DNA of 64,000 nucleotides. It comes from Cucumis sativus. Its lineage: Eukaryota > Streptophyta > Magnoliopsida > Cucurbitales > Cucurbitaceae. The notes beneath the pieces are model-generated. The model made no database searches. It was not told the origin of the DNA and saw only the letters and a program-made list of their open reading frames with translations. Positions 1-64,000 of the stretch are shown one piece after another (within the stretch, counting starts at the first letter, position 1; each line of letters opens with the position of its first letter). Location: contig NC_026659.2 in NCBI RefSeq assembly GCF_000004075.3, positions 27,422,272-27,486,271 on the forward strand. Direction: 5' to 3'. Both the position numbers and the translations under genes were made by a program.

Positions 1-3000
1 TCAGTTGCCAGATTGCATGAATGTTTTTCACTGGCAGAACAAAAGGAGGAGCATGATTCTTCATCCCCAGTCAATATCAGTTCAGGACAACGGTCAATAG
101 CACTTACAGATAAACAAATGCTCCTGGGTCGGCCTTTGCATGCCCAACCAGAAAATAGTGTAACAAGTGCATGATCCGACACTGGAGCTGCAAAATAAAA
201 TGCTTGTAACTAAGACACTCATATATTAGTGGATAGTTTGATTGATTACACGAATTTAACCTAAAGACAGTCAATATATATCATGTATAAGTTAAAACTG
301 AACCTGCCATTTGCATATTCTGAAGAAAAGATCTTGCTTCTTTTTCAGTAAGAGTTTCTACCAACCAAGGTAAGATTCGTTCTACCCATTTCAGGGGCAT
401 TATGCATAAGCTGTGATACAGAAGTTCTCGCTGCCTTTGGTGTCCAAAATGCTTACAAGCAAGTGGAAGGACCTAGATGTCAAATTTTATTTTGTTAAAG
501 GCTTCGTCCTTCATCAACGTTTTCAAGCAATAAATGATGGCAAATACCAAAAAAAGAAAAAGAAAAAGAAACAGTCTACCGAATCTTTTACAACATTAAG
601 ATAAATAAGTACGCAGAATGACGAGAACGAAAGTCTCAAAACATGAGCATACTCAGGCGCCTTCACCAGCATAATGATGGGAAAAGAAAGGGAAAATTTT
701 GGAACTCTCAGTTAAAACGACCAACAAAGATTCTAGCAAGTAATCTATCAATCAAATTGGCCGCACATCATGTCTTTCTTCAAGAAGCGTGTATGTTTAT
801 TTCCCTTGTCTATTTTCTTGAGAACTCCAGTCTTCCATAAGAAAATGATTGTTATCATGAGGCATAACCTAACTTTCTAGAAAGTCTTCGAAAGCTTTAT
901 CCATATGCAATCGATGAAGTGATAGGATAATAGTATGGTTAACATTAAGTTGATGTTGATCAAGTCCTCATTGGCAACATATCTGACGCAATAAATAAAT
1001 CCTTGTCGTGTTCTAGATGCCGTTTTCTTAGGAGCACATAAGTAAAAACTTGGACCCTCTTAGGAACCTTCTAAGCTTGTAAAGACCCAAGCCAAGAGCT
1101 CATAAAAATGAGCTTGAGCTTGATCTTACTAGAAAAACTAAAAAATTTCAAATGAACCTTTCTTTCAACGTAAATAAAGTTAAAATGAGATCTATCAATC
1201 GGAAACAATTCCCCTAATTAATGTTGCTCCCAACAGGAAACATCGGCAGAATAAAAACACAAAAAGCGAACATTAGATAAATATACCAGCAACGGAAGGA
1301 AGGCAGCGATCTAGTTATAGGAAACTGCCACTCACATGCATTTCCTCATCATGGAAGTGCTTCTGGATGGTCTCGATAATTTGATCGGCATGAGAACTTA
1401 ACTTTTTATGAATTTCAGCAGAAGAACACTTAACTTTATCAGCTTGGATACATTCAATCAAATGCCTAAGCTTATCAAATTGAATCTCTTCTTCTGCATG
1501 CTGATCAGCAAAAGATAGTTCAGCATCTACAGCAGGGAATATAACTTTATCCTCAGCAATGCTGCACCAGAAGAAAGATGATGATCACTTCATTAGCAGT
1601 AACATTTGACTTTATTTGCATTTAAATAGTCAGCCAATCTTCAAAAGTGCAAAACTCATGTAACAAGTGGTCTGAAAAATGGAAGGAAATTAACTAAAGA
1701 ATTTTTTGCTGTAAAGATAATTCCATGAAGATGACTTTTTATAATAAGTAAATCGTTATACAAGGTAAGATTTAATAAAGTAGAAAACACAGAGCTAGAA
1801 TCTAGTACCAGTGGAAGATGCAGACTTCTGTGATAAACTGCAGCCTCTCCTTAAGTGCAGATAACTCAGAAAAATCAGAAGACAGAGGTAGGTTCCTAGC
1901 TGCCTCAGCGATGCAATTTAGTTCTTTTCTTATAGCATTATGCCAATATAATATTTCATTGATAGGGCAAGCATCTGAAACAGTAGAATAAGTAAAATTA
2001 CTTTGCTCCACGTATTTCCTTTTACCAATTCTAGTTGGTTCAGAAGTGTCACTCCCCTTCTCTGGCATACATATAAGATCATGGACCTGAGAGCCTAGAG
2101 ATTGAAACTCTAAATTGTCATCATACGAACTTTGATTGGCATGAGCTGTTTTCGCACCCTCCATCCATGAAAATATTATCTTCACTTCAAATAAATTAAA
2201 ATTAGCTCTCATTTCCTCGTAAATTTTCTCTCAAATGATATTAAACTAGACAAGGCTCTGACCTTCTGAAGAAGCTTTTTCTCAGGGATAATTTTACTCA
2301 AGCATTTGCACATAATCTGATGCTCATCTGGAGATATAGAGGAAGAAATCCACGGAAGAAAGACTACCAGCATATTAATAGGTATACTACAAAGAAATTT
2401 CCATACTAATGCTGCCTGTTCTTCAAAAGAAAACTTCTTAGTAAGTAAAGGGAACACCTGCAAATTTGCAAAGAAGCTATCTTTTCAGCTGGGATACTCA
2501 ATTGAATACCGATTTAAATTTCAGACATGTCAAGCAATGTAATAGTCGTCTGTACACAGATGCTAATATGACGTTAACCATTCCCTGCTATCGAGATTTT
2601 TATCTTCTTATATACTAAAATTATTTATATTGGATCGTAGTAATACTTACCTCTTCTATTTGGCTTTCACCATATAATCGTATCGTTAGGCAGGGAAGAT
2701 TCTCACTAACGTAAATATTACACACTGGATTATTCAGAAACATTTGGAAGGGAGAATGACCGAAGAAGTTTTAGCCCTTCCTTCCAAAATTCTTGTTCGT
2801 TTATCCTTCCAGCAAATAGATAAAGACTATCATATCATCCAATAATCAAAAGACCTAGAACTAAGATGATTTTAAGCTATCGTAGTCAGGTCAAAACAAT
2901 TACCTGTTCCTCTTCCTTAAACATATGCTGGCATATTGATATCTGAAGAGCTTTAACACGAGATGACAGCTCCCTCTTATAGCTTCCTTCCTCCAACCCA

Positions 3001-3642
3001 TTTGAATTCAGAAGCTCGAACAATTGGCAAAACAGAACACTTTCACCTTCATGTTCAAGGAAATAAGTAGTTGCCACATTTTTCACTCGCAGATCTAGAG
3101 CCGGGAAGATGACCTACAATTTCAAACGCATTTGAGGTTTCCCCACGTCCCACCCCTCAAAGTATTTCATACCGAAAGATTGCATATAAATCGAAATTCT
3201 AGCTCTTATACTGTGAAACTGCAAAATTATGCATAGTTTTAATCCCTCATTTTTCACCTGTTACACCAAAAACTCTATAAATTTATGAAGTTGGCTGATC
3301 ATCACGATCAGAATTGGTTTCACCTAAAAACTAAGAAGCCCTTTTCTCATCAGGGCTGGCAGGCAGTGATACATGCATTGATTTACTAAAAAGGAGGAAA
3401 ACAGAAAAGGAAAAGAAAAAACAGATAACCTCGTCCTCAGCTTTACAGTGGTGCTTATAAACAGCTCGAAGGAAGTGGTAGCGGTGCAACAAGGGAGCAA
3501 TATCCCCAGCAGTTTGGTTATTAGTGGCAAATTGGACAGCGTCGGTATGAAAGTGATCAAGCTCAGCGCGTATAGCCTTATGGAAGAAGAGAAAGATGAG
3601 TATAGGAGATTCCATTGGAAGGTTTGTGGAAGATGATTCCAT
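1..3642 (-). CDS. BTS: BRUTUS-like hemerythrin/zinc-finger E3 ubiquitin ligase, 5' part (partial)
   Basis: Seven exons are visible, reading down: 3642-3430, 3113-2904, 2457-2263, 2179-1809, 1561-1336, 472-304, 187-1. All junctions are GT-AG and phases agree; about 523 residues are encoded before the window edge cuts the gene. ATG 3642 is chosen because an in-frame TGA lies 11 nt upstream. Exons 1-3 encode a first hemerythrin domain ([23 protein letters not shown], then [13 protein letters not shown], and [20 protein letters not shown]). Exons 4-6 encode a second ([38 protein letters not shown]). Exon 7 has the typical [10 protein letters not shown]. In Arabidopsis BTS and rice HRZ the hemerythrins bind iron, and the C-terminal CHY/RING fingers, which lie outside this window, ubiquitinate iron-response bHLH factors in the nucleus. 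Family assignment is firm; BTS versus a BTS-like paralogue is less certain. Confidence 0.93.
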
Positions 3643-5119
3643 TGAGGAAGTTCACCGGAGAAGGCACCACCACCGTGGGTATTATGAACAGGAGTAAGCG
3701 TGGTTAACATTAAAAGTAGATGTACTGAGAAGTCCGAATGAATTATATGGCGTTTCTGCAGCTCCAAAAAGCTATAAAACTCAATTGTGCCATGGAATAT
3801 TGCAGTGGTTTGTTTTGTTTTGTTTTGGTGGGAAGGAAAGCGGAGGCTCGTAGTGGTGGCGGCTTACGTGTCAACCACTTACCCAAAAAAATCCTATTTG
3901 GGGAAGGACGTGTAACACATATACACGTGTGAACCACGAACTTGGGTTGGGGATACGTCCACGTAAGCATCCACGAAAGAGAAGAGGCCTTGGCCTAACC
4001 AAACTCCATGGATTATTCTATTAAACTTGAACCTCGACCCTGTTTATAATTAGGAAAATTAGAGGCAGATTAAAGAAAGAAAAAGAAAAGGTTATGGCAG
4101 TGGGTTGTGTTAGGTAAGTGGTGGTATGTGCGACGGCGGTAGCGGCGGTGGAAACGAATGGGCAATGGTGCGACCATGGCGTTGTGTTGGGCACGCAGAA
4201 AAAGCAAAGAAGATGAAAGGCCACAGCATGCAGTCAGCACGTTTCATGCTTTTGTGCGGCCTTTTCGAGATTCGTGATGTTGGTAACCATTATAATTTCC
4301 CCACTTTACAATAATATTCATTTTCCCATCTTGGGACGGTGTTCATGGGTTAGGTCTTAGAGATGTACACTTTTCCTAGAGGGATGGCGCCCAACAGGGT
4401 GGAGATCATTTCCCGTTTAAACGGAGAACGGAGAAAAATAAATTAAAATAATTAACTTTGAGCAAATTATATACAAAGTTGAAAGGCTATGTTTTTAGAA
4501 GCTTTTATTAAATCGTTTCATTTAATATTTTGCTTATTTTACATTTATAATGTAAAATTAAGGATTGACGATGAGTAAACTACACATTTTCTCCACTCAG
4601 ATGTGCATCTAATTTGCCTACAAATATGACGAATCTTGACTGAATTATGCTCAATTTCATTTAGTCTTAAAGAAATTGTAAAATATGATAGATTATTATA
4701 AATTAATTAGTGGTTATCAATTAAGATTACACAATCTGATTTCTTTTTAAAAAAAAAGAACTTATTGAAGTATAACACAAGTTATTTATGGGTACAATGA
4801 TTCTAAACTAATTTTGAACCAAGTTAAAATAATTATCTATAATCATATATCAATAAAAACTTGTAATTAACCTAATCAAACTTGATTTAATCAGTATATA
4901 CAAATATTTATGCTTCCTTAATCAAAGTTGCTTCTAATTATACCTAAACTTATGATCTCAAACAATATTATTTTCAAACATTTTAATGGATCCTAAAATA
5001 TAAGAAACACAATTCTGATTCGGGAAATACCCAAAAAAATGAAACTAAAAGGCCATAAAAATGTACAATGCACACTCTTCTACTATTCATAAAAAATAAT
5101 TTAGAAACATTCCTCGAGT
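3643..5119. other. Intergenic: BTS-like promoter and 3' flank of the LRR receptor gene
   Basis: The first 400 bp should hold the leader and promoter of the BTS-like gene. From about 4430 to 5060 the DNA is strongly AT-rich with no coding signal. Short ORFs on both strands at 4020-4310 overlap each other and resemble no family I know. Confidence 0.6.
3923..3930. promoter_or_regulatory. Palindromic G-box upstream of the BTS-like gene
   Basis: ACACGTGT lies about 280 bp upstream of the BTS-like start codon, close to another ACGTG core at 3908-3912. bZIP and bHLH factors bind such G-boxes; BTS is iron-deficiency inducible through bHLH factors in Arabidopsis. Whether this site is used is inference. 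Confidence 0.4.
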
Positions 5120-7646
5120 TTACTGACTGCCTCCTCCGCCGCATGTTCCCTCCGAAACCGACGGCGATTCCGTCACTGAGTCAGACCCGTCATGGAACGG
5201 CGACACCTCAACCCCACGGAGCTCGTCGATCATCTTCACCACGTGGTTCATCTTTGGCCGTTGATCTGGCGAAGCGGCTGTACAAGCCAAGGCAATCTGC
5301 AGAAGCCCCACCATTTCCTCTTCGATGTCTTTGTATCTCATCAGCTCCAAATCAAAAACCTCCGCCGTCCATTCCTCTCGCACCACTGACTGAACCCATC
5401 GTGGCAAATCCAATACGCTGCCGTATCCACCGCCTCCTGGCCCGCCGTTCTCCACGACGGAGGGGCATTTTCCTGTCAGCAACTCAAGGAGAAGAACCCC
5501 AAATGAGTACACGTCGGATTTCTGGGTCAGTTTTCGGTCATCACCGCATTCCGGCGCACGGTAGCCGTTGGTTCTGGGAGTGGAAGGGGGAGTGAAAAGG
5601 GACAATCCGTAATCAGAGACTCGAGCGTTTCCGGATTGGTCCAAAAGAACGTTGGTGGATTTAACATTGCCATGTGCGAGCTTGAGGGACTTGCAGGAAT
5701 TGTGAATAAAAGCCAATCCTCTAGCTGCCCCGGCGGCGATCTTCAACCTCGTCGTCCAATCCAACGGCGTCCGTCCAGGGCCTCTGTTTCCTATCAAACA
5801 GTCAAAAAAAACCATTACCATTCAACGGACAAATGGGCGGGCCACTACAAACAATCGATGGGGCTATCTCCATCTTCTACTTTTGGGTCATTTTCATGGA
5901 AAACAAACGAAATCAAACAATTTAAATAAAGGGAGGAGCAGATAAAGTAAAGACAGAATTATTTATTTGGTAGGGCATGGCACTCTGTTCCTCCATTGTG
6001 AATAGTAAAAATCTAAAAATCCCCACTCCAAATTTGCAGATAAGCTGCTACTAATCCAACACTTTCGATACGGCCATAAATGTTGCTCCCTTGTCTGGGA
6101 ATTGACACCGCTCAAAATTATTAACCCTAAAAAATAAAATCCATGTCCGTTTGACCAACTTCAGAGATTCAACAATGGAGGAAAAACTATGTTCTTAGAC
6201 TACGAACAACATGGCTTAATAAAAACTAAATTGCAAAATGGAAAAACAAAAAAGAAAAAAAAACCCAGAAGAATAAAAGGCAAAATAATGATGGTTACCA
6301 TGAAGAAGCCAGAACAAGCTGCCATTGGGCATGTAATCATATACCAATAACTTCTCCTCTCTAGCAAAATAGTAAGCTCTCAAGCTTACAATATTTGCAT
6401 GTCTTAACCTTCCCAAAACTTCCATGTGCTGCTCGAACTCTCGTTTCCCTCCAACCTGCGCATCTTTCAGCCGTTTCACCGCCACCACATTTCCGTCGTC
6501 CAGAATCGCCTTGTACGAAGTTCCGAAACCACCTTTTCCGAGCATTTCCGCAGAGGCTCGAAGCAAATCTTCGAGCTCAAACTTCTTGACTCCCTCGAAG
6601 AACACCATTCGGCCTCTCTCAGTTCCGGCCTGAGCCGGATATGGACTAGAAGAGTAAACAATCTTCTCGCTCTCAAGGAGCTTCGACGAGCCCTTACCTT
6701 CTCGGGCTTTATCAGCAGAATTTTTCCAAAAATAGCAGTAGAGAAGAAGCGAGACCAACGCTAACACCACAACGTCGCCAAGAATTATAGCTATTAAAGC
6801 TAGAGAACCTATCTTTCCCGTGCCATGATGGTGGGTATTTTCCGGCTTTGTTTCGGCTGTAACTTCGGGAAGGGAAGTCGGAGAAGATGAAACCGTGAGG
6901 TTCCGTGGCGGTGTAATGGGTGAAGCAATTGCCCCTTCTGATCCAGGTTCCGTCGGTTTACTGACAATGCTCTTGCAACTCTGAAGAGGAGATCCACATA
7001 AACCCATGTTCTGTCCAAACGAAGACTCAGGAAATGCCGACAACGATTTGGGGATTTCGCCGGAGAGACGATTCTCCGAAATATTGAAGTCCTGAAGATT
7101 CGGAAGGTTCAGTTCCAAAATGGGTCCAGAAAACCGGTTATCTTCGAGCCGGAGAGTGAGAAGATGAGTCAGACGGTTAACAGAAGCCGGTATCTCTCCA
7201 GTCAGGTTATTGTGAGAGAGATCGAGACGGTAAAGCCGGACGAGGGACAGAAGAGAAGCCGGGAGGTTACCAGAAAATGCATTGTAGGAAAGAAATACAA
7301 GTTTGAGAGCTTTGAAGTTGGAGAGATCGGGAATGGGACCAGAGAGACGGTTCCGCTTGAGACTCAGAACACGTAACTGAGTCAAAGCAGTAAGAGGTCC
7401 GATAGTGCCTGTAAGATCAAGGTTCTCAAGAACCAACCTCGAGACCCTGTCTCTGAGGCAAGAAACACCATCCCAAGCACATGGGTTAGAAGTAGAGTTC
7501 CATGTGGTTAGCTTATTCCCTTTATCAGAAGCTGCTTTGAACGCCACTAAAGCATCTAAATCTATGTTCGAAGAGGCATAAACACATGTAAAGTAGAGAA
7601 AAGATACAAAACAAGCAAAATGCGACAGCGAAGTAGAAGCCGCCAT
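5120..7646 (-). CDS. Inactive LRR receptor-like kinase, At1g68400 type
   Basis: Two exons, 7646-6299 and 5790-5120, join in phase (CAT G | GA AAC) to give 672 residues, close to the roughly 670 of the Arabidopsis relative. ATG 7646 starts a good signal peptide ([13 protein letters not shown]); an upstream in-frame start at 7796 would bury it. Order: signal peptide, LRRNT ([21 protein letters not shown]), about five LRRs, Ser/Pro/Thr-rich stretch, membrane helix near residue 290 ([20 protein letters not shown]), pseudokinase. The P-loop GKGGFG and VAVK lysine are kept. The catalytic loop is [11 protein letters not shown] rather than HRD, and DFG is DYG, so phosphotransfer is unlikely. This is normal for LRR-III kinases, which act as ligand co-receptors or scaffolds at the plasma membrane. 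The single intron at the HG-N site is also shared by the ZAR1-like gene at 45.8 kb. Confidence 0.93.
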
Positions 7647-10600
7647 TGTTGCTCTGCAAGAAAACTCAGAGAGAGAAAGAGGAAATGAGGTTGGGAAAAG
7701 AAAGGGTTTTAGAAGTGTTAAAAGAAAAGGAGGGAAGAGAAGAGGAAGAGGAAGAAGAGTAACGGAAGTGTAATTAATGGAAAATAAAGGGGACAAAGAA
7801 GACAGTAAATTTTGGTATTATTTTACCGGTGAGTGAGAGAGCCGGGCCGGACCGGACCCTTGGAGTATGAGGAACTGAAAAGGCTGTAACCTGTACTTTA
7901 TTAACTGGGAGATAATATTTATACGAAGTGACACAAACACCCCTCCCAAAAAATTACCGTTGAAGATATTGGTTACCAATTTTTATGATTATGATTTATG
8001 CCAATCAATTTTAGTTTTAAAAAATGAAGTTTGTATTTTTTATTTTTTTAATCAGTTCTTTAATTTTTTTAAATATAAATGGAATAATTTGGACGGAAAG
8101 TAAAAAGGAATATTTTTAAAATTTAAAGATTTATAATTTATCAAAATGTGAAGATCAAAACTTTACAACTCTCATAGTTCTCAAATTATATAAAACATTT
8201 AATACTACAAGCAAACAAAAACCAAGCTGCCTAATGTATAAACACGAATAATAGAATTTGGAAGTAGACAGTAGTCACTTAAGTTTACACGATGAATGTC
8301 GATATATAGCATTTGCTACACACTGTATTTATTCTATCGCTTTTTGTTTTATATATAGAGCTTCTTAGTCTATTTTCATTAGAAAGAGATAAAAAAAAAG
8401 TGTCAACTAATCATTCTTAGTCAATTCAAGATAGTTAGCATGGCCAACTCATCAGTCGATCAAGCTTCCACCTACATCCACACATATTGGTCAAATTTAT
8501 CTTATGCGTACTTTTTCATAGTCTGCACTAGGTGTCTCTTCGTTTTGTAATTTTACATGATACATATTATACATCGTCTTTAAAAAAAACAATAAATTCA
8601 TTCAAAATTAACAATATTTAATGGCCAAATATCATAAAAATTAAAACACATATCAACATACTATTCTACCAAACTATAATTTACATTCATACAAAAATGA
8701 AAATATAGTGTTTAATGTAATAATAATATATTATAGTGAATATTAAAATGACAACGTACAAGAGAGCATGAAGTTGATTGGTGGAATTATTACAGCTCGG
8801 ACAGGAAAAGGACGGAAAACGGTGACACGTGGAAGAAAAATTAATTAAAAGGGAGACTGGCAATGCCATTTATGAGCAGCGTGTGAACCACGCTCCACAA
8901 TCATACGAAACACCTGATGACACGTGTCCATGACGCGCGTGTCTAATCTGGAGTGTATTTAATGCAATCCTTTTCCTTTACCAAATGCCATTTCGCTAAT
9001 TTCCATTTTCCACCTTTCTTTCTACCTTTTAATTTTATTCTTCTTTATTTCCCCTATTTTTTTCTTAAATTAAATCTTTGTGTTTAAAGAATGCATTCAA
9101 TTATTCCAACTGCTTTCATTAATATTCTCCACCTTCTTCTTATTAAGTCCATAAAGTAATTAGACAAATGGGTCCTATTTCGTGGACATGTCCTTCACAT
9201 TTTTTATTTTGTAAATATGATAAAAGGAAGAAGACATCGACGGTATGCTTTAAGATTATCTCGACCTAGTTAAAAAAAATCGAGATATTTTTGCATGAAG
9301 AACATAGTAGTGTATGTTACAAATCAAATTGCGACAATTGTTTCGTGAAAGTCAAATCAATCACTCTTTTAATTTATCTCTCAAAAAATAAGAAGATGGT
9401 TGTTGATTCCAACGACAGTGGTTGAATCAACGAACAATGAGATAACACGTGACAAGATATCTATACACGTGTATAACATGTTCAGTATAAATAGAAAATT
9501 CAATCGTTTATTCATAAAACAACATATACCTAAATATTAGTGTATAAACATATGAATAGTACATTAATATGTTAACTATATATTTGAATGCAAACAAACT
9601 ACTTAAAAAGAAATGGGTGAAGAAGGTGAAAAGAAATGGTTGATAATGATATAGAGAAAGTTATTCTTTGGAAGCTGCAAAAAATAATGTATTAACTTTA
9701 TTTTTCTGCTTTTGCTTTTTTAAGCTTTTTTTTGCTTTTCTCCTCTGTACAAATTTATATAATACAATTATTTGTCATTATTGTCCTTTTCTATTTTCCA
9801 CAATTTTTAAATATCAAACTATAATACATATTACTGCTAATTACTGTCCTTTACTTTGTATCATTAAGATTGTTAATTATTATTATTATAGTTAGCAACA
9901 ATCGAGGCCTTTTTCTAATCTGGTCCACTAATCATCAATTTAATTTAATTATTTTTTTATTATTTCATTAATGTTTTCACCTTCCCCTCGTGCTGTTCAT
10001 ATTTTATACTTTAATGTCTCATCAATAAATACATTAGAATATCAAATTATTAGAGTTGATCTATCTCTTCTTTTTTAGATGCTTGCAAGTGGTCAATCTG
10101 ATTACTAATTACTCACTCATCCAGTATCCTTTTAGTTGTTAAGAAGGCAATTAATGAAACTTAATTCATGTTTTGGTAGGGTAGTTCCAATCTTTTATCT
10201 TTATCGTTTTCGTTTTGAGTGTTAGGAATAGTTTTGAAGGTCTGCTCAATGTATATATGTTCTTACCCTTAGTCCAAAGGATATACTAAAACTAGTTTAA
10301 ATCATGACGTTTCTTTTTCTTTAGCAATGCTGATAGGTTGCACCTAATCTCTCTATTCGAAAAAGGAAATCATTTTTCCAAATGACAGTTTTTCATTGGG
10401 TGCACCCTAATGTCTGTCTCTGTAAGTGTTCTTTTTGTTGCGGTCTTACCTTCCTTGGTAACTCAAATATTTAGTTGAAAATTTATCTGTTTGAGAATAG
10501 TTTTTTTGCAATGATAGAATACTTGACATGACACAAATCCCCTTTGTCTTCAATCCCTACTTTAATCATTTGTTAAACTAATGTTAATATTTAAAATACT

Positions 10601-11369
10601 ACTTAACTCATTGATAGCAGCTCTTAAACTGCTTCAACTCCCAAACCATCTTTTACATCACACAACAAATCACAAAAGTCTAAAGTCAAAGTAACAAGTA
10701 TAACCAACTTTATCTGCTTAACTTTATGAAACTTCTTAATCATTAACTAAAATGAACACAAAGTACTAATTGTAACGTTTGTTCAGAAGAAAATTAAGAT
10801 TAAAATTTAATCACTGTGGTTTTGTGGTTTTGTGGTTAGAGTTCTATCAAGATTATAAAGATTGTTTAAAAGTTAGCCCATACAACGGCCCATATGAAGG
10901 CCCAACTCCCTAATATACTTTGAAACAAAAATCACTATTTAAATAAATAAACCTATATCATTCAATACATCCTCTGATTGAAAGCAGAAGGCAAGATTTA
11001 TAAACTTAGATTCAGAAACAAAACAATAAGAATTAAAAAGAAAAAAAAAAAACAAGAGAGAGCTTTCTAATATACAGGCACAAATTTCAATTTGTGGATT
11101 AGTCAAGTCTCATTTCATTTTAAACATTAGCTTAAACTTAAATAATTAGCTATTTACTTTTGGCCCTCCTACTAACTTCAACTCTTCTCTTACTTTGTAA
11201 TCACTCACTACTCCTTCAACATCCTTCTTTCAATTCCTAACTTTCAATCTTACACCACTTTTGCAAAGTATGTTATTGTACTATCATCTGTAAACAAGCT
11301 GCTCGCCTCGTCCAAGTAGATATTCAAAGAAGAGAAAGAATCAAGGAGTTAATAATAAATGGAAGTGAT
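7647..11369. other. Long AT-rich intergenic region with ACGTG-motif cluster
   Basis: The first 160 bp are purine-rich on the plus strand (CT-rich leader of the LRR receptor gene). ACGTG-type boxes occur near 8825, 8919, 9448 and 9470. Two GGCCCA motifs stand near 10888-10903. I found no coding exon, RNA gene or clear transposon; the last few hundred bp should hold the 3' UTR of the PP2C gene. Confidence 0.5.
8822..8930. promoter_or_regulatory. Pair of ABRE/G-box-like elements
   Basis: GACACGTGG near 8823 and GACACGTGTCC near 8918 both contain CACGTG, and GCGCGTGTC follows. They lie about 1.2 kb upstream of the LRR receptor gene. Such ACGTG clusters are typical of ABA-responsive promoters, but distance and lack of data keep this tentative. 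Confidence 0.3.
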
Positions 11370-13933
11370 CTACGCCACTCTTACCCCGCTGGGACGTTTT
11401 CCTTCCATGGCATCCTTCTTGTTTCGACAATCGGCACAAAGGAAAGGCCCTTGCCATGGCTTTGAGCTGGTGGAGAAGATGGAACCAGCATGAACAGAGA
11501 TGCCCTCACTGGGAGCAAGATCTACTTGACATACAACACAAGTGAACATGTTTGGTGTCCCATGTCCAGATCCACTCAACTCTACAGTTCCAAGCCTGCA
11601 ACATATGAACATAGTTGTATACCACTTCATCTTTCTAAGAGAGGAATCGTGAAAAAAATTATGGCAAAACAAATTGAATACACTCATGGACAACCAATTC
11701 AATTCAGTAGCGTTTAAGTACATTGCAGTAGGCGGACAGTCGACGTGTGATAGAAGACTTTTATTTGGAGAGTCATTTATGAAACTCAAGTTTACTTATA
11801 TTGTTTCTCCGGCGAGCAACTCGGGATTGCAGGGTAGCGCCAGTTTCTAATCAAATTTGCAATTGACTATCCTCTAGAGGAACTCAAGAGTCAATGGTCT
11901 AGTTTAAATGATCGACTGACTGACTGACTGCTACAGATTGATCTTCGTTGTTCTAGTTTATCACTAATTATATCTCTTTTAACAAGAAAGAATATCGTAT
12001 GGATAAAGAAAAAAGACCCAGAAAGGAAAGACATACCTTTCAGCCAGCATAGCGGAGCCATCTTCGAATAATTCTTCCACAAAACCTATAGCCGAAAGCC
12101 TTTTCGATAACTTATTAGAACTGGGAGACTTTTTCCTAAATAATAGAGATTTCAGTACGCTTTGTTTCTTTGGAAGAGGGGAAGACTGTGCTGAATTATC
12201 AGGAGGGATGATGTCTACAACTATGCAGGTTGTATCATCTTTCAAGCCTCTTGTTCTCAAGGCTTCCTGAAGAGATAATCGTGAAAATGAAACTTCAAAC
12301 CATTGAATTAAGAAGAAAATATGCTGGAAAGTGAAATTCCCAATCACCAAAATGTTGATATGAAAGTTGCTTAAATTACCTTCACAACTTGCCTAGCAGC
12401 AAGCTCTGCCGGTAGTCCACGGCAGGACTTTGCAGCCATATCTGATGATAAGGCATCCCAGATGCCGTCAGAAGCAATTATAAGCCTCCCACCTGCATTT
12501 GGTAACTTTAAAACGAAGAGGTATATTAGAGACGTAGAAAATAGGATTACCAGATACAAAATGACGTAACTTACAATTAGAATAATGTAAATACCTTTAC
12601 TTGTTTCACAAATGGAATTGGAACTATAAATTCTCCAACATCCATGTCTCCAATGGATCGAGAAAGGCATAAGCCTCCTGGCCAACAACGGAGTGGGCCG
12701 ATCTGTAACAATCAAACAAATATACAATTGAAATTAAACAAAGTTCTTTGAATTTATTGAATGCTTTTATTTGACCAACGACTAAAATTGCTTCACCTCA
12801 GCACCGCCAACAATACTTAATCTTCCAATTTCCCCACCGCTTGCAGTCACACGTTCTCTCCTGCATTGACCCGAAAAATCAATTAGCCAGTTAAGAAGAT
12901 GCAACTGAATGAGGATAGTGATGGAATTGATAAGGAAACATACTCTTCAACATTCTCTTCAAGTCGATGATCAACCGTTAAAGCAGAGACAGCACCACCT
13001 TGAGTATCTAAAATACATCGAGAATCGCCAACTGATGCTACTGTTACCGTCCATCCATCGATGATCACAAATGTAGCTGTAGTTCCAGAAGTTTCACCTG
13101 TAAAACATTTATCATAAGCATCAAAGAATAATTAGATAAGACTGTAGAAAGTTTTGCCATTGACAGAGAATAAAATATTCCCAAATGACCAATCGTCGAG
13201 GGCAGTGAACAACTCCCATACCTCTGCTCTGAAACTCCTTGTCTGTCTTCACAAATCCAGCAACCAAAGCTCGTGGTAGAGCTTGAAGCCACTCCTCCTG
13301 CCCGAGACCACGGGGAAGTGCACCCAAGACATGAGTCAACAAATGTTCCCTCGTGAAAATTGCTGCAGCATTTCCATTGTGTCCATCAAATATCTGAAGG
13401 CAGTAGAAGCAAGCAAGTGGTGATCAACATGAAAAACTACACATCAACAGGAAAAGCAAGAGAAAATCCTAATTCCAATGCCCAAGAAAGCCAAATACAC
13501 GAACGTTCATCAGAAGGGGTGATTTGAAAAGGTTTCTCTTAAAATCAAGTGGAGATCTCAAGAACCCATTTGCAGAATCCTCAATCACAAAATCTCGTGT
13601 TCAATCAAGAATTTCCTCGAGAGCAAATGAACCAATTTCTAGAAAATGGCTTTTGTGATGACAAATAACCAAGGCTTTTCATCAAGACTGAGAAACAGAG
13701 AGAGAACTTACAGCAAATACTGAGAAAGTGGATGAAGGGTTCCCAGGAACTCGCTGACAATCAGTTTTCATGAGAAAGTAGTCTTCCCCTTTTCTAGACT
13801 GCGCTGCATTCCCATATCTTACAGTCGGTTTCTCCAATCTCTCACTCCTCACCTCTTTACTAATCAAAGCAGCAAGAGGCACCAGATTGTGATGACGATG
13901 ATTATGATGACGTCTTCCTTCTCTGGAAGCCAT
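11370..13933 (-). CDS. Protein phosphatase 2C with C-terminal zinc-binding-like tail (At1g47380 type)
   Basis: Eight exons: 13933-13712, 13393-13222, 13097-12944, 12860-12797, 12702-12595, 12505-12380, 12266-12037, 11595-11370. All are GT-AG and sum to 433 codons plus stop; the Arabidopsis relative is 428 residues. ATG 13933 is used, because the codon two positions upstream is GTG. Metal-binding PP2C motifs are present: KKGED-like RKGEDYF, IFDGHNG at the exon 1-2 join, SVGDSRCIL, DHRLEENVEERERVTASGG, CLSRSIGDMD, LIIASDGIWDAL and RGLKDDTTCIVVDI. It should dephosphorylate Ser/Thr residues with Mg or Mn. The last exon adds a Cys-rich tail (CVVCQVDLAPSEG, FLCADCRNKKDAMEGKR) that is typical of this small subgroup and resembles a CxxC metal site. 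The biological substrate is unknown to me. Confidence 0.93.
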
Positions 13934-16900
13934 TGACACCCGAAAAAGAACTCCCTTCCTCAGGCCTTATGGCCCAATATTTTGATCTAACCGACAACCC
14001 CACAAGAATTGTTGAGACCAAAATTCTCCCTCAACTCGAAATACCCAGTTAAAACCCCAGTTTCTCCTAAACCTCACTAGAAATCAGTATAATGGGGTTT
14101 GTAAATAATCAGAGAAGAAAGATCCAAACAGACAAAGAAAGAAGAAGAATGTGAATTACACTCCAGAATGTCTTGCGGCTTGTCGCAAAAAGTCAAAGAA
14201 CAGATCTGATTAAGAGAAAGAAATCAAGACGTAAAGAAAAGGGAAACGCGTAAAGATGAGAAGTGATGAACTGTAAAAAGATTTATAAATCTAAAACCTG
14301 AAAGTTCTTAAGAAATTGAAGAGATCCCTACAAAGATACTTCCATTAAAATAAAAGAATTAAGAGATTTTAGGCAGAACCCATGTCAGCTTCTCAACATT
14401 TTCCTCCGCCAAACCCCAAACCGACTCTCTTAAATTTCACTACCCTTTGTTGGGTATGGAATATGGAAATTTTTGCAGATACTCAAAATGGTTTCTTTTC
14501 TTTTTCATTGCAACTTCATGAAGTCTAATAATTTATATCTTAACTGGGAAAGTGATGGAGAAAGTGGCTTTGCTGTAAAAGCAATAGAAACATTTCTGAT
14601 TAGTTCTCTCTCATCAAAAAGTCAGTTTCCCTTCCCAATTTCTCTTATCATCATCCATAACTCTGTTGAAGACAGTGAAAATTGAAAGACCCATTAAAAA
14701 GTTCTTAATGATTCCAAATTTGGTTTTGTGTTCTAACACAGGGTTGGTTTACCAGAAATGAAGACAAAGTTTGAATGAAAGATTAATGCTAATGGAGTTC
14801 ATGACGTTTCCTTTCAATTTTAATATTCGAATCATAACATTCATGAATATTTTTTTCCTCAATCATTTGATTTCAACATTATTTGAGCACTCATCAAATA
14901 TTCTTAAAAAATTTAATTTTTTTTCTCTCTTTTTATTAAGTTCTACATAATATAATCACAACCCTTTCTAACTTATACATACTACAATTCATTGTTTTCT
15001 TCCCTATTAAGAAAAAAAAAATTAAAACTTGATCGTTTTTTTAATTTATTCTCTTTAATTTTAACAAACAACATTTAAATAACCACCAAAGTTTTACCAG
15101 CACTATAATTCCAATCTATTAAAAGTATTATCCTTAGTAAGTTAGAAAAGTGACCAATTGACATGATTCTTTATTGTTTGTACTAAAAAAAATTGATTAT
15201 AAACAAAGTTAAATTACATAATAATTACTAAAACTATAGAATGGATTGAAGAAATAATATTTGAAAGAAGAAAAAGGGAAACTTTTTTTTTTTTATCTTT
15301 TTTGATGTATGGCTGACCTTTTTAGCTTTTGCACGTGGGATGATGAGGGTACAAATTGTTGACACAATGATGAACCCTTTTTAATTTAGTAATTATTATG
15401 TAATTTCATTTTTCTTTCTTTTCTTTTTGTAGTGTTTAAAATTTTTTAATTTAGAGAGAAGTTTAAAACGTGTTTTAGCTTAATTAAACAAACTTCATAA
15501 CTATTGTTTTCACTTAACCTTCATTGATAGTATAGAAATATAAATTCTTAAAATTAGTTTATAATGAAAATCACTAAAATGTATTTTAAAAAGGTTTAGA
15601 GAAAAGGCATTTAATTGCATGGTAACGTGAAAAAGCTGACACGTGTGAGAGGAAAAAGTGAGAATGTTTTTTTCTTTCTTTCTTATATGATGACTTGGCA
15701 ATGATGTGGAAATCTCAAACACTTAGCTAACCACATGGCCACTTCCACTCCTACGTAATTTAATACTCTATTAATTCCTAAACAATATTTTCTTAAACAA
15801 CATAACAATAATTAACTTCATAAACATATTCTATAGACTTCTTAACTTTGGAATAAGAAACAAACAACAAAATCGATAATTTCAATACACACCGACTATG
15901 ACATACTCAATGAAATAAATCTTAATTCTATGTATAACTGTGGCATTACCCTATCAATTTTGTTAATACAAAGATAATATAGATATAAGACTTTAAGAAA
16001 TGGAGTCTGATTAAAGTAAAAAAATGTTTTGGTTATACTTAATTATGGAGCCAACATTGTCAAAAGTGGGATTTGGTTGAATAGGTAAAAGTAAACAAAT
16101 AATGAATGAAAAAGAGTCACAAGTTACGAGAAGTGATAGGTGTGATTAAGAACGTGGATAGATTGTTTATTTTCTTTAATTTACATTGGAATTAGGTAAA
16201 ATCAGAGTAATTATTTTCTTATAAAAAATGGTTTTGGATTTAATAATTAATCATATCAAACCATTTCATTAATTAATTAGATTAGCATGTGATGGTCTAA
16301 TACATATACCCTAATAATTGCCTCAATTGCATGCAAATTCTAGCCTCTTATTGAGGGTTTCTCTTTCTCTATTCAATGGTATCCAATGCTAAATAATCAC
16401 ATATTCAAATTAATCAACAAATCACCCGTTATTATTCCATTTGAAATTAATCATAAGTGTCAATTTCTTATGTATACGAATGAAAGTCTACAATTATATT
16501 ATAGTCCCAATATATGTAGTAAAATTTGGTACAATTGTGATCATTACCTTAGAACTATACTTTTATTTGGTCGAAATGCTTGGGATGACGTGACTATTAA
16601 CAAATATAAGAATAACTACGGATGGATACGGAAATAGCTCAAAACAAGTTTTAATAGTTTAATATGTTAAGAAGAATATATAGATATATATGTGTGGATG
16701 AGAGTTTTGGGAGTTGATATAGAAAAGGACTTGAAAGGTAAAGAGATTATGTTAAAAAATGAAAGCAGCAATGACCAACTCATTGCAAATTTTGGCCTTT
16801 CATTTTTCTTCTCTATTCATTATCCCTTAGGACCACATGACTCTTCATATCCTCTATTTTCCATCTTCAACTTAGGGGATGAAGAATCAATCAATCAACT

Positions 16901-17967
16901 TTTAATATAATGTTTTGTTCTTTAATAAATAAATTGTTTTAATTATTTGATTCTTCAATATGTATATATATAATTAACATGAGACAGAAAATAATTAAAG
17001 TAATATCTTAAAAACAAACCAACAACTAATCAAATTCTAAAAAATCCAAAGTCAAAATTACACTCAACTAAGATATAATATAATGTTTTTTGTTTTTCTT
17101 TCTTTACAGTGAATGTGGACATCAGTAGTTATAAATTACATCAATTAATCAACAACATTTCACCAAACATAGATCTTTCTAGATTCCCAAGTTTTAAAGG
17201 TATTAACGTATGGTGAGATGTGACAAAGTCGATAATACTATACCATATTGAATATGGATTCTCCATCATCCATCATTTTCTAACCTATTCGAATAAATTC
17301 ACTTGTAAGAAAGGGGTGAAGGAAGAAAGAAAGAAAGAAAGAAACAAAAACTATATATAGAAAAGGTAGAAAGTCTCCATCTTAATGTTCAAAATTAATT
17401 AAAAGTGAAAACAAAATCTCATTAATGTCTAATTGACTTGAGAGTGGACTCCCAAAGAAAAAAAAAAAAAAACAAGAGGAGTTTTTCTTCCTAACTGTAA
17501 TGTTTTGAAAATATAGGAAGCATAGATATTATTTTCCATAATGTATTTATCAAGTGGATTAAATAAATTAAATTCCAAAACTTAGGACCAATCTATAAGA
17601 ATACAACAAACATAAAAGTTAAAATTGAAGACAATAAAAAAATGTACAAGATTGGTCCCTTCTGTCATTCTATGTGAGGAATGGTTCTTTATAACATTGG
17701 GCTGACAGTCCCATACAAAAATGCAAAGCCCAATATCTAACTAAAGAAAAAAAAAAAGTGTATAAACATTGGTTTCTACAGCTGAATGATTTTCAATCAT
17801 TTTTATTTACATTCCCTACCCTGAATGTATGTAGGTTACAAAAAAAAAACCATTCACAGATGCATAATAATGTGTTAAATATGTAAGGAGGGCAGTGATT
17901 TATTTCTTTCCTACACCCTAATAATATGAACTTCTAACATTAAACTGAAAAGAGAAGAAAAAAAGAA
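13934..17967. other. Intergenic, AT-rich; PP2C promoter and receptor-kinase 3' flank
   Basis: The first 450 bp should be the PP2C leader and promoter. A GACACGTGTG box is at about 15639. A GAAA microsatellite lies at 17325-17344. Short ORFs at 16386-16910 have no recognisable motif and AT-driven codon use. About the last 300 bp are probably the 3' UTR of receptor kinase A. Confidence 0.5.
17325..17344. repeat. GAAA microsatellite
   Basis: A short run of about five GAAA units, imperfect at its left end, in intergenic DNA. Confidence 0.7.
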
Positions 17968-20495
17968 TTAGGACTTAGATGATATTGAAGTTGAAGCACT
18001 AACAAATGAAGTTGAGCTTATCCATTTATCAGCAACAGAAGTAGGGGACAACAACTGCTGCGTTTTGTTCTTCAACAATTGAATCTCATCATACTCTGGA
18101 GAAGGAGTTGGATTATAGCTCTTCAACAATGCACTGTTATCTAGCAAATTCTCACTTTCTTCCCCATTCTCAATCCTCTTCAAAGTTTCTAAGGCTTCTT
18201 CCATTGTAGGTCTTCTTTCCTTGTCTTGCTGCAGACATAGAAAAGCTAGCCAGGCCACTCCCATTATCATCCGTCTAACGTTTTCATCCGATTGATACCC
18301 AAGGCATGGATCGACCAGCTCGTCAATTTCCTGTCTTAGAATTTTGTTCACAGCTAAGTTAGACAAGTTAATCTCATGTCGATGCCTTGTTATATCAACA
18401 GCTGGCATTGACGAAATAAGCTCGATTAATACGACGCCGAAACTATAAACATCACTCTTGGTTGTAAGCTGATAACACTGGTAATACTCGGGATCCACAT
18501 AACCAGGGGTCCCTTGAGGAGCAGTTGAGACATGACTAACATCGTTTGGGAACCATCTAGAGAGCCCAAAATCAGCAACTTTGACAGAGAAATTATTATC
18601 TAAGAGAATATTAGTAGTCTTCACATCACGATGAATGATATCCGAAGCATGGAGATAAACTAAAGCACTTGCTGTTTCAATGGCAATGTTCATCCGAATA
18701 GGCCATGTAAGCAAGCTAGAACTTGCCTGTTCTCCATGGAGATGATCAGCAACAGTGCCATTTGGAATAAATTCATAAACGAGGAGAAGTTCCCGACTGC
18801 GTTTTGAAGTACATCCATAAAGGGAGACGAGATTTCTATGGCGAAAGCGGGAGAGAATTTTAACCTCATTCATGAATTGCTCTACTCGTCTATAGTTATG
18901 TTGATAAAGACGTTTCACAGCAACTTCCCGGCCATCATGGAGTTTGCCTAGTTGAGTGAAAAATCAAGGTTGTCGACCATAAGTTTCTTACGGATTTATT
19001 TAATATGCTCCGTCAAACAAAATTCGACAAATACAAGTACAGCAAAAAGGGTGTTTTTACTTTACCGTGGTACACGGTTCCAAAACCACCATCACCAAGT
19101 TCTTTATCACGATCAAATTTGTTAGTGGCCGTCTCGAGTTCGGTATATGAGAAAACAGGGACTTCAAAGCACACACCACCACCATCATCTACGTCAAATT
19201 TTGAGTAGGGTTCACAAGATATATTCCTTGTTAGGATATTCGGAGCAGGCCGCCTTCTTCTGCGGTACCAAAGAGCAAATAATAACAAAAGCAAAATTAC
19301 ACCTGAGAATCCAGCACCTGGAGACAAAAGGGAGGGGGAACATGAGTCAAGAGTTTTGATCAATTCGACAAACAACTAGAGAATAACAAGCGTAAATAAA
19401 GTTAGTGCATGTGGGCGGTGGGGAGATCACACGCAGTGTCTATCGACTTCAACCAAATTTAATAACAAATTAAAACTTCTGAAAGAAAGTTACCCACCTA
19501 GTGCAATCTTCAATTTCTTAAGTTGATCTGCAATAGCAATGAAAAAGAGTGGTGTTAGTTTCAAACGAATAACCATTCTTCGTAGAATAATCCAGCGTTT
19601 GTTCTCAGGAGTACATATCATACACAAGAACACACTTCAAAAAGACATCTGAAAAATCAATACCAATTTTCAGTAAAAATAGGAGGAAACAGAGAAGGAG
19701 AAATGAAGTACAAAGTAGGAAATTGTGACACACAGAGAAGCCGCAAAACCTAATCTAAATAATTCAAAGTACCGTCTACTGGACTTCTGCACAAAGGTCA
19801 ATACCTTTTCTACTTTTTGTGTTTTCACCTTCACAAACGAAGTATCCTGGGGTATCCGAGCATTGGCCTCCTCTATGAAAACATTGTTGACAAGGAATGG
19901 ATATGGTTACTTGAAGTTGGAAATCAGAAGTAAACACAACAATTGAGTTATTGGGACCAACGGGGCGAACTGGAACAACAAATTTAGACTTGGAAGTGAG
20001 ACAGTTGGGTGAAGCACTAGTGTTGAGGTATGTGTAGTAATCAGGGCAATTAAATGAACTGATGAAAAGAGGTAAAGCGTCTTTAGGTTTTTCTGTACAA
20101 TAATACATAGTAAGATTGTTATCTGTGGATAAAGAAGACAAAGAAGATATTGGAAGAGCTAGATCATCGAGAATAGTGCAATTGCGAGCATTTATTCGCT
20201 TCCGAAGTTCTTGGTCATTGATATGGATGACATTGGCCTGAGAAATGGTAGTAACATCAAACCATAATTCTTTTCCACGATTGAGCTGGATTTTAGGCTG
20301 TCCCGAGCAGTTTTTAACTGTGTAAAATCCACAATCAGTCAGCGACATATTGTTAAAAGGGAATCCTATGAGGCCCAGATTTCCACATTCGAAGGGCGTG
20401 CAAATTGGATGAACGTATCTGGTATCATTCCAAGCCAACGAAAGTGCCACTAGATGAGAGAGAACAAAGGACAAAACGAAACAGAATGACGCCAT
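17968..20495 (-). CDS. LRK10-like receptor kinase A (RD kinase, LRK10L-1 type)
   Basis: Four exons: 20495-19805, 19527-19498 (30 nt), 19317-19066, 18947-17968; all GT-AG, phases agree, 650 residues. Exon 1 has a signal peptide (MASFCFVLSFVLSHLVALSLA) and a Cys-rich galacturonan-binding type ectodomain (CGNLGLIGFPF, FNCPDYY, CQQCFHRGGQC), suggesting a cell-wall-facing receptor. Exon 3 starts with the membrane helix (GVILLLLLFALWY, followed by a run of arginines). The kinase has VAVK lysine, IIHRDVKTTNILL, ADFGLS and GTPGYVDPEY, so it is an RD kinase predicted to be active. Exon 1 must splice at AAAAG|GTATTG; later cut points run into stops. The ectodomain is nearly identical to that of gene B at 24.2-26.4 kb, whose kinase is of another subclass. 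In Arabidopsis, relatives act in ABA and defence signalling. Confidence 0.9.
19945..20452 (-). repeat. Near-identical ectodomain tract, copy A
   Basis: About 508 bp that match 25802-26309 with only two base differences that I can see. Sequence on both sides is more diverged (about 12 differences in the adjoining 140 bp of exon). The length is the same in both copies. Best read as a gene-conversion tract. Confidence 0.8.
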
Positions 20496-22013
20496 ATAGA
20501 ATTCAGTATTCGTATTACCAGGGAAAATAAACCCACCTCGAATCCCAAATCTACCTCTCAGAACTGTTTATGATATCTAGGGTTTCCAGCCAGGTAGGGA
20601 AATCTTCATGAAACTGGACGAAAAGAGAATAAAAATCAAGGTGGGGGCATCCTCCAGAAATTTACAACGCAGTCTATGGGAAAATACGGTTCGATGAAAT
20701 GGAGAAATCCAATATACGCTCAATTGACCAGCCATTACAACGACTTGACTCTTTGACTCTTCATAATCTATATTTGAACAGTCAAAATTGAGGCGATAAT
20801 TAAATGAAGGCTCTTCGTCATCTGTTGCATAACGCTACCCAAACTTAAGCAACTTCAATATCCATCTATCGTTCTCCATGGTCAGAAGTCTTCGCCCAAA
20901 ATCAACCGACGGCACGACAAAGTCAGATATTAGTTGTAGAAAAAGAGAGGATGGTGAATAATAGCACGCGTCTATGACTGAAATTTTCGAACATCACAAA
21001 ATAGAGAAACGTAAGATGACCAGAGTGTTAATAGTGTGAATGGGAAGAAGAAAACTGAATAATCATCTTCTTGGTCGATGAAGAAATTACGGAGCTTCAG
21101 ATGAAACGACGCCGTTCTCTCCGTATCTTCGCCGGTGAAAGTGATAGAAGAAGAAGAGTGGGTTTCACAAATATATTCAAAGGTCTAATCATCACAGGTA
21201 CTGACCTTTATAGTTTATTGTTACATAGGCCTTCTTTTGTTGTTTTCTCATCCAAAGGGAAACATTTGTAGAGACCCAACTTTGTGTTGTTTTTAGATCG
21301 AAAGAGAATAAATTGATACATTTAAAATTTACAAAATGTTTGCATCTTATTTTCTCTATGGATGTTCAATAAAGTTGGGAGGAGAAAGGAGAAAAGAGAA
21401 GTGTAATAATGAATGAGTGACGACGTGTTTGTATTAAATTCCATAAATGGGAAGACAACTTGCCCTTAGTGTCCACATTTACCCCGGGGGTTCCCACATA
21501 GACATACCCACTTGCTCTTAATAGAAACTTTATGATTATTTTGTCAATACCCTTTGCCCTAATCCCAATGTAAACCAAATCCACCCACCCATATCTTATA
21601 ATACTTCACATGTTTTTGTTTAGGAGAGAAGGGTTGAAGTATTAGTCAATTTTCAAGTTTTATGGATACAAACACTAAGTAATGTTTTTGTCAACTTTTT
21701 TTTTTTATTTTAGGTTATTTTCCTTTATTCTAACTAAATATTTTTATCAACCCACACGAATCAAAAAACATAAAGCATACTAAAAGAAATAAAATCCTTT
21801 TCATCTCATATCAAAATACGATGTCACAAAACCTTTGTTTAATAGGTATTAGAGTTGAACATTTGTAAGTACCTCATGTTGTAAACAAGTGTGAAGTGTT
21901 TTTCTAGATATTAGAAATTTTATGCAATAAAGCAAAGATGAAAGTTTAATATATTTGAGTAAATCGTTTTTAGTTGGGGATAAATGAAGCAGAGAAATGG
22001 ATGGAAGACGGAA
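20496..22013. other. Spacer between receptor kinase A and the orphan ectodomain exon
   Basis: The first 250 bp resemble the 5' flank of gene B (for instance the stretch near 20533-20575 against 26390-26432), so the duplication included the promoter-proximal region. No kinase-coding sequence is present here. The remaining 1.2 kb is AT-rich without a gene; it would be intron if the orphan exon splices onto gene A. Confidence 0.6.
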
Positions 22014-22592
22014 CTAACCCGGCGGAGTACAGTGAAAGGCATGAGGCCGATCAGGACAATAACACTTGAAAAAATGAGTCGACTCATCAAATCCACAGTA
22101 CCCACCACTTTTGTTACAAAATTTACACTCTCCGGCCGTCCATTCCACTATCAACCCATTTCTCTCCGCCTCATCCCGGCTTTCCTCTCCGTCGCAAATG
22201 CGGTCCTGTCCGTCGCCGAGGCTGAACCGTTCGTTTGCCAAAACGGAGAGGTTCCGAATCAAAGAACTACACTCAGCCGCTGATGAAACAGCGTGGTCGG
22301 AGAGGCGGAGGGAGTGTTCTTCGTATGAAATACTGCGGACGGAGAAATCCCTGCCGGCGAGATTAAGGATCGGGTGGCCGTTTTGATGACATTTCAGCTG
22401 AAATCCCGGGTACCCACAAAACGACTGTTGGCGATTTTGGATGTAAAATGGGTATTGAATTGTTTGATTGTCGCCGCAGGTCATCGGCTGGCGGCAGTCC
22501 TCGAAGTGGAAGTCGACGGCAGCAGAGGGGGTGGATTTATCCGGGAAGAGGAGAAGGAGAATGAAAATGAAGATGGGGAGATTGGACACCAT
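22014..22592 (-). CDS. Orphan LRK10-like/WAK-type ectodomain exon without its own kinase
   Basis: One open frame of 192 codons with signal peptide (MVSNLPIFIFILLLLF) and a cysteine-patterned galacturonan-binding ectodomain: CGDNQTIQYPFYI, FCGYPGFQLKC, RNLSVLANERFSL, then the C-terminal module RNGLIVEWTAGEC and YCGFDESTHFFKCYCPDRP. Compared with the family, about 70-80 residues seem to be missing between the two modules, in frame. No kinase or membrane helix follows before gene A. The end (CCGG|GTTAGT, exon end 22019) is a usable donor in phase 1, the same phase as gene A's exon 1; joined to gene A exons 2-4 it would make a 611-residue receptor. So it is either an alternative first exon of gene A, a short secreted protein, or a decaying fragment. 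Confidence 0.6.
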   Translation of the reverse strand: MVSNLPIFIFILLLLFPDKSTPSAAVDFHFEDCRQPMTCGDNQTIQYPFYIQNRQQSFCGYPGFQLKCHQNGHPILNLAGRDFSVRSISYEEHSLRLSDHAVSSAAECSSLIRNLSVLANERFSLGDGQDRICDGEESRDEAERNGLIVEWTAGECKFCNKSGGYCGFDESTHFFKCYCPDRPHAFHCTPPG

Positions 22593-24159
22593 CTGGGTTT
22601 AGAAGATAAGAGAAGAAACAAATTTGAGGGAAAACAGAGAGGATTTGATTGAAGTTTGAGGGATTTGGGGGTGTGAATTGTGGGTGGAGTTGAAGAACTA
22701 GTGGGTAATGTTGTGTCTAAGTTAATTGAATTTCAGAGTATGTGTGCCTCAAATCATAGACCGTTGAATTTCTGTATAGTTTCATCAAATCCACATCCAC
22801 ATCCTACACATTTTCGTTTCTTTTTGTGTATATTGTTTGACTCTTTGACTTTCATGTGCTCATTTAACAAGTGCTTTTATTCAATAAGTCTTTGTGTTTC
22901 TTGTCAACCGACCTTAATTTAATTGTATGCTTAATTAACATGTCATTATGTTAATATTATGGGGTTTCTTGCATTGAATCCTCTCATTTCAATTGGACTA
23001 AAAAAAGTCTTCATCTTATGTTTCCTTTCTTCTAATAATCCATCTCTAGTATCTTCTTATCCTTAAACCTCCTATGTGAGTGTGCCACGTGACGCTTATT
23101 ATTACTGTTTTGTAAAATGTTTTTCTTTGTGTTTTAGAGTAGAAGATAAGTATGTTATTAGTTGCAACTTAGGATAGGTTTTTTTAAGTTTGTGCATCAA
23201 AAAGAGGTGATTAAGGCATTGAATCGACCTACCAAATGATAGTAATTTTGTTGAACTTACTGAGGGAGCTCCACCTAGAGACAGACAACCTATACGAGAT
23301 TTAAGAGTCAAAACGTATTAAGTCCATTTTTTTTTTCTCCCCTTACTATTCTCTCTTCCTCTTTGATTGTCCATCTTCCCTCTACTTTCATAAACGTGAA
23401 AAACAGATCGAAACTACCATAATCAATATCATTCTTTGATGAATTGGAGGAGCAGAGTCAAACAGAGAGATCAGTATTGATATCAAGCATATTTGGTCAA
23501 TACCCAATCGAGTACAACCATGTTGTCGTCTTTTCTTTTTTACTCAGCCACACCCACAAAAAGTAAAGCATGGGTTTTAGAAAGAAAGATAGAACAAATA
23601 TTGAGATTTTTTCATCATATAATAATTATACGCTTACACCTCACGCCTCCACTACTTTTGGGGCCATCAACATCCATAATTCCAAAGGGCTTTGGCCTCT
23701 TTCTGCTCAATTATTGACATTCTTTATGCTTTCAAAACAAAAAACTTTCTAAAACCAAAGTAGAAATTCACTCCCCCAGTGTCACATTCTGGGTAAAGCA
23801 TATTTCCTGGAGATTGTTTGTTTTAATGGCAGAAAATGAAGGGTAGGGAACAGAGAGAAGGGAGGGGAAGGAAAAAACTTGGGTGTAGTCACTGCAGGTT
23901 GCACGACTGCATCCATTGAAAAAATAGCAAGTTCTCGTTTTTGTTTTTGCTTTTTTTGTTGGAAAATATTTTCTTCTACAAAAAAATCTAGGATCTGTAT
24001 CGTTGGATGATACATGATTAAATTCAACAAAATCTAATTTTACTATATCAACTAATAATATTGGTTTGGTTGCTATATAAAACTATAGACTTCTGCTCTA
24101 TTGAACTTTCCTTAATATAAGTACAGGCAAGAAGAGGCAGCAAAAGACATTATACTTAA
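22593..24159. other. Intergenic between orphan exon and gene B
   Basis: Contains the putative promoter of the orphan exon and the 3' flank of gene B. A CCACGTGAC box is near 23091. Short ORFs on both strands lack motifs. Nothing else recognised. Confidence 0.5.
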
Positions 24160-26358
24160 TTACAAGGATGAAGAAGAAGAAGAAGGAGGAGGGTGGAGAA
24201 AGATAGCAGGAGGTCCAAATAAGGTCGGCTTGGCCGGAATTTGTAAGTTATCAACACTCCCTTCCAACATCTCAACCACATCGCTTATTGATGGCCTGTC
24301 CTCCGGCAACGTCTGTATACAACACAGTCCGACAATGATCATTTTTCTTGCCATTTCTTGTTCTTCCTCCGTTCTTCCCCACCAATGCGCTCTATCTATT
24401 CCACTTTTTTCCAAATCCTTATATATCCAATCCGGGAAGTACTCTTCTTCGCTGATCTCCCCAACTCTTAATTCATCTGGTCTCTTTCTTTCACCCACCA
24501 TCTCAAGAACCAACATTCCAAAACTATAAACATCAGACTTATGCGAAACTTTGCCAAAGTTTCTATACATTACTTCTGGCGCCATAAATCCCGCAGTCCC
24601 CTTTGCACCCGTCATCGACACGTGACTCTCTCTAGCCTTGCATTGCTTGGCAAGCCCGAAATCCGAGATTTTGGGACAGAAGTCATCGTCCAAAAGAATG
24701 TTGTGTGGTTTGATGTCAAAATGAAAAATCCTCGTGTTGCAGCCTCGATGCAGGTACTCTAATCCTCGTGCTACGCCCATAACTATGCTATTCAACATTT
24801 TCCAATCCAAAACTTGTTCATTTTCTTTTTGTTGCCCTCTTTGAAAAATGTACTTATCTAATGACCCTTTAGACATGTACTCATAAACCAATGCTCTTTT
24901 TCCCTGTTCGTAGCAGAAACCAAAAAGCTTGACTATGTTTACGTGTGAAGTTCTTGTGATGCTAACGACTTCATTCATGAAGTCTTCATCGTTTTCTGTG
25001 CATTCATTCAGTAGTTTCACTGCCACTTCACGGCCATCGGGTAATTTCCCTTTGTAGACAGAGCTGAATCCTCCTTGGCCAAGCTTGTTCTTGAAGGAGT
25101 TTGTGATTTTCTTTAGCTTTGAGTGAGTGTATCGCTTGGGAGTGTGGGTTGAATATCTTCCAATGACTTCATTAATTTTGTTTTTGTTTGACATGCCTTT
25201 TGTTTTGTTGTAGATGATGATGAAGATGATGATGATGGATATTACCGTAGTAAAGCTCCCTAAAGGAATTGAAATTGAAAAAGTAGTTCAAAATTCATAT
25301 CATTGGTAATAAGGCAATAAGATACACCATGCTGAAATTTGGTGAGATGGTATATAAAAAATATAGTGAAAGCAAAACGAGAAGAGAGAGCTAAGCGTGT
25401 ATATATAAAATTAGTATATGAGGGAGAGTGGGAGATCAGTTGCAGCAGTGTTTATGAATTTGAAGCAAATTTAGAAAAAATGAAAACTTCTTAAAGAAAG
25501 TTACCCACCTAGTGCAATCCCCCAAATATCAGGTTTTGCTGCAATAGCAATGAAAAAGAAAATATGTTAGTTTCACGCACAGAAACCAAACCACAAAACC
25601 TAATCTAGATAATTCAAAGTCTACCGTCTCTATAACTGGACTTCTACACAAAAGTCAATACCTTTTCTACTTTTTGTGTTTTCACCTTCACAAACGAAGT
25701 ATCCTTGGGTATCCGAGCATCGGCCTCCTCTATGAAAACATCCTTGACAAGAAACGGATATGGTTACTTGAAGTTGGAAATTAGAAGTAAACTCAAGAAC
25801 TGAGTTATTGGGACCAACGGGGCGAACTGGAACAACAAATTTAGACTTGGAAGTGAGACAGTTGGGTGAAGCACTAGTGTTGAGGTATGTGTAATAATCA
25901 GGGCAATTAAATGAACTGATGAAAAGAGGTAAAGCGTCTTTAGGTTTTTCTGTACAATAATACATAGTAAGATTATTATCTGTGGATAAAGAAGACAAAG
26001 AAGATATTGGAAGAGCTAGATCATCGAGAATAGTGCAATTGCGAGCATTTATTCGCTTCCGAAGTTCTTGGTCATTGATATGGATGACATTGGCCTGAGA
26101 AATGGTAGTAACATCAAACCATAATTCTTTTCCACGATTGAGCTGGATTTTAGGCTGTCCCGAGCAGTTTTTAACTGTGTAAAATCCACAATCAGTCAGC
26201 GACATATTGTTAAAAGGGAATCCTATGAGGCCCAGATTTCCACATTCGAAGGGCGTGCAAATTGGATGAACGTATCTGGTATCATTCCAAGCCAACGAAA
26301 GTGCCACTATATGAGAGAGAACAAAAAACAGAGCGAAACGGAATTTGATATCACTCAT
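24160..26358 (-). CDS. LRK10-like receptor kinase B (non-RD kinase, LRK10L-2 type) with gene A's ectodomain
   Basis: Three exons: 26358-25662, 25538-25509 (30 nt), 25259-24160; GT-AG, phases agree, 608 residues. Signal peptide (MSDIKFRFALFFVLSHIVAL) and Cys-rich ectodomain match gene A almost base for base over 508 bp. The micro-exon has the same length and phase as in A but codes AKPDIWGIAL in place of DQLKKLKIAL. Exon 3 begins with a membrane helix (VISIIIIFIIIY) encoded by a GAT/ATC trinucleotide run, then a kinase with GQGGFSSVYKG, VAVKLL, FHFDIKPHNILL, ISDFGLAK and GTAGFMAPEV. HFD replaces HRD (catalytic Asp kept), so it is a non-RD kinase, a class common among immune receptors. The C-terminus ends in a serine run from a GAA-type repeat. 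The kinase is only distantly like gene A's. Confidence 0.9.
25213..25240 (-). repeat. Trinucleotide repeat coding a membrane helix
   Basis: A GAT-type repeat on the plus strand is read as ATC codons on the minus strand, giving the isoleucine-rich core of gene B's transmembrane segment. Confidence 0.7.
25802..26309 (-). repeat. Near-identical ectodomain tract, copy B
   Basis: Partner of 19945-20452; equal length, two differences seen, both synonymous. It ends at the signal peptide on one side and at the last cysteine module on the other. Confidence 0.8.
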
Positions 26359-27264
26359 GCTTAACTGAAGAAGAGAAACAAAAACAAAAACCCAACCTCG
26401 ATTCCTATATCTACTTCTCCGAATTGCTTATGATTTCAAAGAAACTGGACGGGAAAAAGATATAGAAACGAAGGTTTCATAATTGAGTTGAGGCCTCTAA
26501 TTTCGCCCAGTTGACCTGCCATGGACTTGACTCGGTCTATGAATTGGACAATTTTTTTCACAGAAAGAAAATGAAAGATTAGAGGGATTGATTGAATAAA
26601 CTCGAGGTTTGAAAAATCCCATATGGATGGAAATTTCGAAAAGAAAAAATCGTGGAAGATAATGAAAGTTGTCTTATAGTTGATAAAACTTTTATTATAG
26701 CTTCATCACACTAATTCACAATTTTTATAGGGTAAAACAACATTTGCAACCATATGCTTAAATGAATGTTGATCACTCACAAGTCACTCTTTGGCTCTCT
26801 TTTTCTCACACCCTCTCTCTTCATCGGAATTGGTCCCGTCGAAGTTGCTCGTATGGACTCATCTTGCCGAAAAGATGAGGAGGATGTATGCCGTAGAAGA
26901 AGACGCAGAGGAAGAGAAAAGGGAGAAGCAGAGGGGAAACAAAAAAACAGTACTCGATGATAACATCAGCAAAAGACATTTTGACATTAAAAAAAAAAAG
27001 AAGAAAAAAAACGGATAGTTTGCATTTCGACTTTTGGGCTATTAATTCAAAAGATTTGTAAAAGGGACACTGTGGAGAGACAAGAATCGAGTCCAGTGGG
27101 GACGGGGTTGCGGCTATTCCGCCTCCAAGTTCTGCTCATGCAAAATTCTTCACCTCACCGATCGTCGATTTCTCAGACTGTATTCTCATTCAAGGCTCAC
27201 CCCTCATATTTTTTCTCGCTGGGGAACTGCTGACTTCCCACTTCGTTCACCCCCAAATCCTTAG
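26359..27264. other. Divergent spacer: gene B promoter and F-box gene 5' region
   Basis: Genes on the two sides point away from each other. The left 150 bp is related to gene A's 5' flank. An A-rich run is at 26988-27012. From about 27080 to 27264 the sequence looks like the leader of the F-box gene, ending in a plausible donor (TTAG|GTTTGT). Confidence 0.5.
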
Positions 27265-27897
27265 GTTTGTGATTTCTCTTCCCTCCGTCTCATTCTACTT
27301 GGGTCTTTCTGCATCTGACGATTTCAAGTCATGGGTCTTGCGAAGCGATTCATTTGCTGCGTTTTCACGTGTCTTTCTTCCATCTGATCAATTGGGTTTT
27401 ATTTCTTGTATGGGATATTGTATAGTTTTAGCGGGGAGAATGAAGTACTGGGGATTTGGTTTTAGTGAACTCGTGCAGTATTTGCTCCATCTGTCTTCAC
27501 TCGTTCTTCCACTCTATCTATAGTTTCAATCCACTATTTTCAAACTGTAAATCCTCTGGGTCTGCTTCATATATATCAGGACGAAACCGTTGCTTTACGT
27601 GATTTTGGAAAAATTATGTAACTTTTGTCCGACAATATAAAGAAATGAGTACCCTGCTCTTCTGATAATCGTATTTAACTCTGTGGTGGCTGACGTTTAT
27701 GAATCCATTCACAAAAAATGGGAGTTTCTTTTTATGGATACGTTTTTTGACTAATTGTTTGTACCATATGAGATTTTCATCTTGTTGAAATTAAGGGGCA
27801 CGTATTGTTATTGATGGTCAATAAACAACGTCTTGCATTTACAGCCTTTTCATTTACCTTTTGATCATTTGAACTGAACCCGTATATTGAATTTCAG
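27265..27897 (+). other. Probable 5'-UTR intron of the F-box gene
   Basis: A donor-like TTAG|GTTTGT and an acceptor-like ATTTCAG|TGAG flank a T-rich stretch upstream of ATG 28080. Inferred from site consensus and base composition only. Confidence 0.45.
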
Positions 27898-28079
27898 TGA
27901 GGAGTAAGCATCTTCAACTCTTGAACCTGCATTTTCCATTCTTCAATGCTGTTTTGAGCTTTCTCCACAACTTTCTGCCAAGATGTAGCATTCATTAGTT
28001 ATGTTCCCATTATTTTCTTGAAAGTCTTAAAAAACCGTTCATGTTCTTATAGATAGACTTGGAGACTTAATGTAGGAAA

Positions 28080-29330
28080 ATGTCGAAGAGTAAAAGGAGG
28101 AATCAGAGGCAGAGGAAAAAACGAAAGTTAGAGAATGGAAGGGGAAATTCTACTGTGGATTGGGCAGCGCTCCCGCGGGATGTTCTTGTTATGATCTTTG
28201 AGCAGTTGTCCCTTGTGGATTGCATATCAGTCGATAATGTCTGTAAGCTTTGGAGCAATATCCTTTCTGAACTTCCAAATTGGAAGATGGGAGGATTTCC
28301 ATGGCTTATGATGTCAGGTAAAAAAGATAGAGAGATGAGAACTTGTGCAAGCATTCTGGAGAATCGAATTTGGGAAATAGAGCTTCATGAGGCATATGGA
28401 GCTTATATTTGGGGATCTTTCCAGGACTGGGTAATAATGGTGAAGGATCTTGGTTGTTATTCTCTTGAAGTTAGTTTGTTGAACCCTTTCTCTGTAAGGA
28501 AGATTAACCTGCCAAGGCTTTGGAACTTCTATCACAAGATGGTTCTTTCAGGTTCTCCTGCTGAGGAAAACACAATTTGTGCAGCCATTCATAGTCAGAA
28601 TCGTGAAATTGCCTTTTGGGTTCAAGGGTCAGAAGTATGGCACAAGTATAAACTTGAAGGTACACCTTTTGAAGATGCTGTCTTCTGTAATGGAAGTCTT
28701 TTTCTTCTCTGTAACGACAGTAACATTTTCCAAATTGAAGCAACAAGTATCATCTCGTATTTTAGGGAAGATGAATGTGTTATATCTATTTCTGAGATCA
28801 AAGTACAGTTCCACGAAGTTCGAAGCCTAAAAATAAACAGTCAACATGTGTTGAAGTATCTCGTCGAGTCTTCAGGGGATGTTTTGTTGGTCTGTAGGTA
28901 CTTCAGCGAGAAACCGGATGCTGTACTTGAAACAATCAATTTTGAGATATATTCACTTGATCTTTCTCAGATGTCATGGGAAAAGATCGTGTGTCTGGAT
29001 GATCGGATTCTTTTTTTAGGTAAATGTTGTTCTAGATCTCTTTCTTCAACTGACCTCGGTATTTTGATCAGTAACCGTATCTATTTCTCCAACGATGATA
29101 TGGCTCCTTGGTGGAATGAATGGGATTCTAATCATTTGAAAGTAGTATCTTCACGTTTTGGACTCAACAACTCCTCAGGAAAAGATTGGGGAACCTTTCA
29201 CATAATCAGAGACAGCAGTGGAAAATTTTGTTTCCATGGTAACCGTGACAATTGGGGCCCCATCTGGTTCACTGCACCTCTATGGTGGTATAGCAAGAAC
29301 ATTGCTAGAAAATCAAATCGATATCGATAA
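28080..29330 (+). CDS. F-box protein with DUF295 (KIB1-like) C-terminus
   Basis: A single coding exon of 416 residues. It starts with a strongly basic, nuclear-signal-like stretch (KRRNQRQRKKRKLE), then an F-box at about 27-66 (WAALPRDVLVMIFEQLSL, VDNVCKLWSNIL), which binds SKP1 in an SCF ubiquitin ligase. The rest is a DUF295-type beta-propeller-like region, including ILISNRIYFSNDD and a C-terminal block with WGTFHIIRDSSGKFCF and WGPIWFTAPLWW. Its target is unknown. Length and intronless coding region are usual for this very large plant family, many members of which turn over fast. Assignment to F-box/DUF295 is firm, no orthologue is named. Confidence 0.88.
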   Translation: MSKSKRRNQRQRKKRKLENGRGNSTVDWAALPRDVLVMIFEQLSLVDCISVDNVCKLWSNILSELPNWKMGGFPWLMMSGKKDREMRTCASILENRIWEIELHEAYGAYIWGSFQDWVIMVKDLGCYSLEVSLLNPFSVRKINLPRLWNFYHKMVLSGSPAEENTICAAIHSQNREIAFWVQGSEVWHKYKLEGTPFEDAVFCNGSLFLLCNDSNIFQIEATSIISYFREDECVISISEIKVQFHEVRSLKINSQHVLKYLVESSGDVLLVCRYFSEKPDAVLETINFEIYSLDLSQMSWEKIVCLDDRILFLGKCCSRSLSSTDLGILISNRIYFSNDDMAPWWNEWDSNHLKVVSSRFGLNNSSGKDWGTFHIIRDSSGKFCFHGNRDNWGPIWFTAPLWWYSKNIARKSNRYR

Positions 29331-32300
29331 ATATGGTGAAACTTATCATGATTTGTGGTAGAAATCCAAAAATTACTGATACTGGGTGTGCTTGAGATGG
29401 TTGGTAATGTAAGAAACTAAATTTTTCTTTAATGTCTAGCGTTAACAAAATGTACACCCCTTACATGTAAATTGTTCAAGCTCTAAGAGAAGCATTTTGA
29501 ACTGGGTAGGATTAGTACTTCTCTTTTTGTATATGCCCTTATTTTGTCATATACATATATCGTAATGCTCAGGATAATGTTTGCTTACTGTCGAAATAGC
29601 AGAATCCTTGCTGTCTAATTGGAATGTTCCTGGAACGAACTTGTGTTGGAAAAGAGGGTAACAGGTATGTTTATTTTTTGATACATTGAAAAAAGAAGCC
29701 ATGGACTTCACCCTATGTTTCAAAACTACTCTGTTAAAAGCTGCAGTAATCCCATTGATATTTTGTAAAGGTTTTAAAACTACCCTTATAGTAGAAGTCG
29801 GTTAGAATTTTGGATGAAGATTGAGACTGAAAAACTAAACTAGTGTGGCAGTGACTCAAACAATGATAGTCTCCATTCTTGATCATTGCCACACCTTTCT
29901 AGGTCCCAATTTCTATCGAAAGTCGAGGGTATAATGAAGAAAGACAAGTGTTAGTAGTATATGTTTATAATTTATCCTATATATTTGTAGTGCTAAGGTA
30001 CTGTTCATCTTAGGCATAATCTTGGTAACCATATGTTGGTTTGTGCTTTGATTTTATATTATCACTTTTGGAAACAAACAATAGATTTATGTTTTTTCAA
30101 ACTCTTGACCCTCGCCTTTCTCTAACTTTTGATTTCTACATGACATATCTCTTCTTTCTTGCCTAACTCAATAGAACCAAAGATGAACATAGGATATGAA
30201 TGGTTTTTCTGAATGGTTGTCCACCAGGTCTTTGCTGAGATGGATTATGTATTTTATATCTTTAAAAATATGTTTGATTCCAAATTGAACTGAAATTTGA
30301 CCAAAATCATTATTCTTTGAGGAACTTGTAAACTTTTGGCTGCTACATTTTTCAACGCTCAAATCATATCATCTTTTCTGTTTTCTTCTCAAAATAATAA
30401 CAATAATATTATCATTGTTGTTAGTAGTATTAAAATAGTATTCCAACTGCTACATTTTTCAGTTGGCTTGTGGCTGCTAAAATTTTGAATTAAAAAATTT
30501 AAGACTTAATGTTAATTAGAAACATACATGTGAAGAAGAATAATTTCCCAGTTGTTGTCCATAATAGTTGTCTGACTGTTCAAATATGGAGTATGTTCTG
30601 TAATTTGCAGCCTCTAGATGTAACTTCTTTCCATTACTTTTCTTTCTAAAATTAAATGTACACTTGCCACCTTCTATTTATTTTTAGGTAAAGTTTCATC
30701 TCTTTTGTCTTTTTGCTTTTTTTGTCACTAGTAGTAAATGGAAATGGCTTGATTCCTTTTTGTGTTGTTGTCCATTGAATAACTCAATTCTATCCCCTAC
30801 TTCTTCAACAAGGGTTCTTGCATAGTTTACTCAGAGTTATAAAATTAAAGTTGAGTTGAATTATGAAGCATGAAATTAAATGAATACATGTTTGATGTGC
30901 ATATTTTACCTAAATCAGTACGTGTTTAAGAACTCAACTCGGTTTACTTATCTTGAAAATTACTTTTCTATGGTGTAAATTAGATTATGAGGGATTCGTT
31001 GTTTGATGGGACTCTCTCTCTTTTTCTTTGTTTCATTTCAAATTTTGGGTGACATTTATTTATCTTTCTCTAAGATTTAAAATATGGTTTTGGTTTTACT
31101 TCTTCAAACAAAGCATTTGCTCTATTGGTCTTATAGCTAGATATGTATCTTTACTAAAATAATATATGAATATATTTTAAAAACTACTTTTCTATTCTGT
31201 GAACTCTTTTTAACAGTGACATCAACCTGGCTTTTAATTATTTGGTAGACAGAAAGATGTAATATGTTTTTCCTTTTTATTGTTTGTGCTTGTGTGTGTC
31301 TAGTTCATTAATTTTTAAACAATCAATTTACGAATTAAAATGTTGAAGGTGAAACAAGATACAAATATTGAAGTTCATGTAATACTTTTGTAGTTTAATA
31401 TGACACAATATCAAAGCAATGAACTACGTCTCACTCGCAAATAATTGAGTCTCAAGTATCATCAACTTATCCACGTCAAATTCAACCCTTATGTTTATAT
31501 TAATTAAAGTGGTAAATATTTTATGAAATTTGCTATTTTTTTTTTATATAATTCTTAACAAACAAGTTAATATATTTATTGTTTATATTGTATTTAGTTT
31601 TAATATAACTAAATGATTGATCAAATCCTGATATGTGAAAAACAAAAGTTCAATAAAGAATATGTATGAACAACATTAATAAAAGGTGACATACTTAATC
31701 TTTATCGTTGCCTAACGCAACTATCTTACTACTAAATTACAAATTTAATTTTTGAATTATGACTATTTATCTCCTAATAAATTGTTAGCGTCAAAAAATA
31801 AAAAAATCTTAATTAATTAATTGCTTGGGGTCCACAGTCCACATTTCAAGTTGCGATTCCGAGATGCCCCGTAAGCAATCAATCCCTCAATATTCTTTTC
31901 ATTTTCTCTTTTGTCCCTCTATTCTTCTCAATTTCACACTTCTTCCCCTCCCCTAACGATAACTTCAAATTACCAACTTACCCCTCCCTAAACCTCCAAT
32001 TTTGGAATTTTGGCAATTCTCCTCTGGCGGGAGTTCACCCCTCTACTTCTTTTTATTAAAATTTTACCACTTTAATTCTTTTTATTACTCTCCCCTCCCC
32101 TCCCCCCCCCCTAATTTTAATTATAACGAAAAAAAAGAGGAGATATTAATTTTATTGACCAAAAAAAGAAAAAGAAAAAAAAGAAAATGTTTCTTAATTG
32201 TAGTCGTTTTTTCGTCGAACCGTTTTGATCTGTTTGCCATTCTCTTCATTTCTCACCTTTTTCTCTAAACCCGCCTCGTCCCCATTCCCCCATTCACTCT

Positions 32301-32442
32301 CTTCTTCCTTTGCATTCTCTTCTTTATTCATCCCTACTCTCTTTCTCCCGATCGCTTTAATTCTCCCATTTCTTCATCCGCGATTTCTTTTCCTTACCAG
32401 ATCCGACGATTTTTTTGCTTGTTTCTGCTGTTTTGATTTCCG
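29331..32442. other. Intergenic, AT-rich, then DUF789 gene leader
   Basis: The first 300 bp should be the F-box gene 3' UTR. No gene or recognisable element was seen in 29.7-31.8 kb. From about 31840 the plus strand becomes pyrimidine-rich with a C run near 32103, as in many plant leaders, and leads into the DUF789 gene. Confidence 0.5.
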
Positions 32443-32537
32443 GTAATCTTTATCGTTTCTCATTTTTCCTCTACTTCAACTTCCTCTTCGTTGACTTTTT
32501 TTTTTGTGTTATTACGCTTTCTTACTGCAACTTCCAG
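32443..32537 (+). other. Probable 5'-UTR intron of the DUF789 gene
   Basis: CCG|GTAATC at the left and CTTCCAG|AGCTGAG at the right, 28 nt upstream of the ATG; T-rich inside. Inferred from consensus. Confidence 0.5.
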
Positions 32538-32565
32538 AGCTGAGTAGTGTTGGTAGACTGTCGAT

Positions 32566-34956
32566 ATGTTAGGAGCGGGTGTACGGTTTGGTCGTGCCAA
32601 GGGAGAGGACCGCTTTTACGATTCATCCAGAGCCAGGAAGGGGCTTCTCAGTCGTCAGAATGATAGGCTATCTACATCTCAACAAGATGCTTCTGCTACT
32701 ACTCCATCCTATGCGGATAAGGAAGTTGTTTCCACACGCCCCCTTGACCGTTTGGTCTCTGATGAAGCTACTAAACCAGTTCCTGTTTCAATTTTAAGTA
32801 ATCTGGAGCGGTTCTTGCAGTCGGTTACTCCCTTTGTGCCTGCTCAGTTTCTCTCTAAGGTTTTTTTTTTTTTTTTTTTAGTTGGGTTTTCACTTTTTGA
32901 TTGATCTTGAGGAAGCTTGTGTGTTGTTTTGTTGTAGAGTGCGTTGAGAGGTTGGAGGACGTGTGATTTGGAGACAAAGCCTTACTTTTTGCTTGGGGAT
33001 TTGTGGGAGGCTTTCAAAGAGTGGAGTGCTTATGGTGCAGGAGTGCCTCTTTTATTGAATAACAGTGATGGTGTGGTTCAGTATTATGTCCCGTACTTGT
33101 CTGGCATACAATTGTATGGCATGGAATCGTCTACAAAGACAAGGTATTTGATATCAATATGCTGGAATTGATATTGTCTTCTACCTCTTTTAATATATTT
33201 ATATTTATATAAGCATGATATGCCATTCTGTTTCGCCCATTCACTGGTGCATCTTTGGCACGGAGCTTTATAGCTTCAGTTTGTTTTCGTTTTTTTTTTT
33301 TTTTTTTATTTGATTCTGTTTTTTCATAACTTTATGAAGGGCATTTTTATTTTCAGCTCAAGTGATTTGATGTTTTACTTCTTTTTTGTCCCTATATTTC
33401 GTTCCTTTATCTTATGGACCATTATGCTTATGGTTCTCACAGAATGTTTTTCTTCTACCGAGGAGTTATTTTAGCTTTACCCAGATGGTCCTCGTATCTA
33501 GACAAATGTTCCTTCCTTCTCCTTTTCACAACTTTTTTAAGTTCTAAACAAATTTTGATTACGTAGTTAATATGTCCTCTTGATTAATGGTAGGATCGAG
33601 AGCGTTTTAGAGACTGAAATTTTGAACGTTATCTTGTGTTTACTAATATGGTGTGAGAGGAAAATAGAGGTCAAGGAAAACACACTCGTTTCAATATCTT
33701 TTTGCTGGGGTCATTTCACCTTTTTGGTTCATTATGTTTTGATTGTTGCTCAACATCATTAAGAGAATTTATGTGCTTTTTTGGGGAATTATATTGTTCC
33801 ATTCTTTTATGAATTTGATTGTTGTTTTGTTTTCATACATCCTCTTTTTGTGTTATTGATGTATATACTTTGGTTGTTTGAAAGGCGATGGGGTGAGGAA
33901 AGCGACAGTGACTATAGAGATTCAAGTAGTGATGGTAGTAGTGATTCTGAAACAATTAGAAGAATAAAACACAGTAGAGAACCACCCCACCATAATGATC
34001 CGTCTATAACAGATCCTCTTAGAATGGATAGATTGTCTTTGAGGGACCAGCATTTGGGACTTCATGAGGACTGCTCCAGTGACGAGGCTGAATCTTTCAA
34101 TTCTCAAGGCCGCCTTCTATTTGAGTATCTCGAAAGAGACCTACCGTATTTACGTGAACCTTTGGCTGACAAGGCAAGTGGTTTTTCTGTGTTTTGAGAC
34201 CATATTATTTAGGCTTTCAGCCTCACACTTTTCTCTGTTGTTTTTGACACAGATATCGGATCTTGCTTCTCGCTTCCCACAGTTGAAAACAATGAGAAGC
34301 TGTGACCTCCTACCGTACAGTTGGATATCTGTGGCATGGTATTAGCATCTTCACATTTTATATGAAAGCTCTTTAATATCCATTGGCTAATTGGCTTCCA
34401 ACCCAAACGTTTTAGGTACCCAATTTACAGGATACCAACTGGGCAAACATTAAAGGATCTTGATGCTTGTTTTCTCACATACCATTCTTTACACACACCA
34501 ATGAGAGGTAATTGAATTTCTTGCCAGTTTGACATTTGCAAGTCCATTCTTTGTGCATGCCTTTTGTCTTTCAATTCAAGTTCATTTTCTTATTCTATTC
34601 TGTCCTTGAGAGCTTCCTTTATTATTATTATTTTTTTAAAATATTGTATTGTGTGAAATTCATGGTACCATGATATATTTGAGTCATTTTCTTTATATTT
34701 TTCAGATTCTCAAAGCCCACCAACACCCTTTGTGGCATATCCTTGTAAGACGAATGGTGCCGAAAAGGTTCCTTTAAGAATTTTTGGACTTGCTTCATAC
34801 AAGTTTAACGGGTCGTCATTGTGGATGCGAAATGGTGGAGTTGAGCATCAATTGGCAAACGCCCTCTCGCGAGCAGCTGAAAATTGGCTAAGAGATCTTC
34901 ATGTCAATCACCCTGATTTCCTGTTCTTCAGCCGCCGAGATGCAACACCTTACTGA
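32566..34956 (+). CDS. DUF789 family protein
   Basis: Six exons: 32566-32859, 32938-33143, 33885-34173, 34253-34338, 34416-34507, 34706-34956; they sum to 405 codons plus stop. The intron after exon 3 uses a GC donor (AAG|GCAAGT) with a normal AG acceptor; the other introns are GT-AG. The start is a short basic N-terminus ([17 protein letters not shown]), then the conserved DUF789 blocks: [84 protein letters not shown] and [24 protein letters not shown] Ser/Asp-rich acidic stretch lies in the middle (residues 167-215). There is no signal peptide or membrane helix. The family is plant-specific with no settled function that I know. The whole-family length is matched, so the model looks complete. 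Confidence 0.9.
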
Positions 34957-37295
34957 TACAACCAACTAGAAAACAAAAGTTTGCATGTAGTGGCCCTGCA
35001 AAAGAATCCCGAAACGTGGTGAATGTGCTGTATGCTCACTGAAGGTGGGGTGGTTCACTCGTTAGCTTTCATTAAGGTGAAGGACTGGAGAAAGTTTATG
35101 GAATGGGATAGGTCACAAAATTTTGAGGCTTTAGACGCGGGGGGGTGCACATGCCTGATGTAGTAACAAAGCCTGATAAAAAGTGAACGCTAAAAATGTT
35201 AGAAAACATTGCTCTAAGGCATGCTGGTTTAGCGAGGTAGATGTTGGTTCGACATGTATTAATAAGCAGGTTTTCTTGTTTGCTTTCACTTTTTTCTTTA
35301 TCCATCCCCAGAAGTGCCATCATTTGAGAAAGGAGGCCTTCTTTGATCTCTCTGACTGACGGTCCTGATTTTGTTAGATTGTAACGTTGTTCAAGTGGAT
35401 TTTAATAGGTTTTATTCAGGATCTCGGTGCGTCAGGCAATGAAACTGTACTGCAGGAGTATCCTTGACCATGAACTGAATTAGAAAATGTTCATGGAAAG
35501 CTTACAATACGCCCTGGACTTGGGCTTCTATCCGTACTTGGTTTGGTTTTCTTCTTCTATATTCAGATGTATTTGAAGATATATGTCTTTTCCTTTGCTT
35601 TTCTACTGCAAGTTTTTGTCAATGTCAGGTATTGTGACCCTGATCGATGCTTGATCGCCTCATATCTATTATGATCTATAGAAATGGTAAGTCTTTGGTA
35701 CCGGACTTACTTTCTGTTTTATACAACCAAGGTCAGAAGACTTGTTGCAAAATTTCTGATTCTACCGATCTAGGCAAGTTTTTTTATTAACTGTTACTAC
35801 GTCTATGAATTATGATGTTAAAGGTTGATTGAGTGAATAAATATTGCAGTATCATTGGACAGTGTTGGTGTCATATTACTATTTAGTCCTTATTAAGTCA
35901 AAAGTTTATAATTCCTATGAATGTTACAATTGGATTACTATAAGCTTACATGATGTGATATCTAGTGAGAGTTGGTGAGAAATTCGAGTTGAAATTAGGG
36001 CCTTTAAAAACCACAATCGCTTATAATTCCTCCAAAGTGCTTTCAATTCTGATTTCCCTTTTTCTTTTACCAACTCTCTAAGTAAGATACTATCACGAGT
36101 ACGTCGTCTAAATTTTAACAATATTTAACAGATTTATCGATTAATTAACATAGAAGACGAACTTGAAAATTCTTGAAATATCAGCAGTTCTTGATTACTT
36201 ATTATACTTATTAAGGAGACCATCTTAAATGAAGAAACTAAGATGTTTAGGAAATATGTTATTTAATTGGTAATCTAAGTAGCAACTTGGCTTATAGGAG
36301 GTAGGTCTAGAAATGGAGATTTGACATAAATTCAGTTGTCCATATTAGTCTCTCTTGGTTGGCTACTTGTTAGGGCGCTAACCTCAATTGAGCCATTATT
36401 AAATGATATGTTAAAATAGTCACGTACCATTTTTAAATGTTCATAGTTTTGTTGCACATAGAAATTAGGAAACACCGCAGTCTATTAAAACTTAAATAGT
36501 AGACAAAATTGAAAAAAACATCAACTTGTTTCAATATGTGACATTGGTTATTTGGTTTTAAGTTTCAACTCTAGATTTTCAATCCTAACTGCACAAGCTT
36601 TAATATGATTTTAATTTTAACCCCTTCACTTTTAAGATAATATAAAAGGATGATTAAATTAGACTAATTTTATCTAATACAACAACTTTTTCTTTAACTC
36701 TCTTTTACAATCATACAGTTAAAACTTTCTAACTTCAATGTATTAATAATTACATAACTTAAAGTCACTACTCAATTTCCTGCTTTTAACACATCCAATG
36801 TATCATGATTCATTAGGACTATAAATAAAACTTTGGTTATTTGCCCTCAAATCATTTCTTATTTTGGTTATTCATAAACTAAGCATGGACAAGAACCTCC
36901 TATAGCCGGTGACACAACCCCAAAAGTCCACATACCGATCCCACTTCTTACTATAACACAAAAAACAAAGCAAATTACAAAATCATGTGATAAACTAATC
37001 ACCATAACAAAGTAAAGATACCCACTCAAATCTCCCCACGTATGCAAATTCATCTCCAAATCAAAGCCTATTGGTAAAGATAGTAATGAACACAGTAAAG
37101 AAAGAAGCAGAGAATCACAATTCAGTAGTCAGAGTGGCCACTGCCGCAGGCAGCCATCCCAAGAAAAGCAAAAGCCTCACCTCCGCCACATTCTTCAATA
37201 CCAAAATCACCAAATTTCAACAACAAATCAAATTAAATTTCAAATTTTGAAGCCGCCCCCTCCCAATTCCTTTTCTTCTTCTTCTTTCTTAAAAA
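34957..37295. other. Intergenic, nothing recognised
   Basis: DUF789 3' UTR for the first several hundred bp, then AT-rich DNA. ORFs on the minus strand at 35096-35323 and 36868-37059 have no motif and no splice context. A leader with many C and T runs precedes the next gene. Confidence 0.5.
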
Positions 37296-38146
37296 ATGGC
37301 AGTCTCAGCTATTGTTTTGGCCACCATCACTTCTCTTCATCTCATAGCCTTTGTCCTTGCCGTTGGCGCCGAGCGTCGTCGCAGCACCGTAAGTTTCTCA
37401 GCTCACTGATTCACTGACCTTTTTTCATTAATCTCTGTGAATGGAAAGGCTTTTATATTTCTTTGTACTCTGTTTTTTTTTTTCTTTTTTTCTTTTTGTG
37501 AAGGCTAATATTGTGCCAGATGAGTACGACGAAAAGACTTACTGTGTGTACGGCACCGACGCATCTACGGTGTACGGACTGTCGGCATTCGGTTTGCTTC
37601 TCATAAGCCAAGCGGTGGTTAACGGCGTTACTAGATGTTTCTGCTGTGGGAAAGGTTTAATTAGTGGAAAAACCACCACTGTTGCCATTTTCTTCTTTGT
37701 CTTTTCTTGGTATGTAGATCCTTTCATTTTTAAATTTGTTAATTTAAAACATACGGGTTTTGAAAACGACACAAAACCCTTCAACCCCATCAAACAAAAA
37801 CCCAACCTTGATGGCAATATTCGTTTAATTTATATTACTTTGTTTTTATAGGATTAGCTTCATCGGAGCAGAGATCGGACTATTGGCCGGATCGGCTAGG
37901 AATGCTTACCACACAAAGTACAGGGCGACGTTTGGGGTGGAAAAACTATCGTGTGCGACTCTCCGGAAAGGGGTGTTTGCCGGCGCAGCCGCGATGACGG
38001 TGCTATCGATGGTGGGTTCGATTTTGTACTACTGGATGCATTCGAAAGCCGATACAGGGGGATGGGAGAAGCACCAGAATAACGAAGGTGTGGGCATGGG
38101 GACGGCGGGTGTTCATCTTCACATGAAGCAACAGAATGCTCAATAG
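37296..38146 (+). CDS. DUF1218 membrane protein (MWL-like)
   Basis: Three exons: 37296-37388, 37504-37709, 37852-38146; GT-AG, 197 residues. Four hydrophobic segments: an N-terminal one (MAVSAIVLATITSLHLIAFV), then VYGLSAFGLLLISQAVV, VAIFFFVFSWISFIGAEIGLL and GAAAMTVLSMVGSILYYW. Cysteines typical of DUF1218 are present (YCVYGTD, RCFCCGKG, KLSCATLRKG). Arabidopsis MODIFYING WALL LIGNIN-1 and -2 belong to this family and influence lignin in secondary walls, from the endomembrane system. Which of the several DUF1218 proteins is the orthologue cannot be told here. The start is the first ATG of the hydrophobic leader, in a purine-rich context (AAAAAATGGC). Confidence 0.9.
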
Positions 38147-38886
38147 ATTAATTTGGTTTTTGGAATTGGTTTAGTGATTTTGCGATGAGAATTAATGGTT
38201 GTTATTAAAATGGGGAAGTGTTTGTTTGTAAGGAAGAAGAAAGGGGAAAGTGTTTGAAAAGCACTCGTATCAATCATCAAATTAAGCTTTGCTTAGCTTT
38301 TGTTTCTTTATTCGAGTGTGTGTCTCGTATTTTAAGGAAATTTTTCTCCTTTTAGGACGCGTCGTCTTGAAGTTCCAACTTTGAATTTTGCTATTGGAGA
38401 TTTTTTTCTAGGGTTTCTCAAAGTGAACTTAGGACTCAAAGAACATGCTTGCCTTTGCTTTTTGTTACATTTAAGCCATGGATTTGCTAATCTAAACATT
38501 AATAGGTTTCATTTATTTGTTTACTTTGATTGTTGTTTATGAGTCTCATGTAATCAACAATAAATTAGCAATATGTGTAGTTAATTATCTAAATTTTTTT
38601 TAATGAGGTAATTTTTTGGGTTATGAAGGTTGAAATATTGATTATTATTATTTTGGGATGAGATTGAAAATTGAATGTTGAGAATGGAAAAGAAATAAAT
38701 TAGAAAATGGGAATGTGATCATATTAACAAAAAATCTTAATACAGAAATTAATTAAAAGAGAGCATGCCACACACAACTAATTTCAATCCACTCTTCAAA
38801 TGAGTGTTTAAATAAGTTCACAATTTTACATCTAATTCTCTCTCAAATCAAACCATAAACTAATTAAAAACTAATCCTGTCATAAC

Positions 38887-40107
38887 ATGTCGAATCCCCA
38901 TGGCCGTCGCAGATTTGTATATTCCATTTTAGGCAATGGCAAAGGTTCGTCGTACTGATCCATATATATAATCTTTAAACTTCATGGACAAAAAACTCAG
39001 TGTCATTCCTTGCTAAAATGGGGTGTTTCGGAATTTGAATTTGCAGTGGCGGAGCTGATGCTGTGGAAGAACAAGAGACAATCGGGGGCCATGGTGGCCG
39101 GAATGAGCTGTGTTTGGTTGATGGTGGAGGTTTTAGATTACCATTTGATTACTCTTATTTCCCATCTTCTCATCATCCTCATGCTTCTTCTCTTCTTATG
39201 GAAGAAATTAGCATTTTTCACAGTCCCATGGTAACACACTAACACTAATTATAATTTAATGTGAATTTAAAAGCACTTAATTGTATTGGTAACATAGTAA
39301 TGTTTTTTATATTTTATCATTATTTTGAATGGTATAGGAGTCCACCCAATGCCCAAGATTTAGAAATCTCAGACTCCACTTTCACTCATCTCTTTCAAAC
39401 ATTCAATTGGTTCCTCCACAGCTTCTTTCAAATTTCCAATGGCAATGACTTTAAGCTCTTTGCAATGGTACCCTCAATAATCTATGTTTATTATTTCTCA
39501 TCTTCTCCTTTAATTCCCTTTAAAACTACACATTAAACTATCATCTCAATATCTATAATAATTATACCATTTACAACTTCTAACCCTAAAAAACAAACCC
39601 TAAACTTATACGTTTTTATTGAATCGTATGAGTTTAAGGATTACATTTTTATCACTGGAGGACTCAATTTTTGGAATGAAAAGTTCAAAAAATATAATTG
39701 CAGTATATAATTTTCCTTTTCTTTTTGTAGGTAATGGGTGGCCTTTGGTTATTATCCGTTGTTGGAGAGTCAGTGAACTTATTCAATCTCGTGTATATTG
39801 GTATATTCTCTTTTTCTATTTGACTAGAATCTTGTCCTAAAATGTGATTAACAGTTTTAAAACACGATTTCTCTACCAAAGCTAACTTGTCTTTTTTTTC
39901 CTATTGATATGATTGAACAAAATGAAATGATATGGATGATAAGTATTTGTGACCTTACAAATAGTTCCTGTTGTATACGACAAGTATGAGGAGGGATTCA
40001 ATAAGGTTGCCTCTCACATCAAAGCTAATATGGACTACTATTTCCACTTGATTGATTCCAAATTTCTCACCAAAATTCCAAGGTGGCATAATATCAAACA
40101 ATCTTAA
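38887..40107 (+). CDS. Reticulon-like protein, plant RTNLB family
   Basis: Reconstructed from five short exons: 38887-38944, 39047-39230, 39338-39467, 39731-39800, 39944-40107. All are GT-AG, phases agree, 201 residues. It begins MSNPHGRRRFVYSILGNGKVAEL and goes straight into the reticulon domain: AELMLWKNKRQSGAMVAG, a long hydrophobic hairpin (VWLMVEVLDYHLITLISH, LLIILMLLLFLWKK), a hydrophilic loop (PPNAQDLEISDSTF), then a second hairpin (MVMGGLWLLSVVGESVNLF) and the C-terminal HTVP-like VPVVYDKYEEGF. It ends FLTKIPRW plus a short basic tail. Reticulons wedge into the ER membrane and shape tubules. Short N-terminus and total size fit the small RTNLB group. Because exons are short, no ORF shows the gene as a whole. 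Confidence 0.87.
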
Positions 40108-41716
40108 AATCATTCTTAATCTTAACCTTATAATAATTACATATATAATCCATATTATATGTGTAGATTTTCTTTTTGCAAACCTTTCATTCCTAAGTGT
40201 TGATTCATTTTTTCCCTTTTCTATATATAAATTAAATGAGGCACTTTGATGATTCAATAGTCTCTCTTGTATTATATTTCTCTTGTTTTGAGAAAAGAAT
40301 TCATCTCGTTCATGATTATTTTCACTCTATACATAAATTAAAATCAACTCACAAAATAAGATAATAAAATTACTCTTCTCTTCTCTGAAATTAGAAATTA
40401 TTTTCCAATCGAAAATAAGTTGAAAAAACTAGAGAAAGATGACAGAAGATGAATAACCTTTCACAGTAACTTTTTCATATAACAATTGTTGTCTTATTTA
40501 ATTCCAAAATTAATTAACGTCTCTAATGTTTATGTTAATTTGTATTCTTAAAGAACTTGGGAAGAGATGTGGTTTAAATTACATAAATTTTATTGTTGTA
40601 TTTAACAAAGTTTTAAATCGATTCACAAAAATTGAAAGATGTTATATCGAATTGGGGTTTGGAGTTTTATTTAAAAGAAACACACCCCCTATGTAGGGTT
40701 ATAAAAACACTTATATCCAATGGGCAATAGGTTTTTCTTTTACTATTCATTTAGAATTAGACATAGGATTAAATTCTCAAGATAAGTATAAGAATTCCAA
40801 ATAATTGTTCCTTAGTTTTGAGATTAAATTTGATAAAATTACAATATTTTTTTAGTGAAAATGTATACATAATCTCGTGTTTTCTAGTTCACTTAGATTT
40901 TTATTTTTGGTATCATAATTGAAGAGGGGGAAAATATTTGAATTTTGAAAAGAATAATTGAATTGAAAGAGAACCACATTTGTATAAAGGTAGAAAAGAG
41001 TCAAAGGGAAAAAAATGGGAATATCTTTGAAACATATCCACATCTTAGCTTTTTATAGATAGGATTATTATTCTGTAATTAGGTTGAGAATAATTAATAG
41101 AATACACACTTACCCCCATGCACCACCAATTCACCCAATTACCCTTTTCTCTTTTACTTTCTTTTCAATTCTTCAATTATTTACATTCCAAATATGGTCA
41201 AACATCCATATATTGACCAATCATCCCTAACTTTTGAACGTTTATTTATATTTTATGGATGAATTTCAACAAACATTATTATATATACTTGACCTTTTGC
41301 ATCACAACTTGACCTAGTAATTAGCAGTGAAAATTTTATCATAAACACATAATTAATTATTTACCATATTAATTATGTAGTTAGAAGAAAAAATGAATTA
41401 ATGAACACCTAATAATGTGGAAGCTGACTTTGATTTCTCGCCCGCATCTTCCGTAATGGAAAAATTGTGTCCTCATTAGTCATTATTCTCCTTTTTTTCT
41501 TTTACTAATCCTTTTTTTAAAAAAATTAGTTTTTCTAAACTTAACTAAAACTTCAATAACCCAAAATATATTTAAATTACGAGCCATTTAATCCATGACC
41601 TAAAAGTCAAAAAGTCAACAAATGTTGGGCTCTTTATTCAATTGTTTTTGCTATGAGATTCCTTTTATATTTAGTCCAGGTGGTATTATATTATTGGTGG
41701 AGGGTTTGGATATTAC
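40108..41716. other. Intergenic, AT-rich
   Basis: No gene seen. Directly upstream of the small-peptide gene the sequence becomes promoter-like, with a TATA run. Confidence 0.5.
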
Positions 41717-41729
41717 ATATATATATATA
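41717..41729 (+). promoter_or_regulatory. TATA box of the small membrane peptide gene
   Basis: An alternating TA run ending in TATATAG lies about 80 bp upstream of ATG 41808, a normal spacing for TATA plus a short leader. Confidence 0.5.
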
Positions 41730-41807
41730 GACCTCTTGACTTGGCCCTTCTTCCTTATTCTTCACTTCTAATAATCCAATCTCATCAACCTACACATTTA
41801 CTCTTAG

Positions 41808-42023
41808 ATGGTGAGGGTATTGAGAGATTTCCACGGCGGAGGATTGACGATCGCTTCCCCAGTTTTGATATTTTGGGCGGTGGTGCTTTCGATTTCGATC
41901 ATCACAACAGTTATATTCTCCTGCACCGGCGGCAGCGGCGCTAAAGATAAGGACACGTCCCATGCCGATACTTACGGTGGTGCTGCTTGTGCTGCCGGCT
42001 GTGGAGGCGGCTGCGGCGCTTAA
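41808..42023 (+). CDS. Small membrane peptide with Gly/Cys-rich tail (71 aa)
   Basis: A single-exon 71-residue ORF. The first 14 residues are mixed (MVRVLRDFHGGGLT). One membrane helix covers residues 15-38 (PVLIFWAVVLSISIITTVIF), then CTGGSGAKDKDTSHADTY and the tail GGAACAAGCGGGCGA. G+C content is clearly higher than in the flanking DNA, and the codon pattern looks coding. A TATA box sits in front. Short plant proteins with one helix and a GCGGGC-like end exist; I cannot name a function. The tail could bind metal or be palmitoylated (inference only). Confidence 0.62.
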   Translation: MVRVLRDFHGGGLTIASPVLIFWAVVLSISIITTVIFSCTGGSGAKDKDTSHADTYGGAACAAGCGGGCGA

Positions 42024-44416
42024 TCTCATCCAACAACGGAAATTTTCACCACCAGATCGATGTAATTTGATTTCCTTTTTCTCACTTTTCAATTCTTCTC
42101 CTTTTAGGAGGGTGATGATTATATTATAGGGATTTTCAGTTTGGTTGGTTTAAAATATGTGAAACAAATTGACATATTTGATAAAGAAAATGTAAAGATT
42201 TGAAATATTTGAATGAAAGGGTTCGTTAAACACGTTGTGTTTATCCAAATATAGCGTTGGTTCTTCTTTTACATTCCCCACTTTTTATTCCTCTGCCGAC
42301 ATTATTATTATTGTTTCCATTTTTCTTTTTCAAATCTTTTATTTGGTTTCTAAATTTTGTACTAATATAATTATATATGTTTACTATCGAATTCGAACTT
42401 TTAATTTCATCTCATTAAGTTCGTCCTACAAAATTTTATTTTTTCTTATCACTTAATTCCGACTACAATCGTTAAACTTAATATCTATTAAGTAATTAAA
42501 ATAAATTTAATTACTTTTTATGAAATTTTCATAAATATTAAAATTATTTTGAACTTTCACGTATTAATTATTCCTATTTTGTAAATTAGTAAGAAAAAAT
42601 GCAAAATATTGAAATTTAGGACCAATTCAAAATCAATTCAAACTTCTAACAGAAAAATTATAAAATTCTACTACCTAAGAATAAAAAAAAAACTAAGTTT
42701 ACATTCTTTTTCTAATTACTAAATAATTGAATAGTAACTTGAAGTTAAAAAAAAAGAGATAAAAAATTATAACAAATAGTAAATTTCACATCCTATTAAT
42801 AATAAACACTAATATGTTTGCATTAATAGATAATTAAAAAGTCTACTAATAATATAATCTAAAATTTTACTGTAGCTTTTAAATATATTCATTTAATTTG
42901 ATTAGAAAAAAAAAAAAAAAGTTAGTTATGTGAACGGTTAGGCCGTTAAGTAGAGAGGCAGAGAGAAGAGCAATTGGATTTAGATGGAAAGACGTCGGCT
43001 TGGCCTTTCGCTAAGCCCAAAAGTCAAGATGTGTCCAAAAGTTATTTCTTTGTTTTTGAGAAAAGGGATGGTGTTTAATAAGCACTTTTAGTGCATATAT
43101 AAGTGATAGTGCTACACACATTGGATACATCCAAATTGTATTTACATAATGAGAGATCTAAGAACATAATATAATACTCCATTTGGTTACGTAGAAATTA
43201 AATATTTCGATGCCCTTAAAAACAAATTCCCAATTGTCACACTATTGTCTAATATTCCCTACCCACTCCAATCATCTTTTGTTATTAAAGAAATGGAAAT
43301 GTATTTGATTGTTTAATAGATAAACCATACGAATAAATTAGTTAAATTGAAATTAACGTAATTCAACTTAATTTAAGTCCGTACTTTCAATTTTGATGTT
43401 TAGCTTTACTTGTTCCATTTAACGGTTTTTTATTTCTACTTTTTAAAAATCTATCCCACCTCTAAACTTAGCTTATTGCTTTCTTAAGTAAATTTTACCA
43501 ATATTTTTAAATATTTGATGGATGGATTAGCTTAATTTAAAAGATAAAGTTAGATCAAATAAGATTATTTGTGTGGGATTCTTTTTCCTTGTTTCTTTTG
43601 TTTTAAGAAATAATAATAAATATTATATAATGTTTTTTCCTTTGTTACATCAATGCTATAATTTAATATTAGTTTTCATAAATATATCATATCTAACAAA
43701 ATAAAAAAGTCCATAAAATTCAATCATTTTTAAAAAGATTCATGTTTATCCTTCCTTTCCATCGTTTTTCTTTTACCTTTATATTATTTTGAAATAATGA
43801 TATTTGTTTTTAATCGATCAAATGTAAACAATTGTGTTGAAATATATTACAGGTAAAGAGAGATATTACATGATAGGTTAAGAACGAGGAATCTAAAGAT
43901 CATCCCCACAAATGAAATGAAATGAAAGTTGAAACTGACCCATTTAATATACGATGGCCCCCCAATACATACATAATTAAATTGGAAGGTAAAGTAGAGC
44001 CTTAAAAGTACCAAATTTTGATTTGGATTTCAACCCCTACGGCCCTTTGTTTTCTCCGCGCCTCATCAAACAAGTGGGACTCACCACTCGAGAACGGCTA
44101 CTTCTCTCCATTCATTCACATACCAATTTCTCATTTTATTTCTACGTTTGTGGGGGTTCGTTCCCACGTAGAGAGCATACTAGGTGGGTCAACAACGAGA
44201 TCCCAACCGTTGGTTTTAGTTAAATCAAAAGAGTTAGAAGAATGGTGATTGGTTGGGAAGAGTGGGTCATAGTAGAAAAGAGAATCATAATTGTGATGTG
44301 GCACTTTAACGGTTAGGTATTATTTTAGTAATTGCAATGTCCTTTGGGTGGAGAATTAAGCATCACCGTCTGATCATTCCCAGTCCCTCAGTGGGCCATA
44401 TATAAAAATAGTGTAT
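42024..44416. other. Intergenic, very AT-rich
   Basis: 3' UTR of the small gene, then AT-rich DNA with A runs (for example near 42905). Two overlapping ORFs at 44018-44248 lack any recognisable motif and are in a slightly GC-richer patch. Nothing else supported. Confidence 0.5.
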
Positions 44417-44422
44417 TAAAAA
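44417..44422 (-). terminator. Pol III terminator of tRNA-Cys
   Basis: A T run on the minus strand directly after the tRNA discriminator base. Confidence 0.7.
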
Positions 44423-44494
44423 AGGGCCCAACCAGGTTCGAACTGGTGACCTCTTGATCTGCAGTCAAATGCTCTACCACTGAGCTATGGACCC
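44423..44494 (-). tRNA. tRNA-Cys (GCA)
   Basis: 72-nt cloverleaf on the minus strand. The acceptor stem GGGTCCA pairs with TGGGCCC. The D arm has TAGCTCAGTGGTAGAGC (box A). The anticodon arm is TTTGA-CTGCAGA-TCAAG, with anticodon GCA. The T arm contains GGTTCGAAC-type box B (AGTTCGAACCT). The discriminator base is U73, as needed for cysteinyl-tRNA synthetase. No intron, no encoded CCA. The cloverleaf has no visible defects, so it is probably a working nuclear gene. Confidence 0.96.
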
Positions 44495-44650
44495 AACTGA
44501 TTACTATAAAATATCTCACCTCTAAAATTTTTAAATTGGGTTAATTTTAATTCTAATTTTTATTAATATCGTTAAAAAAATTTCATTATTTTCTACAAAA
44601 AAAAAAATCACAATTATCTGACTATAGTAAAAATAATAGGAAAGAAAGAT

Positions 44651-44804
44651 TCAATTTAATTCTATAACTTTCAAGTATATCAATTTAATTCTATAACTTT
44701 CAAGTATATCAATTTAATTCTATAACTTTCAAGTATATCAATTTAATTCTAGAACTTTCAAGTATATCAATTTAATTCTAGAACTTTCAACTATATCAAT
44801 TTAA
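44651..44804. repeat. 29-bp minisatellite, about five copies
   Basis: Unit begins TCAATTTAATTCTATAACTT and is 29 bp long; five full units plus a part, with one recurrent T-to-G change in the last units. It starts 157 bp upstream of the tRNA-Cys 5' end. Confidence 0.9.
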
Positions 44805-45806
44805 GATCCTTATACTTAAATCAAAATTAAAGTCTTAAATGGTTACAAAATTATAAACTAAATTTGCTTATAAAAATCTATAAATATAAAGCTTTATTTC
44901 TCTTATTTATGACGTTTCACACCAACATGATTGACCATTAAATAGAGTGATGGATGGGATAGTTGTTGAGAGAAAAATAAACATTTGGCAAAATCTATTT
45001 GTTTTTAATGGGAAAATTAAATAAAATACAAAAAAAGAAAAAAGAAAAAAGAAATTGTGTTTATTTTATTTATTTAAAAAAGACAGTCTCCTGACAAACA
45101 CTTGTCAGGAAAGCAAATGTCTCCATGAAACTGCATGTAGCTTCCCGACAGCTTATGGTGGAAAAATGATGAGATGAGAGCTTTTCCCAATCTCTTATCA
45201 AATACCATTTCTATATTTCCTTCATCTACACATTTTCACTTCTTTAATATTATTCATCTGATACTTAGAACACCATCATCTTCATTTTACTGTGCTACCT
45301 TTTTAATAATTGTTTGGTGCCATAGTTTCAACTTCTATCTTCTACTACTAGACATTTGTTTCATCTAATTAAGTCTTAAGATTTCTATTCTTTTATATTC
45401 TATCTTATAGATACATCAATCAATATGAACTAACCAAATTGCATTATTGAAAGTAGTGAAATAATTTTTGGGCATCATCACTCGCTCTACTTTTCTCTTT
45501 TTACCATAGAATATTTTATTGGTTACTAAAAGAATAGTTTAATCAGTCACTAGAAGTTAAAATACTTTTCTGCTTTGTGGAATAGGATTACCTTTTTCCT
45601 ACTACTAGCCATTGAAATGCTCTTCCTTTATTATCTCTCTCTCTAAATAATTTAGACTTTTGGTTTGGAAAAGCTTTACTTTTGAGCTTTCTCTACTCCA
45701 TCCCTGTTGCTTATCCATCCCCAGCTCTCTTACCTTCCCTTTTATCACTCAGTTTAGTTATTTACCCAGTTTTCTCTTTTGCAGAGAAGCTCAATTTCAA
45801 GTTTCC
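44805..45806. other. Promoter region of the ZAR1-like gene
   Basis: AT-rich DNA with the hairpin at 45089-45110. A CT-rich leader starts near 45625 (TCTCTCTCTC). An ORF that continues upstream of ATG 45807 in the same frame is taken as leader, because the signal peptide starts at the internal ATG. Confidence 0.5.
45089..45110. repeat. Perfect 9-bp hairpin
   Basis: TCCTGACAA and TTGTCAGGA are exact inverted repeats around a 4-nt ACAC loop, about 700 bp upstream of the ZAR1-like gene. No T run follows, so it is not terminator-like. Confidence 0.8.
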
Positions 45807-48053
45807 ATGGCAAAAATTCCTTCAGTATCCTTTTTTTTTCTCCTCTGCAACTTATTATGTCTTTCTATGGCTTCTTTGAACAATGAAGGCAATGCCCTTT
45901 TATCATTCAAGCAATCCATTACTGAAGACCCGGAGGGATGTCTTAGCAACTGGAATTCTTCAGATGAAACCCCATGTAGTTGGAATGGAGTTACATGCAA
46001 AGATCTAAGAGTTGTTTCTCTTAGTATTCCTAGGAAGAAACTTAATGGGGTTCTTTCTTCTTCTCTAGGGTTTCTGTCTGAGCTTCGTCATGTGAATCTG
46101 AGGAGTAATAAACTCCATGGAACTTTGCCAGTGGAGCTTTTTCAAGCTAATGGAATTCAAAGTTTGGTGCTTTATGGAAATTCCTTCACTGGGTCTGTTC
46201 CAAATGAGATTGGTAAGCTAAAAAACCTTCAAATCTTTGATTTGTCACAGAATTTCCTTAATGGGTCATTGCCTGTTTCCTTAATGCAATGTACAAGGTT
46301 GAGAATTCTTGATCTTAGTCAGAATAATTTTACTAATTCTCTGCCTAGTGGGTTTGGTTCCAGTTTGAATTTCTTGGAAACGTTGGATCTTTCTTATAAT
46401 AAGTTTAATGGTTCAATTCCAATGGATATTGGTAATTTGTCTAGCTTACAAGGCACTGTTGATTTCTCACATAATTTGTTTTCTGGCTCTATCCCACCCA
46501 GCCTGGGCAACCTTCCTGAAAAGGTTTATATTGATCTTACTTATAATAATTTGAGTGGTTCAATACCCCAAAATGGTGCTCTTATGAACAGAGGACCAAC
46601 TGCTTTTATTGGGAATCCTGGCCTTTGTGGACCGCCGTTGAAGAACCCATGTTCTTCCGAAACTCCGGGTGCGAGTTCTCCGTCCTCATTCCCTTTTTTC
46701 CCGGACAATTATCCGCCTGGGAGTTCTGAGGGTAATGGTCATAAGTTTGACAAAGGTGGGTTGAGTAGGAGCACTTTAGTTGCAATAATCATAGGCGACA
46801 TTGTAGGTATTTGCCTCATCGGTTTGCTGTTTTCGTATTGCTATTCGAGGTTTTGCACTCATAGAAATGGGAAGAAGGCAGACCAATCTAGTTATGGATT
46901 TGAGAAGGGTGAGAAAGGAAGAAAGGATTGTCTCTGCTTTCAAAAGAGTGAATCTGAGAACGTTTCAGAGCATATCGAGCAGTTTGATTTGGTACCACTG
47001 GATTCACAAGTGACATTTGATCTTGACGAACTTCTCAAGGCATCAGCATTTGTTTTGGGAAAAAGTGGTATCGGGATCGTGTATAAAGTCGTGCTTGAAG
47101 ATGGACTCACTTTAGCTGTGAGAAGATTGGGTGAAGGTGGTTCTCAAAGATTAAAAGAATTTCAAACTGAAGTTGAAGCAATTGGGAGGTTGAGGCATCC
47201 AAATGTTGTTAGCCTTAGAGCATATTATTGGTCTGTTGATGAGAAACTGCTTATTTACGATTACATCCCAAATGGGAACCTTGCATCTGCCGTTCATGGT
47301 AAGTTCTCTTAACTTTCTTGCCACTAAAATTCTCTCTTTACCTAGTTTATGATTGTTTATCATATGTAAAACCTTTAAACATCTTCAGGGAAGCCCGGAA
47401 CAACGTCGTTTACACCTCTACCATGGTCTGTTCGGTTTGGAATCATGATAGGCATTGCAAAAGGGTTGGTTTACTTGCACGAGTATAGCCCCAAAAAGTA
47501 CGTTCATGGTAATTTGAAAACAAACAACATACTTCTTGGACACGACATGACACCAAAAATTTCTAATTTCGGGCTAGCCCGCCTTGTTAACATTGCTGGA
47601 GGATCACCAACCGTGCAATCGAGCCATATAGCAGAGGAAAAATCACAAGAGAAACAACTGAAGTCTGCCACCTCTGAAGCTAGTACATTCAGTTCTAGTA
47701 TGAGTACTTACTACCAAGCCCCTGAAGCGTTGAAAGTCGTGAAGCCATCACAGAAATGGGACGTTTACTCATATGGTGTGATATTACTCGAAATGATCAC
47801 CGGAAGATTGCCCATAGTTCAAGTGGGAACGTCAGAAATGGATCTTGTTCAATGGATTCAACTCTGCATTGAAGAAAAGAAGCCGCTTTCAGACGTAATA
47901 GACCCGTCATTGGCTCCAGACGACGATGCTGACGAGGAGATCATAGCGGTTTTGAAGATAGCATTAGCTTGTGTTCAAAATAATCCAGAAAGAAGACCTG
48001 CAATGAGGCATGTTTGTGATGCTTTGGGCAAGTTGGCTGTCACTCCAAACTAA
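45807..48053 (+). CDS. ZAR1: LRR receptor-like protein kinase, ZAR1-like
   Basis: Two exons, 45807-47298 and 47389-48053, give 718 residues (about 716 in Arabidopsis ZAR1). ATG 45807 precedes a clean signal peptide ([20 protein letters not shown]); the upstream in-frame start at 45660 would place 49 residues before it. LRRNT ([17 protein letters not shown]), about seven LRRs, [10 protein letters not shown], membrane helix ([20 protein letters not shown]), then a Cys-containing juxtamembrane stretch and an atypical kinase. [10 protein letters not shown] takes the place of the Gly loop, the VAVK lysine is Arg (LAVRRL), HRD is HGN ([13 protein letters not shown]), and DFG is NFG (ISNFGLA). These losses are family traits. 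Arabidopsis ZAR1 is needed for the asymmetric division of the zygote and binds calmodulin and G-beta. Confidence 0.92.
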
Positions 48054-48876
48054 ACAACAATAACTCATAACAAATTGCTTTCTTGCAATAGAATTAGTTT
48101 GCCTCATTTATATGTTTATGATGATAAATGTCCAAGATTCATGGTTGGTTCTATATTTTATGGCAGAAATGGCTGTGTCTTTTAGTTGTTCAGCTTGGAA
48201 TTCACCGTTTTGAAAGTGAAATTTTGCAATTGAGTTACTAAGGACATTGTTTTGCACTAATTTGAGAAAGCAAAACAAGATTTGAGGGATGGTAGAGGTG
48301 AATGTGAAAGTCCAAATTTTGGAGTGGGAAATGGCTGACTTTGTTAAGGTAAGGGCGTGATTGTAGGGACAACCCCCACCCCTTTTTGACTTAAACCTCT
48401 TGGAAAGATCCTCCACTCATTCAACCTTTCATCGTTTTGTGCTTTATCCATTGAACTACGCTCCAATTTGTAAGATGAGCGTGAGAGAATTTAAATCTTT
48501 GAGCTCCTTGTTCAAGGGTAAATGCTTATTAAACTTGAGCATTTGATGGTAGTTCTATGCTTAAGTAGGTTGTTTTGTCATAGGTATAATAAACATCATA
48601 TAATAGACATCATATGTGGCATTGTGTAGATATATTTTAAGATAAAAGCTAATAGAGTCTTAAAGAGATGCAAAGTAAGCTTAGCTCGATAATTAGCATT
48701 CGCTCGTAGAAAGTTCGATTCTCCATCTCTAAAAATATCGAGATGCAAATTAAAAATATAACAAGAACCGATATTGTTATAAAGGTCTTCAAATTAGAGA
48801 AATTGTGAGATGCCTCCAACTTAATACAAAATAAAATTCCCATTTAGAAGTTGCATTTCGAGGGATTCATGTAAAG
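48054..48876. other. Intergenic between convergent genes
   Basis: Holds the 3' UTRs of the ZAR1-like and Aux/IAA genes and a possible SINE. The ORF at 48108-48416 (-) has no motif. Confidence 0.5.
48650..48800 (+). mobile_element. Possible tRNA-derived SINE fragment
   Basis: TAGCTCGATAATTAGC (48682-48697) resembles Pol III box A and AGTTCGATTCTCC (48712-48724) resembles box B, in the right order but closer together than in a tRNA. No cloverleaf forms, and ends and target-site duplications are not clear. Confidence 0.3.
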
Positions 48877-50518
48877 TTAATTTTGATGAATGACAACAAA
48901 GGCTTCATCTTTCCTAGCAATTCTTAGCCTCTTCACACCTTCCACGAATTGCCTGTCCATTCCCCAAAATAACCAAATGACCAAATTAGATTTCATTAAA
49001 TATATTTAGTTTCCTAATTAAGTTGTCAAATATTGTTAAGATTGCTCATGCAAATCATAAGTTCAATCGTTATATATATTATCAACATGTCTAATATCAT
49101 TTTTCTTTATGTAATTTTCGGTCAATCACTTGCTAATAGATCAATTTCGTTAAAATCATTATGATATGTCCATGTATATGTTCGGTATTGATGAGATATA
49201 GATCTTACTTCCATGGAACATCACCAACGCTCCTCCAATTTTCGTCTCCATCTTTGTAGAATAGCGAGAATTCGGAATCATTTTCAAACAACCTCAGTCC
49301 AGATTCACATTGTCGACCTAATTCAATCAACAAACATATTATAAGTACATATTTTACCTAAATCATGCATACGAAGATGATATAAGATAACTAAAATTTT
49401 TAAAACAATTCAACACGCTGTGCAACAATAATGAAAAGTGCAAACATAAAAACTCATCTTAAAAATTGTATAAATTTGACCTTTAAATTACAACAATTAA
49501 ATTTATAAAGTTCAATTACTATCATATTACTCATTGCAATGAGAAATAATATAAGATACTTTAATAATTCAACATACTAAATATCCAAACCTTTCGTCGT
49601 GTTTGAGATCCACTGAGAATATCATACTTAACATAGGAATTTAGATTGAGATTTTATATCTTAAACAAAGTTTTCCTTTTTCTATGTTTACAAATGGAGG
49701 AAGAATAAAAAAGAATGCTAAATTAAAATAATAAAATCTTAGAGAGTGAGCTCGAAGAAAGAGAGCCCCCACCTAACCAAAATTATGTCATGTCCACTCA
49801 ACACATAAAGTTGTTTCATCTCGTATTGGTGTGGCTCGTAGAAATTCTTAATATATGTTTATCTTTTAAGAGCCAAAAGTGTACATCGTTAAATACTAAT
49901 CGATATTTAGTATATATCTTTTAAGGTAGGAGATTTAAACATTCGTGTCAAAGAGATACCTCAAGTTTAACTAATTATATTGGTTGAACTATTAAAATAG
50001 AGTCATTGTTTTATGGAAAATACAAGGTTAGAATTACAATATTAGCTAGAACAGTATTTCATACTCTTACTTATCTATTGACGAATATCTCGAACATAGT
50101 TTAGTAGTAGATACGACACGGATTAAACTCGCAAATGATGGAAAAGAAAGTAAAGTAAGATATGGAAATTAAAATGAAACATACCAAACATATCCTCAAG
50201 TTGAAGGGCAAGAGTGGAATAGGAAGCATTTTGAAAGATACAAACTTTCCTACCAACAATGACACCATCCATATTGACTTTAACATAAGCCCATTTTTGG
50301 TGTTGTTCTTTGCTCTGCACAACCTGATCAGTGTGATCTTCTTCCTGATCAGTACAACAATAGTAATCTTGATCTTGTCCTCCCCAATTCATAATTCCCA
50401 TTTCTGGCTGCTCCAATGTTCTTAAGCTCAACCCCAAATCTATAATCCCATTTTCCCCTTTCCCTTCACAGTAAACAGAGTTGTTCATAATCAACTCATT
50501 ATTATCATGACTCTCCAT
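48877..50518 (-). CDS. IAA32: Non-canonical Aux/IAA protein lacking the degron (IAA32/IAA34 type)
   Basis: Three exons: 50518-50185, 49317-49209, 48952-48877; GT-AG, 172 residues. Domain I is short (IDLGLSLRTLE, an LxLxL repression motif recruiting TOPLESS). The TIR1-binding GWPPV/I degron of domain II is absent: residues 35-75 are Gln/Asp/Glu-rich. The PB1 fold (domains III-IV) is present: WAYVKVNMDGVIVGRKV, YSTLALQLEDMFG, SGLRLFENDSEFSLFYKD and GDVPWKQFVEGVKRLRIA, with both the basic lysine and the acidic face. In Arabidopsis IAA32 and IAA34 lack the same degron, and TMK1 signalling stabilises them in the apical hook. It should act in the nucleus as an auxin-stable ARF repressor. IAA32 versus IAA34 is not decided. 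Confidence 0.9.
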
Positions 50519-51184
50519 CTTTCATTCACAAATCTCAAATGGGGTTGGGAAAAGATTTATTATTTATATGCTGGGAAAATTAAAAAGAGAAAAAAAGTAG
50601 GGACCTTGAGGTAAGGGGGGAGGGGGACAACAAAGGGTTCTTCCCATTACTACTCATTCAATGTTGTTTATCTTCTTGTGTTTGTGTTTGTTTGTGTTTA
50701 ATTTTGTGATATTTCTAGCCACATCCCATGCAAATTTTATTGTAAGAAAAAAAAAAACCTAAATTTGTACTGTTTGGTTTAGACTATGTTGTGGCCACTT
50801 TGATGCTAACAAAAAAGCTAGCTGTTTTGGATTCTTTGTTTGCTATCTACACCTAACCTTTGCTCTAATTCAACTGTTTATTCCTTTCTATAATATGTTT
50901 CCTCCATCCCTACCTCTCACTATCACTCACTCAATCATTTCCTCATTTATATGTTTATGTATGGAAGTTATTTGATGTACTGTAGAATGAATCTTGTCTA
51001 GCTACTTCTAACTTAAAAGTTGAAATTTTTACATGTGTTTTCTTTTACAATGTGGGTAAGAGAATATGCTCTCACATGGTGCTTCAAATGCAATATGGAA
51101 TGCTAGCCAAGCAGTTGAGTCCCTTGTCTTCGTCAATTTGGTCCACTTTACTAACTTAGAGTTAAATCACATCCATCCCATTTG

Positions 51185-51480
51185 AAAAGTGCAAACGAAG
51201 TCTCACGTTGGTTAAGAAAAGAAGTGACCATTGGTATATAAACAAGAACAATTACCTTGATTGCTATGATGTCTTTCGAGTGAAACCAAAAGCAAAACTA
51301 CGAGAGTACAACGCTAAAGTGGACAACATCATATTATTGTAGAGATATAGTAGATGGAAGTTTTGTTGTGCTTATCCGTTTGGTATCATAGTCATGGTTT
51401 GAACCTAAAGTACTATGTTATCTTTGTTCGAGGAGAGAAGATTATGGGTACGAGACGTGGTGTTTACCTTTTATGCAAGA
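51185..51480 (-). mobile_element. Fossil LTR-like fragment
   Basis: The run from CTCACGTTGGTTAAGAA through TGACCATTGGTATATAA to AAAGTGGACAACATCATA resembles, in reverse orientation, a widespread plant LTR family as I remember it. Old, diverged and lacking internal genes; a solo or partial LTR. A repeat search would settle it. Confidence 0.4.
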
Positions 51481-53189
51481 CTTCCAAGTCCTACAAGACC
51501 CACTTGTCAAAAAGTTATAATATAAAGTAGTACTGTAAAGGAAAGAGTGGTAGTAATTAGTTTGTAATTTGGAAGTAAAATTAATATTACATAGCTCTCT
51601 ACCACATTTGTATCAAAACACAAGTCTGACAAAGAAACCCCATGATATTAATTGCAAGAGAAAAAAGATATCTAAAACTTTAGATATACTGATCTGAGAA
51701 AATCAGAAAGGCCCTTCCCCTGTAAATTGAATTGAGAGAAATGATGATGATCACAATCTTGTTGGTCTCTCTTATGTTATCTCTAGAAAGATAACTTTGT
51801 TGCTGTTGTTGTCAGTTGTCACAAACTCACAGTGCATATTACAATTATTTTTTGTAAATAGCCATGAACATGTCTCAAACTTGTTGATGGCTTGTCAAAA
51901 ACATGTCTTTCCAAGAGAGAAATTTTTGGAAACCCATTAAGTTTAGATCTCTGAAGAGAATCATAAGAGGTCTTTGTTGGGGGAATGGCTGTTGATTCAA
52001 TTGGATGCGTGTTGGTCGGATCTGGAATTGGATGACATTCTACCATAAATCTAAACTATACATTTTCTTGCTTTTTTGTAGCTAAGGGCTCTGACTGATG
52101 GGATGTTGAAGAGTCAAATGTCTGTGATTTGTGCATCAAATATTCAAGAAAATGTTATTGACGGTGTAGCCATTAACACGACTAGTAATTTCACAGTTTC
52201 TCACATTGGGTTTGAAAAAAGAAACTGTAGTGAATATGTAAGCATTGACAATTGTCTTTCCTAAAGTCGGTCATTAACTCAATATAGTTTGATAAGTGTA
52301 GTTTAAGATGCACTTTAAGTTTGTATTAAGAACAGATTTTGGAAGATTTTAGATAGTTATTAAGAATGTGACACATTTTTGTGTTTGAGGGGACAGCAGT
52401 ATGTAGGGGGAGGCCCATATTCCCATTCCTCTTTGTCCCTTCCTCTTTGACTACTAACTCTATTGATTGCACCATTCTCTCTCTCTATTGTTTTTTACTG
52501 TCCTGTCCAATCCTTATGCTTTGAATTGACCATTCTTCTCTTGGACTTAGGTTTAATTTGATTAACACATATCACATATTGTCATATTTATTACTTATTC
52601 TTCCATATTTTAGTTCTTTTTAGTTTAACATGTCAGTAGAGAGAAATGAATTTCAAAGGAGACAAACTGCAAAATTATTGAAGATCATACTAATCACTTA
52701 TTGCAAGTGTAAATACTATTTTACACTCTCCAACTATTTACATTCAACAATATTTTAAAATCTTTCATTTAATACCGTATTTACTATTTGCTACAATTTT
52801 CAGGACTAAAAGTCATAACCTGATGGTTGTGAGAGTGGGGCACAAGTACTCCACTACAATCATACTTTGTTTAAAATAAAACACTATTTAATATATATGG
52901 TAATCTTACACATCAAAACATAAAAACCAATAATGTGAGGGAGGCACGTCTTCCGTTGGCTCCTACATTGATCCGTTCTCGGTGACACAAACTATTATAA
53001 TCTAACCATAATAACCAATTCCTTGTCCCCAACGTCCTCTAAAATGTCGATCGATGATACGTATCTTAATCAACTAAAATTATTTTTAGGTTGACATGTA
53101 TAATCATTTGAAGTTAGGTTTGATTTAGATACTCATTTAGTTCATTTCTAGTGATAAATGAAGAAGGTTTTAGAAAGATATCACATCGT

Positions 53190-53503
53190 TATTTATGTTA
53201 ATATAAATATTTTGCGTGAAATAAAAATATTAGAACAATTACGTGTAAAGTAAAATATTTAGAAATTGTAATTGAAGGTCATTTTAGGAATAATAATTAA
53301 GGATGTAGCAATACATGTAAACTATTGCATATAAACTTGTATGACTCATATGATCTATGATAGACTTCTATCATTTATAAAATTTGATAAATTTTATTAT
53401 ATTTGTACTTTTTTTTAAACATTAATATATAATTAATTACTTTAAATCTAATTGTCAAATTTACAACTATATACTCTCACCGAACCCTAACCGAAAATGT
53501 TTG
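53190..53503. repeat. Direct repeat, left copy (AT-rich)
   Basis: Starts at ATTTATGTTAATATAAATAT and ends in CTCACCGAACCCTAACCG. Matches the right copy at 53690-54050 at roughly 95 percent over the first 230 bp. Confidence 0.75.
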
Positions 53504-53689
53504 GGATAGTTGCAAATTTAGCAATTAAATTCAAATTAATTAAGTATATAGCACAATTTTAAAAAATTTGTAAATATAGTACAATATAGCAAAATTTGTC
53601 AAGTTCTATCAACGAAGTCTATGATAGTTTTGCTATATTTATAATTTTTTTAGAATGTTACCGTATCCTTAATTATTTATGTTAATATA

Positions 53690-54050
53690 AATATTTATGT
53701 TAATATAAATATTTTGCGTGAAATAAAAATATTGGAACAATTACGTGTAAAGTAAAATATTTAGAAATCGTAATTGAAGGTCATTTTAGGAATAATAATT
53801 AAGAATGTAGCAATACATGTAAACTATTGCATATAGACTTGTATCACTCATATGATCTATGATAGACTTTCTATTATTTATAGAATTTGACAAGTTTTAT
53901 TATATTTATAAATTTTTTAAAATATTATTATATAATTAATTACTTTAAATCTAATGGTCAAATTTACAATATTTGTGGTCAAGTGATGGTCTATAATTGA
54001 TATGTTTTTGTGAGTGATATACTCTCACCGAACCCTAACGGAAAATGTTT
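53690..54050. repeat. Direct repeat, right copy (AT-rich)
   Basis: Same order as the left copy, about 502 bp downstream, with an extra stretch of about 46 bp before the shared CTCACCGAACCCTAAC end. Inside and between the copies are 'gatagacttctat' type motifs that I associate with abundant cucurbit repeats. Lies directly in front of ELP2. Confidence 0.75.
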
Positions 54051-54094
54051 TAGATCGGATTGTTATGGAGGTAGAGCAAAGAAAAAGCCCGATT

Positions 54095-54108
54095 GGCCCA
54101 TTGGGCCC
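54095..54108 (+). promoter_or_regulatory. Site II (TCP-type) elements in the ELP2 promoter
   Basis: GGCCCA at 54095-54100 and TGGGCC at 54102-54107 stand about 190 bp upstream of the ELP2 ATG. Such paired elements are common in plant housekeeping promoters. Confidence 0.5.
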
Positions 54109-54286
54109 AACATAGGCTTGGCAATAGGCTCGTAAGCAAACCCGTTCATCTAACAGTTCGGCCGAGCTTCGTCCCGCCGCTGTCGTTGTTGTCTGAGACC
54201 CCCGAACAAGGAAAGCTTTCAAACGCCCTGCTATTCAACCGCCATCTACTCTTCTCCTTCCCGACCGGTGCTTTCTATCGGCAAAT

Positions 54287-57200
54287 ATGACTTCCAGCGG
54301 GGGCGAGGTTGACGTCAAGGGAGTGTTTATAGGAGCAGGCTGTAACAGAATAGTGAACAACGTTTCTTGGGGAGCCTGTGATTTAGTGGCTTTTGGCGCT
54401 CAAAACGCTGTTGCAATCTTCTCTCCTAAGGTGTGTATCATATTACGATCCACTTCTTCTTTCTATTTTCCACAACCGGAAAAATGCTGAACTTTGCTTC
54501 CTTTTTGTTTTCCTTCATTTCCGAATGTCACAGTCTGCACAAATTTTGACTACTCTTCCCGGTCACAACGCCTCTGTCAACTGCACTCATTGGCTTCCAA
54601 GTAACAAGTTTTCGTTTAGAGGTGAGCTGAAGTTTTTCCCATCATCATCATGTTGGATCAATGTGTACGTTTGGTTTTTCTTCCTTTGTGTATCTTAGAA
54701 ATTATATTCCAATGGTTTATATACATCTTTTAGCTGATCTGGGAAACAAGAACTAGCGTGTGGAACTTATTTTCCCCTTCATTTATGAATTCTAATGGTC
54801 GTACCTTCTTGTTCTTAGCCAAGCAATTCAAGTCTCATTATCTACTTTCTGGTGACTCTGATGGTGCCATTCATTTATGGGAGTTGTCTCTTCTGGACCA
54901 GAAGGTAATATTTTTTTCCAAAGTTTCACTGGATTAATTAAAGTTTGAAGGATGTTTTATTGAGTTTGTATACCAACTTCCCGCGTGATTTCTGATCACT
55001 TGAATTTATTGGAGGAAGTATATGGAAGTGAAACGTGTACGGGTGGCACGATTTTATGTGATTGATATAATATGATCAGGTTAATACATTCATGTTTTAA
55101 CGTTCTAATGAAACTTGTGTTTGTGTAGTGGAGAAATGTTTTACAACTACCAAAATCACACAACAAAGGCATCACATGTATTGCTGCACATGTAATTTCT
55201 GAAACGGTGGTAATTTTTGCGTCTGCTTCTTCAGATGGTTCAGTTTGTGTTTGGGAGGTTGCTTTTCCGTCAACAAATGAAGGTAAGAAATTAAGTTTTA
55301 TTAAATGATGTCTGTTCTGCTAATGCTTGTTATACGTGTAGCTAACTAGAGTTATTTTGCAGTAAATCAAACTGGCCAATAACATTGTTTAATTCATTCC
55401 TTCCCCCTCTCCAATATTTCATAATTGAGTATAAAAGTGCATTACTTTTGGAATTTTAGTAATTATATTTATTTTCTTATTGTTGGTAATAATGCTTACT
55501 TTAGTTAAGTTCCTCAAACATGAACAATGGTCCTTGCTTATGCTAGTCGGTATTCCCTCTTAATTTTTACACAATTATGTAAGGTTATATATTGTTAGTA
55601 TATAAACTTCCACCTTTACGTGAAACATTAAGACCTTTCTAAAATATATGTCCTACATCTTACTCTTTTAGGTGATTGTACATTGTTGTTACTGGACACA
55701 CTCGTGGTTGGTTCAAAATCTATGGTGGCACTTTCATTAGCAGAATTGCCTGGAAATGTCGGTCATATGGTCCTGGCTATGGGAGGCTTGGATAATAAGA
55801 TTCATCTGTATTGTGCGAAGAGAGCTGGAGAGGTATCTAGTTAGTATATTATGTATTTTTGTTCTACTTTCGTGTCATGAGCTACAAGCCATTTTGAGAA
55901 GCTTTTGTTTTTTTGCTTCAGTGCATGCAGTTTGTTAAGGCATGTGAGCTCAAAGGGCATACAGATTGGATTAGAAGTCTGGACTTCTCTTTGCCTATGG
56001 GGAAAAATGGAGAAGCAAACAACGTTATGCTTGTGAGTTCATCTCAGGACAGAGGCATACGCATATGGAAGATGGCTCTTCATGGTTCCTCAGCCGACAT
56101 AAATGGAGGATGCAAAAAAGAAGAAATAAGTTTAACATCTTATATACAAGGTCCTATATTTACTGCCGGACCATTGACTTACCAGGTATCATTAGAGTCA
56201 CTTTTGATTGGTCATGAGGATTGGGTATATTCGGTCCAATGGCAGCCGCCTTCAGCTTCAGAAACTGAAGGGATTCCATATCAATCTGAAAGCATCCTGT
56301 CTGCATCTATGGACAAGACAATGATGATTTGGAAGCCTGAAAAAACTTCTGGAATCTGGATGAATGTGGTTACTGTTGGAGAATTAAGTCATTGTGCTCT
56401 AGGGTTTTATGGTGGGCATTGGAGCCCTAATGGAGATTCAATTTTAGCACATGGTTATGGTGGGTCTTTTCATCTCTGGAGAAATGTTGGTACCAGTTCA
56501 GATAACTGGAAACCTCACAAAGTTCCCTCAGGACATTTTGCCGCTGTCATGGACATTTCATGGGCCAGATCTGGTGATTATATAATTTCAGTCAGCCATG
56601 ACCAGGTGAGGTGCAACTAATTTTAGTAACTGCCTTATCTTAATTCATTGTGCCATCTCAGTGTATTTTTGTAAACATTAATATTTTTCATCTCTCTAGC
56701 TAAGAAATAACTGTGAGATTTTCTGGCACTGAAAATAAAAAGTTCACATATGGTAAATGCACTCGTTTTTATTCATGGTTGAGAGTTGTAGTTTTCTGTG
56801 TGATTCCATTGTGTCTGACTATCTAGTTGAGATGATGCTATGAAAATTAGCTAGGAGAATTTTGAAGTAGGAGTTCTGTCTTCCAATTTAACTAGGCGAT
56901 GCAAAAGGTATGCCTGCATGAGAGTGAGAGGGGGATGAGCTTAGCTTTCGGTGGACACTAGATGTATGGGACCCATGATAAATTGTTGGTTATAGCATGG
57001 GAAAAATCTTGGGTCAGGGGAGTATTTAGTTGTTAGATTATGTGTGCAAAGGTACTTTTTGATTAGCCTAGTATTGACTGAATAGGGGAGGCGGGGATCT
57101 CTGTAGACTGTAGTTTCCCTTGATGCTGATGTCTACTGATATCAATGTTTGCAGACAACTCGGATTTTTTCTCCCTGGAAAAGTGTCAATTCTCTTGAAG

Positions 57201-59881
57201 GAGGTTCTTGGCATGAGATTGCTCGACCTCAAGTTCATGGTCACGATATTAATTGTGTCACCATAATACAAGGGAAGGGGAACCATCGGTTTGTGAGCGG
57301 AGCTGAGGAGAAAGTTGCTAGAGTCTTTGAAGCTCCATTATCTTTTTTGAAGACATTGAGTCATGCCACCCTAACGAATGTTGTGGCCAATGAAGATCAC
57401 CTTGTGGATGTTCAGATTTTGGGTGCTAATATGTCGGCTCTTGGCCTTTCACAGAAACCTATTTATGTTCACTGTGAGTCTTTCTTCAATATTCCCTCAT
57501 TCTAGAGCGTGTTCATTCTGAATAATTATGATTTTCAAGTTTAAAGCATAGAATATTTAGCCTAGTGACATTTGGAGTCCACAGTATGAACTTAAGCTTT
57601 TTTTTAACCTTTGATGTTCCATTTTTTCACTGAGGTCATTTGGATTGTAAATCCGTCGCTTGATGGTGAAATTTCTAATTCAACTTGAAGTAATAATATC
57701 TTGGTTAATAGTTACTGAGTCTTTGCTATTTTCTTTCTGTTAGATTATCATAAAAAGTAACTATAGGAAACTGATTATAGGATATTCATAGTCAAGTTCC
57801 TTTAAACATCAGCTCGTTGGTACTTTACTCAAAAATAAACAAACAAAGATTACGAGTATGTATATTTAAATGTTATGAGTTCTGACCACTCATTTTTTTG
57901 CGCAGCTGCTGATAAGACACCAGACAGGAGTGGAAATGAAGGTATTGACACCCTCGAAACCATTCCCGATGCAGTTCCTGTCATTCTTACTGAACCTCCC
58001 ATAGAAGATCAATTGGCATGGCATACACTTTGGCCAGAATCGCACAAACTTTATGGTCATGGGAATGAGCTATTTTCTCTATGTTGTGATAACAAGGGGA
58101 AGCTAGTTGCTTCATCCTGCAAGGTATATCACTTGATCAGTTCATCTATTTTTCATATTTTATAGAAAATAAGTATTCATTTCTATTTAAATGCAAGTCC
58201 CCAAAAGATGATGTCTTTTGTTTCTTATCCACCTTTAACAAAAAACGGTACTTTTTGTAAAGTTTGTATCTAGTGTCGTCATTGTTACTTGGCCTGTTTA
58301 TTTTTCTTTTTATCTGAGAGATGAATGATATGTTACCTAATTATTAGAAAACAGATATAGTGTTCTTACAATTTATAATCCAGTAATGTTCTCAAGATAC
58401 ATATATTGTTTTGTTTAAAGTGTGTTACAGCTCTTGCAAAACATCTGTGAGTTAGTCTAAAAAGAAGTAGTAATTTGGATTCTTAATTATGATTATGATA
58501 TTGAAGAAGAGAATATTTCCATGCAAAGGACATACTTCAGCATTTACATGTTAGTTCATACTACATATTTTAAACTAAAAAAGATTACAGGCACAAACGG
58601 CATCAGTAGCAGAAATATGGCTTTGGGAAGTTGGTTCGTGGAAGGCAGTTGGTCGTTTGCAATCTCACAGCTTAACAATAACGCAAATGGAGTTTTCTAA
58701 TGATGACAGTATGCTATTGGCAGTCTCAAGGGATCGCCAGTTCTCTGTTTTCAAAATCCACAGAACAGGTACCTGTTGCCTACTTACAATATGTGAAGGT
58801 TTTTTACTCTTTGAGAATCCTAATCTCCAACAAGACAGTCTTGAATCAAACAATATTTCTTCGTTTCAGGCTGAGATAAAATTGCACACACCTAAAATCT
58901 TCTGTATTGTGATTGTTGGACTCGTGTACTGGAATCCCTTTTCTTTTAGTATTTTCATCTTATTTATAGAAAGAAATTCATGAGTTTTGCCATCCTTATC
59001 CCATATTCTTTATGATTTTCTAGTTTGGCCGATGTTTGAAATTTACCTGGCCTTTTCATTTCCAAACCATTCTTAAACGCTTGGAAATTTAGGTAGGCCA
59101 TGTCATGCAAATTAATTACTACACCTTTTTTTTCTAGGAGCAAATTATTTGGCTACACTTACCATCATTTTTTTTAATTAGTTGCTACATTGCACAAAGA
59201 ACGAAAAAGAGAGACCATAGTATTTTTATACTTTAAGCAAAGAGATTCATAGTTTTTAACATAAAATATTTGCTGAATCCGTTCAGGCTCTGATGAAATC
59301 CACCATGAGCTTATATCAAGGCAGGAGGCACACAGAAGAATCATATGGTCATGCTCTTGGAACCCACATGGTCATGAGTTTGCAACTGGCTCTAGGGATA
59401 AAACTGTGAAGATATGGGCTGTGACACCTGAATCTTCAGTTAAGCAGCTAACAACTCTATCACAGTTTAAATCTAGTGTCACCGCTTTGTCATGGGTCGG
59501 TCTCGACTCCAAGAGCAATGGATTCCTTGCAATTGGAATGGAAAATGGCCTCCTTGAGTTGTGGAATTTGTCTATTAAAAGAACAGATAACATTTACTCA
59601 AATGTAGTTGCTTCAGTCGCTATACGTCTAGATCCGTTTGTGTGCCATGTTTCCTCGGTCAACCGTTTGGCATGGAAGAAGCCGGAGAAGAGTGGTGAAG
59701 AGTGCAGGAAACTGCAGTTCGCATCCTGTGGCACTGACCACTGCGTTAGAGTGTTTGAGGTAAATGTTTTTGTATGAAAAGAGATGTCTTTGTATTATAG
59801 ATTGGAATATTGCTTTGTTTTTGTACATTATGATCAGTTTCAATTTTGCTCCGACAGAAAGTAGCACTCAAAAGCATATAA
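54287..59881 (+). CDS. ELP2: Elongator complex subunit 2 (WD40 repeat protein)
   Basis: Exons: 54287-54430, 54534-54621, 54819-54904, 55129-55282, 55672-55832, 55922-56605, 57155-57473, 57906-58123, 58591-58768, 59287-59759, with a possible last mini-exon 59858-59881. All are GT-AG, with phases that agree. The product is 842 residues with the mini-exon, or 840 if exon 10 reads on to TGA at 59775. At least eight WD40 blades are evident: LPGHNASVNCTHWLP, LLSGDSDGAIHLWEL, LKGHTDWIRSLDFSL, SSQDRGIRIWK, LIGHEDWVYSVQWQPP, SASMDKTMMIWKP, LYGHGNELFSLCCD, FATGSRDKTVKIWAV and FASCGTDHCVRVFE. This builds the two propellers of Elp2, which scaffolds Elp1-Elp3 in the Elongator complex (tRNA wobble-uridine modification, and histone acetylation in the nucleus). 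Arabidopsis ELP2 also affects immunity and root growth. Confidence 0.94.
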
Positions 59882-59971
59882 ATTTATTACCCTCTCGTGT
59901 TTGGGCTGCTGATCTGTATATTTATTCATTCCCATTTCTAACATTTTTGGAAGAAATAATGGATTATAACA

Positions 59972-60164
59972 CCATATATGGAAGTGATCTTAAAATGACT
60001 TTTCCCACGTCTAAAATAAGCTTTAATTACTCCAGAATCAATTTAATTTTGAATTTTATAAATTTCAAATCAATCTTCCTACATTTTAATTGATTTTTTT
60101 TCTGGAATGATTAGGAAATGATAAAAGTCATTTTAGCAATTTCAAAATCACTTTCAAACATGGT
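59972..60164. mobile_element. MITE-like element with terminal inverted repeats
   Basis: The left end CCATATATGGAAGTGATCTT with AAAATGACTTTT is mirrored on the right by AAAAGTCATTTTAGC and TCACTTTCAAACATGG. About 190 bp, AT-rich, no coding capacity. This resembles a common dicot MITE type with 'aagtgatttt' ends. Target-site duplication not clear; class not assigned. Confidence 0.6.
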
Positions 60165-62422
60165 ACCCTTATAGTTTATAGTCAAAGGTTAAAATATCTT
60201 TCTCCAATAGTGAAGCAACATCCATCTTGTCTTATCAAAAGAATGTCACTTCACATTCGATTGGTTCCAAAATTGGTTCTCAAGACAAAATACAAGAATA
60301 CAAGAATTTCTTTTTTGAGTTCGAGTTATTTTAGAAAAGTAATTCGTATCTTTTTCTATTCATCTATATAAAAATGATAGTGGTAAACGTTTGGTTCAAA
60401 ATTATGTCAAAACTATAATAAATGGAAGTCATAAATGATCTAAGCATGGGTTGATTTGTTCAAATATACCTTTCATATAAATGAATAGTCAGAATGAGAA
60501 AAATGTAAGAGCTTTACAAGTCGCCAAAGGATTGATTTGTTAAGAACATTGTCTAACAAGGTTGGCTTGGCCAATCGGAAAGAAGAAACTAAGTCCTTAA
60601 AATAATTGATATATGAATTATGAACCAATGAAAATAACTATCGTTGCTTTCACAGAGTCTAATATTGAGGCAAAGTCTTGACTGCGCACAATATTAATTG
60701 CCCTCCGAATAATGCTTTCTTGCGTGGATCCTTCACTGCATTTATAAATAAAGACTACAGAGGGACCCTTTAAAAGATCCCAAAGTCAAATTTATATCAT
60801 TGTTCTTTGGTGGCTTTGAATTCTATTCTATATTATACGCATCAACTTGTAATCAGAAATTCAACAATAGAAGCCTTAGAAACAAGATTTCTTTTGGCTT
60901 TGGACAAAACTTAGTGTAGTTCCTAAGAAAATCTGCAGAAGTTAAAAAAAAATAGTGGTTTATCAGTTTGGCTTAACCAAAATTCTGTATAGAATTAAAG
61001 ATGACATTGCAAAGCAATGTCTTGAGGGAGCAAAGGACAAGCATGATTAGCTAAGACCCACATGGCAAATTTGGTTATCCGAGTCATGCATCCTGAAACT
61101 TGTCCCAATCTTTAAAAACAAAAACAAACCTCGTACATATATATTGTATTTTGTAAGAAAAGTTTCACCAAAAACTAAGCCTGACATTTGTGTATATTAT
61201 AAGACAATCCGGAAAGGGGAATCCAACCACTGAAAATATCAGATATAATCACATGAAATTTATAGCATTTGAGTTACAGATGGCACATGCAAATTTAAGA
61301 CTTCAAGATGTGAAAAAGTTTCAAAGATGTTTGATAGATACACTGTCAAATTCCCCACCTGAATTAGCTTATAATCTCACAAAAAAAGCAACACTCCGGT
61401 TCGGTCCAATCATAATCTTCAAATGAGATCTTGCTATAAAATCAACTTTGATTGGATTCTGATGTCATTTTAATGAGAAAAAAAACATAAAGAGGAATAA
61501 ATGGCAATGGGGATGAGATGTTAGAAATTAGAATATGTGCATTAATTGGATTCCGTACTTTACAGCTTGCGAATGACGACAGGTACCTTGCACAGTGTAT
61601 GAAGAACTAAAGAACAGCTTTGAGAAGGAAGAAAGTTGAAGAGCTTCCAGAGTACATAAAGCAGCCTCACATAGCTTTATCACAAAAGAATGGAAGATAT
61701 CAAGGGAAACAACCCGGTGGTAAACACCCTTCTGAAGAGTGTTATACATCAGCCTGTCAAACATGAGCCATAGGCCTTCCAATGAATTCACGCGAGCCAC
61801 TGAACATGAGCATTCATTCCTTGATGAGCTTGCTACAATTCAGGAACCTTCTCCCATGCTGAAAAAGGAAACCTGCGATTCTTCTTATTTGTCATTCCAT
61901 TTCTAAGTAAAGGACACACAAAATGATCAGCAACATTGAATCTGTGAACACGATCAGAGTAACAAAAGTATTCAAATAGAAACGTCAAGGTTAAGGGATT
62001 ATCTAGCAGGAAAGGACCATCTTGATTCCAATGGCTGGATGCTAAGAGCAAATGACTGGCAGGGAGAGCCGAGTAACATAAGGAAATGCTAGTACAGAAA
62101 TAACAAATAAAACAAAGCTTATCTGATATCAGTAAAAAAATAGAGACGTAAGGGAAAAAAAAAGATTGATGCAAAAACTCTTGCTAATTCTATAACACAT
62201 TGACTGCACAAGCACACCTTGTTTGAGTTCATAACTTTTACAGTATAACTATAATCTCCAGACCACTTTTTCATTTTCTATGGCAATAAACAAATAATAT
62301 GACACACGAACCAGAAGACAACAACAATACTTATTATCTCTATCTCAGATACATGCACAAACCAATAGATACCAATAACAAGACAGACAATAAAATAGAA
62401 AATTGTAAGCAAAACCAAATAC

Positions 62423-62428
62423 TTTATT
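62423..62428 (-). promoter_or_regulatory. AATAAA polyadenylation signal of the PB1-family gene
   Basis: AATAAA on the minus strand about 30 nt after the stop codon. A perfect match, although plant signals are loose and a longer 3' UTR is possible. Confidence 0.4.
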
Positions 62429-62456
62429 CCAAAATTGTTTCATCTTTCTGAACTGA

Positions 62457-64000
62457 CTATAATGGTTGCGAAGTTCTCATCTGCTGCTTGATGTTGTCAG
62501 TGGGAAGCTGAGCAGAATTTTCAGGCAGCATTACAGCAGCTGCTGGCATGGCTTGGTACTGAGAAGGTGGAAGAGGCTGAGTATAGTATATCTGAGAATG
62601 AGCAGGATCCGAAAATTCGTAGGCATAATTTGCAGTAGCGGATGTAGGAGTAACTGATTGGGATGGATGCTGAATATGAGAGTAACCCTGGTTGTAGCCA
62701 ACATATTGTTGCTGATGCTGAGTTGTGGGAACCTGAACTAACGACTGAGGAGTTGTAGTTGTCTGTTTGAATGCATTAGCAGCCATTTCAGTTTTTGCAA
62801 TAGGGGGATTCCTCATGTGGTTATAAGCTGCAGTTGTAACCAAAGTTGGGTTGGGAGGAGTTTGAGGTCGGCCAGGAGGAATAGCAGTGGCAGACTCGCT
62901 GATGGTAGATTGCTGTACTGGCAAATTGCCATAAGCCTGGCCCTGTCTAGCAGGCAGGTAGTAGACTGGATACTGCTGTTCAATTTGATGGGGATGATGA
63001 TGGTGCTGAGGAGAATATACAGGGAAAAATGCAGGAATTTGAACTGCACCAGATGGGTGCTGGTGGATGTAATGTGCGCCAGCATGTATGAATTGCTGTG
63101 GTTGAGGTGGGTGTTGCTGTGGTTGTTGTTGCTGTGGTTGCTGTTGCTGAAGTTGCTGGTGTTGATGCTGATCGTACTGAGAGTGTAACACATATCCTGG
63201 TTCTTGGACCTGTTGTTGAATATGAACTCGAGCATTCTGATCCGGAAAATTGACTTTTGGATCTGCTGGACTGCCAGGAAGCCTAACAGCTGAAGATGGG
63301 ATTTGATGAACAACTTGTTCTTGATACATCACAGGTTTTGAGCGAGACATCGGATTGTTCAAACTACTATCACTGAAGAAAGAAAATAAAATAGAAAGAA
63401 CATGCACAAACTCAGACTAACAATCATCACAAACTTCTAATTGATGAAAGAAATTAAGCAGAATTGGTAATACCATAGAATGATAAAGAAAATCAAGCAA
63501 TTAGTACCTTGACACCGAATCCGGGGAAGGTATATCAACAAGTCCACTTGACTTCTGCTGCAATTGGGGAGGCAGAGACTGAGGCTGCGGTGGTAGTGGT
63601 TTCCGGTATCCGACCGGCGCCCCATGGTCGGATCTCTCGTCATCGGAGATTACCCGATTTGTATATTCTCCTACAACTACTCCGGCAGCTGAGCTCACAG
63701 GAATTGCAGAGCCCGCCGCAGAAGCCACGATAGTTGTAGGCAAAGGAGGCGGTGATGAGAGTGCCGCGAAAGCTTCATCGTGCTGCTTTTGACCAACACT
63801 CATCTGCGAAAATTGCTCCTCAATTCCCACCTTCTGATCTTGAACTCGAACTACACCAGCACCAACCCCACCGTTGTTGCCACTATCCTCCACGTGAACC
63901 CGAATCGGCGGCAAATTCGCCAGAGAAGGCGAAGAAGAGGTAGAACCAAATGACGACGTCGTCTCGATCATCGGCGAATCAGGAACGGAATGAACATCCT
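62457..64000 (-). CDS. PB1-family protein with Q/H-rich C-terminus, 3' part (partial)
   Basis: Two exon pieces are visible: 64000-63508 (enters from outside the window) and 63372-62457, joined as AG|T in phase. The visible peptide runs from DVHSVPDSPMIETTSSF to the stop after MRTSQPL, about 469 residues. SPSLANLPPIRVHVED and the DVHSVPDSP block are hallmarks of plant octicosapeptide/PB1 proteins such as At5g64430; the PB1 domain itself should lie upstream, outside this window. The C-terminal half is disordered: a Gln/His/Pro tract (HQQLQQQQPQQQQPQQ), His clusters (YSPQHHHHPHQIEQQYP) and many Tyr/Gln residues ending in YYTQPLPPSQYQAM. This is prion-like in composition, hinting at condensate-forming behaviour (inference). 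Function in planta is not established to my knowledge. Confidence 0.8.

Follow-up and report, generated by a model that had tools for sequence, protein, structure and literature searches.

Here we describe a 64,000-nucleotide stretch of the Cucumis sativus genome (contig NC_026659.2; hereafter the window) that carries two tandem receptor kinase genes, A and B, and, between them, an isolated ectodomain exon, C. An earlier note on this DNA had proposed the two genes; both are present on the minus strand, and their predicted exons give uninterrupted proteins of 650 amino acids for A (20495-19805, 19527-19498, 19317-19066 and 18947-17968) and 608 amino acids for B (26358-25662, 25538-25509 and 25259-24160), with GT/AG at every predicted join. 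The features of the locus are as follows.

17968..18947, minus strand: gene A, RD kinase exon, motif HRDVKTTNILL (Pfam kinase hits on 17968-18963; RD clade)
19066..19317, minus strand: gene A, transmembrane/juxtamembrane exon of LRK10L1 type (splice joins; DNA match to K2)
19498..19527, minus strand: gene A, mini-exon of 30 nt, phase 1 in and out (AG/GT joins, open frame)
19805..20495, minus strand: gene A, exon 1, coding for the ectodomain and a signal peptide judged by eye (open reading frame and splice joins)
19393..20642, minus strand: A copy of the duplicated cassette, from the proximal 5' flank into intron 2 (counterpart of B 25402-26475)
19944..20452, minus strand: core of excess identity in A, a probable conversion tract (compared with B 25801-26309)
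22019..22592, minus strand: C, orphan exon coding for an ectodomain of the RD-linked (LRK10L1) type, between the two genes (Pfam GUB_WAK_bind and WAK_assoc; ectodomain tree)
24160..25259, minus strand: gene B, transmembrane region and non-RD kinase in a single exon of LRK10L2 type, motif HFDIKPHNILL (Pfam kinase hits on 24160-25287; non-RD clade)
25509..25538, minus strand: gene B, mini-exon of 30 nt, phase 1 in and out (AG/GT joins, open frame)
25662..26358, minus strand: gene B, exon 1, coding for the ectodomain and a signal peptide judged by eye (open reading frame and splice joins)
25402..26475, minus strand: duplicated cassette in B (homologous to A 19393-20642)

On the predicted joins, both genes match the LRK10L build, in which an ectodomain exon is followed by a phase-1/phase-1 mini-exon and then by one or more membrane/kinase exons. 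Their ectodomains appear to be of a divergent LRK10-like (GUB_WAK_bind/WAK_assoc) type: a profile of the A and B pair matched 10 family ectodomains with an hhalign probability of 95% (E 2.4e-8). Pfam gave no useful hit on the A and B ectodomains alone, the last WAK_assoc cysteines are missing from A (by eye), and a structure model of the B ectodomain, built from a 3-row alignment, reached a mean pLDDT of just 32.5. NCBIfam hits were confined to general kinase models, all below cut-off, with the ectodomains giving none; a PDB sequence search likewise returned general kinase hits for the kinases and none for the B ectodomain. As expected, the B ectodomain had no match in a search of plasmids.

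The two genes share a cassette that comprises the proximal 5' flank, the single ectodomain exon, the mini-exon and the first part of intron 2. A blastn comparison of the window with itself paired A 19699-20487 with B 25546-26344 (799 bp, 94.2% identity) and A 19393-19563 with B 25402-25575 (176 bp, 76.7% identity, E 7e-28); the ectodomain exons have 93% protein identity. Weaker similarity, left unmentioned in the earlier note, is also found 5' of the start codons, reaching approximately A 20642 and B 26475 (blocks with E 2e-9 and 0.002), and the local score of the two 5' flanks, 167.5, exceeds the maximum of 120 among 300 random window segments. Homology farther upstream was unsupported after removal of the proximal 160 bp (score 71.5; 95% level 86). 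At the other end, no similarity between A and B was found past approximately A 19393 and B 25402, a breakpoint that agrees with the 19390 and 25395 claimed in the earlier note and puts the join in intron 2. A genome DNA search with the B exon had two matches, B and A themselves, and a protein search had three, the third of which was non-significant (E 0.08). The equal 30-nt mini-exon, also claimed earlier, is there in both genes; it is weak evidence for a swap because similar phase-1/phase-1 mini-exons occur across the family (like-phase mini-exons in 9 of 11 scanned regions, A and B counted, judged by eye from a mechanical list).

This cassette stands before two unrelated transmembrane/kinase modules, one of RD LRK10L1 type in A and one of non-RD LRK10L2 type in B. 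The motifs that define the two classes read as previously given, and the A and B kinases, at 34% protein identity and in separate clades, are indeed unrelated beyond general kinase likeness; the RD and non-RD kinases split at 100/100 in a 13-row tree. Over 100 bp, the transmembrane exon of A matches its counterpart in K2, an RD gene of the C1 cluster, at 73% in DNA, and the A kinase is 62-71% identical in protein to five RD kinases, including one from the C4 locus. The B kinase protein is 68-75% identical to five kinases of C1 and 52% identical to one of C4, and in DNA it matches the five non-RD kinases of the C1 cluster at 73-79%. By place and motif, the C4 RD kinase would be the published CsLRK10L1, and the C4 non-RD kinase is presumably CsLRK10L2.

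The separate ectodomain and kinase trees that the earlier note had suggested are in conflict: the kinase data reject KA and KB as sisters (p-AU 3e-33), and a tree in which the ectodomains follow kinase class is rejected by the ectodomain data (p-AU 3e-6), values that lean low in that several AU groups were named after tree inspection. Elsewhere in the family, the RD kinases K2 and K8 are sisters yet carry different ectodomains (E2 and E8 together rejected, p-AU 9e-9). A derivation of E8 (C1) from a non-RD gene is not established: when EA and EB are left out, the RD-linked ectodomains can share one side of the tree (77/58).

The two-gene picture of the earlier note was incomplete, having overlooked exon C. 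C groups with E2 and E13, the ectodomains of RD genes, at 100/99 (12 rows) and 96/100 (14 rows), and its placement with the non-RD-linked set is disfavoured (p-AU 0.02). It is probably the displaced original first exon of A. What C does today can be read in two ways. That it is a dead relic, or the remnant of a third receptor gene that lost its kinase, with no role in A, is in our estimate slightly better than an even bet. Its ectodomain is shortened, by about 60 residues relative to E2 and E13 (by eye), and its position equals that of the middle gene at C4, Csa4M410840, for which PMC7649820 reports no sign of transcription and which, from the order of parts, would correspond to the orphan ectodomain E11a. 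Both of these points, together with the failure of a mini-exon scan to find a convincing mini-exon of its own for C before A, speak against the other reading, in which C functions as an alternative first exon for the RD kinase and A is a gene with two switchable ectodomains. Yet the reading frame of C is open and its donor intact, which sits poorly with a relic: C holds both Pfam domains and a phase-1 GT donor, and joins in frame to either the transmembrane exon or the mini-exon of A. Two ectodomain exons stand upstream of a single kinase in 4 of the 6 RD loci examined, and AtLRK10L1 is expressed from two promoters as two transcripts (Shin 2015 as cited in PMC12479429). On balance we regard an alternative exon as doubtful, if conceivable.

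Within the cassette, the extracellular exon is shared as the earlier note had claimed, but its near-identity is uneven, reaching 99.6% in the middle with more diverged surroundings. Across 1014 aligned columns A and B have 71 differences, of which the 509-bp core holds 2, both silent, and an identical run of 334 bp. Divergence around this core is 15-24% on the 5' side, where the edge is sharp; on the 3' side, where the edge is stepped, it is 6% rising to 19% (7, 6, 12, 17 and 19% in successive steps). By part, it amounts to 24% in the 5' flank, 17% in the mini-exon and 19% in intron 2. Because the core is far more alike than these three parts, it was probably homogenised after the swap. The simple exon shuffle put forward in the earlier note thus holds as far as one ectodomain cassette on two kinase classes is concerned, but the near-identity is probably no mere leftover of it.

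A single duplication or exon shuffle with no later conversion would have to attribute the gradient to edges that differ more because they are non-coding or less constrained. The core is coding and under purifying selection (dN 0 between A and B), its surroundings are mostly introns and 5' flank, and at silent sites the core stands out only weakly when set against the two ends of intron 1 by themselves (8/99, p 0.048), all of which such a history would accommodate. However, the synonymous sites of the core are near-identical too, with 2 changes at approximately 113 sites as against 40/186 in the 5' flank and intron 2 (Fisher p 2e-7), and 6 of 39 aligned columns differ at the start of this exon (dN 0.36 and dS 0.27 over 17 codons, rough values from an ungapped pairing). 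The 334-bp run was matched in none of 20000 shuffles of all 71 differences and in 1 of 20000 within exon 1. We therefore consider a history free of conversion improbable: the core is a bounded tract of excess silent identity inside older homology, as gene conversion requires. Because the 3' divergence is stepped and the contrast with the intron 1 ends is weak, repeated conversion, or uneven constraint, may be involved. Far less plausible still is a misassembly that made two copies of a single ectodomain. High-identity tandem copies commonly cause assembly errors, but here each copy has its own graded surroundings, with the 71 differences counted above, and both genes read as complete proteins.

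Not all of exon 1 follows the core. In its last 46 codons, 10 of 10 nucleotide differences change amino acids (chance approximately 0.08 if neutral), and nine membrane-proximal residues of the ectodomain differ between A and B. Since all of these late differences are replacements, the two ectodomains may be diverging in function.

We thus favour, at a probability of about 0.8, a reading of A and B as a chimeric LRK10-like receptor pair, formed by an old duplication of the cassette, with later conversion of its core, a proposed transfer from B to A and putatively shared signals. In this history (STATISTICALLY), the cassette would have been duplicated long ago, as the 24% difference of the 5' flanks and the 19% difference of intron 2 support, and a core of approximately 0.5 kb would have been homogenised much more recently, for which ectopic gene conversion between the tandem copies is the best explanation. 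The exchange would have been safe for the reading frame because of the modular build common to family members: a single ectodomain exon, a mini-exon flanked by phase-1 introns, and then the membrane/kinase part. The position of the RD-linked orphan ectodomain C, stranded directly upstream of A, leads us to infer that the RD gene received the cassette from the non-RD gene. A direction test that compared four mini-exon/intron-2 pieces of A and B with 11 relatives was too weak to decide, with 6 of 44 scores above the 95% random-window level and one above the random-window maximum (57.5 versus 55). For the unshared piece of B, the three passing relatives are all non-RD (K3, K10 and K11n); for the unshared piece of A, the single passing relative is RD (K11); each of the two shared pieces has one, both non-RD (K4 and K7).

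A and B are predicted to be plasma-membrane receptors that probably perceive identical or very similar signals from outside the cell, perhaps derived from the cell wall, and would pass them to an RD and a non-RD kinase, respectively. RD and non-RD kinases are thought to differ in signalling. Non-RD kinases have been linked to immune receptors and show a correlation with innate immunity (Dardick and Ronald 2006 as cited in PMC4295470), and at the cucumber locus DM4.1.2 an allele of the non-RD member causes necrosis in Nicotiana benthamiana whereas the RD member has no effect, as reported in PMC7649820. One recognition surface with two outputs, as proposed in the earlier note, may hold for the pair, although the ectodomains differ at the nine residues near the membrane. 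With a near-identical ectodomain on an RD and a non-RD kinase, the genes offer a natural pair for comparing two outputs at a near-constant input, and the core of excess identity suggests that their match may be renewed instead of decaying.

Parts of this history have been described in other receptor kinases; the consulted text of PMC10868138 and PMC12382012 added nothing on domain exchange. In the CRK family of grasses, ectodomain and kinase trees conflict, and re-routed signalling is suggested by the authors (PMC6368629). That exchange differs from the one in A and B in that it involves DUF26 ectodomains and is old and lineage-wide, and not between a near-identical tandem pair. In the Arabidopsis OAK/At5g59670 cluster, recent gene conversion was proposed for an identical 2.7-kb fragment covering the ectodomain of two tandem receptor kinases; these, unlike A and B, are related members of one tandem cluster, and the available text describes no exchange across kinase classes (PMC3136440). 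AtLRK10L1 (At1g18390), with its two promoters and transcripts, is an LRK10-like gene as A and B are, and the title of the study cited for it mentions mini-exons (Shin 2015 as cited in PMC12479429).

The closest case is that of CsLRK10L1 and CsLRK10L2 at the cucumber QTL DM4.1.2, clustered LRK10L genes that are >90% identical at the N terminus and <30% at the C terminus, RD in one and non-RD in the other, and explained by duplication of a first-exon ectodomain and its fusion to another kinase (PMC7649820). Both published PCR primers match contig C4 exactly in this genome. C4 has the order found in the window, namely a non-RD gene, an orphan ectodomain and an RD gene, but is a separate locus with an ectodomain type only distantly related. 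In A and B the join falls within intron 2 and the mini-exon is included, whereas at C4 blastn similarity stops approximately 140 bp beyond exon 1; the reading frames of A and B are open from end to end, whereas at C4 the non-RD ectodomain of this genome is short by approximately 550 bp, fitting the 551-bp indel reported in PMC7649820. Because the F-box gene neighbouring the window, the one neighbour examined, has no copy near the C4 cluster, the shared order is treated as recurrent. A general LRK10L habit of cassette exchange, in which a non-RD ectodomain is copied beside a neighbouring RD kinase, the RD original is kept upstream as an optional first exon and conversion keeps the partners ligand-matched, giving one specificity and two outputs, seems to us rather unlikely. 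The A and B swap is, then, a second cucumber case of the kind published for CsLRK10L1 and CsLRK10L2, in a paper from which the term 'gene conversion' is absent, and the probable conversion tract and the repeated order of parts are the points that it adds.

We searched the cucumber genome (226.6 Mb, 88 contigs), in which the window spans C5:27422272-27486271, and compared the window with itself. Three features are central to what follows:

Gene A, 17968-20495, minus strand: complete RD receptor kinase of LRK10L1 type, 650 aa (predicted joins)
Gene B, 24160-26358, minus strand: complete non-RD receptor kinase of LRK10L2 type, 608 aa (predicted joins)
C, 22019-22592, same strand as A and B and between B and A: orphan ectodomain exon with both Pfam domains (GUB_WAK_bind and WAK_assoc)

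A and B are 94.2% identical over A 19699-20487 and B 25546-26344, and 76.7% identical over A 19393-19563 and B 25402-25575. The self-comparison found no likeness past about A 19393 and B 25402, which places the join in intron 2, as the earlier note had claimed; the proximal 5′ flank is also weakly alike, as far as about A 20642 and B 26475. The kinases are just 34% identical: that of A carries an HRD motif and is split by an intron, that of B carries an HFD motif and shares one exon with the membrane part. The pairing of one ectodomain with RD and non-RD kinases in two complete minus-strand genes (predicted joins), first noticed by reading the sequence, is real and was well placed. The window also holds two separate LRR-type receptor kinases, one at 5120-7817 on the minus strand (kinase part matching PF07714 and PF00069; LRR-like ectodomain by eye) and another at 45651-48053 on the plus strand (judged by eye from open frames), and, at 53190-53969, a 278-bp direct repeat (94% identity) with a 103-bp inverted match, perhaps a small mobile element.

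Pfam gave no useful match to the A/B ectodomain. A profile of it aligned with ten family ectodomains at 95% probability (E 2.4e-8, 178 columns); among those ten, 9/10 matched GUB_WAK_bind and 9/10 WAK_assoc. Relatives of the two kinases (KA and KB) were drawn from the whole genome, and for the closest we also read the surrounding DNA. RD and non-RD kinases of the LRK10-like kind are intermixed at three places: the window, C1 4.34-4.38 Mb and C4 18.32-18.34 Mb. The cluster at C1:4340000-4378000 comprises two RD and five non-RD kinases, plus orphan and fragmentary ectodomain exons; K4 is frameshifted, K10 has a stop, and ectodomain exon E1 (4375871-4376782), 93% identical to E4, lies without a kinase of its own upstream of RD gene K2.

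In this one genome, the kinase and ectodomain trees conflict, as the earlier note's proposed swap had led one to look for. The kinase tree (13 rows) separates RD from non-RD with 100/100 support and a KA+KB clade is rejected (p-AU 3e-33), whereas the A and B ectodomains pair with 100/100 support; a single group of the six RD-linked ectodomains is also rejected (p-AU 3e-6). RD kinases K2 and K8 are sisters (95/97), yet their ectodomains differ (E2+E8 rejected, p-AU 9e-9).

Divergence between A and B is uneven: 24% in the 5′ flank, 15% in the first codons, 0.4% (2/504) in a 509-bp core (A 19944-20452, B 25801-26309) and 7% at the end of exon 1, then 6% and 12% at the start and end of intron 1, 17% in the mini-exon and 19% in intron 2. 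The core holds an identical run of 334 bp, a length reached in 0 of 20,000 shuffles of all 71 differences and in 1 of 20,000 confined to exon 1. Both core differences are synonymous. Silent differences number 2 of ~113 in the core; intron 2 and the 5′ flank together have 40 of 186 (p 2e-7), and the intron 1 ends taken alone have 8 of 99, a weak contrast (p 0.048). Mosaic divergence and silent-site contrast lead us to read the pair, from sequence, as an old duplication followed by a probable later conversion, which may have taken two steps 3′ of the core. The swap is supported for an ectodomain common to two kinase classes, but the copy is not a uniform one. Substitution rates were taken as 5e-9 to 1.5e-8 per site per year. 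At these assumed rates the 5′ flank and intron 2 would have split ~7-30 million years ago and the core, on two substitutions, 0.6-1.8 million years ago. Over the 46 codons that close exon 1 (19806-19943 and 25663-25800) all 9 changed codons, and all ten nucleotide differences, alter amino acids, and the adjoining core changes are silent only; this pattern is suggestive only.

The equal mini-exon, present in both genes as described in the earlier note, proved not to be special to them. A mechanical scan of 11 regions for 24-45-nt phase-1/phase-1 exons, with candidates judged by eye, gave convincing ones in 9 (A, B, K2, K3, K4, K6, K8, K11 and K13), each of 30-39 nt with a hydrophobic stretch and a split Gly at the end, so that equality is a family property; downstream of C and before K12 no candidate was convincing. 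This property explains why exons can be swapped with the reading frame kept. K2 has a mini-exon region 72% identical to those of the non-RD genes K4 and K6, which suggests a second place of cross-class exchange, on C1.

C clusters with E2 and E13, ectodomains of two C1 RD genes (100/99 with 12 rows, 96/100 with 14), and the topology test speaks against a place in the non-RD-linked set (p-AU 0.02). C is ~60 residues shorter than E2 and E13 (by eye). No kinase belonging to C and no convincing mini-exon lie between C and A, but a splice from C to A's mini-exon, or directly to A's transmembrane exon, would keep the frame (predicted joins). On the simplest reading, C would have been the first exon of A's kinase until the shared ectodomain cassette arrived. 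Within the stretches read, two ectodomain exons precede one kinase in 4/6 RD loci (the window, K2, K11 and K12; not K8 or K13).

Two PCR primers printed in a cucumber paper, PMC7649820, match contig C4 exactly, among the window and the stretches read, which agrees with a genome of cucumber or a very close relative and identifies C4:18319635-18343000 as the published downy mildew locus DM4.1.2; their span is 357 bp, a mismatch with the ~250 bp stated for the reference in the accessible text. That text describes CsLRK10L1 and CsLRK10L2 at this QTL as >90% identical N-terminally and <30% C-terminally, one keeping and the other having lost the RD motif, and attributes them to duplication of the first-exon ectodomain followed by its fusion to a different kinase; it reports no sign of transcription for the middle gene, and cites Shiu and Bleecker 2003 for placing LRK10L among groups known to carry more than one or two types of kinase. 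At C4 we find ectodomain E11b with RD kinase K11, and an ectodomain fragment with non-RD kinase K11n; relative to E11b the fragment lacks ~550 bp, in agreement with the indel of 551 bp in the paper. As in the window, the order is non-RD gene, orphan ectodomain (here E11a), RD gene.

A literature search that was thin in subscription journals gave no paper dealing with the window pair or describing a conversion tract between paired LRK10L genes. A and B, whose function we infer, are a second cucumber example of an already described domain exchange. Precedents, as far as the accessible parts of the sources go, are OAK in Arabidopsis for ectodomain conversion between tandem receptor kinases (PMC3136440), the CRK family for kinase exchange (PMC6368629) and AtLRK10L1 for two promoters with mini-exons (through PMC12479429); to the described example the present pair adds an excess-identity core, the orphan exon, a modular build common to the whole family and an order of parts repeated at two loci.
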